Assembly (NCBI GenBank): GCA_026981865.1
Contig: JALSIA010000203.1
Span: 1 to 44,573, forward strand
Direction of reading: 5' to 3'
DNA length: 44,573 nucleotides
From: Thermaceae bacterium
GTDB lineage: Bacteria > Deinococcota > Deinococci > Deinococcales > Marinithermaceae
Shown here: piece by piece, positions 1 through 44,573 of the stretch
How positions within the stretch are numbered: the stretch's first letter is position 1
How the letters are laid out: each line of letters opens with the position of its first letter
The notes under the pieces: model-generated
Seen by the model: only the letters and a program-made list of their open reading frames with translations
What the model was told of the DNA's origin: nothing
Databases searched by the model: none
Translations under genes and position numbers: made by a program

Positions 1-638
1 TGCTCGGCGACGATCTGGGAATAGACGGGCAGCACGTCAAGGGGTGCGGTGGCCCAGTGGGGCTCGCGGGCGTCGCGGTCCGGCAGGAAGACCCCCGGCG
101 TCCCCTCGATCAGGTCCAGGAACTCGGCCTTGCTCGCCGCCTGGCGGTAGGCCTCGGCCAGGAGGGGCACGGTCTGTTCGCCGTCGCCGATCAGGATCGC
201 GTCGGCGAAGGGGGTGAGCGGCCAGGGGTTGGAGCTGGTGAGGGGCCCCCCGACGAGGACGAGGGGGTCGCGGGCGTCGCGTCTCTCGCGCAACGGCTCG
301 AGCCCCGCCGCCCGCAGCAGGCGCACGACGTTGACCAGGTCGAGCTCGAAGGCCACGGAGACGCCGAAGACGTGGGCGTCGCCGGCGTAGCGGCCCGACT
401 CGTAGGTGACGAGCCTGCCCGGCGGGGCCAGCTCGGCATCCTCCAGGAAGGCGCGCTCGGCGGCGAAGTCGGGCTCTTCGTTGAAGAGGCGGTAGACGGT
501 CTGGAAGCCCAGCGAGGCCATGGCCACCGCGTAGGTGTTGGGGTAGGCCACGGTGACGCGAAAGGGGGCGTCCTTGAAGATCGTCCCCCGTTCGCCGGCG
601 AGCCGGCGCTGGATGCGTTTGCGTAGTGCGTCGTTCAT
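1..638 (-). CDS. B12-binding domain radical SAM protein (5' part only)
   Basis: Reading the minus strand from the ATG at 638 gives about 212 residues that run off the left edge. The N-terminal part has the fold signature of cobalamin-binding domains placed before radical SAM domains: a repeated beta-alpha pattern, 'VAYPNTYAVAMASLGFQ', 'VFGVSVAFELD', 'LVLVGGPLTSSNP' and the late 'LIGDGEQ'. The radical SAM CxxxCxxC motif would lie beyond the window. There is no good Shine-Dalgarno sequence or TANNNT box before the ATG; instead an intrinsic terminator ends two bases upstream, so expression may depend on read-through from the gene at 694-942. The family is confident; the substrate is unknown. Confidence 0.7.
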   Translation of the reverse strand, partial: MNDALRKRIQRRLAGERGTIFKDAPFRVTVAYPNTYAVAMASLGFQTVYRLFNEEPDFAAERAFLEDAELAPPGRLVTYESGRYAGDAHVFGVSVAFELDLVNVVRLLRAAGLEPLRERRDARDPLVLVGGPLTSSNPWPLTPFADAILIGDGEQTVPLLAEAYRQAASKAEFLDLIEGTPGVFLPDRDAREPHWATAPLDVLPVYSQIVAE

Positions 639-640
639 AG

Positions 641-665
641 AAAAAACCCGCCGCGCAGGCGCGGC
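641..665 (-). terminator. Rho-independent terminator upstream of the radical SAM gene
   Basis: On the minus strand the hairpin GCCGCG-CCTG-CGCGGC (650-665) is followed by GGG and six T (641-646). It would end transcription of the small membrane protein gene. The T run ends two bases before the ATG at 638. Confidence 0.75.
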
Positions 666-693
666 CGCTGGGGCGGAAGCGTCGGGGTGTCGA

Positions 694-942
694 TCACGCA
701 GCGGTTTGGGGTTTGGAAAGGGCGCGCAGGATCAGGTAGAGCACCCCTGCGATGAGCAGCGCGGGGATCAGAAACTTCAGTAAGGCGACGATCAACGCGG
801 CGACGGCCAGGAACAGCTTGCCCAAGAAAACCATGACCCAGCCCGCGAGCCAGAGCGCCACCAGGACGCCCACGACGATCAGCAGCCCGATCACGATCCA
901 CTCGAGCAGGTCCTCCAGGGTGTAGCGGTCCAAGGCGTTCAT
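694..942 (-). CDS. Small membrane protein, two or three TM segments
   Basis: This is an 82-residue protein with a short charged start (MNALDRYTLEDLLEW) followed by hydrophobic stretches at about 15-45 and 47-73, ending in a basic/polar tail. It looks like a small inner-membrane protein of unknown function; I recognise no family. A TAGACT box (951-956) lies 8 nt upstream of the ATG, suggesting a leaderless or nearly leaderless transcript. An intrinsic terminator follows at 641-665. The unbroken hydrophobic pattern and flanking signals support it as real. Confidence 0.7.
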   Translation of the reverse strand: MNALDRYTLEDLLEWIVIGLLIVVGVLVALWLAGWVMVFLGKLFLAVAALIVALLKFLIPALLIAGVLYLILRALSKPQTAA

Positions 943-974
943 CCACGTTTAGTCTAGCACACTCAGGGGCTTCG

Positions 975-2495
975 TCACGCCAGCGGGCCCACCTCGGCCT
1001 CGACGCTGGCCAGCAGCTCGCCGCTCCGAACCAGCGCACGCAGCCGCGCCAGCTCCGGCTTTAGGTAGCGGTCGCGGTCCAGGTGCGGCACCTCGGCGCG
1101 GATGCGTGCGTAGGCGGCGCGCACGCCCCTCCCGGGCCGGAGCGGCCGGTGAAAGTCGAGCGCCTGCGCCGCCGAGGCCAGCTCGATGGCCAGCACCCAC
1201 AGCGCGTTCTCGTAGATCTGCCGCGCCTGCCGGGCCGCCGTCGTGCCCATGGAGACGTGGTCCTCCTGGTTGGCGCTCGTGGGGATCGAGTCCACCGAGG
1301 CCGGGTGGGCCAGCACCTTGTTCTCGCTCACCAGGCTGGCGGCGGTGTACTGGCTGATCATCAACCCCGAGTGGAGGCCGCCGCGTTCGGCCAGGAAGGC
1401 CGGGAGCCCCGAGAGCGCGGGGTTGAGCATCTGCTCCACCCGCCGCTCGGCGATGTTGGCGAGCTCCGCCAGGGCCACGGCGACCGCGTCGGCGGGGAGC
1501 GCCAGCGGCTGGCCGTGGAAGTTGCCGGCGCTGATCACCTCGCCGGTCTCGGGGACGACGAGCGGGTTGTCGGTTACGCTCGCCACCTCCACCTCGAGCG
1601 CCCGCTCCAGGTAGGCCAGCGCGTCGCGGCTGGCCCCGTGCACCTGGGGCACCGCCCGCAGCGAGTAGGCGTCCTGCACCTTGTCGCAGTCGGCGTGGGA
1701 GGCGGCGATCTCCGAGTCGGCGAGCAACCGCCGCAGGTTGGCGGCCACGGCCTCGGCGCCGGCGTGGGGACGGAGCCGGGTGACCCAGGCGTCGAAGGGG
1801 CGGTGGCTGGCCTTCAACGCCTCGACGCTCATCGCCGCGGCCACGTCGGCGGTGCGCGCCAGGATGCGGGCGTCGTGCGAGAGCAGCACCAGCACCGCGC
1901 TCATCGCCTGGGTGCCGTTGACGAGCGCCAGGCCCTCCTTGGCCTCGAGGACGAGCGGCTCGAGGCCAAGCTGGGCCAGCGCCTCGGCCCCGGAAAGCAC
2001 CGCACCCGCGAGCTCGACCTCACCTTCGCCGATCAGCGGCAACGCCATGTGCGCCAGCGGCGCCAGGTCGCCCGAGGCGCCCACCGACCCCTGCGAGGGC
2101 ACGACCGGGTGGGCCCGCGCGGCCAGCAGCGCGAGCAGGCGTTCCACCACGAGCGGGCGCACCCCCGAGTAGCCGCGGGCCAGCGAGGCGGCGCGCAGCA
2201 GCAGCATCGCCCGCACCACCTCGGTCGCAAAGGGCGGCCCGACCCCGATCGCGTGCGAGAGCAGCAGGTTGCGCTGCAGCTCGCGCACCGCCCGGGGCTC
2301 GATGCGCACCCGCGCGAACTTGCCGAAGCCGGTCGTCACCCCGTAGACGACCGCCCCCGAGGCCAGCGCCCGCTCCACCACCTCGCGGCCCTGCTGCATG
2401 CGTGCGCGGGCGGCTGCGGAGAGGGTCCAGGCAAGGTCCCCGCGCGCCGTCCCAACGACCTGGTCGAGGGTGGGGGCGGCGTCCAGTTCCGGCAC
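975..2495 (-). CDS. hutH: Histidine ammonia-lyase
   Basis: The 506-residue product has the length and motifs of HutH, which deaminates L-histidine to trans-urocanate, the first step of histidine degradation in the cytosol. Visible marks are '[11 protein letters not shown]' near the N-terminus, the [10 protein letters not shown] stretch whose Ala-Ser-Gly forms the MIO electrophile, and 'TDNPLV' with '[10 protein letters not shown]' further on. The start is a GTG at 2495 with a TAGGTT box 5 nt upstream, which overlaps the box of divergent recO. No other hut gene is in the window. Aromatic amino acid lyases share the fold, but the sequence reads as HutH. Confidence 0.95.
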
Positions 2496-2500
2496 GCCTT

Positions 2501-2510
2501 AACCTAACAT
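2501..2510. promoter_or_regulatory. Overlapping divergent -10 boxes for hutH and recO
   Basis: TAGGTT on the minus strand (2506-2501) lies 5 nt before the hutH GTG. TAACAT on the plus strand (2505-2510) lies 6 nt before the recO GTG. They share two base pairs, so any -35 contacts for one gene lie inside the other gene's coding sequence. No good -35 hexamer is visible on either side. Confidence 0.6.
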
Positions 2511-2516
2511 GGGGGG

Positions 2517-3236
2517 GTGGAGCGCTACCGCACCCACGAGGGCGTCATCGTCGGCCGCCGACCGCTGCCGGGCGGCGACGTGCTGCTGCGCTTCGTGGGC
2601 CCCGAAGGGGCGCTCGACGCGGTGGCGCGCAAGGCCCAGCGCCCCGGCGGCCGCAGCGGCCGCCTGATGCTCTTCCACCACGTGCGCTTCCAGGCCTACC
2701 ACAAACCCGACCGCGACCTGGCCACCCTGACCCAGGTCGAGCTGGTGGGGCGGCTCGAGCGCCTGAGCGAACCCGGCCGCTACGCTGCCGCCGCCTACCT
2801 GGGCGAGCTCGCCTACCGGCTCGCCGCTCCCGAGGTGGCCCCGGCCCTCTGGCCCGTCTTCACCAGCGGCCTCCGGGGCGTCGCCCGCCACGGCGAACCC
2901 GCGCTGCCGCTCGTCTGGGCCGGCTGGCGCATGCTCGCCGCAGGCGGTCTGGAACCCGGGCTCGAAAGCCGCTGCGGCCACCCCCCGACCCGTCTGGAGC
3001 TCGAGGGGGCGCTCGCCTGCGCCGTCTGCGCCAGGGATCCGGCGTTGCCGCTGGGCGAGGCGGGCGTGGAGGTCTTGACCGTGCTGCTGCGCCGCCCCGG
3101 ACGCGAGGCCATGGCCCGACTGGAAACCGCGGCCTGGCGGTCGTTGCTCGCCGCGCTGCTGGGCTACGTCGCCTACCAGCTCGAGCCTCTGCGCTCCGAA
3201 ACCGCGGTGCGACAGACCTTCCTGAACGGCGTCTAG
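2517..3236 (+). CDS. recO: DNA repair protein RecO
   Basis: This 239-residue protein has RecO's N-terminal OB-fold pattern ('EGVIVGRRPLPGGDVLLRFVGPEG', 'LMLFHHVRFQAY'), a helical middle, and a C-terminal zinc-binding pair (CGH ... CAVC at about 160-182). RecO works with RecF and RecR to load RecA onto SSB-coated gaps. The start is GTG at 2517, 6 nt after TAACAT, with no Shine-Dalgarno. The stop TAG overlaps the stop of the convergent patatin gene by 3 bp within CTAG (3233-3236). Confidence 0.9.
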   Translation: MERYRTHEGVIVGRRPLPGGDVLLRFVGPEGALDAVARKAQRPGGRSGRLMLFHHVRFQAYHKPDRDLATLTQVELVGRLERLSEPGRYAAAAYLGELAYRLAAPEVAPALWPVFTSGLRGVARHGEPALPLVWAGWRMLAAGGLEPGLESRCGHPPTRLELEGALACAVCARDPALPLGEAGVEVLTVLLRRPGREAMARLETAAWRSLLAALLGYVAYQLEPLRSETAVRQTFLNGV

Positions 3237-5029
3237 GGCCAGATGCGGCCCCGAAACCCCAGCCCCCAACGCCCGCCGCGCAAGCCGTAGGCGAGGTCAA
3301 GCCCCCCCTGCACGGGCAGGAAGCCGAAGAGCTGGGCCTCCACGCCGGCGCCCACGCCCAGCCCCACGGCCGCGCCCGGGAAGCGAGCGGGGGCGGCCCC
3401 CGCGTCCACGAAGCCCCAGAAGCTGGGCTTCACCAGCGCCGTCTCGAGCACCGGCGAACCGTGCGGAGGCGTCCAGGCCAGCTCCAGGTTGAGCACCCCC
3501 ACCGCCGGCGCGATCCAGGCGTCGGAGGGGTATCCCCGCAACAGGCTGCGCGCCCCCAGGCTGAACAAGGCGTCCTGGGGCGCGCCCGCCCCCGCCACGG
3601 CGGCGTAGGCGCGCCCGCGCAACTCCCAACCCCTGCCCAGCGGCCAGCGGGTGCGGGCGTCGAGGTCGATGGCGTCGAAGGTCGGCGTCCACCCCCTCGT
3701 GTACCCCCCCGATAGCGCGTAGGCGCCGCGACGGCGCCACGCCGCCTCCAGCCGCATCCGACCGCGGATCGGATCCAGGCGCAGGCCCAGCTCGGTCTCC
3801 GGCAAGCCGTCGTAGCGCAGCGAAGGCTCCACCGACCAGCGCCCCTTGACGTCGCGCGCGAGCGCGATTCCGAGCAGCCAGTCGGGCCGCGGGTTCCAGG
3901 CGGCCGAAACCCCCGCCGCGCCCCCGGCCCCTTCCAGGTTGGTGGCGTACCAGGCCTCGACGTGGCCGCGGCCCAGCGCTCCCCCGCTGGCGCGCGCCCC
4001 CAGCTTGAAGAGGCTGAGCGCCGGTGTGGCGTCGGGATGGCGCCCGCTGAGGTACGAGGGCGGCGCGAGCCCCACCACCGGCAGCACGCTGAAGCGGGGC
4101 GGCATGCGTCCCACCGCGACGCGGGCCCGCTCGAGCCGCTCCCGCCAGCCACGGTTAAGGGCGCGGTCCGCGTTGGGGTCGCCCGGAGGGCGCAGGGGAA
4201 TGCCGTGCGCCTCGAGAACGCGGTAGATCTCGGGCAGGCGCGCCTGCGTCGCCGCGTAGCCCTTGCCGATGAAAGCGCGCGCCTTGTCAAAGGACATGTA
4301 CGACTCGAGCGCCAGCCCCGGGTCCACGATGGCGTCGGCCTGCTTTAGGTCCGCTTCGCTGTTGCGGCGGATAATGTCGATGACCAGCTGGGTGACGTTG
4401 TCGATCAGGCTCTCGGGCCGGAAGGGGACCTCGCGGGTGACGTTGACGACCAGGACCACCTCGGCGCCGAGCGCCCGCGCCATGCGCACGGGCACCGGCG
4501 CCTTGTAGGCGCCGTCGTAGTACCATTCCCCGTCCACCTCGACCGGCTCCATCAGTACCGGCATGGCCATCGAGGCGTGCACCGCGCGCGCCAACGAACC
4601 CGAGGTGAAGAGGTGGGCTTCGCCGGTGCGCAGGTTGGAGGCCACCAGGTAGTAGGGCACGGGCGTCGCGCCCACCTGCGCCCCCTCCGTGAGCACATCC
4701 AGCGCCGTTTCCAGGGGTGAAGCGTCGAGGAGCCCCCCGTCGATGGGGAAGTGAAAGCGCACGACCATGCCGGGATCGATGCGCACGGCCAGCTCCTCCA
4801 GCACCTCGGTCGAGTAACCGGCGGCGTACATGGCGCCGATCACCGAGCCCATCGAGGTGCCCACGATCAGGTCGACGGGCACGCCGGCCTCGTTCAGGGC
4901 CCGCAGCACCCCGATGTGGGCCATGCCGCGCGCCGCGCCCCCGCCCAGGATAAGGGCCACTTTGGGCTGGGCCAACACGGTCGAGCCAAGTCCAAAGGCG
5001 ATCGCGATTCCAAGCCACAGCGTCCGCAT
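3233..5029 (-). CDS. Outer-membrane patatin-like phospholipase with Omp85-type barrel
   Basis: From the ATG at 5029 the product is 598 residues. A signal peptide (about 1-20) is followed by a patatin domain with the oxyanion loop GGGAARG, nucleophile motif GTSMG and the DGA motif carrying the catalytic Asp. That gives a complete Ser/Asp dyad (Ser59, Asp172). From about residue 300 the protein changes to alternating beta-strand sequence and contains 'LLRGYPSDAW', matching the (V/L)RG(F/Y) signature of Omp85-superfamily barrels. This resembles type Vd autotransporters (PlpD-like), though I see no clear POTRA domain. A GTG at 5035 is in frame, but TAGCAT (5037-5042) sits 7 nt before the ATG and favours it. 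Substrate unknown. Confidence 0.85.
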   Translation of the reverse strand: MRTLWLGIAIAFGLGSTVLAQPKVALILGGGAARGMAHIGVLRALNEAGVPVDLIVGTSMGSVIGAMYAAGYSTEVLEELAVRIDPGMVVRFHFPIDGGLLDASPLETALDVLTEGAQVGATPVPYYLVASNLRTGEAHLFTSGSLARAVHASMAMPVLMEPVEVDGEWYYDGAYKAPVPVRMARALGAEVVLVVNVTREVPFRPESLIDNVTQLVIDIIRRNSEADLKQADAIVDPGLALESYMSFDKARAFIGKGYAATQARLPEIYRVLEAHGIPLRPPGDPNADRALNRGWRERLERARVAVGRMPPRFSVLPVVGLAPPSYLSGRHPDATPALSLFKLGARASGGALGRGHVEAWYATNLEGAGGAAGVSAAWNPRPDWLLGIALARDVKGRWSVEPSLRYDGLPETELGLRLDPIRGRMRLEAAWRRRGAYALSGGYTRGWTPTFDAIDLDARTRWPLGRGWELRGRAYAAVAGAGAPQDALFSLGARSLLRGYPSDAWIAPAVGVLNLELAWTPPHGSPVLETALVKPSFWGFVDAGAAPARFPGAAVGLGVGAGVEAQLFGFLPVQGGLDLAYGLRGGRWGLGFRGRIWP

Positions 5030-5069
5030 TTCCACGATGCTAACACCCGGACCTCGGGTCTCACGGTTT

Positions 5070-5118
5070 TTCGCCGGTCACACGGTTAACCGTTATAATA
5101 CGGCCCAAGGAGGCCCCG
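5070..5118 (+). promoter_or_regulatory. Promoter, 12-bp palindrome and SD of the acyl-CoA mutase gene
   Basis: TATAAT (5094-5099) has a weak -35 (TTCGCC, 5070-5075, 18-bp spacer). A perfect palindrome ACGGTTAACCGT (5082-5093) fills the spacer directly upstream of the -10, a position suited to a repressor. AAGGAGG (5107-5113) is a strong Shine-Dalgarno 5 nt before the ATG, so this gene has a short leader, unlike most neighbours. Confidence 0.6.
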
Positions 5119-6768
<1,650 letters not shown>

Positions 6769-6771
6769 GCA

Positions 6772-6813
6772 GTACGTGGTACGTGGTACGTGGTACGTAG
6801 TACGTGGTGCGTG
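6772..6813 (+). repeat. Heptamer tandem repeat, GTACGTG x6
   Basis: Six nearly perfect copies of GTACGTG lie immediately after the mutase stop. The same heptamer, read as CACGTAC, forms arrays at 17588-17615 and 17874-17922. The flanking words here ('GCCTGTAGCCCGTAGCTTGTGG') are the reverse complement of the words flanking those arrays, so this is an inverted member of one dispersed repeat family. Confidence 0.8.
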
Positions 6814-7395
6814 GTGGCGGGGCTGCCTGTAGCCCGTAGCTTGTGGCTCGTGGCGGGGCAGTCGATAGCAACGGAATCTTCGGAGTATCGCACAGCGTGG
6901 ACCCCTGCTTTCGCAGGGGCAGGCCCCGGATCTCCCCCGGCGATCAGCCGAGGTCGTCCGGTGATACAGGGGAAACAGGAAGCAGGAGGTGGGGTGTGGG
7001 GAGTGGGCTTTGTTTTAGGGTAGGCAAGCTCGCGTGAGTACCGCGGTTGCACTACGAAACTTGATTTTCCTACCCCCTACCTGCCACATCCAAACAACGC
7101 ATCCCCGGCCAAGCGGGTCACGTTGACCCGCGCGAGCCGGGCCGCCCGGACCTGATCCGAGGGTCCATGCGCGTCCAAAATCCTCGGTTACGCCGCCCTT
7201 AAGCAAGGCCCCCTCCCCTTGGGGAGGGTGGGGGTCGTTGGTGTTGCAAGAGCCGGATGTCGGGCGCCGATTCGTGGCCACCCTACACCCACTTCCTACA
7301 CCCCGAAAGACTCCCTCCGGCTACTTCCCGGCCGCCAGCTCAAGGGGGAGCCTACGTTCCCTTGCGGCGTCTTGCGCGATTGCAGCGTGTCGGCC
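6814..7395. other. Non-coding gap with inverted repeats
   Basis: I find no convincing gene between the mutase and hbd. The gap holds short hairpins: CCCCTGC-TTTC-GCAGGGG (6902-6919), GCGGGTCA-CGT-TGACCCGC (7113-7131) and CCCTCCCC-TT-GGGGAGGG (7211-7228). The last belongs to the same C/G-rich family found near 17465, 17630 and 17750. Open frames here are short and lack start signals. Confidence 0.6.
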
Positions 7396-7430
7396 AAAAG
7401 TTAGCGGCCGGCTGCAAGCAGCCGGCCGCT
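7396..7430 (-). terminator. Probable terminator of the hbd operon
   Basis: A perfect 13-bp inverted repeat with a 2-nt centre spans 7403-7430 (arms begin AGCGGCCGG). On the minus strand it is followed by AACTTTTGG, a short T tract. It lies 26 bp beyond the hbd stop. Confidence 0.55.
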
Positions 7431-7455
7431 CCCACAAGCCACTTGCTACGAGCTA

Positions 7456-8328
<873 letters not shown>

Positions 8329-8338
8329 GGTATTCCTC

Positions 8339-9955
8339 CTACTTGAACAAGGGCGGTTCGATGCCCTCGGCTTCCGCCTTGGTGTAGAGGCCGTACTCGA
8401 TGCCGTCGAAGAGCGCCTGCCAGGTCGCCTGGATCAGGTCGCGGCTGATGCCGATCGTGCTCCAGGTGCGCGCGCCGTCGCTAAAGGTGACCGTGACCCG
8501 CGCCCGCAGCTCCTGCTTGCCGCGCGGGTAGAAGGTGCGCACCCGCACGGCGGCCAGCTTGATGCCGCAGACGTAGTCCTCCAGCGGACCCAGCTCGCTG
8601 CGCACCTCGCGCAACGCCCCCAGCAGCACCTCGAAGAGCGTGGTCACCGGCCCGGTGCCCTCGGCGGCCACGTACTCGTCATGGGAACCCAGCTGGATGC
8701 GCAGGCTGGCCTCGACGACCGGCTGGTGCTTGCCCCGGATCACCTCGAAGAGGCGCAGGCGCTCCACCGTCATCGCGGGGTGGAAGCGGCCGGTCAGCTT
8801 GCCCAGCACCAGCTCGAGGCTGGCCTCGGCGTCCTCGTAGGTGTAGCCGGCCTCTTCGAGCCTGAGGAGCTCTTCGCGGATGCGCTGGTTGGCGGCCGAG
8901 TCGCCCGTCAAATCCACCCCCAAGCGCTGGGCCAGCGACTCGAGGTAGCTGGCCCGGGCGATGCCAGGCAGCAGCAGCCGACGCTCGTTGCCCACCGCCT
9001 CGGGGGGGATCGGCTCGTAGGTTTCGGGATCGCTGAGCACGGCGGCGATGTGCGAATGGGTGCGGTGGGCGAAGACCTTGTAGCCCACGAACGGGTGGTA
9101 GTCGAGATCACCCACCCCGATCTTGTTGACGATCGCCCGGGTGACCGGCGTCAGGTTCCGAAGCGCTTCGTCGGAGACGACGTCGATCCCCATCTTCAGC
9201 TTGAGGATGGGAATCAACGTGGAAAGATCGGTCATCCCGGTGCGCGCCCCGTAGCCGCCGATCGTGCCCTGCACGTGCTCGGCGCCCGCCTCCACCGCGG
9301 CGATGGCGTTGGCGACGGCGAGTCCCATGTCGTTGTGCCCGTGGAACCCCACCACCGCGTCGGGGTGGGCTTCCTTGACCGAGCGGATTCCCTTGCCGAC
9401 CTCGTGCATCAGCGAAGCCCCTACGGAATCGCCCAGCACCAAGATGTCGGCGCCGCCCTCCACGGCCGCCGCGGCCACCTCGAGCGAGTAGCCGCGGTCG
9501 TGCCGACAGCCGTCGTAGAAGTGCTCAGCCGTGAAGATGACCTCCTTGCCCAGCTCCTTCAGGTAGGCAACGGTCTCGCGCACCATCGCCAGGTTCTCCT
9601 CCAGCGTGGTGCGCAGCACCTTCTCCACGTGCAGACTCCAGGCCTTGCCGTAGATGTGGACGGTGTCGGTCTCGGCCTTGAGCAGCGCCCGCAGGTTCGG
9701 GTCACGGTCGGGGTCGGTCTCGGGGCGGCGCGTAGATCCGAAGGCCACGAGCCGGCCCTTCAGGCCAAGTTCACGGGCGCGCTCGAAGACCTCCAGGTCC
9801 TCGGGCCACTGGTAGGGCCAGCCGGCCTCCAGGTAGGGGATCTCGAGCCGATCGAGGAGCTGCAGGATCTCGATCTTGTCCTCGGGGGTGAAGCTCACCC
9901 CTTCGGAGAGGGCTCCGTCGCGGAGCAGCGTGTCCAGAATCGTGACCCGTGCCAT
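8339..9955 (-). CDS. (R)-citramalate synthase-like enzyme (CimA/LeuA family), divergent
   Basis: The 538-residue protein has the CimA architecture: an HMGL-like DRE-TIM barrel (1 to about 270), a helical linker, and a LeuA-type regulatory domain at the C-terminus (about 385-525). Citramalate synthase condenses pyruvate with acetyl-CoA toward isoleucine. Asp8, Arg12, Asp13 and the HGHND metal histidines (205, 207) are present. Several normally fixed motifs differ: DTTLRDGxQ is [14 protein letters not shown] is DSVGA (176-180), and GYGERxGN is GYGARTGM, removing the Asn that binds metal in isopropylmalate synthase. TAAGCT (9962-9967) is 6 nt before the ATG. The reaction may differ from the canonical one. 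Confidence 0.75.
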
Positions 9956-9959
9956 GCCC

Positions 9960-10841
9960 TCAGCTTATACCGCGCGAAGCGGGCGCGCGTCCTGCGTACT
10001 GCGTCACCAGCACCCCCACGATGGCCACGGCGCCGCCGACCACGGCCAGCAGGCTGGGCCATTCACCTAGCCAGAGCCAGGCGATCACGATGGCCAGCGC
10101 CGGCGAGAGGTAGAGGAAGCTGGTCACCCGCGACGCCGGCGCACGGCTGAGGGCGAAGGTCCAGGCGACGTAGGCCAGCGCCCCGGGACCCACCCCCAGG
10201 TAGACGACGCTCCAGGTCGCCGCGGGGGGCGCCGCGACCAGCTCGGCGGGCAGGCCGGGCAGCAGCGGCAGCATCCAGAGCGTGCCCGCCCAGAGGGTGT
10301 AGGCGGTCACCTCGAGCGGGGTGTAGCGCCGGTGCAGGGGTTTCTGGAAGACGAAGTAGAGGCTCGTGGAGAAAGCGGCGAGGACGATCCAGAACGCGCC
10401 CGGACTGAAGCGCAGCCCCCCGCCCTCCCCCAGGGCGATCAGGGCCACGCCCGCGAAGCCCAGCCCGATGCCCGCCCATCCCAGGGGCGTGAGCCGCTCG
10501 CCGAGGAAAAAGACGGCGAGCAGGGCGGTGAAGATCGGACCCGAGGCGATGAGCAGGCTCGCTGCGCCTGCACTGACGGTGAGCTCACCGTAGTTGAGGG
10601 CGACGTGGTAGACGGTAATCCCGAGGAAGCCCAGCAGGGCGATGCGGCCCAGGTCGGCGCGCCGGGGCGGGCGGACGCGCGCCAGCGCCGCGTAGACGAC
10701 CAGGGTGGACGAGGCGACCAGGAAGCGGAGCAGCGCCAGGTGCGCGGGACCGTACCCTTCCAGCCCCGCACGGATGCCCGCGAAGGCCGAGGCCCACAGC
10801 ACCAGGGTGAACGCAAGGGCGGAGAGGGTGGTGAGGTCCAT
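9960..10841 (-). CDS. EamA/DMT-superfamily transporter
   Basis: The 293-residue protein has about ten hydrophobic helices in two repeats of five, the usual EamA (drug/metabolite transporter) form, with 'LWASAFAGIRAGL' in helix 1, 'GPIFTALLAVFFLGERLTPLGWAGIGLGFAGVALIAL' spanning the first repeat end, and 'YLSPALAIVIAWLWLGEWPS' at the matching place in the second. Such proteins export amino acids or other metabolites; the substrate cannot be read from sequence. TAAACT (10850-10855) lies 8 nt before the ATG. Its stop codon touches the -10 box of the next gene, so cimA-like/hbd can be transcribed on their own. Confidence 0.88.
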   Translation of the reverse strand: MDLTTLSALAFTLVLWASAFAGIRAGLEGYGPAHLALLRFLVASSTLVVYAALARVRPPRRADLGRIALLGFLGITVYHVALNYGELTVSAGAASLLIASGPIFTALLAVFFLGERLTPLGWAGIGLGFAGVALIALGEGGGLRFSPGAFWIVLAAFSTSLYFVFQKPLHRRYTPLEVTAYTLWAGTLWMLPLLPGLPAELVAAPPAATWSVVYLGVGPGALAYVAWTFALSRAPASRVTSFLYLSPALAIVIAWLWLGEWPSLLAVVGGAVAIVGVLVTQYAGRAPASRGIS

Positions 10842-10875
10842 CTCCGCCCAGTTTAGGCCTCCGCGACGGGCCGTG

Positions 10876-11574
10876 CTAGAAGCGGTAGGAGAGGCTGATC
10901 GAGAAGGGGCTGAAGACCGAGAAGTCGCTGCGATCGGTCGCGACCGGCGCCACCAGGAAGACGCTGCCCTCGAACCCCAGGGTCAGACGGTCGCTAAAAA
11001 CCACAAGCGGTACGTTGATGCCCAGGGTGCCCCCGGGAAGGACCCCATAGCGGTTGCAGGTGAAGGGGTTGCCGTTCGTCTTGGCGCAGGCGTAGTAGAG
11101 CCGTCCCCGGGGCCCCACGTAGGCCGAGCCAAACTCGGTGGGCACCTGGAAGTAGTACGCGGCATCCAGGGCGGCGCCCATCGTGCTCGTGGTTACCTCC
11201 ACGTCGGTATCGGGGACACCGTCGTTGTTGGTGTCCACGTAGTCCCAGGTGGTGTAGCTGTTGTAGGCCATGTCCAGCGAGGCCCCGAACGAACCCTGCG
11301 ACCAGGAGAGCCGGCCCGCGGCTCCGGTGTAGCCGCCGTAGAGGACGCCACGCCAGGGGCCCTGCGCCACCTCGAGCCCCATCCCTACGGGCCCGGCGCT
11401 GATGTAGAAACCGTCCTCGTCGAAGTGGCCGGCACGCGTGGAGGGCGGATAGGGTCCCGTGGCCATGCCGCCGCTGTCGTAGATCGGCGCGGGGGTGATG
11501 GCGCCGGGGGCGCAGCCGAAGAGCAGGAAGGCCAACGACAACCCTAGGGCGGAAAACCAGCGGTGTAGCTTCAC
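10876..11574 (-). CDS. Outer-membrane lipoprotein, beta-barrel-like, function unknown
   Basis: The 232-residue product starts with a lipoprotein signal (MKLHRW...LAFLLFGCAPG, lipobox LLFGC, lipidated Cys about 21). The rest is alternating beta-strand sequence rich in Gly, Tyr and Ser and ends in Phe ('SISLSYRF'), typical of an outer-membrane barrel. 'TNNDGVPDTD' (about 115-124) looks like a calcium-binding loop. Two Cys near 170 ('YYACAKTNGNPFTCNRY') could form a disulfide. The start GTG overlaps the stop of the CAP gene (GTGA) and has an AAAGGAG Shine-Dalgarno. It is the last gene of the M16-CAP operon. Confidence 0.75.
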   Translation of the reverse strand: MKLHRWFSALGLSLAFLLFGCAPGAITPAPIYDSGGMATGPYPPSTRAGHFDEDGFYISAGPVGMGLEVAQGPWRGVLYGGYTGAAGRLSWSQGSFGASLDMAYNSYTTWDYVDTNNDGVPDTDVEVTTSTMGAALDAAYYFQVPTEFGSAYVGPRGRLYYACAKTNGNPFTCNRYGVLPGGTLGINVPLVVFSDRLTLGFEGSVFLVAPVATDRSDFSVFSPFSISLSYRF

Positions 11575-12530
11575 GGTCGAGCTCCTTTCTGCAGCGGTTC
11601 CGCGGTGCTTCCCAAGAGCGGAATCCTATGGGTATATTCTATCTTGTCTTTTTGGGGCGTCCCCACCCATACGACCCGCCAGCTCAGGGGCACCTCGACC
11701 GCCGCGTCGCCCTGAACGCGGCGGAAGAGCCGAGGCTCGGGACCGTAGGCCAGCCAGTGCTCGCCCGGCGGCAGCCCCAGCTGCAGCCTGACGCTGGCCA
11801 CCGTCCGCTCCGTGTAGCGAGCGTTCCACTCGATGCGGGGATGGCGGCACGCGGTCGCAGGAAGGGTGAACGCACAGGCCAGCAGGTAGCGTCCGCCGTT
11901 CCAGAGGCCGAGGCTGACCTCGCTCCGCGGATCCACGTCCAGCTCCCCGCTCCATCGGGGCGGTTGCAACGCCGTCACGAACGCCCCGTCCACGAACACC
12001 CCCACGGTCGCCCGGGCGCTGCCGCGGTAGCTGAGCCGCCCCTCGCGCTTTTGCGAGGGGGTCTGCCAAACCCAGACGCGGAAGGGGCGGGCGACGAAGT
12101 TCTGCACCACGGCGATGCGGTCGCCCCGCTGCACCAAGGCCAGCCCCAGGTGGGTGAACTCGGGCATGAGCAGGTTCTTGCGGTGGGGCGGGCTGCGAAG
12201 CCAGTCGTCCACGACCACGCTCGCGGCGTACTCCGGGGTGTAGCCCTCGTAGTAGGCCAGGTTCTCTCCTACGGCGACCTCGAGCACCCCCGCGGCCCAC
12301 ATGCGCTCGGCGGGGCCCAGGCCGTCGGGGTTCGTGTGGTCGAAGAAGCCGCGCTCGAGCATGTCGAGCGCGTGCGCCCGGGCCGCGCGGTAGGCGGCGT
12401 CGTCCCAGGCAAGGGCGCCCAGGCCGTGCGTCTTGCGGGCCTCGTTGGTCAGCCGGAAGGCCTCGAGCTCGAGCGGCGTCTGCGCCAGCGCCGCCCCCAG
12501 CAAGATCAGGAAGGCCAACCACCTAGCCAT
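11571..12530 (-). CDS. Secreted CAP-domain (SCP/PR1-like) protein
   Basis: The 319-residue protein has a signal peptide (MARWLAFLILLGAALA) followed by a CAP domain at about 20-150: 'RLTNEARKTHGLGALAWDDA', 'ARAHALDMLERGFFDHTNPDG', 'GENLAYYEGYTPEYAASVVVDDWLRSPPHRKNLLMPEFTHLGLAL'. The two His and two Glu of the CAP cavity appear to be present. The remainder is beta-rich with no family I recognise. It overlaps the upstream M16 gene by 8 nt and the downstream lipoprotein by 4 nt, so translation is coupled. An AT-rich patch near 11631-11645 (TAGAAT on the minus strand) may be an internal promoter for the lipoprotein. Confidence 0.85.
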   Translation of the reverse strand: MARWLAFLILLGAALAQTPLELEAFRLTNEARKTHGLGALAWDDAAYRAARAHALDMLERGFFDHTNPDGLGPAERMWAAGVLEVAVGENLAYYEGYTPEYAASVVVDDWLRSPPHRKNLLMPEFTHLGLALVQRGDRIAVVQNFVARPFRVWVWQTPSQKREGRLSYRGSARATVGVFVDGAFVTALQPPRWSGELDVDPRSEVSLGLWNGGRYLLACAFTLPATACRHPRIEWNARYTERTVASVRLQLGLPPGEHWLAYGPEPRLFRRVQGDAAVEVPLSWRVVWVGTPQKDKIEYTHRIPLLGSTAEPLQKGARP

Positions 12531-13758
12531 GGTCCGCGGGCACCAGCCAGTACTCGAGGGCGCGGCTGAAGGGGCGGGCCTCCAGGAGCTCGCCCAGGTG
12601 GTAGGGCTCGAGGTGCATCACCCAGCGCCGTACCGTGTCCAGCGCCTCGTAGCGCCCGGTGTAGCTGTACCCCATACCCAGATAGAAGAGGCGGGAAAGC
12701 GAGGTTTCGCCGGCGAAGACGAGCGAGGTGGCCGTTTTCAGCTTCGCGCGCTCCAGCTCTTCGGCCTCGACCCCGCGCTTCTCGAGCCGCTGCAGCTCTT
12801 CGCGTACCCGCGCGGAAACCTCCTCCTCGTGGGCAGGATCGCCTTGCAAATAGACGAGGAAGGTGCCCAGTTCTTCGTACTCGTGGTGGTAGGCCATCGC
12901 CGTCTCGACCAGCCCCGGGTCGACGAGGCGCCAGAAGAGCCGGCCGTTGTCGGGATCGCCCAGGACGTCGGCCAGCACCCGCGCCGCGTAGCGCTCTTCG
13001 GCCGCGGCCGCGTGCCCCGGCGCCACAAAAACGGCGTAAGCCTGGCTGGCCTTGTCGTAGGGCGTGCGCAGGCGGCGTGGCTCAGGGGTGAAGCCCGGGT
13101 GGTTGCGCGGTGCGGCCCCCCGGGTCCAGCCGCGGGTCATCCTCTCGGCAAGCGCCAGCATCTCGTCCCAGTCCAGGTTGCCCGCGAAGGCAAGCGTCAT
13201 GTTGTTCGGCACGTAGCGGCGCGCATGGTAGGCCGCCATCTGCGCCCGCGTCATCGCCTCGATGCTCTCGGTCGTACCCAGCACCGGCTTGGCCAGCGGG
13301 TGGCGCCCAAAGTAGGCCTCCTGGGCGCGTTCGTAGAGCACGAAGTGCGGGCGGTCGCGGTAGAGGGCGATCTCCTCGAGGATCACCTTGCGCTCGGTCT
13401 CGAACTCGTCCTCGCGCAGCGCCGGGCGCATCAGGTCACTGAGCAGGTCGAGCAGCCGCGGCGCGAACTCGGGCAGCACCGCCCCGTAGAAGACGGTGAG
13501 CTCTTCGTTGGTGAAGGCGTTGTACTTGGCGCCCATCTCGTCGAACTCGCGGTTCACGTCCCAGGCGCTGCGGCGCTCGGTGCCCTTGAAGACCATGTGC
13601 TCGAGGAAGTGGCTCACGCCCTCTTCGCCGGCCAGCTCGTCGCGGCTCCCGGTGCGCACGAAGTAGCCGAGGGCCGTGCTCTTGGCTTCGCGGTTGATCT
13701 CGGCGATCACGCGCAGACCGTTGGGCAACGTGGCTTCGCGGAAGGTCAGCACGCTCAT
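12523..13758 (-). CDS. M16 family zinc peptidase, active subunit
   Basis: The 411-residue protein has the inverted zinc motif HFLEH (His50, Glu53, His54) and the distal zinc ligand Glu129 in 'KVILEEIAL', so it should be a working metallopeptidase. The second half-domain lacks the Arg/Tyr pair (usually R-x-x-x-G-L-x-Y) that helps place substrate. That pair is found in the partner encoded just upstream, with which it overlaps by 4 nt (ATGA). The two probably form a heterodimer like mitochondrial processing peptidase. No signal peptide is visible, so it is likely cytoplasmic. Confidence 0.9.
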   Translation of the reverse strand: MSVLTFREATLPNGLRVIAEINREAKSTALGYFVRTGSRDELAGEEGVSHFLEHMVFKGTERRSAWDVNREFDEMGAKYNAFTNEELTVFYGAVLPEFAPRLLDLLSDLMRPALREDEFETERKVILEEIALYRDRPHFVLYERAQEAYFGRHPLAKPVLGTTESIEAMTRAQMAAYHARRYVPNNMTLAFAGNLDWDEMLALAERMTRGWTRGAAPRNHPGFTPEPRRLRTPYDKASQAYAVFVAPGHAAAAEERYAARVLADVLGDPDNGRLFWRLVDPGLVETAMAYHHEYEELGTFLVYLQGDPAHEEEVSARVREELQRLEKRGVEAEELERAKLKTATSLVFAGETSLSRLFYLGMGYSYTGRYEALDTVRRWVMHLEPYHLGELLEARPFSRALEYWLVPADHG

Positions 13759-14981
13759 GGCCCCACCTCCACGGTTCCAAGGCTGCCGATCCAGGGGTCG
13801 CGGTAGGGCCGCCCCGCGAGGAAGGCGTTGAGGCGCTCGAGGGTGACGTCCATCACCTCGGCCTCCACCTCCTCCAGGCTGCGCGCCCGGTCGAGGATGA
13901 ATAGGTCGCGCGCCAGCGCACCGGCACGGGCCCGGCTCGACTCGCCCGAGAGCACCAGGTCGGCGCGCACGCCCACCTTGGCGCGGTCCAGCTCCTCCCG
14001 GGTCACCCCCTGGGCCAGCCGCTCGATCTCTTCCTCCATGACCTCCAGCGTGGCCTGCGCCCGTTCCGGCATGGTTCCGGCGTAAGCGGTCAGGTAACCG
14101 AAACCCTTGACCGAACCAGGGCTGGCGCTCACCGCGTAGACGAGGCCGCGTTTTTCGCGCACCTCGGTGAAGAGGCGGCTGCTCATTCCGCCCGAGAGCA
14201 CGGCGACGGCAAGGCGCGAGGCGTAGAAGTCGTAGTGCCCCGGGGGCACGTCCTTGTAGAAGAGGCCGATCTGCACTTGTTCGGTCTCCTGCTCGATGTG
14301 GAAACGATGCGGCACGGTCAGGCGAACGGCCGGAGGGGACGGGGCGTCGCCGCTCCAGGCGCCGAGGTGCTTCTCGGCGATCCGCAAGACCTCGTCGGGG
14401 TCGACCCCGCCCGAGACCGCAAGGACGGAGCCTCCGGCTCCGTAACGGCGGCGGTATTCCCCGCGCAGCGCTTCCGGGGTCATCCGCTCGAGCGTTTCCC
14501 GCTCGCCTTCGACGGGCTGCCCGTGAGGGCTGGCGAAGGCTTCGCGCCTGAGCCGAACCAACAATTTGCGCGGGGGCTGGTCCTCCAGGGCGGCCAGCTC
14601 CTGCAGCGCCAGGGCGCGCACCGACTCGAAGGCGTCGTCGGGCAGGTGCGGGCGCATCAACAGGTCGGCGTAGAGCTCGAGCGCCGCCGAAAAGCCCTCG
14701 GGCAGCAACGAAGCGGAAAAGGTGGTGTACTCCACCCCCGCACCCGACTGCCGCCGCACGCCCAACGCGTCGAGCGCGTCGGCGAAGGCGCGGGCCCCGC
14801 GGGGTCCCGCCCCCTTCCAGAGCCAGGTCTCCAGCATGCTGGCCGCGCCCAGCCGCTCTTCGGGATCGCTCGTCGCCCCTACGGGCACCAAGATCGTAAA
14901 GCTGAGTCCCGGGTTCCAGGGCTGCGGTTCCACCGCCACCCGGAGCCCGTTGTCCAGGGTATGCACAACAGGGGCCGCCAC
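13755..14981 (-). CDS. M16 family peptidase-like protein, inactive partner subunit
   Basis: From the GTG at 14981 the protein has 408 residues. It keeps the M16 fold ('LDNGLRVAVEPQPWNPGLSFTI') but the zinc motif is replaced: HxxEH reads S-M-L-E-T. It retains 'SSRLFTEVREKRGLVYAVSA', the Arg/Tyr substrate-binding segment missing from the active subunit. A TTG at 15011 extends the frame by ten residues, but TATAAT (14988-14993) lies within that extension, 6 nt before the GTG, so the shorter, leaderless start is preferred. First gene of the M16-M16-CAP-lipoprotein operon. Confidence 0.87.
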   Translation of the reverse strand: MAAPVVHTLDNGLRVAVEPQPWNPGLSFTILVPVGATSDPEERLGAASMLETWLWKGAGPRGARAFADALDALGVRRQSGAGVEYTTFSASLLPEGFSAALELYADLLMRPHLPDDAFESVRALALQELAALEDQPPRKLLVRLRREAFASPHGQPVEGERETLERMTPEALRGEYRRRYGAGGSVLAVSGGVDPDEVLRIAEKHLGAWSGDAPSPPAVRLTVPHRFHIEQETEQVQIGLFYKDVPPGHYDFYASRLAVAVLSGGMSSRLFTEVREKRGLVYAVSASPGSVKGFGYLTAYAGTMPERAQATLEVMEEEIERLAQGVTREELDRAKVGVRADLVLSGESSRARAGALARDLFILDRARSLEEVEAEVMDVTLERLNAFLAGRPYRDPWIGSLGTVEVGP

Positions 14982-14987
14982 CCGAAG

Positions 14988-15051
14988 ATTATACTTTCCG
15001 GCTTTGCCCAATCCGGTTCAGGAACCGGCGTTCCCGCACGGCGGGTAGAAT
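14988..15051. promoter_or_regulatory. Divergent promoter region, M16 operon / recG
   Basis: TATAAT on the minus strand (14993-14988) is 6 nt before the M16 GTG, and TAGAAT on the plus strand (15046-15051) is 6 nt before the recG GTG. Between them lies a 16-bp inverted repeat CCGGTTC-AG-GAACCGG (15012-15027) that could be an operator serving both directions. Neither -35 resembles consensus. Confidence 0.6.
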
Positions 15052-15057
15052 GGCCGC

Positions 15058-17388
<2,331 letters not shown>

Positions 17389-17587
17389 CGCTTGCGCATG
17401 AAGGTGGAGGGTGAACTGGACGTGCATTGGCGGCTGGCTTTTAGCCTCGGGCATCGCCAACAACCCCCTCCCCAGCCCTCCCAGGGGAGGGAGCTTTCTT
17501 TTGGCGCGGTTAGGTTTGAAGCTTTAGCCGTCGCGAAGGAGTAGAAACACAAACCACAGACGACAAGCTACAGGCCTTATCCATTAC

Positions 17588-17615
17588 CACGTACCACGCA
17601 CTACGTACCACGCAC
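17588..17615 (+). repeat. Heptamer array CACGTAC/CACGCAC x4
   Basis: Four units (CACGTAC, CACGCAC, TACGTAC, CACGCAC) close copy A of the composite repeat. They are the complement of the GTACGTG array at 6772-6813. Confidence 0.75.
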
Positions 17616-17873
17616 CCCTCGCCTCCCCCTTGGGGGAGGTGGCCGCAGGCCGGAGGGGGGTTGTTCATTACACGGGAAGCGGGATACAGGGGGTGAGATG
17701 TGGGCTGGTTGTGGATTGGCGACTGGCTTTTGGCTGTTGCAATGCCCACAACCCCCTCCCCAACCTCTCCGAGGGGAGGGAGTTTCTTTCTAGCACGGCC
17801 GGACTTAAGGTTTGAACTGCCGTGAAGAAGAAGCTATAACCACAAGCTGCAGGCTATAGACCTTATTATTTAC

Positions 17874-17922
17874 CACGCGCCACGTACCACGAACCACGTA
17901 CCAGTTACCACGTACCACGCAC
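17874..17922 (+). repeat. Heptamer array CACGTAC-like x7
   Basis: Seven units ending CACGTAC, CACGCAC close copy B. The array runs to 5 bp before the -10 box of the GNAT gene. TTACCA (17905-17910), inside the array, sits where a -35 would be. Confidence 0.75.
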
Positions 17923-17932
17923 CCTCTACAAT
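17905..17932 (+). promoter_or_regulatory. Promoter of the GNAT gene, partly inside a repeat
   Basis: TACAAT (17927-17932) is 6 nt before the GTG at 17939. TTACCA (17905-17910) is a 4/6 match to the -35 consensus with a 16-bp spacer, and is provided by the heptamer array. Confidence 0.5.
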
Positions 17933-17938
17933 GTAACC

Positions 17939-18394
17939 GTGCTCCGGATCCGCTCCGCCACCCCCGACGACGCCGCGGTCCTGGCGCGGTTCCGGGTCAT
18001 GCTCTTCGAGGAGATGGGACGGCTCGAGGGGGACGAGGCCGAGTTCGCCCACGCCTCGGAAAACTACTTCGCCTGGGCGCTCTCCACCGAGCGCGAGGTC
18101 GCCTGGATCGCCGAGGACCTGGGCGAGCCGGTGGCGGTGCTGGCGATGACGCTCGAGCCGATGCCGCCCAAACCCGGCCGCCCCCGGCTCGTCGAGGCCT
18201 TCATGCACAACGTCTACGTCCTGCCCGACCGCCGCATGCGGGGACTGGCGGGCCGCCTGACCCGCACGGCCCTGGACTTCGCGAGGGCCGGGGGCATCCG
18301 GAGGGTGCGGCTCTTCACCTCCGACGACGCCCGCTGGATGTACGAGCGGCTGGGCTTCCGCCCCCACGACCGCTACCTGGAAATCAAGCTCTGA
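17939..18394 (+). CDS. GNAT family N-acetyltransferase
   Basis: The 151-residue protein has the GNAT pattern: 'IRSATPDDAAVLARFR' at the N-terminus, a central strand ('FMHNVYVLPDRRMRGLAGRLTRTALDFARAGGIRRVRLFT') containing the acetyl-CoA loop (R-R-M-R-G-L-A, a variant of Q/RxxGxG/A), and 'YERLGFRPHDRYLEI' at the end. The acceptor substrate is unknown. The start is GTG, 6 nt after TACAAT. It is followed after 2 nt by the HExxH protein, so they form an operon. Confidence 0.88.
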   Translation: MLRIRSATPDDAAVLARFRVMLFEEMGRLEGDEAEFAHASENYFAWALSTEREVAWIAEDLGEPVAVLAMTLEPMPPKPGRPRLVEAFMHNVYVLPDRRMRGLAGRLTRTALDFARAGGIRRVRLFTSDDARWMYERLGFRPHDRYLEIKL

Positions 18395-18396
18395 CC

Positions 18397-19161
18397 GTGT
18401 TGAAGCGCCTGCCCCACCCCTACGTACACGCCGAACACTCCCCCGGCGGCCGGCGGCGTGCGGTGGAATTGCAGCGTTTCCTGGCGCGACTCCACGACGC
18501 GCTCGAGCCGGTACACCCGGTCCCGCCGGTCACCCTCTACGTCCTCGACGAGCACGACTGGCGGCGTTTTACCCGCCTCCCCTACGGCTACCCCTTCCAG
18601 CGCAGCAAGCCGGGCGAGGGCTACGGCGTCTTCGCACCGCTGCGCTACCCCGACCGGTTGCTCGAGCGTCTGACCCACGTCTTCGCCGAGGCCGCCCGCC
18701 GCGGCGGCAGGCTGCCGGGACCGCTGGCGGTCTTTCTGGACCTGATGATCGCCCACGAGTACGCCCACGCGGTGGCCGTGGCCTGGGGGCTCAGGGCACG
18801 GGTGCGCTGGGTGGACGAGTTCCTGGCCAACTACCTTTACATGCTCGCCCTCTACCGCAGCGACCGCAATCTCTACGCCCAGGCGCGCGCCTGGGCCGAG
18901 CTGGCCAGCCGGCTCGAGCCCCGGCGCCGCAGCCTCGGGGGTTTCGAGCGCTACCCGCGCCGCCCGCTGGGCGAGCAGCTGTGGTTCCAGGGCGTCTTCA
19001 CCCTCGAGGCCGCGCGCATGATCGAGGAGAGCGGGGACCGCTTCGTGCGGCGCCTGCTCGAGGCCGCCCCCCTCGCCCGCCGCGACCTGCACCGCAAGCT
19101 GCTCGCGGCCGAACCCGGCCTGCGGGACTTCTTCCGCACCTTCGGCGAGAAGGTAACCTGA
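18397..19161 (+). CDS. HExxH putative zinc metallopeptidase
   Basis: The 254-residue protein has HEYAH (His120, Glu121, His124) in a hydrophobic helix and '[13 protein letters not shown]' 17 residues later. Glu141 there is a plausible third zinc ligand, the gluzincin arrangement. The N-terminal 60 residues ('[14 protein letters not shown]') resemble the small beta domain before such helices. No signal peptide is visible, so it is probably cytoplasmic. I do not recognise a named family. It begins 2 nt after the acetyltransferase stop with a GTG and no independent signals, so it is translationally coupled. Confidence 0.7.
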
Positions 19162-19165
19162 AGGC

Positions 19166-20134
19166 ATGGAGCGCGTCTTCGTCACCCGCAGCCTTCCCGG
19201 AACCGCCCTCGACGAGCTGCGCCAGACCGGCTACCGGGTGGAGGTCTGGACCGAGTTCCTCGCCCCGCCGCGCGAGGTCCTGCTCGAGCGCGTGCGCGGC
19301 GCCGCCGGACTGATCACGATGCTCGAGGACCGGGTAGACGCCGAGCTGATGGACGCCGCCGGTCCGGACCTCAAGGTCATCGCCCAGTACGCCGTGGGCC
19401 TCGACAACGTCGACCTGGCGGCCGCCAGAGAACGGGGCATCGTCGTCACCCACACCCCGGGCGTGCTCACCGACGCCACCGCCGACCTGGCCTTCGCGCT
19501 GCTCGCGGCCGCCGCCCGCCGGGTCGTCGAGGGGCACGATTACGTGCGCCGGGGCGAGTGGAAGACCTGGCACCCCGAGCTGCTGCTCGGTCCCGAGCTG
19601 CACGGGGCCACCGTGGGCGTGGTCGGCTTCGGTCGCATCGGTCAGGCCTTCGCCCGCCGCGCCCGCGGCTTCGAGATGAAGGTGCTCTACGCCAGCCGCC
19701 GCCCCAAGCCCGAGGCCGAGGCCGCGCTGGCCGCCGAGCGCGTGGAGCTGGACGAGCTGCTCGCTCGCGCCGACTTCGTCAGCCTGCACACCCCGCTCAC
19801 CCCCGAGACGCACCGGCTGATGAACGCCGAGCGGCTGGCGCGGATGAAGGAGGGCGCGGTGCTCGTCAACACCGCGCGCGGCAAGGTGGTGGACACCGAG
19901 GCGCTCCTGGACGCACTCGAGCACGGTCCCCTCTTCGCCGCCGGGCTCGACGTAACCGACCCGGAACCGCTGCCGGCGGACCACCCGCTCCTCGGTCACC
20001 CCCGGGTGGTGGTCACCCCCCACATCGGCTCGGCCGGCCTGCGCACGCGGAGGCGCATGGCCGAGATGGTGGCCCACGACCTCCGGGCCGTACTCGAAGG
20101 CCGCACCCCCAGGCACGCCGCCGTACTCCCCTGA
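19166..20134 (+). CDS. D-2-hydroxyacid dehydrogenase (glyoxylate/hydroxypyruvate reductase type)
   Basis: The 322-residue protein is a D-isomer-specific 2-hydroxyacid dehydrogenase. It shows '[22 protein letters not shown]', the NAD(P) fold motif [13 protein letters not shown], 'NTARGKVVD' with the substrate Arg, '[17 protein letters not shown]' with the catalytic Glu region, and '[15 protein letters not shown]' with the catalytic His. The pattern is closest to glyoxylate reductase/GRHPR. It reduces glyoxylate or hydroxypyruvate, or oxidises D-glycerate. TAACCT (19154-19159) is 6 nt before the ATG and overlaps the stop of the gene before. Confidence 0.9.
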
Positions 20135-20165
20135 GCCGCTTCGAACTCGCTGGAACGGCTTAGGG

Positions 20166-20209
20166 TAAGATGTCTCCAGGTGCAGGTTTGAAAACCGGGA
20201 CGCACCTGG
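20166..20209 (+). promoter_or_regulatory. -10 box and structured leader of the HhH protein gene
   Basis: TAAGAT (20166-20171) is followed by a nested hairpin: CCAGGTGC (20176-20183) pairs with GCACCTGG (20202-20209), and inside it GGTTT (20185-20189) pairs with AAACC (20192-20196). There is no T tract. GGGAG (20213-20217) may serve as the ribosome site for the ATG at 20225. Confidence 0.5.
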
Positions 20210-20224
20210 GGACGGGAGCGCGGC

Positions 20225-20803
20225 ATGGTCTTTTGGTACGCCCTTGTTGGATTTCTCATCGGATGGGCGGTCGTGTGGCTGGCCGGCGTGACCTACGGGC
20301 GGCCACGCCGGCGATCGGTGCAGGCCGAGCTGGAAACCTGCCGGCAGCAGCTGGACGACGAACGGGAACGCGCCAAACTGTTCCAGGCCAAGATCGAAGC
20401 CCTGGAGGAGGAGGCCAAGGGGCTGCGGGCGCGGCTGCAGCGGCTCGAGGGCGAACGCGACCGCTACCGCCACGAGCGCGACGCCGTGTTGGCGGAGCTG
20501 CGATCGTTCGCCCCCGAGGTCGACGAGCCCGGGGAGGCCGTCGCGTCCGGCGACGATCTGAAGCGGATCGCGGGCATCGGCCCCAAGATCGAGCGCCTGC
20601 TCCAGCGCGCCGGGGTTCGCAGCTTCGAGGAGCTGGCGGCGACGCCGGTCGCACGCCTGAAAGAGCTGCTCGCGGCGGGCGGACGCCGTTTCCGCCTGGC
20701 GGACCCCAGGACCTGGCCGCAGCAGGCGCGGCTGGCCGCCGAGGGGCGCTGGGACGAGCTCGAGGCCTACCAGAAGATGCTCAAAGGTGGGCGGGGTCGC
20801 TGA
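20225..20803 (+). CDS. Membrane-anchored coiled-coil protein with helix-hairpin-helix domain
   Basis: The 192-residue protein has one N-terminal membrane helix (about 2-23, 'WYALVGFLIGWAVVWLAGV'). A coiled coil follows (about 30-95, Glu/Arg-rich heptads), then a C-terminal helix-hairpin-helix: 'DDLKRIAGIGPKIERLLQRAGVRSFEELAATPVARLKELL'. That module is the DUF4332/L21-tail type HhH often found at the ends of assorted bacterial proteins and may bind nucleic acid or protein. A membrane anchor plus an HhH suggests tethering of DNA or RNA to the membrane, but that is inference. It has an unusual leader with a nested hairpin. Confidence 0.78.
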   Translation: MVFWYALVGFLIGWAVVWLAGVTYGRPRRRSVQAELETCRQQLDDERERAKLFQAKIEALEEEAKGLRARLQRLEGERDRYRHERDAVLAELRSFAPEVDEPGEAVASGDDLKRIAGIGPKIERLLQRAGVRSFEELAATPVARLKELLAAGGRRFRLADPRTWPQQARLAAEGRWDELEAYQKMLKGGRGR

Positions 20804-20955
20804 CGCGGCGCCGACCACGAAAGGTAGCCCCGTCGGTTTCGATGCCTTCAAGGCCCTGGCGGCGGCGGTATGGATCGCCCCGTAGGTCGGGGGCCGCCTC
20901 CAACCCCCGGCCACCGCCGCGAACGCCGCGGCAGCCGAGTGGGATAGCCCCCCAA

Positions 20956-21042
20956 AGCGCTGCGGAGGTCAACGGCCTCGCCCTCATCACGGACAAGGGA
21001 CGGATCCGCCCCGGGGACCGGATCTGGATCCCCGCACCCTGA
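20956..21042 (+). pseudogene. LysM-domain remnant
   Basis: The frame ending at TGA 21040-21042 reads '...AAEVNGLALITDKGRIRPGDRIWIPAP', the last half of a LysM peptidoglycan-binding repeat ('N..I.DPNRIYPGQ.IRIP'). No start or first half is found in frame. Upstream sequence (20804-20955) has stops and no recognisable domain, so this looks like the tail of a decayed gene or a frameshifted end. Low confidence because it is short. Confidence 0.4.
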
Positions 21043-21045
21043 ACT

Positions 21046-21663
21046 TCAGTTTTCCGCGTCGCCGTCCGGCTCGATGCGGTAGCGGCAGCAGGTGTCGCCC
21101 GCGGTCATGGAGCACTCGCGCACCAACGAAACCCCGAGCAGCTCGCTGAAGAAGTCCATCTCCACCTGGCAGAGCGCCTGGTAGTCCTTGGCCAGCGCCA
21201 GCTTGGGGCAGCGGCGCTGCTCGAGCACCAGGCCCGACGCCTCTCTGTGGCTCTCGGCCTGGTAACCGCGCTCGGTCAACCACTCCGCCAGGCGTCGGGC
21301 GCGCTGCTCGAGCGGCAGGCCCTGAAAGCCCTGGCGCCAGGTTTCCAGCTCCTTCTTGTAGCGGGCGCGCAGCACCCGAACGCCCGCCCCCGGGCCGTAA
21401 AGCTCCTCGATCTGCTCGAGCATCTCTCGGCACATCCGGGCGTAGGCGGTGGGTTCGTCGATCGCCTCGAACAACCGCAGCGGACGCCCCCGCCCCTGTA
21501 CGGGCCGGGTGCTCACCCGCACCAGCCCGTCGCGCTTGAGGTCTTCGAGATGGCGGTAGATCGCCACTTTGGACAAACCCAGCTCGCCGGCCAGTTCGGC
21601 GGCGGAGGCCTTGCGTAGCCGCAGATGTTCGAGGATGCGCTGCTTCGTGGAACCCAGCCTCAC
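21046..21663 (-). CDS. SufR-like HTH transcriptional regulator with Cys cluster
   Basis: From the GTG at 21663 the protein has 205 residues. An N-terminal winged helix ('TKQRILEHLRLRKASAAELAGELGLSKVAIYRHLEDLKRDGLVRV') is followed by a wing rich in Arg/Gly. The C-terminal domain has Cys152, Cys165, Cys184 and Cys192/193 in 'RRCPKLALAKDYQALC' and 'ECSMTAGDTCCRYRI'. SufR repressors hold a [4Fe-4S] cluster with Cys in these places, so it probably senses Fe-S or redox status. The GTG is chosen for the strong AAGGGGAGG upstream; an in-frame ATG at 21687 is possible. No suf operon is in the window. Confidence 0.82.
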   Translation of the reverse strand: MRLGSTKQRILEHLRLRKASAAELAGELGLSKVAIYRHLEDLKRDGLVRVSTRPVQGRGRPLRLFEAIDEPTAYARMCREMLEQIEELYGPGAGVRVLRARYKKELETWRQGFQGLPLEQRARRLAEWLTERGYQAESHREASGLVLEQRRCPKLALAKDYQALCQVEMDFFSELLGVSLVRECSMTAGDTCCRYRIEPDGDAEN

Positions 21664-21700
21664 GGACCCTACCTCCCCTTGCAGCATCGCACGTCGGCAC

Positions 21701-22249
21701 TCAACGGCGGTAGATGCCCATCCATTCCGCCTCCGCCAGCACGGCGCCCTCCATCGCGCGGACCACCTCCGCGGCGGTGGCACCCGGCGGCAGGTCGAGC
21801 GACGGACGATCCAGCGCATAGAGCCGGAAGAAGTACCGGTGCGCCGGACCCGGCGGCGGGCACGGTCCTCCGTACCCGAGGGCGCCGTAGTCGTTGGTTC
21901 CCTCGGTCAGCTCGGGACTGCCGCTCGCCCCTTCGGGCAGGCCGTCGAGCGCGGCCGGTAGGTCGTAGACCAGCCAGTGGACGAAGGTGCCCGAAGGGGC
22001 GTCGGGGTCCGACATCACCAGCACGAAGCTCGCGGTATCCGCCGGAGTGCCGGACCAGTTCAGAGGCGGGCTGAGGTTCTGCGCCCCTTCGCCGCAGTAG
22101 GCGAAGCGGGCCGGCAGGGGTTCGCCGTATCCGAACGCAGGGCTGACCAGTTTCATGGTGGCCTCCTTCCCGAACCAGAGGGATGCCGCAGCCGCAACCA
22201 AGACGGCACCGAGAAGCAACGCGACCCCGAATACGCGTCGTTTGAGCAC
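21701..22249 (-). CDS. PEBP/YbhB family protein (Raf kinase inhibitor-like)
   Basis: The C-terminal 151 residues are a complete PEBP domain of the bacterial YbhB type ('FVLVMSDPDAPSGTFVHWLVYDLP', 'GTNDYGALGYGGPCPPPGPAHRYFFRLYAL'). The frame extends upstream through a hydrophobic segment ('VFGVALLLGAVLVAAAASLWF') to a GTG near 22249, 9 nt after a TACAAT box. An ATG at 22156 begins exactly at the domain and has a strong AAGGAGG 5 nt upstream. A membrane-anchored long form and a soluble short form are both possible. Function in bacteria is not well known. It diverges from the octaheme cytochrome gene. Confidence 0.8.
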   Translation of the reverse strand: MLKRRVFGVALLLGAVLVAAAASLWFGKEATMKLVSPAFGYGEPLPARFAYCGEGAQNLSPPLNWSGTPADTASFVLVMSDPDAPSGTFVHWLVYDLPAALDGLPEGASGSPELTEGTNDYGALGYGGPCPPPGPAHRYFFRLYALDRPSLDLPPGATAAEVVRAMEGAVLAEAEWMGIYRR

Positions 22250-22381
22250 CTTGCACCCATTGTAACCCCGACAGGACATTCTTCCTAGTGATTCCTTGGG
22301 AAAATGCGGTTAGCGATCCGTTGCTGGAACCAACTTGGTGCAGGCTCCGCGCGATGACGTCGTCCACGGCCACGAGCAGCG

Positions 22382-22390
22382 AAAGGAGGA
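22382..22390 (+). promoter_or_regulatory. Strong Shine-Dalgarno of the octaheme cytochrome gene
   Basis: AAAGGAGGT lies just before the ATG at 22394. It is one of the few genes here with a clear leader and ribosome site. Confidence 0.75.
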
Positions 22391-22393
22391 GGT

Positions 22394-23797
22394 ATGCCAC
22401 GCTGGAGGATGCTAGGGGTTTGGATGGGGCTGTTGCTGGGCCTAGGCGGCCTGGCCATGGCCAAACAGTCGGACTCGGCCTGCGTACAGTGCCACACGGA
22501 CGTGACGCCGGGGGTGGTGCACCAGTTCCACGAGGGCCGCATGGGCACGAACGCCTACCTGCCGCTGGACTGCAGCACCTGCCACGGCAGCGCCCACACC
22601 ACCGCCGAGGACTTCGCCAAGGCCACCTTCCCCACGCCCGACACCTGCATGGGTTGCCACGCCGACAAGGTGGAGCAGTTCAGGGCCGGCAAGCACGAGC
22701 TGGCGTGGTACGCCATGAAGACCCAGAGCGCCCTGCACGCGCAGCCCAGCGCCATCGTGGGCGAAGGGTACCGCGGGTGCTCCGGCTGCCACAAGATCGG
22801 ACGCAAGGGCTACATCGGGGCCGAGGCCGGCAACACCGGACCGCTGAAGTGGGACGGCGGTGAGGAGGCCTCGCAGTACCGCTACGGCAACGCCCAGTGC
22901 GACGCCTGCCACACCCGCCACAGCTTCAAGAAGACCGAGGCCCAGGACCCGCGGGCGTGCTCGAACTGCCACATGGGCTTCGACCATCCGCAGTGGGAGA
23001 TGTACATGTCGTCGAAGCACGGCATCACCTGGGGCATCGACGGCAACCGCGGCTGGGACCAAGGCGGTCGGGCGCCCACCTGCCAGACCTGCCACATGCC
23101 GGGCGGCAACCACAACGTGGAAACGGCCTGGGGGTTCCTGGCGTTGCGGCTCCCCACCAAGGAGAACGTGGAAAAGCTGGCCGCGAGCGTGGAGGACGCC
23201 GGCCTAAAGGCCAACCTGCAGAAGCTGGCCAAGCTGCTGCCCAGCGGCCACTACATCGACCTCGACGACGACGTGCAGTGGACGCTCGACCGGGCGCTGA
23301 TCCTCCAGGTCAACGAGATCCTGGACCAGAACTTCCAACCCACCGAACGCTTCTTCGAGATCGTGGCCCAGGCGCGCGCCGCCCGCGGCCCCGAGGAGTT
23401 CAACCGGCTGCGCCTGCAGATGAAGGCCACCTGCCAGCAGTGCCACAGCAAGGAGTACGTGGACGACTTCTTCCTCAACGCCGACAAGATCGTCAAACTC
23501 GCCGACCACGAGTTCGCCAAGGCCATCCAGGCCGTGCAGGGGCTCTACCGCGACGGCATCCTCAAGAAGCCGGAGGGCTGGAAGTGGGCCCCCTCGGTGG
23601 CGCAGTACTACGAGAACCTGACGCCCATCGAGCTGGACCTCTACCTGATCTACATGGAATACCGGCAGCGCACCTTCCAGGGGGCCTTCCACGTCAGCAA
23701 CGACTACATGCACTGGTACGGCTGGGCGCCGCTCAAGGAGCACGTCAACCGCATCCTGGCCGAAGCCAAACGCATGCGCGCCGAGCAGAAGAAGTAG
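22394..23797 (+). CDS. Octaheme cytochrome c of the hydroxylamine oxidoreductase family
   Basis: The 467-residue protein has a Sec signal peptide (1-23, ending AMA) and eight CxxCH haem motifs starting at Cys30, 60, 85, 129, 169, 189, 230 and 347. Seven lie in the first half and one follows a long helical spacer, the HAO layout. 'YRGCSGCHKIG', 'WEMYMSSKHGITW' and 'YMHWYGWAPLKEHVNRI' also fit the family. HAO homologues oxidise hydroxylamine or, in the epsilon type, reduce nitrite or hydroxylamine. I cannot tell from sequence alone whether the haem-linking Tyr is present. The protein should be periplasmic. A strong terminator follows, and no quinol-oxidising partner gene is adjacent. Confidence 0.88.
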   Translation: MPRWRMLGVWMGLLLGLGGLAMAKQSDSACVQCHTDVTPGVVHQFHEGRMGTNAYLPLDCSTCHGSAHTTAEDFAKATFPTPDTCMGCHADKVEQFRAGKHELAWYAMKTQSALHAQPSAIVGEGYRGCSGCHKIGRKGYIGAEAGNTGPLKWDGGEEASQYRYGNAQCDACHTRHSFKKTEAQDPRACSNCHMGFDHPQWEMYMSSKHGITWGIDGNRGWDQGGRAPTCQTCHMPGGNHNVETAWGFLALRLPTKENVEKLAASVEDAGLKANLQKLAKLLPSGHYIDLDDDVQWTLDRALILQVNEILDQNFQPTERFFEIVAQARAARGPEEFNRLRLQMKATCQQCHSKEYVDDFFLNADKIVKLADHEFAKAIQAVQGLYRDGILKKPEGWKWAPSVAQYYENLTPIELDLYLIYMEYRQRTFQGAFHVSNDYMHWYGWAPLKEHVNRILAEAKRMRAEQKK

Positions 23798-23811
23798 CCG
23801 CCGCAGGTCCG

Positions 23812-23842
23812 GGCCCCCCGCAGGCGCGGGGGGCCTTTGTTT
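23812..23842 (+). terminator. Rho-independent terminator after the octaheme cytochrome
   Basis: A perfect 10-bp stem GGCCCCCCGC-AGGC-GCGGGGGGCC (23812-23835) is followed by TTTGTTT. The end of the T tract overlaps the TACAAT -10 box (23842-23847) of the redoxin gene. Confidence 0.9.
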
Positions 23843-23865
23843 ACAATGCAGCCAGGAGGGAGAAG

Positions 23866-24441
23866 ATGGCGGTAATGGAATCGCAGATGGTCCCGCTGGG
23901 GAGCCCGGCGCCCGGGTTCGACCTGCCCGACGTGGGGAGCGGACGCAACGTAAGCCTGCACGACTTCACGGGCCAGCCGCTCCTGGTCGTCTTCATGAGC
24001 AACCACTGTCCCTACGCCCGCCACATCGAGGCCAAGCTGGCCGAGGTGGCGAACGCCTATGCCGGGCGCGGGGTGGCCACGGTCTGGATCTCGAGCAACG
24101 ACGTGGAGAACTACCCCGCCGACGCGCCCGAGAAGCTGGCCGAGCAGGCGCGGCGCGTAGGCGGGCGCTTCCCCTACCTCTACGACGCCACCCAGGAGGT
24201 GGCGAAGGCCTACAAGGCCGTGTGCACCCCCGACCTGTTCCTCTACGACGGCGAGCACAAGCTCTTCTACCGCGGCCGCTTCGACGCCACCCGGCCCGAG
24301 AAGGGCACGCCCAGCGGCGCGGACCTGATCCGGGCCCTCGACGCGCTGCTGGCCGGCCAGGACCCGCCGGAACCCCAGCACCCCAGCATGGGCTGCAACA
24401 TCAAGTGGAAGCCGGGGAACGAGCCCGACTACTTCGGCTAG
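23866..24441 (+). CDS. Thioredoxin-fold redoxin (AhpC/TSA-like)
   Basis: The 191-residue protein has the thioredoxin-like peroxiredoxin fold: 'GSPAPGFDLPDVGSGRNVSLHDF', 'LLVVFMSNHCPYARHIEAKLAEVANAYAGRGV', 'YLYDATQEVAKAYKAVCTPDLFLYD'. The active site is C-P-Y-A (Cys48), so the second Cys of a CxxC is missing; another Cys precedes the cis-Pro (VCTP), and a third is near the end (MGCNIKW). This NHCPYxRH type is widespread but poorly studied. Start ATG 23866 has AGGAGGG (23854-23860) and its own -10 box (TACAAT). No signal peptide, so cytoplasmic. Confidence 0.87.
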   Translation: MAVMESQMVPLGSPAPGFDLPDVGSGRNVSLHDFTGQPLLVVFMSNHCPYARHIEAKLAEVANAYAGRGVATVWISSNDVENYPADAPEKLAEQARRVGGRFPYLYDATQEVAKAYKAVCTPDLFLYDGEHKLFYRGRFDATRPEKGTPSGADLIRALDALLAGQDPPEPQHPSMGCNIKWKPGNEPDYFG

Positions 24442-24450
24442 GCGCCCCCA

Positions 24451-24894
24451 TCAGCCCAGCGGCAGCGTGCGCCGCTGCCGCTGGGCTTCCTTGTCGACGA
24501 GCTCGTTCTCGCGGTGGCCGGCGTGGCCGCGGGTCCAGTGCCAGCGGACCTCGTGGCGCTTCACCTCTTCGAGCAGCTGGAGCCAGAGGTCCTTGTTCTT
24601 CACCGGCTGTTTGCTTGCCGTCTTCCAGCCGTTCTTCTGCCATTTCTCGAGCCAGCCGTCGGTAAAGGCTTTCTTGAGGTACTGCGAGTCGGTGTAGAGG
24701 TGCACCTCGCAAGGCTTCTTGAGCGCCCGGAGCGCCATCACCGCAGCGGTCAGCTCCATGCGGTTGTTGGTGGTGTTCGGCTCGGCGCCGCTGATGAGCT
24801 TTTCGTGGTTGTTGTACCTGAGCAGCGCCGCCCAACCGCCGCGCCGCTTGTCGTCGGCGGAGCCGTCGGTAAAAACCTCGACGGTGCAGGCCAT
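24451..24894 (-). CDS. rnhA: Ribonuclease HI
   Basis: The product is about 147 residues, the usual RNase HI length. The catalytic acids are in 'VFTDGSADD', 'NNRMELTAAVMAL', 'YTDSQYL' and near the end 'GHRENELVDKEAQ' (NERAD-like). 'WHWTRGHAGH' is the handle/active-site His loop. It degrades RNA in RNA-DNA hybrids. The ATG at 24894 overlaps the stop of guaA by one base (TAATG), so it is translationally coupled. An in-frame GTG 9 nt upstream lies inside guaA and is less likely. Confidence 0.93.
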   Translation of the reverse strand: MACTVEVFTDGSADDKRRGGWAALLRYNNHEKLISGAEPNTTNNRMELTAAVMALRALKKPCEVHLYTDSQYLKKAFTDGWLEKWQKNGWKTASKQPVKNKDLWLQLLEEVKRHEVRWHWTRGHAGHRENELVDKEAQRQRRTLPLG

Positions 24895-26408
24895 TACTCC
24901 CACTCGATCGTCCCCGGGGGCTTGCTGGTCAGGTCGTAGACGACGCGGCCGATCTCGGGGATGCGCTGGGGAATCTTGCGCGCCACCTCGTCGAGAAAGT
25001 CGTGGGGCAGCCGCGCCCAGTCGGCGGTCATGCCGTCCACACTGGTCACCGCCCGCAGCGCCAGGACGTAGCCGTAGCGGCGCTCGTCGCCGGTCACGCC
25101 GACGCTGCGCACGGGGGTGAGCACCGCCAGCGCCTGCCAGACCTCGTCGTAGAGGCCGTGGTCCTTGAGGGCGCTGATGAAAAGGTCGTCGGCGCGGCGC
25201 AGGATGTCGAGCTTTTCTTCGTCCACCGGCCCCAGGATGCGGATGGCCAGGCCCGGCCCCGGAAAGGGGTGGCGCAGGCGGACGGTGTCGGGCAGGCCCA
25301 GCAAGAGCCCCAGTTCACGCACCTCGTCCTTGAAGAGGTAGCGGAAGGGCTCGAGCAGCTCGAAGCCTAGCTCGGCGGGCAGGCCCCCGACGTTGTGGTG
25401 GCTCTTGATGTTGGCCGCACCGGTCCCGCCGGCGCTCTCGATCACGTCGGGGTAGAGCGTGCCCTGCGCCAGGAAGCGAAAGGGACCCAGCCGCGCCGCC
25501 TGCTCTTTGAAGACCTCGACGAACGCGCGGCCGATGATCTTGCGCTTGTCCTCGGGGTCGCCGACCCCTTCGAGGGCCGCGAGGAAGCGTTCGCGTGCGT
25601 CCACCGTGACCAGGTTGACGCCGGCGGACGCCAGCGCGCGCTCCACCTCTTCGCGCTCGCCCAGGCGCAAGAGGCCGTGGTCGACGAAGACGGCGGTGTG
25701 GTCCACCCCGGCCCGGGCCAGCAGCAGGGCCAGGGTGCTCGAGTCCACCCCGCCGCTGACGGCCAGCAGCACCCGCTCCCCGGCGGCCTTGCCGCGCACC
25801 TCTTCCAGCGCGGCGTCGAGCGCGTGGTCGGGCGTCCAGTCGCGCCGCACCCCGGCCGTGCGCAGGAAGTTCTCGAGGATCGTCATCCCCTTGGGGGTGT
25901 GGACCACCTCCGGATGGAACTGCACGCCGAAGAAGCGGCCCGCGTCGTCCTGGATCGCCGCGACCGGGTTCTCCTCGGTGGCGGCGACCGCGCGCCAGCG
26001 CGGGGGCAGCTCAGTGACGGCGTCGGCGTGGCTCATCCAAACCTGCACCTCGCCCGCGAGCCCCTCGAAGAGGGGGCCCTCGTAGCGGGTCAGCCAGGCC
26101 TTGCCGTACTCGGCGCGGCCGCCGCGCTCGACTTTACCGCCGAAGCGCTGCGCCAGGTACTGCATGCCGTAGCAGATGCCCAGCACCGGCACGCCCAGCT
26201 CGAAGACGCCCTCGTCGGGCCGCATCGCCGCGGGGTCGAAGACCGAGCTGGGCCCGCCCGAGAGAACGACCGCCTCGGGCGCGTGCGCCCGCACCTGCTC
26301 GAGCGGCACGGGACCGGGCAGCACCACCGAATAGGCGTGCAACTCGCGGATGCGGCGCGCGATCAGGTGGGTGTACTGGGAACCGAAGTCGAGGATGACG
26401 ACGCTCAT
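24894..26408 (-). CDS. guaA: GMP synthase (glutamine-hydrolysing)
   Basis: The 504-residue protein converts XMP to GMP with glutamine and ATP. The N-terminal glutaminase has '[18 protein letters not shown]', the nucleophile Cys in GICYGMQ and His/Glu in 'GVQFHPEV'. The synthetase half has the PP-loop SGGVDSS, '[10 protein letters not shown]', and the dimer domain ending '[11 protein letters not shown]'. Length and order match GuaA. TAGACT (26415-26420) is 6 nt before the ATG. It leads a two-gene operon with rnhA. Confidence 0.97.
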
Positions 26409-26426
26409 GGCCCCAGTCTACCCAGC

Positions 26427-27710
26427 TCAGGGACCCAGGCGGACCGTCACGGTGCGGGCGCTGGGCGGGACGTTCAGCAGCTTTTCCTGCGGCAGGTAGC
26501 CCTCGGCGCGGATCTGGATGCGGTAGACCCCGGGCGCGTCGAAGTAGACCTTGCCCGGGATGATCGCCAGCACCCGGCCGCGAACCAGCTGCGAGGCCTC
26601 GGGTGCGTCGAGCAGCACCAGCTCGGCCCGGCCGTCGGGCGGCTCGACGCGGAATTCGACCGCGTAGCCTTCGGTCGCGCCCGAAGCCGGAGCGCGGCCC
26701 TTCCACCAGACGACCGCCACCGCCAGCAGCACGACGAGAACGAGCGCGCCTGCACGCCAGAGCCAACGTCGGTCACCCGCGGCCTCAGCGCCCCGCGGCT
26801 CGATGACCTCGAACGCGGGCTCGCTGACCTCGTCAATGCGCACGACGCGGCTGGGGTCCGTGGGCCGGGGCTCCACGCGGACCCCTGCATCCCCCTCCTC
26901 GACCGCGCCGCCGGTCGCGGACGGCGCAGGAGCGCGCTCGGGCTCGGGCGGGAAGAGCGGCGCCTCCTGGGGGGCGGGCTCCGGCGTGGGGGGCTCGGAC
27001 GGCGGGGCCGGCGCGGAGGGTTCGGGCGGTTCGGCCCCTTCCACGGGCGCGGGCGGCGTCTCAGGGCGGCCAAGGACACGCACCGTGCCCGTCTCCGGGG
27101 GTTCGAGCGGGGCCTCGGACTCCTCCTCGGCGTCTTCGGCGAGGGCTTCGAGCTCGGACAGCGACCGCGGGTCGGCCAGGTACTCGGCGGCCTCGCGCAG
27201 GTCCACGGCCCCCTCGGCCAGCCGCTCCATGACGCGGTGGAAGGGCCAACCCGGCCAGGTGTCGCCCGCGGCCTCGCGCAGCGCCTCGACCAGGGCCGCC
27301 TCGTCGGCGGCGCGCACCGGCACCGGCAGGCCCACGCCCTCGATCCAGACCTCGTCGCCCTTGACCCAAAGCCGTTCGGTGTCGAGGCGGCCGTGCTCGA
27401 GCCCCTGGGCCTTCATCTCCAGCAGTGACCCAAGCAGGCGGCGGGTCCAGGCGGTGAGTTCGTAGGGGCTAACCTCGCCCTGCAACTGCGCCAGCGGCAC
27501 CGCGCCGAAGGGCAGCTCGGCGATCCAGGCGTCGTCCTCACGCCCCTGCCAGTTGAGGGTGCCTTGGATGCGGAAGCTCGGGGCCGCCCCTTCGAGCGGC
27601 CGGTAAACGAGCACTGGGGTGCCCGTCACCGTGTCCTGCCCCTCCCAAATTTCAATCGCGCCTTCGCGGGCGCGGATGCGGTTCAGCAAATACGGACCAA
27701 TGTGGTTCAC
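26427..27710 (-). CDS. Membrane pseudokinase with PEGA-like extracytoplasmic domain
   Basis: The 427-residue protein begins like a bacterial Ser/Thr kinase of the PknB group ('IGPYLLNRIRAREGAIEIWEGQDTVTGTPVLVYRPL'). It lacks the key residues: the VAxK Lys is Tyr36, the HxDLKPEN loop reads HGRLDTER (106-113), and DFG reads EGVG (124-127). A Pro/Glu-rich linker (about 195-310) leads to one membrane helix (about 318-336) and a C-terminal beta domain ('GYAVEFRVEPPDGRAELVLLDAPE ... GVYRIQIRAEGYLPQEKLLNV') of PEGA type. It is probably a non-catalytic scaffold or sensor at the envelope. The GTG start has TATAAT (27717-27722) 6 nt upstream. Confidence 0.75.
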   Translation of the reverse strand: MNHIGPYLLNRIRAREGAIEIWEGQDTVTGTPVLVYRPLEGAAPSFRIQGTLNWQGREDDAWIAELPFGAVPLAQLQGEVSPYELTAWTRRLLGSLLEMKAQGLEHGRLDTERLWVKGDEVWIEGVGLPVPVRAADEAALVEALREAAGDTWPGWPFHRVMERLAEGAVDLREAAEYLADPRSLSELEALAEDAEEESEAPLEPPETGTVRVLGRPETPPAPVEGAEPPEPSAPAPPSEPPTPEPAPQEAPLFPPEPERAPAPSATGGAVEEGDAGVRVEPRPTDPSRVVRIDEVSEPAFEVIEPRGAEAAGDRRWLWRAGALVLVVLLAVAVVWWKGRAPASGATEGYAVEFRVEPPDGRAELVLLDAPEASQLVRGRVLAIIPGKVYFDAPGVYRIQIRAEGYLPQEKLLNVPPSARTVTVRLGP

Positions 27711-27716
27711 GTTTCG

Positions 27717-27722
27717 ATTATA
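27717..27722 (-). promoter_or_regulatory. -10 box of the pseudokinase gene
   Basis: TATAAT on the minus strand ends 6 nt before the GTG at 27710, predicting a leaderless transcript. No good -35 is visible. It is divergent from the strong promoter at 27766-27795. Confidence 0.6.
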
Positions 27723-27765
27723 CGGAGGGTGCGGTTAGGAACCTGTAAAGGTTTATTACATTTCG

Positions 27766-27795
27766 TTGACACTGCATTTTTCCACAGCCTATAAT
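27766..27795 (+). promoter_or_regulatory. Consensus sigma-70-type promoter
   Basis: TTGACA (27766-27771) and TATAAT (27790-27795) are perfect hexamers separated by 18 bp, the best promoter in the window. The expected start is near 27802-27803, at the ATG of the leader ORF. Confidence 0.9.
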
Positions 27796-27802
27796 CGAGT
27801 AG

Positions 27803-27889
27803 ATGAAACAGGCTTCGCCCCAAGATCTCCTCCGCCCGATCCCGATGGGCGGATTTTTGGTATGCGAAAGGAGCCGGGATGCAGTATAA
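27803..27889 (+). CDS. 28-residue leader ORF, possibly leaderless
   Basis: An ORF (MKQASPQDLLRPIPMGG...) begins 7 nt after TATAAT, exactly where transcription should start. It reads through a terminator-like hairpin (27831-27858) and through the Shine-Dalgarno of the next gene, and stops 11 nt inside it. This layout fits a regulatory leader peptide: ribosomes translating it would melt the hairpin. There is no run of one codon type that would name an amino acid signal; the Arg-Pro-Ile-Pro stretch falls at the hairpin. Not proven to be translated. Confidence 0.5.
   Translation: MKQASPQDLLRPIPMGGFLVCERSRDAV
27831..27858 (+). terminator. Attenuator-like terminator hairpin in the leader
   Basis: TCCGCCC (27831-27837) pairs with GGGCGGA (27847-27853) and is followed by five T (27854-27858). 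It lies between the consensus promoter and the first structural gene, 20 bp before that gene's ATG, and inside the leader ORF. Confidence 0.65.
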
Positions 27890-28247
27890 GGTCACGCTAT
27901 CCACCGAGGAAATCGTCCGTGGATTGAAGCACTACCGCCGCATCGCCAAGCAGGACGTGCTGCGCGCCCCCGAGACCCCGAACCCCGAAGTCTTCCGCAC
28001 GCATGCCGAAGCCCGCCGCGAAGTGTACACCCAGCTGGCCGAACTGGCCGAGAGCAAGGGCCCGGACGCGGTGGTCGAGTACGCGCTCGAGCTCTACCAG
28101 TCCTTGCCCTTCGTCACCGGCACCGCCGAGGACGCCTACCCCGAGATCAAGGGCAAGGAGAACGCCCTCGAGAACTTCTTCCTGATGATCGGCCTCGACC
28201 CCAAGGTCCGCCGCGAGGCCCGCAAGCAGCGCCGGCCGATGGAGTAG
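27879..28247 (+). CDS. Conserved-looking protein of unknown function
   Basis: The 122-residue protein is soluble, mostly helical and rich in charged residues (MQYKVTLSTEEIVRGLKHYRRIAKQDVLR...; ends 'DPKVRREARKQRRPME'). I recognise no domain. It has an AAAGGAG Shine-Dalgarno (27867-27873) 5 nt before the ATG and is driven by the strongest promoter in the window, through a leader ORF and a terminator-like hairpin. It is followed after 8 nt by the uracil-DNA glycosylase gene, so a link to DNA repair is possible, but that rests on position alone. Confidence 0.7.
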   Translation: MQYKVTLSTEEIVRGLKHYRRIAKQDVLRAPETPNPEVFRTHAEARREVYTQLAELAESKGPDAVVEYALELYQSLPFVTGTAEDAYPEIKGKENALENFFLMIGLDPKVRREARKQRRPME

Positions 28248-28255
28248 CGCCCGCG

Positions 28256-28873
28256 ATGAGTTTGGAAGAGCTTGCCGCTCAGGCCGCCCACTGCACCGCC
28301 TGCCGGCTGCACGAAGGGCGCACCCACGTGGTCTTCGGCGAGGGCGACCCTGACGCCAAGCTGATGATCGTGGGCGAGGGGCCCGGGGCCGACGAGGACG
28401 CCCAAGGCCGCCCCTTCGTGGGCCGCGCCGGCCAGCTGCTCGACCGCATCCTCGAGGCCGCGGGCATCCCCCGCGCGAGCGTCTACATCACCAACATCGT
28501 CAAGTGCCGCCCTCCCGGCAACCGCAACCCCCTGCCCGACGAGGCCAAGATCTGCAGCTCGCTGTGGCTGCTCAAGCAGATCGAGCTGATCCGGCCGCAG
28601 ATCCTGGTGCCGCTCGGCTCGGTGGCCACCCAGTTCTTCCTGGGCGAGAAGCTTCCCATCACCAAGGTGCGCGGGCGGTGGTTCGAGTGGAACGGCATCC
28701 AGGTCTTCCCGATGTTCCACCCCGCCTACCTGCTGCGCAACCCCTCGCGCGCCCCCGGCAGCCCCAAGGCCCTGACCTGGAAGGACATCCAGACGGTCAA
28801 ACAGGCGCTCGACCGGCTCGGCCCCAAGCCCGAACGCGAGATCAAGGCCTCCGCCCAGGACCCCCTCTTCTGA
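28256..28873 (+). CDS. udg: Type-4 uracil-DNA glycosylase (Fe-S)
   Basis: The 205-residue protein is a family-4 UDG (UDGa, known from Thermus thermophilus), which removes uracil from DNA at high temperature. Motif A is 'GEGPGADEDAQGRPFVGRAG' (the usual GEAPG has Gly for Ala), followed by 'YITNIVKCRPPGNRNPLPDE', and motif B is 'FHPAYLLRNPS'. Four Cys at the expected spacing (CTAC, VKC, KIC) would hold a [4Fe-4S] cluster. It is the second gene of the leader-regulated operon. Confidence 0.93.
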   Translation: MSLEELAAQAAHCTACRLHEGRTHVVFGEGDPDAKLMIVGEGPGADEDAQGRPFVGRAGQLLDRILEAAGIPRASVYITNIVKCRPPGNRNPLPDEAKICSSLWLLKQIELIRPQILVPLGSVATQFFLGEKLPITKVRGRWFEWNGIQVFPMFHPAYLLRNPSRAPGSPKALTWKDIQTVKQALDRLGPKPEREIKASAQDPLF

Positions 28874-28874
28874 G

Positions 28875-29039
28875 ATGAGCGCACCGGCGCGCCTGGTTCT
28901 GCTCGCGGTCGCAGGAGCCCTGGTGGCCTGGGCCCTCTACGACAATTGGGGCAGCCGCGCCTACCACTGGCTGCCCAACACCCTCGCGGCCCTGGCCGTG
29001 GCCGCGGTGGCCGTCGTTTACTGGGGCCGCCGTCGTTAG
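28875..29039 (+). CDS. Small membrane protein, two TM helices
   Basis: An ORF of 54 residues (MSAPARLVLLAVAGALVAW ... [13 protein letters not shown]) starts one base after the UDG stop (TGA-G-ATG). It has hydrophobic helices at about 6-21 and 35-50 and a basic tail. It ends in a stop that overlaps the purH stop on the other strand. Spacing and hydrophobic pattern suggest a real third gene of the UDG operon. Function unknown. Confidence 0.65.
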   Translation: MSAPARLVLLAVAGALVAWALYDNWGSRAYHWLPNTLAALAVAAVAVVYWGRRR

Positions 29040-30550
29040 TGGCGGAAGACCCGCAGACCGGTGAAGACCATGGCCATGCCGGCCGCGTCCGCCGCGGCGA
29101 TCGAGTCGGCGTCGCGCTTCGAGCCCCCCGGCTGGATGACCGCGCGCACGCCGTAGTCGGCGGCGAGGCGGATCACATCGTCGAAGGGGAAGAAGGCGTC
29201 GGAGGCCATCACCGCGCCGCGGGCGGCCTCACCGGCTTGCTCGAGCGCGTGCCGCGCGGCGTCGATGCGGCTCGTCTGCCCCATACCCAGCCCCACCGTC
29301 GCTCCGTCCCGCGCCAGCGCGATGGCGTTGGAGCGCAGCGCCCGCACCACCTTCCAGGCGAAGCGCAGGTCGGCCCACTCGGCCTCGCTGGGGGCGCTAC
29401 GGGTGACCACGCGCGCCTCCGCCGCCTCCAGGGGTGCGGTGTCGGCGTCCTGGACCAGCAGGCCGCCGCGCAGCCGCCTCAGGTCCAGGTAGCCGCCGCG
29501 CGCCGGCTCGGGCACCCGCAGAAGCCGCAGGTTCTTCTTGCGCACCAGCCTCTCCAGGGCCTCGGGGGCAAACTCCGGCGCCAGCACCACCTCGAGGAAG
29601 ATCGGCGCCAGCTTCTCGGCGGTGGCCGCGTCCACGGGGCGGTTGAGGGCGACGATGCCCCCGAAGATGCTCACCGGGTCGGCGTCGTGAGCCTTCTGGA
29701 AAGCTTCGGCAAGCGTGGGCGCGGTGGCCGCGCCGCAGGGGTTCTGATGCTTGACGGCCACCGCCGCCGGCTCCTCGAAGGCGCTCACCAGGTTCCAGGC
29801 GGCCTCGGCGTCGCCGTAGTTGTTGAAGCTCATCGCCTTGCCCGAAAGCGGCTCGGCTTCGAGCAGCGGCCCCGTCTCGCCCCGCACCCGGTAGAGCGCC
29901 GCCTCCTGGTGGGGGTTCTCGCCGTAGCGCAGGTCCCCGACCTTGTCGAGGACGAGCAGCTTGCGTTCGGGAAAGCGCCCTTCCAGCCGATCCGAGAACC
30001 ACGCGGCGATCGCGGCGTCGTAGGCGGCGGTATAGGCGAAGGCGCGCGCCGCCAGGCGCTCGCGCAGCCGCGCGGCGGCCTCGGCGTCGTCTGCGGCGAG
30101 GGCCGCGAGCACCGCGGGGTAGTCCTCGGGTCGCGTCACGGACCAGACCCGGGGATGGTTCTTGGCCGCGGCGCGGAGCAGCGTGGGGCCTCCGATGTCG
30201 ATCTGCTCGAGCGCCTCCGACGCCCCCACCCCTGCGGCCACGGTGCGCTCGAAGGGGTAGAGGTTGACGGCGACCAGGTCGAAGGGCGCGACGCCAAGCT
30301 CCCGGAGCTCTTCGAGCTGGTCGCCTCGGGCCAGCACCCCGGCGTGCACGTGGGGGTGCAGGGTCTTCACCCGCCCGGCCAGCACCTCGGGGAAGCCGGT
30401 CACCCGCTCGACCGGCGTGACCGCGAGCCCGGCGTCCCTTAGCGCGCGGGCCGTCCCTCCGGTGGAGACCAGCTCGAAGCCCAGCTCCACAAGCCCCTGC
30501 GCAAACTCCAGCAAACCCGTCTTGTCCGATACCGAAAGCAAGGCGCGCAT
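29036..30550 (-). CDS. purH: Bifunctional AICAR transformylase/IMP cyclohydrolase
   Basis: The 504-residue protein catalyses the last two steps of IMP synthesis. The N-terminal cyclohydrolase (1 to about 190) has '[15 protein letters not shown]', 'STGGTARAL', '[13 protein letters not shown]' and '[15 protein letters not shown]'. The transformylase domain has 'RYGENPHQ', '[11 protein letters not shown]', the 'KHQNPCGAA' active-site His, and '[31 protein letters not shown]'. Length is normal. TAGAAT (30557-30562) is 6 nt before the ATG. It ends tail to tail with the small membrane protein gene. Confidence 0.97.
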
Positions 30551-30589
30551 GGGGGCATTCTACCGCCGTCCGGTGCTTTGCATACCTAT

Positions 30590-31939
30590 TCAGAAAGGGC
30601 CGCGGCGTGGAGCCCGGCCAAAGAGGAGCAGCCCCAGGGCGAGCAGGAAGACCGGGGCCTCGCCCAGGCGCACGTAGGGGGTGCGCCCGTCCAGCAGGGC
30701 GTAGGCGCCCACGAGCACGCCCGGCCGACCGCGCTCGAGGCGCGCGGTCACGCGGCCATAGGGGTCCACCACCGCGGTGATGCCGTCGTTGCCCGCGCGC
30801 AGGAGCCAGCGGCCCGTCTCCACCGCCCGCAGGCGGCCCATGGCGAAGTGCTGCGCCGCGCCGAAGCTGGGACCGAACCAGGCGTCGTTGCTGACGTTCA
30901 CCAGCACCCGAGCGCCCTCGCGCACCAGCCTGCGGGCCATGCCGGGAAAGACCGACTCGTAGCAGACGTAGGCGCCGTAGGGCCCCAAGGGCTCGATGCG
31001 GGTGCCCGCGACGGTGTCCGCAAGGGGCCCCAGCCCGAAGGCGTCGAAGAAGTAGCCGTAGATCCAGCCCAGAACCGGCCGCCAGGGAAAGAACTCGCCG
31101 AAGGGCACCAGGCGGTGCTTGTCGTAGACCGCCCGCACCCCGCCGTCCTGCCACCATACGACTCGGTTGCGGTAGCCCCCCTCGTAGGCGGCGACGCCCG
31201 CGACGAGCGCGCGCGAGCCCAGCCAGGCCTCGAGCCCGTCCGGCAGCCGCGGCACCGCGGTCTCGGGCCAAATCACCGCCCCCGCCTCGGGGTTCGCCGC
31301 CAAGCCCGCACGGGTCAGCTCCAAGTAGCGGCGTTCGGCATTCACACCCCGCACCTTGGCCAGCGGGTCGATTGCGCCCTGCACGAGCAGGGCTCGTTCC
31401 CCGCCCGCCGCCTGCGGCAACGGCCACAGCCACAACAGCGCCCAGGGCAGAAGCGCCAGGTAACGCCCCCGCGTCAGTGCGTAGGCCGTGAGCAGGACGA
31501 CCAGGGTCAGCAGGTGTACACCCCCCAGCGCCGCGAGCATGCGTCCGGGGGCGTCGGTGAGGGCGTAGCCGAGGTCACCCCAGGGGAAGGCCAGCACCCC
31601 CAGGTTGGCGCGCAGGTAGTCGAGGAGCAGCCAACCCCCCACCAGCGCGAGGCCGCGCCCCCCCAGGAGGTAGACGAGCAGGGCCCAGAACCCCGCCTCG
31701 GCCGCGATCATGGGCACGAAGGGAAGGGCCCCGAGGCTGCCGAACATCGTGGTGAAGCTCTGGGGCAACCAGACGAGGTGCACGCCCCAGAACCCGAGGC
31801 CCGCCAAAAAGGCCGCGCGCGTCCGGCGTGGCCCGGTCCAGATCCGCAGCAGCAGGGCGAGCGGCAGCGGCGCGAGCCAGCCCCAGGTGAACGGGGGCAG
31901 CGAGAGCGCCAGCGCCGCGCCCAGGAGAAAGGCCGCCAT
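30590..31939 (-). CDS. lnt: Apolipoprotein N-acyltransferase
   Basis: The 449-residue protein has six or seven hydrophobic helices in the first 175 residues and one at the end, enclosing a nitrilase-like domain. The catalytic triad is Glu226 ('VIWPETAVP'), Lys274 ('YDKHRLVPFGEF') and Cys326 ('YVCYES'). Lnt adds the third acyl chain to lipoproteins in the inner membrane before Lol export to the outer membrane. This supports an outer membrane and fits the lipoprotein at 10876-11574. TAGCTT (31946-31951) is 6 nt before the ATG. Confidence 0.95.
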   Translation of the reverse strand: MAAFLLGAALALSLPPFTWGWLAPLPLALLLRIWTGPRRTRAAFLAGLGFWGVHLVWLPQSFTTMFGSLGALPFVPMIAAEAGFWALLVYLLGGRGLALVGGWLLLDYLRANLGVLAFPWGDLGYALTDAPGRMLAALGGVHLLTLVVLLTAYALTRGRYLALLPWALLWLWPLPQAAGGERALLVQGAIDPLAKVRGVNAERRYLELTRAGLAANPEAGAVIWPETAVPRLPDGLEAWLGSRALVAGVAAYEGGYRNRVVWWQDGGVRAVYDKHRLVPFGEFFPWRPVLGWIYGYFFDAFGLGPLADTVAGTRIEPLGPYGAYVCYESVFPGMARRLVREGARVLVNVSNDAWFGPSFGAAQHFAMGRLRAVETGRWLLRAGNDGITAVVDPYGRVTARLERGRPGVLVGAYALLDGRTPYVRLGEAPVFLLALGLLLFGRAPRRGPF

Positions 31940-31995
31940 GGAACCAAGCTACCGCCCGTGGGTGAGAATTGCCCGACGCCCGGATCCGCATCCCG

Positions 31996-32001
31996 TAAAC
32001 T
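31996..32001 (+). promoter_or_regulatory. -10 box of the phosphoesterase gene
   Basis: TAAACT is 6 nt before the ATG at 32008. The divergent lnt box is at 31946-31951, so the two starts share a 68-bp region. Confidence 0.55.
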
Positions 32002-32007
32002 AGAGCC

Positions 32008-32718
32008 ATGCGCCTCGGCCTGTTTTCGGACGTCCACGCCAACCTGCCGGCGCTCGAGGCGACGCTCGGGGTGCTGGACGGCGAAGGGGTGGACTTCCTC
32101 CTCTGCCTGGGCGACGTGGTGGGCTACGGGCCGCACCCGCGCGAGGTGGTCCAGCTCCTGCGCCGGCGCAACATCGTTTGCACGCTCGGCTCCTCCGACG
32201 CCAACCTGGCCTTTCCCTTCGCCAAGACGGAGCGCGAGGGGGTGGCCGACGAGATCCTCAACTGGACCCGCGAACAGCTGACCAACGAGGAGCTGCACTG
32301 GCTGCGCTACCTGCCCGTCACCTACCGCCTTCACACCCCCTTCGGACGGTTGCGCGGCTTTCACGGCCTTCCCTACCAGCCGGAAAAGCGTTTCCCGCTC
32401 TCCAAACCCACCGCCGAGCTGCTCCCCGTCTTCGAGCGGCTGGCGAGCCGCATCGTCGTCACCGGCGGCAGCCACGTGCCCTTCCACCGGCAGGTGGGCG
32501 ACTACTGGCTGATCGATCCCGGCTCGGTGGGCATGACGCTGGGCGGCGAGCCGGGTGCCGATGCCATGATCCTCACGCTCGCGGAGGACGCCGTCGAGGT
32601 GGAAACGCTCAAGATCGACTACGACATCGGCCAGACCGTCTTCGACGTGCAGGCCTGGGGGCTTCCGGACGTGGTGGCCCAGGCGATTCGCAACGGCGGC
32701 CTAGCCGAAGAGCTCTAG
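32008..32718 (+). CDS. Calcineurin-like metallophosphoesterase with lost metal ligands
   Basis: The 236-residue protein has the MPE fold with 'LFSDVHANLPALEATL' (Asp8, His10) and 'CLGDVVGYGPHP' (Asp36). The GNHD motif is GSSD (Asn62 to Ser) and the GHTH motif is GGSH (first His to Gly154), while His119 ('FHGLP') and His156 remain. Two ligands of the dinuclear centre are therefore missing, so catalysis may be altered or lost. 'WLIDPGSVGM' is typical of YfcE/DUF2436-type members. The start is leaderless by the TAAACT box. Its 3' end overlaps queG by 18 bp. Confidence 0.82.
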   Translation: MRLGLFSDVHANLPALEATLGVLDGEGVDFLLCLGDVVGYGPHPREVVQLLRRRNIVCTLGSSDANLAFPFAKTEREGVADEILNWTREQLTNEELHWLRYLPVTYRLHTPFGRLRGFHGLPYQPEKRFPLSKPTAELLPVFERLASRIVVTGGSHVPFHRQVGDYWLIDPGSVGMTLGGEPGADAMILTLAEDAVEVETLKIDYDIGQTVFDVQAWGLPDVVAQAIRNGGLAEEL

Positions 32719-33792
32719 CGCTTGGGCCACGTAGCCGCGCGCAGCCTCGCCCAACGAACCAAGCGCGCGGGCGGCGAGGTCGGACCTGCCGGTGCGCGCG
32801 GCGGCGGCGGCCGCAGTGGCCCGGACCCGCTCGCTGGGGTCGGCCAGCGCCGCGGACAGGAGGCCCGCGAGTGCCTCCGGGTCGCGGTTGGCGAGAACGA
32901 TCAGCGCGTTGCGTGCCAGCGACGCCCGACCGCTGCGAACGAAGGCGCTGCCGGCGTAGCGCCGCGCGAACGCCCGGCTGGAAAGCGAAAAGAAGCTGCT
33001 CAGATCGGGCCAGGCCAGCTCCGGATCGGGAAGGGGATCCGCGGCGCGCGGCCTGCGGTTCCAGGGGCAGACCGTCTGGCAATCGTCGCAGCCGAAGAGC
33101 CAGTCGCCGATGCCGGCCCAGCGTTCCAGGGGAACGAGGCCGCGGTGCTCGATCGTCCAGTAGCTGATGCAGCGGCGAGCGTCCACGACCCCGTCGGCGA
33201 CGATCGCCCCGGTGGGGCAGTTCGCCACGCAAGCGCTGCAGCGGCCGCAGCGGTTCGGATGGGGGGCGGCCGGGTCTGCGGCCCACGAGGTCAGCAGCAC
33301 CGCGAGGTGACGGTAGCTGCCGCCGCTCTGGGTGAGCCACAGGCCGTTGCGGCCGATCCAGCCTCCGCCCGAGGCCGCGGCGTAGGCGCGCTCGAGCACC
33401 GGGCCGTAATCCACGTAGCCGCGGCAACGCCCTCCGAGGCGGACGCAGAGGTCTTCGAGCGCGCGCAGGTGGGGCTCGATCCGCAGGTGGTAGTCGCGCA
33501 CCCAGGCGTAGCGCGCCACCCGCCCCAGCCGCAGCCCTCCCGCCGGCCGGGGCGGCTCGGGGTAGGCGTAGGAAAGGCTGAGCACCAGCGCGCCGCGGAA
33601 CCAGGGGAAGCGGCGTGCGGGATCGATGCGCGCCCGGGGATCGCGCGCCAGGTAGGCCATGCCAGCATGCCTTCCCGACTGGATCCAGTCCAGGTAGGCG
33701 CGGCCCCAGACCTCGGGCAGGCGCGCCGGAGCACGGTGCACGTCGAACCCACGCCGACGGGCGGCGTGGGCGAGTTCCTCGAGCGGGTTCAT
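32701..33792 (-). CDS. queG: Epoxyqueuosine reductase
   Basis: The 363-residue protein is QueG, the cobalamin- and Fe-S-dependent enzyme that makes queuosine from epoxyqueuosine in tRNA. It shows 'YARDYHLRIEPHL'-like sequence, 'YVDYGPVLERAYAAASGGGWIGRNGLWL', the two ferredoxin motifs CGRCSACVANCPTGAI and CDDCQTVCPWNR, and a C-terminal HEAT-like tail (about 280-363). It starts 4 nt after the parvulin gene stop, so the two are co-transcribed. An in-frame start further upstream (33864) lies inside that gene and is not needed. Confidence 0.94.
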   Translation of the reverse strand: MNPLEELAHAARRRGFDVHRAPARLPEVWGRAYLDWIQSGRHAGMAYLARDPRARIDPARRFPWFRGALVLSLSYAYPEPPRPAGGLRLGRVARYAWVRDYHLRIEPHLRALEDLCVRLGGRCRGYVDYGPVLERAYAAASGGGWIGRNGLWLTQSGGSYRHLAVLLTSWAADPAAPHPNRCGRCSACVANCPTGAIVADGVVDARRCISYWTIEHRGLVPLERWAGIGDWLFGCDDCQTVCPWNRRPRAADPLPDPELAWPDLSSFFSLSSRAFARRYAGSAFVRSGRASLARNALIVLANRDPEALAGLLSAALADPSERVRATAAAAAARTGRSDLAARALGSLGEAARGYVAQALELFG

Positions 33793-33796
33793 GGGG

Positions 33797-34723
33797 TCAC
33801 TGCACGCGGTCGGGGTAGACCTCCGCGTCGGCGTGCGCCACCAGGTTCTTGACGAAGCGCTCAATGGCCAGGCCTTCGATCTGGGCGCGGATCTGCCCCC
33901 GCACCTCCTCGTAGGGGCGCACCCGCGCGGGCCGCCGGTCGTTCATGCGAATCACGTGCCAGCCGAACTGGGTCTGGACCGGACCGGAAACCTGACCGGG
34001 CTGCAGCGCGAGGGCGGCCCGCTCGAACTCGGGCACGAAGCGGCCCAAGGCGACGCAGCCCAGGTCGCCTCCGCGCGGAGCGGAGCCCGGATCCTGGGAC
34101 ACTTCCCGAGCCAGCTCGGCGAAGTCGGTGCCGTCCTTGAGCCGGGCGATCACGTCCTCGGCCTCCTCCCGGCTGGGCACCAGGATGTGCGCGGTGCAGA
34201 TCTGCTCGGGCTCGGCGTAGGCCGCTCGGTCGAGCAGGTAGAGCATGCGGGTGGCGGCCTCCGAGACCCGCAGGCGCTGGCGGATCCAGCCGATCATCGC
34301 CTTGTAGGCCATGGCGTCGTAGGTCATGCGCCGGTAGGTGGCCACGTCGGGGATGCCGTACTGCTTGAGCGCGGCGAGGAAGGCGGCCTCTCCGGAAAGA
34401 CGCTGCTTGGCCTGTTCGACGCGGCGGTCGATCGTGGCCTCGTCGGGCGCGAGGCCCAGCCGCTCGGCCGCCTGGACGACGACGGCGTCCTGCACCATGC
34501 GCTGGAGGTACTGCTTCTTGAGCGGCGCCAGCTGGGCCCGGGCCTCGTCGCCGAGCGCCGCGCCGCCGGTGCTCTGGCGCAGGAAGAGGTCGAACTGCAG
34601 GTCCAGGTCGGCCTGGGTGATGACGCGGTCGCCCACGCGGGCCACCACGGTCTCGGCGGCCGCCAGCGCCGGCGCGGCGAGTAGGGCGAGGATCAGCAGG
34701 ATCGGAAAGGATCGTTTGTGCAT
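33797..34723 (-). CDS. Parvulin-type peptidyl-prolyl isomerase (SurA/PrsA-like)
   Basis: The 308-residue protein has a signal peptide (MHKRSFPILLILALLAAPALAAA), a SurA-N-like helical domain ('VVARVGDRVITQADLDLQFDLFL'), and a PpiC domain at about 170-270 ('CTAHILVPSREEAEDVIARLKDGTDFAELAREVSQDPGSAPRGGDLGCV' and 'TQFGWHVIRM'). It should be a periplasmic chaperone for outer-membrane proteins such as BamA or the patatin barrel. TAGCAT (34730-34735) is 6 nt before the ATG; its TAG is also the stop codon of hflX. Confidence 0.92.
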   Translation of the reverse strand: MHKRSFPILLILALLAAPALAAAETVVARVGDRVITQADLDLQFDLFLRQSTGGAALGDEARAQLAPLKKQYLQRMVQDAVVVQAAERLGLAPDEATIDRRVEQAKQRLSGEAAFLAALKQYGIPDVATYRRMTYDAMAYKAMIGWIRQRLRVSEAATRMLYLLDRAAYAEPEQICTAHILVPSREEAEDVIARLKDGTDFAELAREVSQDPGSAPRGGDLGCVALGRFVPEFERAALALQPGQVSGPVQTQFGWHVIRMNDRRPARVRPYEEVRGQIRAQIEGLAIERFVKNLVAHADAEVYPDRVQ

Positions 34724-34732
34724 GCGACCATG

Positions 34733-36397
34733 CTACCCCATCGGGCGCACGTCGTACTGCGCCCAGGGCTGGGCGGGCAGGCCCGAGCCGATCAGGACCC
34801 GCACGATCCGGCTGGCCAGCTCCTCGAGGCCCCGGCCCTCGAGGGCCGAGACCGCGACCCCGTCAAGCTGCTCCTCCAGCCGCATGCGGTCGAAGGGGTC
34901 GGCGCGGTCGATCTTGTTGACGACGACGAGCCGCGGCGCCTCGAGCCCCATCTCTGCGAGCCGCTCCTCGACCACGCGGTGATGTTCGAGGGCGCCGTCC
35001 GCAGTCGCGTCCACCACGTGGAGCACCAGGTCGGCCTCGTAGAGCTCCTCGAGGGTGGCGCGGAAGGCCGTCACCAGCGCCGGAGGCATGTCGCGGATGA
35101 AGCCCACGGTGTCGGTGAAGAGGACCTCGCCGTAGCCGGGCAGGTAGCCGCGGCGGGTGAGCGGGCGCAGCGTGGCGAAGAGCTTGTTCTCGCCCGCGTC
35201 GCCCTTGCGGGTCAAGGCCCGGAGCAGCGTCGTCTTGCCGGCGTTGGTGTAACCGACGATGGCCACGACGGGCACGCGGTTGCGCCCCCGCGACTTGCGC
35301 GCCTCACGACGCTGCTTGGCGATGCGCTCGATCGCGCGGGTCAGGCGATGGATGCGCTCGCCGATGCGCCGGCGGTCGACCTCGAGCTTGGTCTCGCCCG
35401 GCCCCCGGGTGCCAATGCCGCCGCCCAGGCGGCTGAGCTGCTTGCCCTTGCCGACGAGCCGCGGCAGCAGGTAGCGCAGCTGGGCTAGCTCCACCTGGGC
35501 CTCGGCCTGGGGGGTTCGGGCGTGCCGCGCGAAGATGTCGAGGATCAGTTGGGTGCGGTCGAGCACCTTGAGCTGGGTCGCCTGCTCGATCGCCCCCGCC
35601 TGGGCCGGCGTGAGGTCGACGCCGAAGATCAGGGTGCCCGCGTTTTCGTGGTAGGCCACGCTGGTGAGTTCGTCGAGCTTGCCGCGGCCCACCGCGTAGC
35701 GCGGGTCCAGGGTGGGGCGGTAGACCAGCTCCCGGTGCACCACCACGCCCCCCGCGGTGCGCGCCAGCTCGGCCAGCTCGTCGAGGCGCAGTTCCGCCTC
35801 GGGACCCTGGCCCTCGTCAATCCCGACGAGGATGACGCGCTCGCCCGAGCCGTCTTCGAGCTCGCGCAGGTCGGCTTGCCGCGCCAACTCCTCTTCGAGC
35901 GCGGTCAGCGCTGCGCCGTAGTCCCACTGCAGGTAGGCGTCCCAGGGGCGCGCGGGGTAGATGCGCCAGTCTTCCTCCTCGGCCTCGGGGGGCACCAGGT
36001 GGGCCAGGTGGGCCCGGACGGGCCGCCCCTCCTCGACGTCGAGGGCGACGATCGAGTCGTAGCGATGCAGGAAGAGGGTGGAGAGGTCAGGGGCGGAAAG
36101 GCCGCCGCCGCCCAGGTGGGTGTGCACGATGCGGTAGCCCGAGAGCCGCGACTCCAGGTAGGCGTGCTCGGGCACGGGCAACGCCGCGGCGTCGCCGACG
36201 GCAACCGCGCGCATCTGACCGTTGCGGGCGAGCAGCAGGCTCACGGGCCGCCCGACCTCGGCGGAGAGCTGGGCCAGGGTGCGCGCCAGCTCCGCGGTGT
36301 AGAGCCGGTTCGCGGGGACCCGCCGACGGTACAGGTTCCCGAGCTTCTTTTTCAGGGAAGGTTTGAGTCCTTGGACGTTTCCGTAAAGTTTGTTCAT
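34733..36397 (-). CDS. hflX: GTPase HflX
   Basis: The product has 554 residues from the ATG at 36397. It is a ribosome-associated GTPase that splits stalled or heat-damaged ribosomes. The N-terminal part is longer than in E. coli. The HflX domain has 'RPTLDPRYAVGRGKLDEL' and 'GRGPGET'-like 'GTRGPGETKLEVDRRRI', and the G domain has GYTNAGKT, DTVGFIRD and NKID. An in-frame ATG at 36430 overlaps the TAGAAT box (36434-36429), so it would be upstream of the transcription start; 'MNKLYGNVQGLKPS' is the more usual family start. Confidence 0.92.
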   Translation of the reverse strand: MNKLYGNVQGLKPSLKKKLGNLYRRRVPANRLYTAELARTLAQLSAEVGRPVSLLLARNGQMRAVAVGDAAALPVPEHAYLESRLSGYRIVHTHLGGGGLSAPDLSTLFLHRYDSIVALDVEEGRPVRAHLAHLVPPEAEEEDWRIYPARPWDAYLQWDYGAALTALEEELARQADLRELEDGSGERVILVGIDEGQGPEAELRLDELAELARTAGGVVVHRELVYRPTLDPRYAVGRGKLDELTSVAYHENAGTLIFGVDLTPAQAGAIEQATQLKVLDRTQLILDIFARHARTPQAEAQVELAQLRYLLPRLVGKGKQLSRLGGGIGTRGPGETKLEVDRRRIGERIHRLTRAIERIAKQRREARKSRGRNRVPVVAIVGYTNAGKTTLLRALTRKGDAGENKLFATLRPLTRRGYLPGYGEVLFTDTVGFIRDMPPALVTAFRATLEELYEADLVLHVVDATADGALEHHRVVEERLAEMGLEAPRLVVVNKIDRADPFDRMRLEEQLDGVAVSALEGRGLEELASRIVRVLIGSGLPAQPWAQYDVRPMG

Positions 36398-36428
36398 GTA
36401 CGTTTCGCTGCGTCTTTTGCGCGACTTC

Positions 36429-36471
36429 ATTCTACCACGAACTGGACATTCTCCGGCCGCGTGGGTAACGT
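36429..36471. promoter_or_regulatory. Divergent -10 boxes for hflX and the YdcF gene
   Basis: TAGAAT (36434-36429, minus) precedes hflX with a leader of about 25 nt. TAACGT (36466-36471, plus) is 6 nt before the GTG at 36478. Confidence 0.5.
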
Positions 36472-36477
36472 GGGGCC

Positions 36478-37011
36478 GTGCGGGGATGGCGCGCGGGGCT
36501 CGCCGGGCTGGCGCTCTTGGGGGCGCTGGTGGCGGCCCGCGTACCCGAAGCCGCGGCCGAACCCCGGCAGGCGCTGGTGCTGGGTGCGGCCCAGTACGAC
36601 GGCGTCCCTTCGCCCGTCTTCCGCGCCCGCCTGGACGCGGCGCTGGAGCTCTACCGAAGCGGCCGGACGGCGCGCATCGTGGTGAGCGGCGGCCGCGCCC
36701 CCGGCGACCGCTTCAGCGAGGGGGCGTCGGGCTGCCGCTACCTGGAGGAACGCGGGGTCCCCGCCGCGGCGCTGGCCTGCGAGACCGAAAGCCACAGCAC
36801 CTGGGAGAACCTGGTGCGGGCCCAGCCGTTGCTCGAGCCGGGCCCCGTCTGGATCGTCACCGACGAGCCCCACCTGCCGCGCGCGCTGCTGCTGGCGCGC
36901 CGGCTCGGCCTCGAGGCGCGCGGCCGACCGGTGCAGGGGCAGTTCTCCACGACCTACCGGCTGCGCGAGCGGCTGCTCTACGCCCTTGCGTGGCTGGGGT
37001 TCACCCACTGA
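36478..37011 (+). CDS. YdcF/SanA-like DUF218 family protein
   Basis: The 177-residue protein has an N-terminal hydrophobic segment (signal or anchor, 1-27) and a DUF218 domain: 'ALVLGAAQYDGVPSPVFRARLDAALELYRSGRTARIVVSGG', 'ESHSTWENLVRAQPLL', 'VWIVTDEPHLPRALLLARRLG'. Members act in envelope biogenesis (ElyC, SanA), but the reaction is not settled. GTG start, 6 nt after TAACGT. It converges on divIVA with only 4 bp between the stops. Confidence 0.87.
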   Translation: MRGWRAGLAGLALLGALVAARVPEAAAEPRQALVLGAAQYDGVPSPVFRARLDAALELYRSGRTARIVVSGGRAPGDRFSEGASGCRYLEERGVPAAALACETESHSTWENLVRAQPLLEPGPVWIVTDEPHLPRALLLARRLGLEARGRPVQGQFSTTYRLRERLLYALAWLGFTH

Positions 37012-37015
37012 GGCT

Positions 37016-37462
37016 TCAGTCGCCGCCGTTGTCCAGGGATTTGAGGTAGCCCTCGAGCAGGGCCCGGAACTGCTCCTTGAAGAGGTCGCGCTCGCGCCGC
37101 AGCACGTCCAGGTCGCGCTGAACCCGCTTCACGTGCTCGACCGCCTCGCGTAGGGTCTGCTCCTTGAGGCTCTGCGCCTCCTTGACGATCAGCTCGGCCT
37201 CCCGCTGCGCCTGCTGCTTGACGTCGCGGGCGATGCGCTCGGCGGCCACCACGGCGCGCTTGAGCTCCTCCTCGTTCTGGCGGTGCTGCTGGAGGCTCTC
37301 CTCCAGCTCGGCCACCTGCTGCTCGAGGCGCTGCTTTTCCTCCACGAGCTCGGCGACGAAGTCGGCCAGCTGCGCCAGGTAGGCGCGCACTTCCTCGACC
37401 GCGTAACCGCGCAGGCCGCGCTTGAACTCCTGGTATCGGATGTCGAGCGAGTTGAACTCCAT
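37016..37462 (-). CDS. DivIVA domain protein
   Basis: The 148-residue protein starts with the DivIVA membrane-binding module ('NSLDIRYQEFKRGLRGYAVEEVRAYLAQLADF') and continues as an unbroken coiled coil (about 38-140). It probably localises to curved membrane at poles or septa and helps in division or cell shape. TAGACT (37471-37476) lies 8 nt before the ATG and includes the stop of the yggS gene. The gene order yggS-divIVA is common in many phyla, where yggS is in the division cluster. Confidence 0.88.
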   Translation of the reverse strand: MEFNSLDIRYQEFKRGLRGYAVEEVRAYLAQLADFVAELVEEKQRLEQQVAELEESLQQHRQNEEELKRAVVAAERIARDVKQQAQREAELIVKEAQSLKEQTLREAVEHVKRVQRDLDVLRRERDLFKEQFRALLEGYLKSLDNGGD

Positions 37463-37473
37463 CGCTGACCAGT

Positions 37474-38115
37474 CTACCCTTCGAAGAGCGCCCGGCCCAC
37501 CCGCACCAGGGTGGCGCCTTCCTCGACGGCCACCTCAAAGTCGCCGGACATCCCCATCGACAGCTCGGGCAGGCCCAGGTGGCGCGCCATCCCGGCCAGC
37601 TCGCGGAAGACCCAGCGCACCTCCTCGGGGTTTTCGGCGAGGGGGGCCATCGTCATCAGCCCCTGCAGCTCCAGGGGTTCCAGCTGCCGCACCGCCTGCA
37701 CCGTTGCGTCCACCTCGTCCGGATCGAGGCCGTGCTTCTGCGGCTCCCGGGCCACGTTCACCTCGAGCAGGATGCGCGGCCGGTAGCCCTCGCGTTCCGC
37801 GCGTGCGGCCAGCGCCTCGGCGAGCCGCAGCGAGTCGACGGAGTGCACCAGCCGGAAGGGACGCAGGTAGCGCACCTTGTTGCGCTGCAGGGGTCCGATG
37901 AAGTGCCACTCGCGCTCGGGCCAGGCGGCGATCTTGGCGCGGGCCTCCTGAATGCGGTTCTCGCCCAGGGGAAAGTCGCCGTAGCGCAGCACCTTGCGCT
38001 CAATCTCCTCGAGGCCGTGGCCCTTGGTGACGGCGACGAGGCGCACCTCCGCGGGGTCGCGTCCGGCGCGCCGGGCCGCGGCTGCGATGCGCTCGAGCAC
38101 CTCGGGCAGCGGCAT
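37474..38115 (-). CDS. YggS/PROSC family PLP-binding protein
   Basis: The 213-residue protein is the single-domain PLP homeostasis protein. It shows '[14 protein letters not shown]' with the PLP-linked Lys, '[12 protein letters not shown]', '[16 protein letters not shown]', '[12 protein letters not shown]', '[20 protein letters not shown]', 'GLMTMAPL' and '[28 protein letters not shown]'-like end. It binds PLP and affects vitamin B6 and amino acid balance; it has no known catalytic reaction. It starts 2 nt after the PNP stop, so it is co-transcribed with it. Confidence 0.95.
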   Translation of the reverse strand: [213 protein letters not shown]

Positions 38116-38117
38116 CT

Positions 38118-38939
38118 TCAGGGCAGTTCGGCGACGATGCCGGTCACGAGCCGGCGGAAGACCGGGCTGCGCTCCTGGGCCACCCGAATCACCTCCTGCT
38201 CGTCGGCGTGGTGGGCGCTGTCGGCGAGCGCCATGTCGGTAATCGTCGACATCCCCAGCACCCGCGCCCCCAGGTGGCGCAGAGCGATCACCTCGGGCAC
38301 CGTGGACATCCCGATGGCGTCGGCGTACATGCCGTAGCGGTAGACGCGCAGCTCGCTGCGGCTGGCGTAGCTGGGGCCGCTGATGGCCAGGTAGACGCCT
38401 TCGCGCAGGCGCACGTCCTGGGCCCGGGCCACCCGCCGCGCCACCTCCAGGTACTCGGGGTCGTAGGCGTCGAAGGTCACGGGGAACCGGGGGCCGAGCC
38501 GGGTGTCGTTGGGGCCGCGCAGCGGGTTCGCCCCCATGGCGTTGATGAAGTCGAGGTGGAGCATGAAGTCGCCCGCCTGGAAGTTCGGGTTGAGCCCCCC
38601 GGCCGCCGAGGTGACGACAAAGCGCCGCGCCCCCAGGAAGAAGCCCACCCGCACCGGAAAGACCACCTGCTCCATGGGGTAGCCCTCGTAAAAGTGCACC
38701 CGGCCCTTGTAGGCCACCACGGGCCGCCCCGCGAGCCGGCCCAGGATCAGCTTGCCCTCATGGCCCGGCGCGGTCGATACCGGGAAGCCCGGAACCTCGC
38801 CGTAGGGGATCTCGGCCACGGTGTCGATCTCGTCCGCGAGCGGGCCCAGGCCCGACCCCAGAACGAGGCCCAGTTCCGGTGAAAAATCGGTGCGTGCACG
38901 CACCGCCTCCACCGCGTTCATGATCGCCTCGTAGCTCAC
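38118..38939 (-). CDS. Purine nucleoside phosphorylase, trimeric (class II) type
   Basis: The 273-residue protein is a human-PNP-like phosphorylase ('LGLVLGSGLGPLADEI', 'GHEGKLILGRL', 'KGRVHFYEGYPMEQVVFPVR', 'GMSTVPEVIALRHLGARVLGMSTITDMA'). Three base-site residues differ from human PNP: Glu201 is Ala192, Asn243 is Asp235 and Asn115 is Ser111. In human PNP an N243D change moves preference to adenosine, so this enzyme may favour 6-aminopurine nucleosides. GTG start, 6 nt after TAACGT (38951-38946). It leads the PNP-yggS-(divIVA) group and diverges from bamA. Confidence 0.92.
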   Translation of the reverse strand: MSYEAIMNAVEAVRARTDFSPELGLVLGSGLGPLADEIDTVAEIPYGEVPGFPVSTAPGHEGKLILGRLAGRPVVAYKGRVHFYEGYPMEQVVFPVRVGFFLGARRFVVTSAAGGLNPNFQAGDFMLHLDFINAMGANPLRGPNDTRLGPRFPVTFDAYDPEYLEVARRVARAQDVRLREGVYLAISGPSYASRSELRVYRYGMYADAIGMSTVPEVIALRHLGARVLGMSTITDMALADSAHHADEQEVIRVAQERSPVFRRLVTGIVAELP

Positions 38940-38945
38940 GATATT

Positions 38946-38992
38946 ACGTTACCACACGGGTCTCACGCCCACTTCACCCGCCCCGGTAGCAT
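38946..38992. promoter_or_regulatory. Divergent promoter region, PNP / BamA
   Basis: TAACGT on the minus strand (38951-38946) and TAGCAT on the plus strand (38987-38992) are each exactly 6 nt from their start codons (GTG 38939, ATG 38999). The whole region between the genes is 59 bp. No -35 consensus is evident. Confidence 0.6.
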
Positions 38993-38998
38993 CAGGGT

Positions 38999-41449
38999 AT
39001 GCGACGTTACCTGGTCCTCGTCCTCCTGCTCACAGGCTTCGCCCTGGCCGCCCCCCTCGCCGAGATCCGCATCGAGGGGGCGGACCCGGTGCTCACCGCG
39101 CTGGCGCGCGTAGCCCTGCCCGTGGAACCCGGGCAGGACACGGCCTCGATCGACCTCGAGGCGGTGCGCGCCGCGCTCATGGACAGCGGCTACTTTCGCA
39201 AGGTCGAGGTCGCCCTCGAGGGCGACGTGCTGCGCGTCCGGCTCGAGCCCAACCCCCCGATCGCCGGGGTGGAGGTGAAGGCCGAGGCCTTTGCCCCCGA
39301 GGAACTCGCGCAGCTCCTCGGGGACGAACTCGCACTCGGTCCCGGCGCCACCTACAACCCGGTGCGGGCGCGCGAAGGGGCGGACCGGCTCGCCTCGTTC
39401 TACCGCGAGCGCGGCTTCCCCTTCGCCCCCCAGGTGGCGCTCGAGACCCGCGAGGGCGAGGACGGCGTGCAGCTGGTCTATACGGTCAAAGAGACGCCGC
39501 CCGTCAAGAAACTGGTGCTCGAAGGGGCGACCGTCTTTCCCGAGTCCGAGCTGCGCGCGGCCTTCAAGCCGCTGCTCGACCACGGAAGCTTTGCCTGGGA
39601 CCTGTACCGGGCGGCCGTGGACCAGGTGAACCGCAGCTACTTCGATGCCGGCTACCGCTTCTCGGGCATCGACACCCGGCGTTCGCGGCTGGAAGAGGAC
39701 GTGCTCACCGTCTTCGTGCGCGAACTCAAAGTCGTGGAGGTCGACGCCTCGGCGCTGGGCGGGGTCCAGCCCGAGGTGCCGCTCGGCCAGGTGCTCAACT
39801 ACGACCGGCTGCTCGACGAGATCGCCCGGCTGTCGCGGCAGCTCGAGCGTGAGGTCCAGCTGCAGCTCGAGCCCGTCGGCAACGACGGGGTGCGGGTCGT
39901 CCTCACCCCGGGGGCGGTTCGCTACGGCAAGATCCGCGAGGTCCGCATCGAGGGCGCGACCGCGCTGGACCCGGAAACCCTGAGTTCGCTGCTGCGGCTG
40001 GAGCCGGGCGACCTCTTCTCGCCCGAGCTGGCCCAGGAGGACTTCCTGAGGATTCAGAAGGCCTACCGGGAGGCGGGGTACGAGATCCGCCCCCAACCCG
40101 ACTTCACCTTCAAAGACGGCGTCTACCTGCAGAAGGTGCACGAGCTGCGCATCGAAGGCTACCGCCTCGAGTGGCAGGGGGCGCACAACACCCAGGACTT
40201 CGTCGTCCTGCGCGAACTCCCCCGCCCCGGCGAGCTCTTCTCGGTTCCCGCGATCCGCAAGGGAATCAGCAACCTGCTGCGCTCGGGGCTGCTCGCCGAA
40301 CCCCCTGCGGTCTCGACGGCCCCCGGGACGGCGCCCGACCGCGTGGTGCTGGTGCTCGGCCTCAAGGAGGCCAAGTCCACCGTCCTGGCGCCCGCGGTGG
40401 CCTGGTCCAGCATCGAAGGCTGGAGCGGCCAGGCCACGCTCGAGAGCAAGAACCTCTGGGGCCGCGCCCATCAGGCCAGCCTCAACCTGACCTTCGGCGA
40501 GAACGACGCGGGCGACAACCTGACCCTGCGCGCCAGCTACAACATCCCCTGGCTCTGGCTTGACGCGCTCGACTTCCAGCAAGTGCCCACCAGCCTCAGC
40601 CTCAGCGTCTACACCTACCCCCAAGGCAACCTGCCCCTCGAAGACGCAAACGGAAACGACACCGGCTGGGAATACACCGAGCGCCGCAGCGGCGGCAAGT
40701 TCTCCATCGGTCGCCCCTGGTCGGGTGAGCTCGAGAACCTGAAGGTCTTCGCCAACCTGGACGCGGAGTGGGTCTACCCCAAGCTGGAGATCTACGACCC
40801 CAACAAGCCCAGCACCCCCGACGAGGCCACCGCCCGCAGCCTGCTCCCCATCCCCTACCAGAGCTACTCGATCGGGGCCTCGGCCACCTACAGCACGGTC
40901 GAAAACCCCCAGTTCCCCAGCCAGGGCTTCACCCTCACCGGATCGATCGCCTACGGCCTCAACCTGCCCTACGGCGGCGCGCTCAGCCAGTTCGTGCCCG
41001 GCTGGGTCAACTTCAAGACCTACACGATCGTCGAAGGCGACCCGCGCCAGGTCTTTGCCCTGCGGGCCTCGGCGGGCGCGGTCCTGGGGGATCCGCCGGC
41101 GAGCCGCGTCTTCTTCCTCGGCGGCAACCAGACCGAGATCGCCACCCTGCGCGGCTACAACCCCATGGAGCTCTCCGGCCGCTACCTGCTGGGCAGCTCG
41201 CTCGAGTACCGCTACGACTTCAACCTGCAGACCACGATCAGCCAGACCGTGATCGGCATCCTCTTCGTGGACGTCGGCTCGGTCTGGAACCCCGGCGAGG
41301 CGCTCGACCTCAAGACCGGTTTCGGGGCCGGGGTGCAGCTGAACCTGGGCTACGGCTCGGTGCTGCTTCCGGCGCTGCGCTTCGACTACGGCTTCAGCGC
41401 CGCCCACCCCAGCGGGGTCTTCCACTTCCGCATCGGCCCCGTCTTCTAG
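38999..41449 (+). CDS. bamA: BamA/Omp85 outer-membrane assembly protein
   Basis: The 816-residue protein has a signal peptide (MRRYLVLVLLLTGFALA), five or six POTRA-like repeats (about 20-410; for example 'AEIRIEGADP', 'KKLVLEGATVFPESEL', 'REVRIEGATALDPETL') and a 16-strand barrel region (about 430-816). The barrel contains the LRGY signature ('TLRGYNPMELSGRYLLG') and ends in Phe. BamA inserts barrels into the outer membrane, here probably including the patatin-barrel protein. TAGCAT lies 6 nt before the ATG. A long, strong hairpin follows the stop. Confidence 0.93.
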   Translation: MRRYLVLVLLLTGFALAAPLAEIRIEGADPVLTALARVALPVEPGQDTASIDLEAVRAALMDSGYFRKVEVALEGDVLRVRLEPNPPIAGVEVKAEAFAPEELAQLLGDELALGPGATYNPVRAREGADRLASFYRERGFPFAPQVALETREGEDGVQLVYTVKETPPVKKLVLEGATVFPESELRAAFKPLLDHGSFAWDLYRAAVDQVNRSYFDAGYRFSGIDTRRSRLEEDVLTVFVRELKVVEVDASALGGVQPEVPLGQVLNYDRLLDEIARLSRQLEREVQLQLEPVGNDGVRVVLTPGAVRYGKIREVRIEGATALDPETLSSLLRLEPGDLFSPELAQEDFLRIQKAYREAGYEIRPQPDFTFKDGVYLQKVHELRIEGYRLEWQGAHNTQDFVVLRELPRPGELFSVPAIRKGISNLLRSGLLAEPPAVSTAPGTAPDRVVLVLGLKEAKSTVLAPAVAWSSIEGWSGQATLESKNLWGRAHQASLNLTFGENDAGDNLTLRASYNIPWLWLDALDFQQVPTSLSLSVYTYPQGNLPLEDANGNDTGWEYTERRSGGKFSIGRPWSGELENLKVFANLDAEWVYPKLEIYDPNKPSTPDEATARSLLPIPYQSYSIGASATYSTVENPQFPSQGFTLTGSIAYGLNLPYGGALSQFVPGWVNFKTYTIVEGDPRQVFALRASAGAVLGDPPASRVFFLGGNQTEIATLRGYNPMELSGRYLLGSSLEYRYDFNLQTTISQTVIGILFVDVGSVWNPGEALDLKTGFGAGVQLNLGYGSVLLPALRFDYGFSAAHPSGVFHFRIGPVF

Positions 41450-41459
41450 CCAACCCCGC

Positions 41460-41489
41460 AGCGTACCCCCTTGACTGGGGGTACGCTTT
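41460..41489 (+). terminator. Strong hairpin/terminator after bamA
   Basis: AGCGTACCCCC (41460-41470) pairs perfectly with GGGGGTACGCT (41477-41487) around a TTGACT loop and is followed by TTA. The T tract is short, so termination strength is uncertain. Confidence 0.65.
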
Positions 41490-41504
41490 AGGGCAAGACC
41501 AATT

Positions 41505-41510
41505 TAAACT
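41505..41510 (+). promoter_or_regulatory. -10 box of the cyclase cassette
   Basis: TAAACT is exactly 6 nt before the ATG at 41517, predicting a leaderless mRNA that covers the small protein and the cyclase. Confidence 0.6.
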
Positions 41511-41516
41511 GTTCAC

Positions 41517-41939
41517 ATGGCCTACGAGGAAGGCCCCGAAGCCTTCGCGGAACGGTTTGCGGAGTACGCGGTCGCGGTGGAGCTCTTGCCCCAGCCTTTC
41601 GGCTACCCGCTGCTGGAGGCGGTGACCCCCGTGGGCGTGCTCTACCCCTTCGACCGCGGGGCACCGCCGTCGCCGAGTGGACCCGTAGAGCTCGTGCTCC
41701 ACGCCGTGGTGGCCTCGTTCCGCTACCGCAAGCAGCCCCCGGGCGTCCGGGCCCTCGCGGGCGGCCGCCACCGGCTTTGCGGACGCGTCCGGCGCGAGAT
41801 CGCTCCGGGCTTCTACCTCCTCGACTGCGGCCTGCCGCTGGTGCTGGCCTCGGACGAACCCCTGGAGACGGGGATGGAGATCGAGGTCACCGCCGAGCCA
41901 CCCCTGATGGCCTTCCGCAGCGAAGGGGGGCGCATCTAG
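41517..41939 (+). CDS. Unknown small protein upstream of the cyclase
   Basis: The 140-residue protein is soluble with no signal peptide and a mixed alpha/beta character. Its first 30 residues look helical (MAYEEGPEAFAERFAEYAVAVELLP) and the rest beta-rich ('ELVLHAVVASFRYRKQ', 'GFYLLDCGLPLVLASDEPLETGMEIEVTAEPP'). I recognise no domain. It is leaderless by its -10 box, and its stop is followed at once, with no gap, by the GTG of the cyclase gene, so the two are translationally coupled. A regulatory or partner role is possible but unproven. Confidence 0.65.
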   Translation: MAYEEGPEAFAERFAEYAVAVELLPQPFGYPLLEAVTPVGVLYPFDRGAPPSPSGPVELVLHAVVASFRYRKQPPGVRALAGGRHRLCGRVRREIAPGFYLLDCGLPLVLASDEPLETGMEIEVTAEPPLMAFRSEGGRI

Positions 41940-44573
41940 GTGCGCTGCTCCCGCTGCGGCGCGCGCAACCCCGAAGGCTTCCGCTTCTGCGGGCACTGCG
42001 GCCACCCGCTCAGTCCGGCCCCGCTGCCCCAGCGGCGTTGGGCGACGGCCTTGTTCTTCGACCTCACCAACTTCAGCCGCTACACCAGCGCCCACGACCT
42101 CGAGGAAACCCACCGCACCGTCCACCGCCTGCTCGAACGCGCCCGCGACTGCGTGACCGCACAGGGGGGCTACGTCGACAAGTTCTTCGGCGACGGCATG
42201 CTCGCGGTCTTCGGGCTGCAGAAGAGCCGGGAAAACGAACCCATGCGGGCGCTGCAGGCCGCCGCCTGCATGGTGGAGGCCACCCAGGAGGACTCGCCGG
42301 AGCTCATGCGCGGCCGCGTGGGGCTGGCCACCGGGCTGGTGCTGCTCGGTCCCCTGGGCAGCGAGCAGGGGCAGCACCAAACCGTGATCGGCAACCCCGT
42401 CAACCTGGCCCAGCGCTTGGCGGCGTCGGCCCCCGGCGGCGTCGTCTGGCTCGATCAGGTCACCGCACAGCTGGTCCCCGAGGCCAACCTCGAACGCCTC
42501 AAACCGCGTCTCTTCAAGGGCTTCCGCGAACCGCAACCGGTCTGGGTCTTCCACGGTTGGGGTACACGCAACCACCCCCTCTTCGGCCGTGAGCGCGAGC
42601 TCGAACAGGTGACCGCCTGGATCCTAGAAGCCGAGCGGGGCGGCGGCCGGGTCGCGGTCATCTCGGGGCCGATCGGCGCCGGAAAGACCTTTCTCGTCGA
42701 AGAGGCCCTGCGCCGCAGGTCGGGTCGGCTGCGCACCCTCCACGTGCCCGACCTCGAGTTGGGCGTCCCGCTGCGCGACACCCTTCAGCAGGTGCTCACG
42801 CGCGGGCTGGGGCTGCCCCCCGAGGCGATCCTGGAACGCCTCCCTCTCGCGGACCTCGACCGGCGGGTCCTCGCCTACGCGCTGGGTCTGGAGCCGGAAC
42901 GGCCCGCGCCGCCGGAAGACCTGGAAAGCACGCTGGTCCGCAGCTTCCGCCGCATCCTGCAGCACCTCGCCGACGAACGCCCGACCGTCGTGGTGGTGCG
43001 CAGCGGGCCGCGCGACCACGCGCTGCTCGAGCGCATGCTGGAAGGGCTGCGCCGCGAGCCGCTGCGCGGCTTGACCGTGCTGGTGCTGCGGCGCTCGCCG
43101 GCCTCCGGCGCAGACCTGGTGCTCGGGCCCCTCAAACCCAAAGACGCCGACGCCTACCTGCACCACCTCAACCCCGAACTCTCGCCCGAAGAGCGCGCAG
43201 CCATCTACCGCGAAAGCGGCGGCCTGCCCCTGGCGCTGCGTTTCCTGGCGCTTTCGGGCGATCCCGGCACCTCGGTGATGGCGGCCTACCAGTCGCGCCT
43301 GGACACGCTGCGGCCGCTCCACCGCAAGGCCCTGCTCTACGCCGCGCTGGGCCAGCCCAGCAGCTGGTCGGGCCTGATCCAAGAGCTCCTCGGAGCGGGC
43401 GCGCGCGACGCCGTGGCCGACCTGGTGGCCGACGGGTACCTGCTGGCGGAGCCGGCGGCGCGCGAAGACGAGACGATTCTGCGGGTGGCCGATCCGCTCC
43501 TGCAGCGCGCGGCCCGCCTCTTCCTCTCGCGCGAGGAGCGCCGGCGTCTGCACGAGGCGTACTGGCGCTGGCTCGAGCGGCGGGCCGGAGGCCGGCTGGC
43601 CGCACTCGCCGCCGAGCACGCCCTGCTCGCGGGGCGGGAAAACGAAGCCGCCCGCGCCTACCTACGGGCCGGGGACGTGCAGAAGCGCGAGGGCATCTTC
43701 CGCGGGGCCGAGCAACATTACCTAACGGCGCTGCCGCTCTTGCCCGAGGCGGAGCGATCCGAGGCGCGGCTGCGCCTCGCGGCGCTGCACCTCGAAGGCG
43801 GCTCGCCGGAAACGGCCCTGCGCTGGCTCGAGCCGGAAACCTCGGAGGAGGCCGTGCGCCTGACGGGCCTGGCCCAAGCGCGCCTGGGCCGGGTGCAGGA
43901 GGCCCGCGTCAACCTGAGCCGCTACCTCAAACTGCGCCGCGGCGACCCGGAGGTGACGCTGGCGCTGCTGGCGCTGGAGCCGGCCGCGGACCGGCTGCGG
44001 CAGTTGCGCGCCATGAGCATGGACGGCACGGTCGAGCAGCAGGCCGCCTACGAACGCCTGCTCGCCGAAACGTTGGCGCAGCTGGGTCGATTGGAGGAGG
44101 CCGCCGCGGCGATGCGCACGGCCTACCGCCTCTACCTGCAAAGCCACAAGGAAAGCCGCGCAGCGGAGGCCGCGCTCGCGATCAGCGGCTTCGAGTGGAT
44201 GGCGGAGCGGCTCAACGTCGCCGCGGAGTGGGCGGACCGCGCGGTCGAACATGCACGCAAAGCGCACCCCGGCCTGGCCACCACCGCATGGAGCGTGCGC
44301 GCGGGCCTGTGGCTCGACCAGGGCCGCGCCGGGGCCGCGCGAGCGGCGCTCGATCAGGCGGAACAGCACCTGGACCACGCCCGCACCCCCGACGAACGCG
44401 CCCGCATCCACGCCATCCGCATGCGCTTCCTCATCGAGACCGGCCGTCTGGCCGAGGCCGTCGCCCTGGGGGAGGAGGTCTACCGCTCCGAACCCCATCC
44501 CTGGCTGGCCGCCAACCTGGCGCTGGCCTACGCCCTGCGCGGAGGGCGGCGCGGTGAACGGCGCTTCCGCGAA
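41940..44573 (+). CDS. Zinc ribbon-class III nucleotidyl cyclase-NTPase-helical repeat protein (3' end missing)
   Basis: At least 878 residues are encoded; the gene runs off the window. A zinc ribbon (Cys3, 6, 17, 20) precedes a class III cyclase domain (about 35-205) with both metal Asp residues (Asp41 'FFDLTNFS', Asp85 'FFGDGMLAVFG'), Lys81, Thr148, Asn155 and Arg159 ('GNPVNLAQRL'). Lys with Thr rather than Asp is the class IIIb adenylyl cyclase pattern. An NTPase domain with Walker A GPIGAGKT (243-250) follows; the expected Walker B site reads 'TVVVVRSGPRD' and looks degenerate. From about 530 on it is helical, TPR-like. The likely product is cAMP under control of the large C-terminal sensor. 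Confidence 0.87.
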   Translation, partial: MRCSRCGARNPEGFRFCGHCGHPLSPAPLPQRRWATALFFDLTNFSRYTSAHDLEETHRTVHRLLERARDCVTAQGGYVDKFFGDGMLAVFGLQKSRENEPMRALQAAACMVEATQEDSPELMRGRVGLATGLVLLGPLGSEQGQHQTVIGNPVNLAQRLAASAPGGVVWLDQVTAQLVPEANLERLKPRLFKGFREPQPVWVFHGWGTRNHPLFGRERELEQVTAWILEAERGGGRVAVISGPIGAGKTFLVEEALRRRSGRLRTLHVPDLELGVPLRDTLQQVLTRGLGLPPEAILERLPLADLDRRVLAYALGLEPERPAPPEDLESTLVRSFRRILQHLADERPTVVVVRSGPRDHALLERMLEGLRREPLRGLTVLVLRRSPASGADLVLGPLKPKDADAYLHHLNPELSPEERAAIYRESGGLPLALRFLALSGDPGTSVMAAYQSRLDTLRPLHRKALLYAALGQPSSWSGLIQELLGAGARDAVADLVADGYLLAEPAAREDETILRVADPLLQRAARLFLSREERRRLHEAYWRWLERRAGGRLAALAAEHALLAGRENEAARAYLRAGDVQKREGIFRGAEQHYLTALPLLPEAERSEARLRLAALHLEGGSPETALRWLEPETSEEAVRLTGLAQARLGRVQEARVNLSRYLKLRRGDPEVTLALLALEPAADRLRQLRAMSMDGTVEQQAAYERLLAETLAQLGRLEEAAAAMRTAYRLYLQSHKESRAAEAALAISGFEWMAERLNVAAEWADRAVEHARKAHPGLATTAWSVRAGLWLDQGRAGAARAALDQAEQHLDHARTPDERARIHAIRMRFLIETGRLAEAVALGEEVYRSEPHPWLAANLALAYALRGGRRGERRFRE

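Follow-up and report, generated by a model that had tools for sequence, protein, structure and literature searches.

Ribosomes suppress intrinsic terminators located within open reading frames (ORFs) or directly behind them (PMC4824070, PMC5021804). In the pyrBI operon of Escherichia coli, the leader ORF pyrL crosses an intrinsic terminator and a ribosome following RNA polymerase prevents termination, with no codon run being needed (PMC4824070, PMC5021804). Ribosomes often fail to repress a terminator that lies less than 100 nt into a coding region, unless the polymerase pauses (PMC4824070). In the trpL leader of Sinorhizobium meliloti (rnTrpL/peTrpL), the RNA begins with the ATG of the leader ORF, and a terminator precedes the structural gene (PMC7298713). 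In Deinococcus-Thermus bacteria leaderless genes are very abundant, at about 40% (PMC3160421). Here we describe, in a stretch of 44,573 nt from a Thermaceae bacterium (the window), a locus with two of the general hallmarks of ribosome-mediated attenuators, namely a short ORF between promoter and gene and a predicted intrinsic terminator within the leader. It precedes a gene for a 122-amino-acid (122-aa) protein and a uracil-DNA glycosylase (UDG) gene, an operon for which we found no described attenuator in the literature searched. On balance, we lean towards reading the leader as a ribosome-controlled transcription attenuator with pyrBI-like logic, in which a leaderless leader ORF is read through its own terminator.

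All features of the element lie on the forward strand. The promoter consists of a -35 box TTGACA (27766–27771), which is kept in relatives, and a -10 box TATAAT (27790–27795), for which relatives carry TATAAT or TATACT; the spacer is 18 nt. The first-pass annotation had called this the only perfect -35/-10 promoter of the window, and a scan for TTGACA-N14-20-TATAAT bears this out, with a single site (27766–27795) and none in 100 shuffles. The whole 2.2-Mb genome holds two TTGACA-N17-19-TATAAT sites, namely the leader promoter and one driving a tRNA (anticodon TTT) that we interpret as tRNA-Lys. From the spacing to the -10 box, transcription is predicted to start at AGA (27801–27803). Since the leader ATG sits 8 nt past the -10 box, the implied 5′ UTR would be only 0–2 nt. 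The ORF that begins there (27803–27889; MKQASPQDLLRPIPMGGFLVCERSRDAV) has 28 codons in the ATG frame, crosses the Shine-Dalgarno sequence AAAGGAG of the downstream gene (27867–27873), and ends with the stop TAA (27887–27889) 11 nt inside the 122-aa gene. The first-pass annotation had placed the elements correctly, with the +1 position deduced from the -10 box. An open frame of 28 codons is by itself common at the G+C content of the window (P about 0.6 in shuffles). On the reverse strand, a divergent 427-aa gene starts with GTG at 27710. It appears leaderless too, because a TATAAT lies only ~6 nt before its start codon (27710–27724 for the two together), so that both transcripts from the intergenic region would start at or adjoining a start codon.

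The hairpin UCCGCCCG-AUCCCGA-UGGGCGGA (27831–27853) has 8 pairs, the innermost being G-U, and a 7-nt loop. It occupies leader codons 10–17 and is followed by the U-tract TTTTT (27854–27858), so that a terminator-like hairpin with five T does lie inside the leader ORF (27831–27858), as had been annotated. Terminator-like sites number 5 in 8 kb against 3.5 expected, which makes the hairpin alone unremarkable; 0.7% of random 60-mers contain one. The 100-nt leader as a whole is not unusually stable (z 0.57), whereas the hairpin alone is. Folding energies of -10 to -14 kcal/mol are predicted for it at 37 °C and of about -8 to -8.5 kcal/mol at 60 °C, and termination may therefore be partial. Between 27803 and 27831 the window contains no U-rich run, and we identified no polymerase pause site. 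No Rfam covariance model reached its gathering score anywhere in the window, and a search of 27700–27950 at E ≤ 5 was likewise empty; a search of the genome found no further copies of the leader.

Other pairings were also seen in predicted folds. A long-range pairing, GGCUUCGC with GCGA-AAGG-AGCC (27811–27818 with 27864–27875), surrounds the terminator hairpin and borders the Shine-Dalgarno sequence; a partial version is present in genome G004, and it is missing in G003. We considered strong sequestration of the Shine-Dalgarno sequence and rejected it: its flanks are partly paired with 27811–27818 in the predicted fold, its core is mostly open, and the pairing is not conserved. A predicted competing, antiterminator-like pairing was visible once in G018, in two alternatives in G015, and not in the window. 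In the G018 leader (L067), codons 2–6 could form an antiterminator by pairing with the terminator's 3′ arm. The G015 leader (L072) has a 48-codon GTG frame that ends 10–12 nt inside the gene, and it contains GCGAG, CTCGC and then CTCGC with TTTT, so that one arm has two alternative partners, as in the layout of a classical attenuator.

To place the element in its phylum, we compared the 101 genomes (of 111) that contain the 122-aa gene, using upstream regions from nearly all homologues; genus names for numbered genomes, such as Oceanithermus-like for those in family f1, are deduced from named loci, and no Deinococcaceae were recognised in the set. A strong promoter with the 18-nt spacer also occurs in f1, Meiothermus, f5 and parts of f2 and f3, with a spacer of 19 nt in four g2 genomes of f1. 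The combination of promoter, ATG or GTG, and hairpin with U-tract was found in 13 leaders from four families: five Oceanithermus-like f1 genomes (G000–G004), two further f1 genomes (G007 and G013), four f5 genomes, one f2 genome (G018) and one f3 genome (G015). In these leaders the start codon lies 7–9 nt past the -10 box. The hairpin ends 54–61 nt past the -10 box in the eleven with a standard hairpin; the hairpins of G018 and G015 differ, and their U-tracts are present but were missed by strict criteria. A good promoter was present in 40 leaders. Of these, 12 combine a strict terminator with a 5′ RTG, 26 lack the two features altogether, and two, which bear looser hairpins, have RTG only; in no case does a terminator stand without RTG (Fisher p 1.6e-8, with relatedness ignored). 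One of the 12, the GTG of G061, was discounted as probably due to chance; its sister G062 has no GTG. Within the hairpin, the pairs CCGC/GCGG are invariant in ten distinct leaders and at least three consecutive T follow in 10/10 aligned hairpins. The outer pair of the core CCGCC/GGCGG appears as A-U, U-A, G-C or G-U with one exception, a covariation for which the hairpin boundaries were picked by the analyst, which favours structure. The check that the first-pass annotation had proposed in related genomes thus supports it, in that both the leader frame and the terminator within it have been retained in several genera that are only distantly related.

The frame also tends to end at the downstream start. 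Of 11 distinct loci, 8 have their stop between -4 and +14 relative to the gene start, where dinucleotide shuffles with a random frame predict 1.7; with each genus represented by a single locus, the count is 6 of 8 (1.0 expected, p about 2e-5). Leader length varies from 75 to 137 nt among the loci, so the frame has been kept through changes in length. The overlap with the gene start is ATGA in three f5 genomes and in f2, the frame of the fourth f5 genome stops one nt before the ATG, and the Oceanithermus-like leaders stop 11 nt within the gene. Three loci deviate: the frame stops just past the U-tract in G003, after six codons and before the hairpin in G013, and continues in frame into the gene in G007. 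The suggested layout for re-initiation therefore stands for most loci and does not extend to these three, and re-initiation at the stop would not be universal. In the window, as in every distinct locus but G013 (10 of 11), the ORF crosses the terminator. The leader peptides compared share no run of regulatory codons, so that no specific amino-acid signal was found; with no such run in any leader, we set aside a trp/his-type amino-acid attenuator. A functional leader peptide is likewise not supported: although both of the two differences among G000–G002 are synonymous, codons 6–15 diverge freely in G004, differing from G000 at 9 of 10 positions, 8 of them altering the residue.

The element is by no means universal. 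In Thermus, Meiothermus and most of f3, the 122-aa gene is kept while leader frame and hairpin are missing, and the element is therefore not required for the gene. Such retention of the genes with loss of frame and hairpin had been named by the first-pass annotation as the pattern that would speak against an attenuator; it holds for these lineages and not for the 13 leaders. Several Meiothermus leaders of 49–59 nt (L014, L027, L040 and others) have a weak small hairpin and no leader ORF; that of L027 is CCCC-UAA-GGGG-UUUU, and these hairpins are perhaps a remnant or a different element. As a genomic background we used a 400-kb sample of the sister genome G001, in which 33 promoter-like sites reach a score of 9 or more out of 12. 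Only one of them combines a start codon at 7–9 nt with a terminator, and it is this leader; dropping the -35 requirement still returned this leader alone. Joint recurrence in relatives and absence elsewhere in the 400 kb place the element above chance.

The 122-aa gene (27879–28247) encodes a protein with no assigned function and no Pfam or NCBIfam family, which shares 72–97% identity with its homologues in 17 aligned relatives. Its AlphaFold2 model is all-helical (pLDDT 93.1). No fold match at E ≤ 0.001 was obtained against the PDB or viral structures, a PDB sequence search returned only designed helical repeats and other weak, chance-level matches, and plasmid and phage collections yielded no homologue. 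The second gene of the operon (28256–28873) encodes a family-4 UDG that is found in f1, in Thermus and Meiothermus, and in one f5 genome. After it, a 54-aa ORF (28875–29039) for a possible membrane protein occurs only in the closest relatives, G000–G002. The leader had been annotated as an element of a UDG operon, a view that does not hold: two f5 genomes keep the leader with no UDG within 3 kb. The element is thus associated with the 122-aa gene rather than with UDG.

The recurrence of promoter, 5′ frame and in-frame terminator in distant relatives suggests that the element is probably a real switch worked by the ribosome. The very strong promoter would yield an RNA whose AUG or GUG forms the 5′ end or lies no more than about 4 nt from it. 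A ribosome could load there at once and translate across the terminator, which spans about +28 to +57 and is contained in the ORF. If it trailed RNA polymerase closely, it would melt or block the hairpin, and transcription would go on; in most lineages this ribosome would end at the downstream start codon and feed translation of the gene. With slow or absent leader translation, the hairpin would form and a short RNA of about 55 nt would be released. Output of the 122-aa protein, and of UDG where it follows, would in this way be set by how well leaderless initiation and early elongation match the speed of transcription. As no leader holds a codon run, our preferred guess for the signal is the status of general translation or of leaderless initiation. 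A bolder form of the proposal, that this is an attenuator type native to leaderless-rich bacteria which reports leaderless initiation or translation speed and not an amino acid, we regard as possible but doubtful; its signal would be whether a ribosome has loaded on the bare 5′ AUG before the polymerase reaches a terminator 30–55 nt away. Timing poses a serious objection to the attenuator reading, given that the terminator lies about 30–55 nt from the 5′ end and no pause element was identified. Also counting against it are the ORF of G013, which ends before the hairpin, that of G003, which ends just after it, the lack of peptide conservation, the low stability predicted for the hairpin at 60 °C, and the absence of the element from Thermus and Meiothermus.

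The main rival is a fixed, partial terminator that damps a promoter of tRNA strength, the leader ORF being incidental or merely a means of handing over ribosomes. That the genome has only one further perfect promoter, which stands before a tRNA, fits this view, as do a leader peptide that is not conserved and has no codon run and the tendency of terminators this near the 5′ end to escape ribosomes (PMC4824070). A fixed terminator, however, needs no 5′ start codon, yet every leader with a terminator has one, and 26 of the 28 leaders without a strict terminator also lack it, which makes this alternative rather unlikely in our judgement. Because the 5′ start codon always accompanies the in-leader terminator, ribosome control of readthrough, with delivery of the ribosome to the gene start, remains the simplest explanation. 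The same start codon and frame would go unexplained if the attenuator were worked by a factor or ligand acting in trans, for instance the 122-aa product binding leader RNA, with the ORF secondary. That the leader travels with the 122-aa gene even where UDG is lacking, and that the product is small, helical and extremely conserved, would suit such a factor; outside the hairpin, though, no leader RNA sequence is conserved across genera and no Rfam family matches, and we consider this improbable.

Promoter strength and the promoter-to-terminator layout would also suit a gene for a short, separately terminated RNA of about 55 nt that might in addition be a tiny leaderless mRNA, operon readthrough being a by-product. 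The S. meliloti rnTrpL, an attenuator product that is also a trans-acting RNA, offers a precedent (PMC7298713). Here, however, sequence conservation between genera is confined to the hairpin and the frame continues past the terminator to the gene start, so that we rate this as quite improbable, below a trans-acting factor. Chance, in the form of a GC-rich hairpin and a random open frame behind a strong promoter, seems to us the most remote of these alternatives: each feature alone is common, but their joint recurrence in four families with the frame kept, and their uniqueness in 400 kb of G001, argue against it.

If the attenuator reading is true, attenuation would here rest on leaderless initiation, by which perhaps 40% of the phylum's genes start translation, and the leader would be a natural reporter of the ability, or inability, of a ribosome on a 5′-terminal AUG to catch up with RNA polymerase inside the first 50 nt. 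The element also offers a way into the function of a small protein that is found in almost every genome of Thermus and Deinococcus relatives searched, yet is absent from Pfam and NCBIfam.

Compared with described systems, the locus shares with pyrBI a leader ORF that crosses an intrinsic terminator and the independence from a codon run. It differs from pyrBI, where the ribosome uses an internal initiation site, in its leaderless start; its terminator sits much nearer the 5′ end, the U-rich pause tract before the hairpin and any sign of UTP sensing are missing, and the frame ends at or inside the next gene. Its operon, which contains no pyrimidine gene in the window, concerns DNA repair and a protein of unassigned function rather than pyrimidine synthesis. 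Like trpL of S. meliloti, the RNA is predicted to begin with the start codon of a leader ORF, with a terminator before the structural gene (PMC7298713). In trpL, however, consecutive Trp codons together with competing hairpins serve to sense tryptophan, and the ORF stops short of the terminator; the present frame lacks a Trp run and reads across its terminator. The junction with the gene resembles ATGA translational coupling, by the four-nucleotide overlap itself in three f5 genomes and one f2 genome and by an 11-nt overlap in the Oceanithermus-like genomes; in contrast to ordinary ATGA-overlapping genes, the upstream frame here is a leader of 27–48 codons that also holds the terminator.
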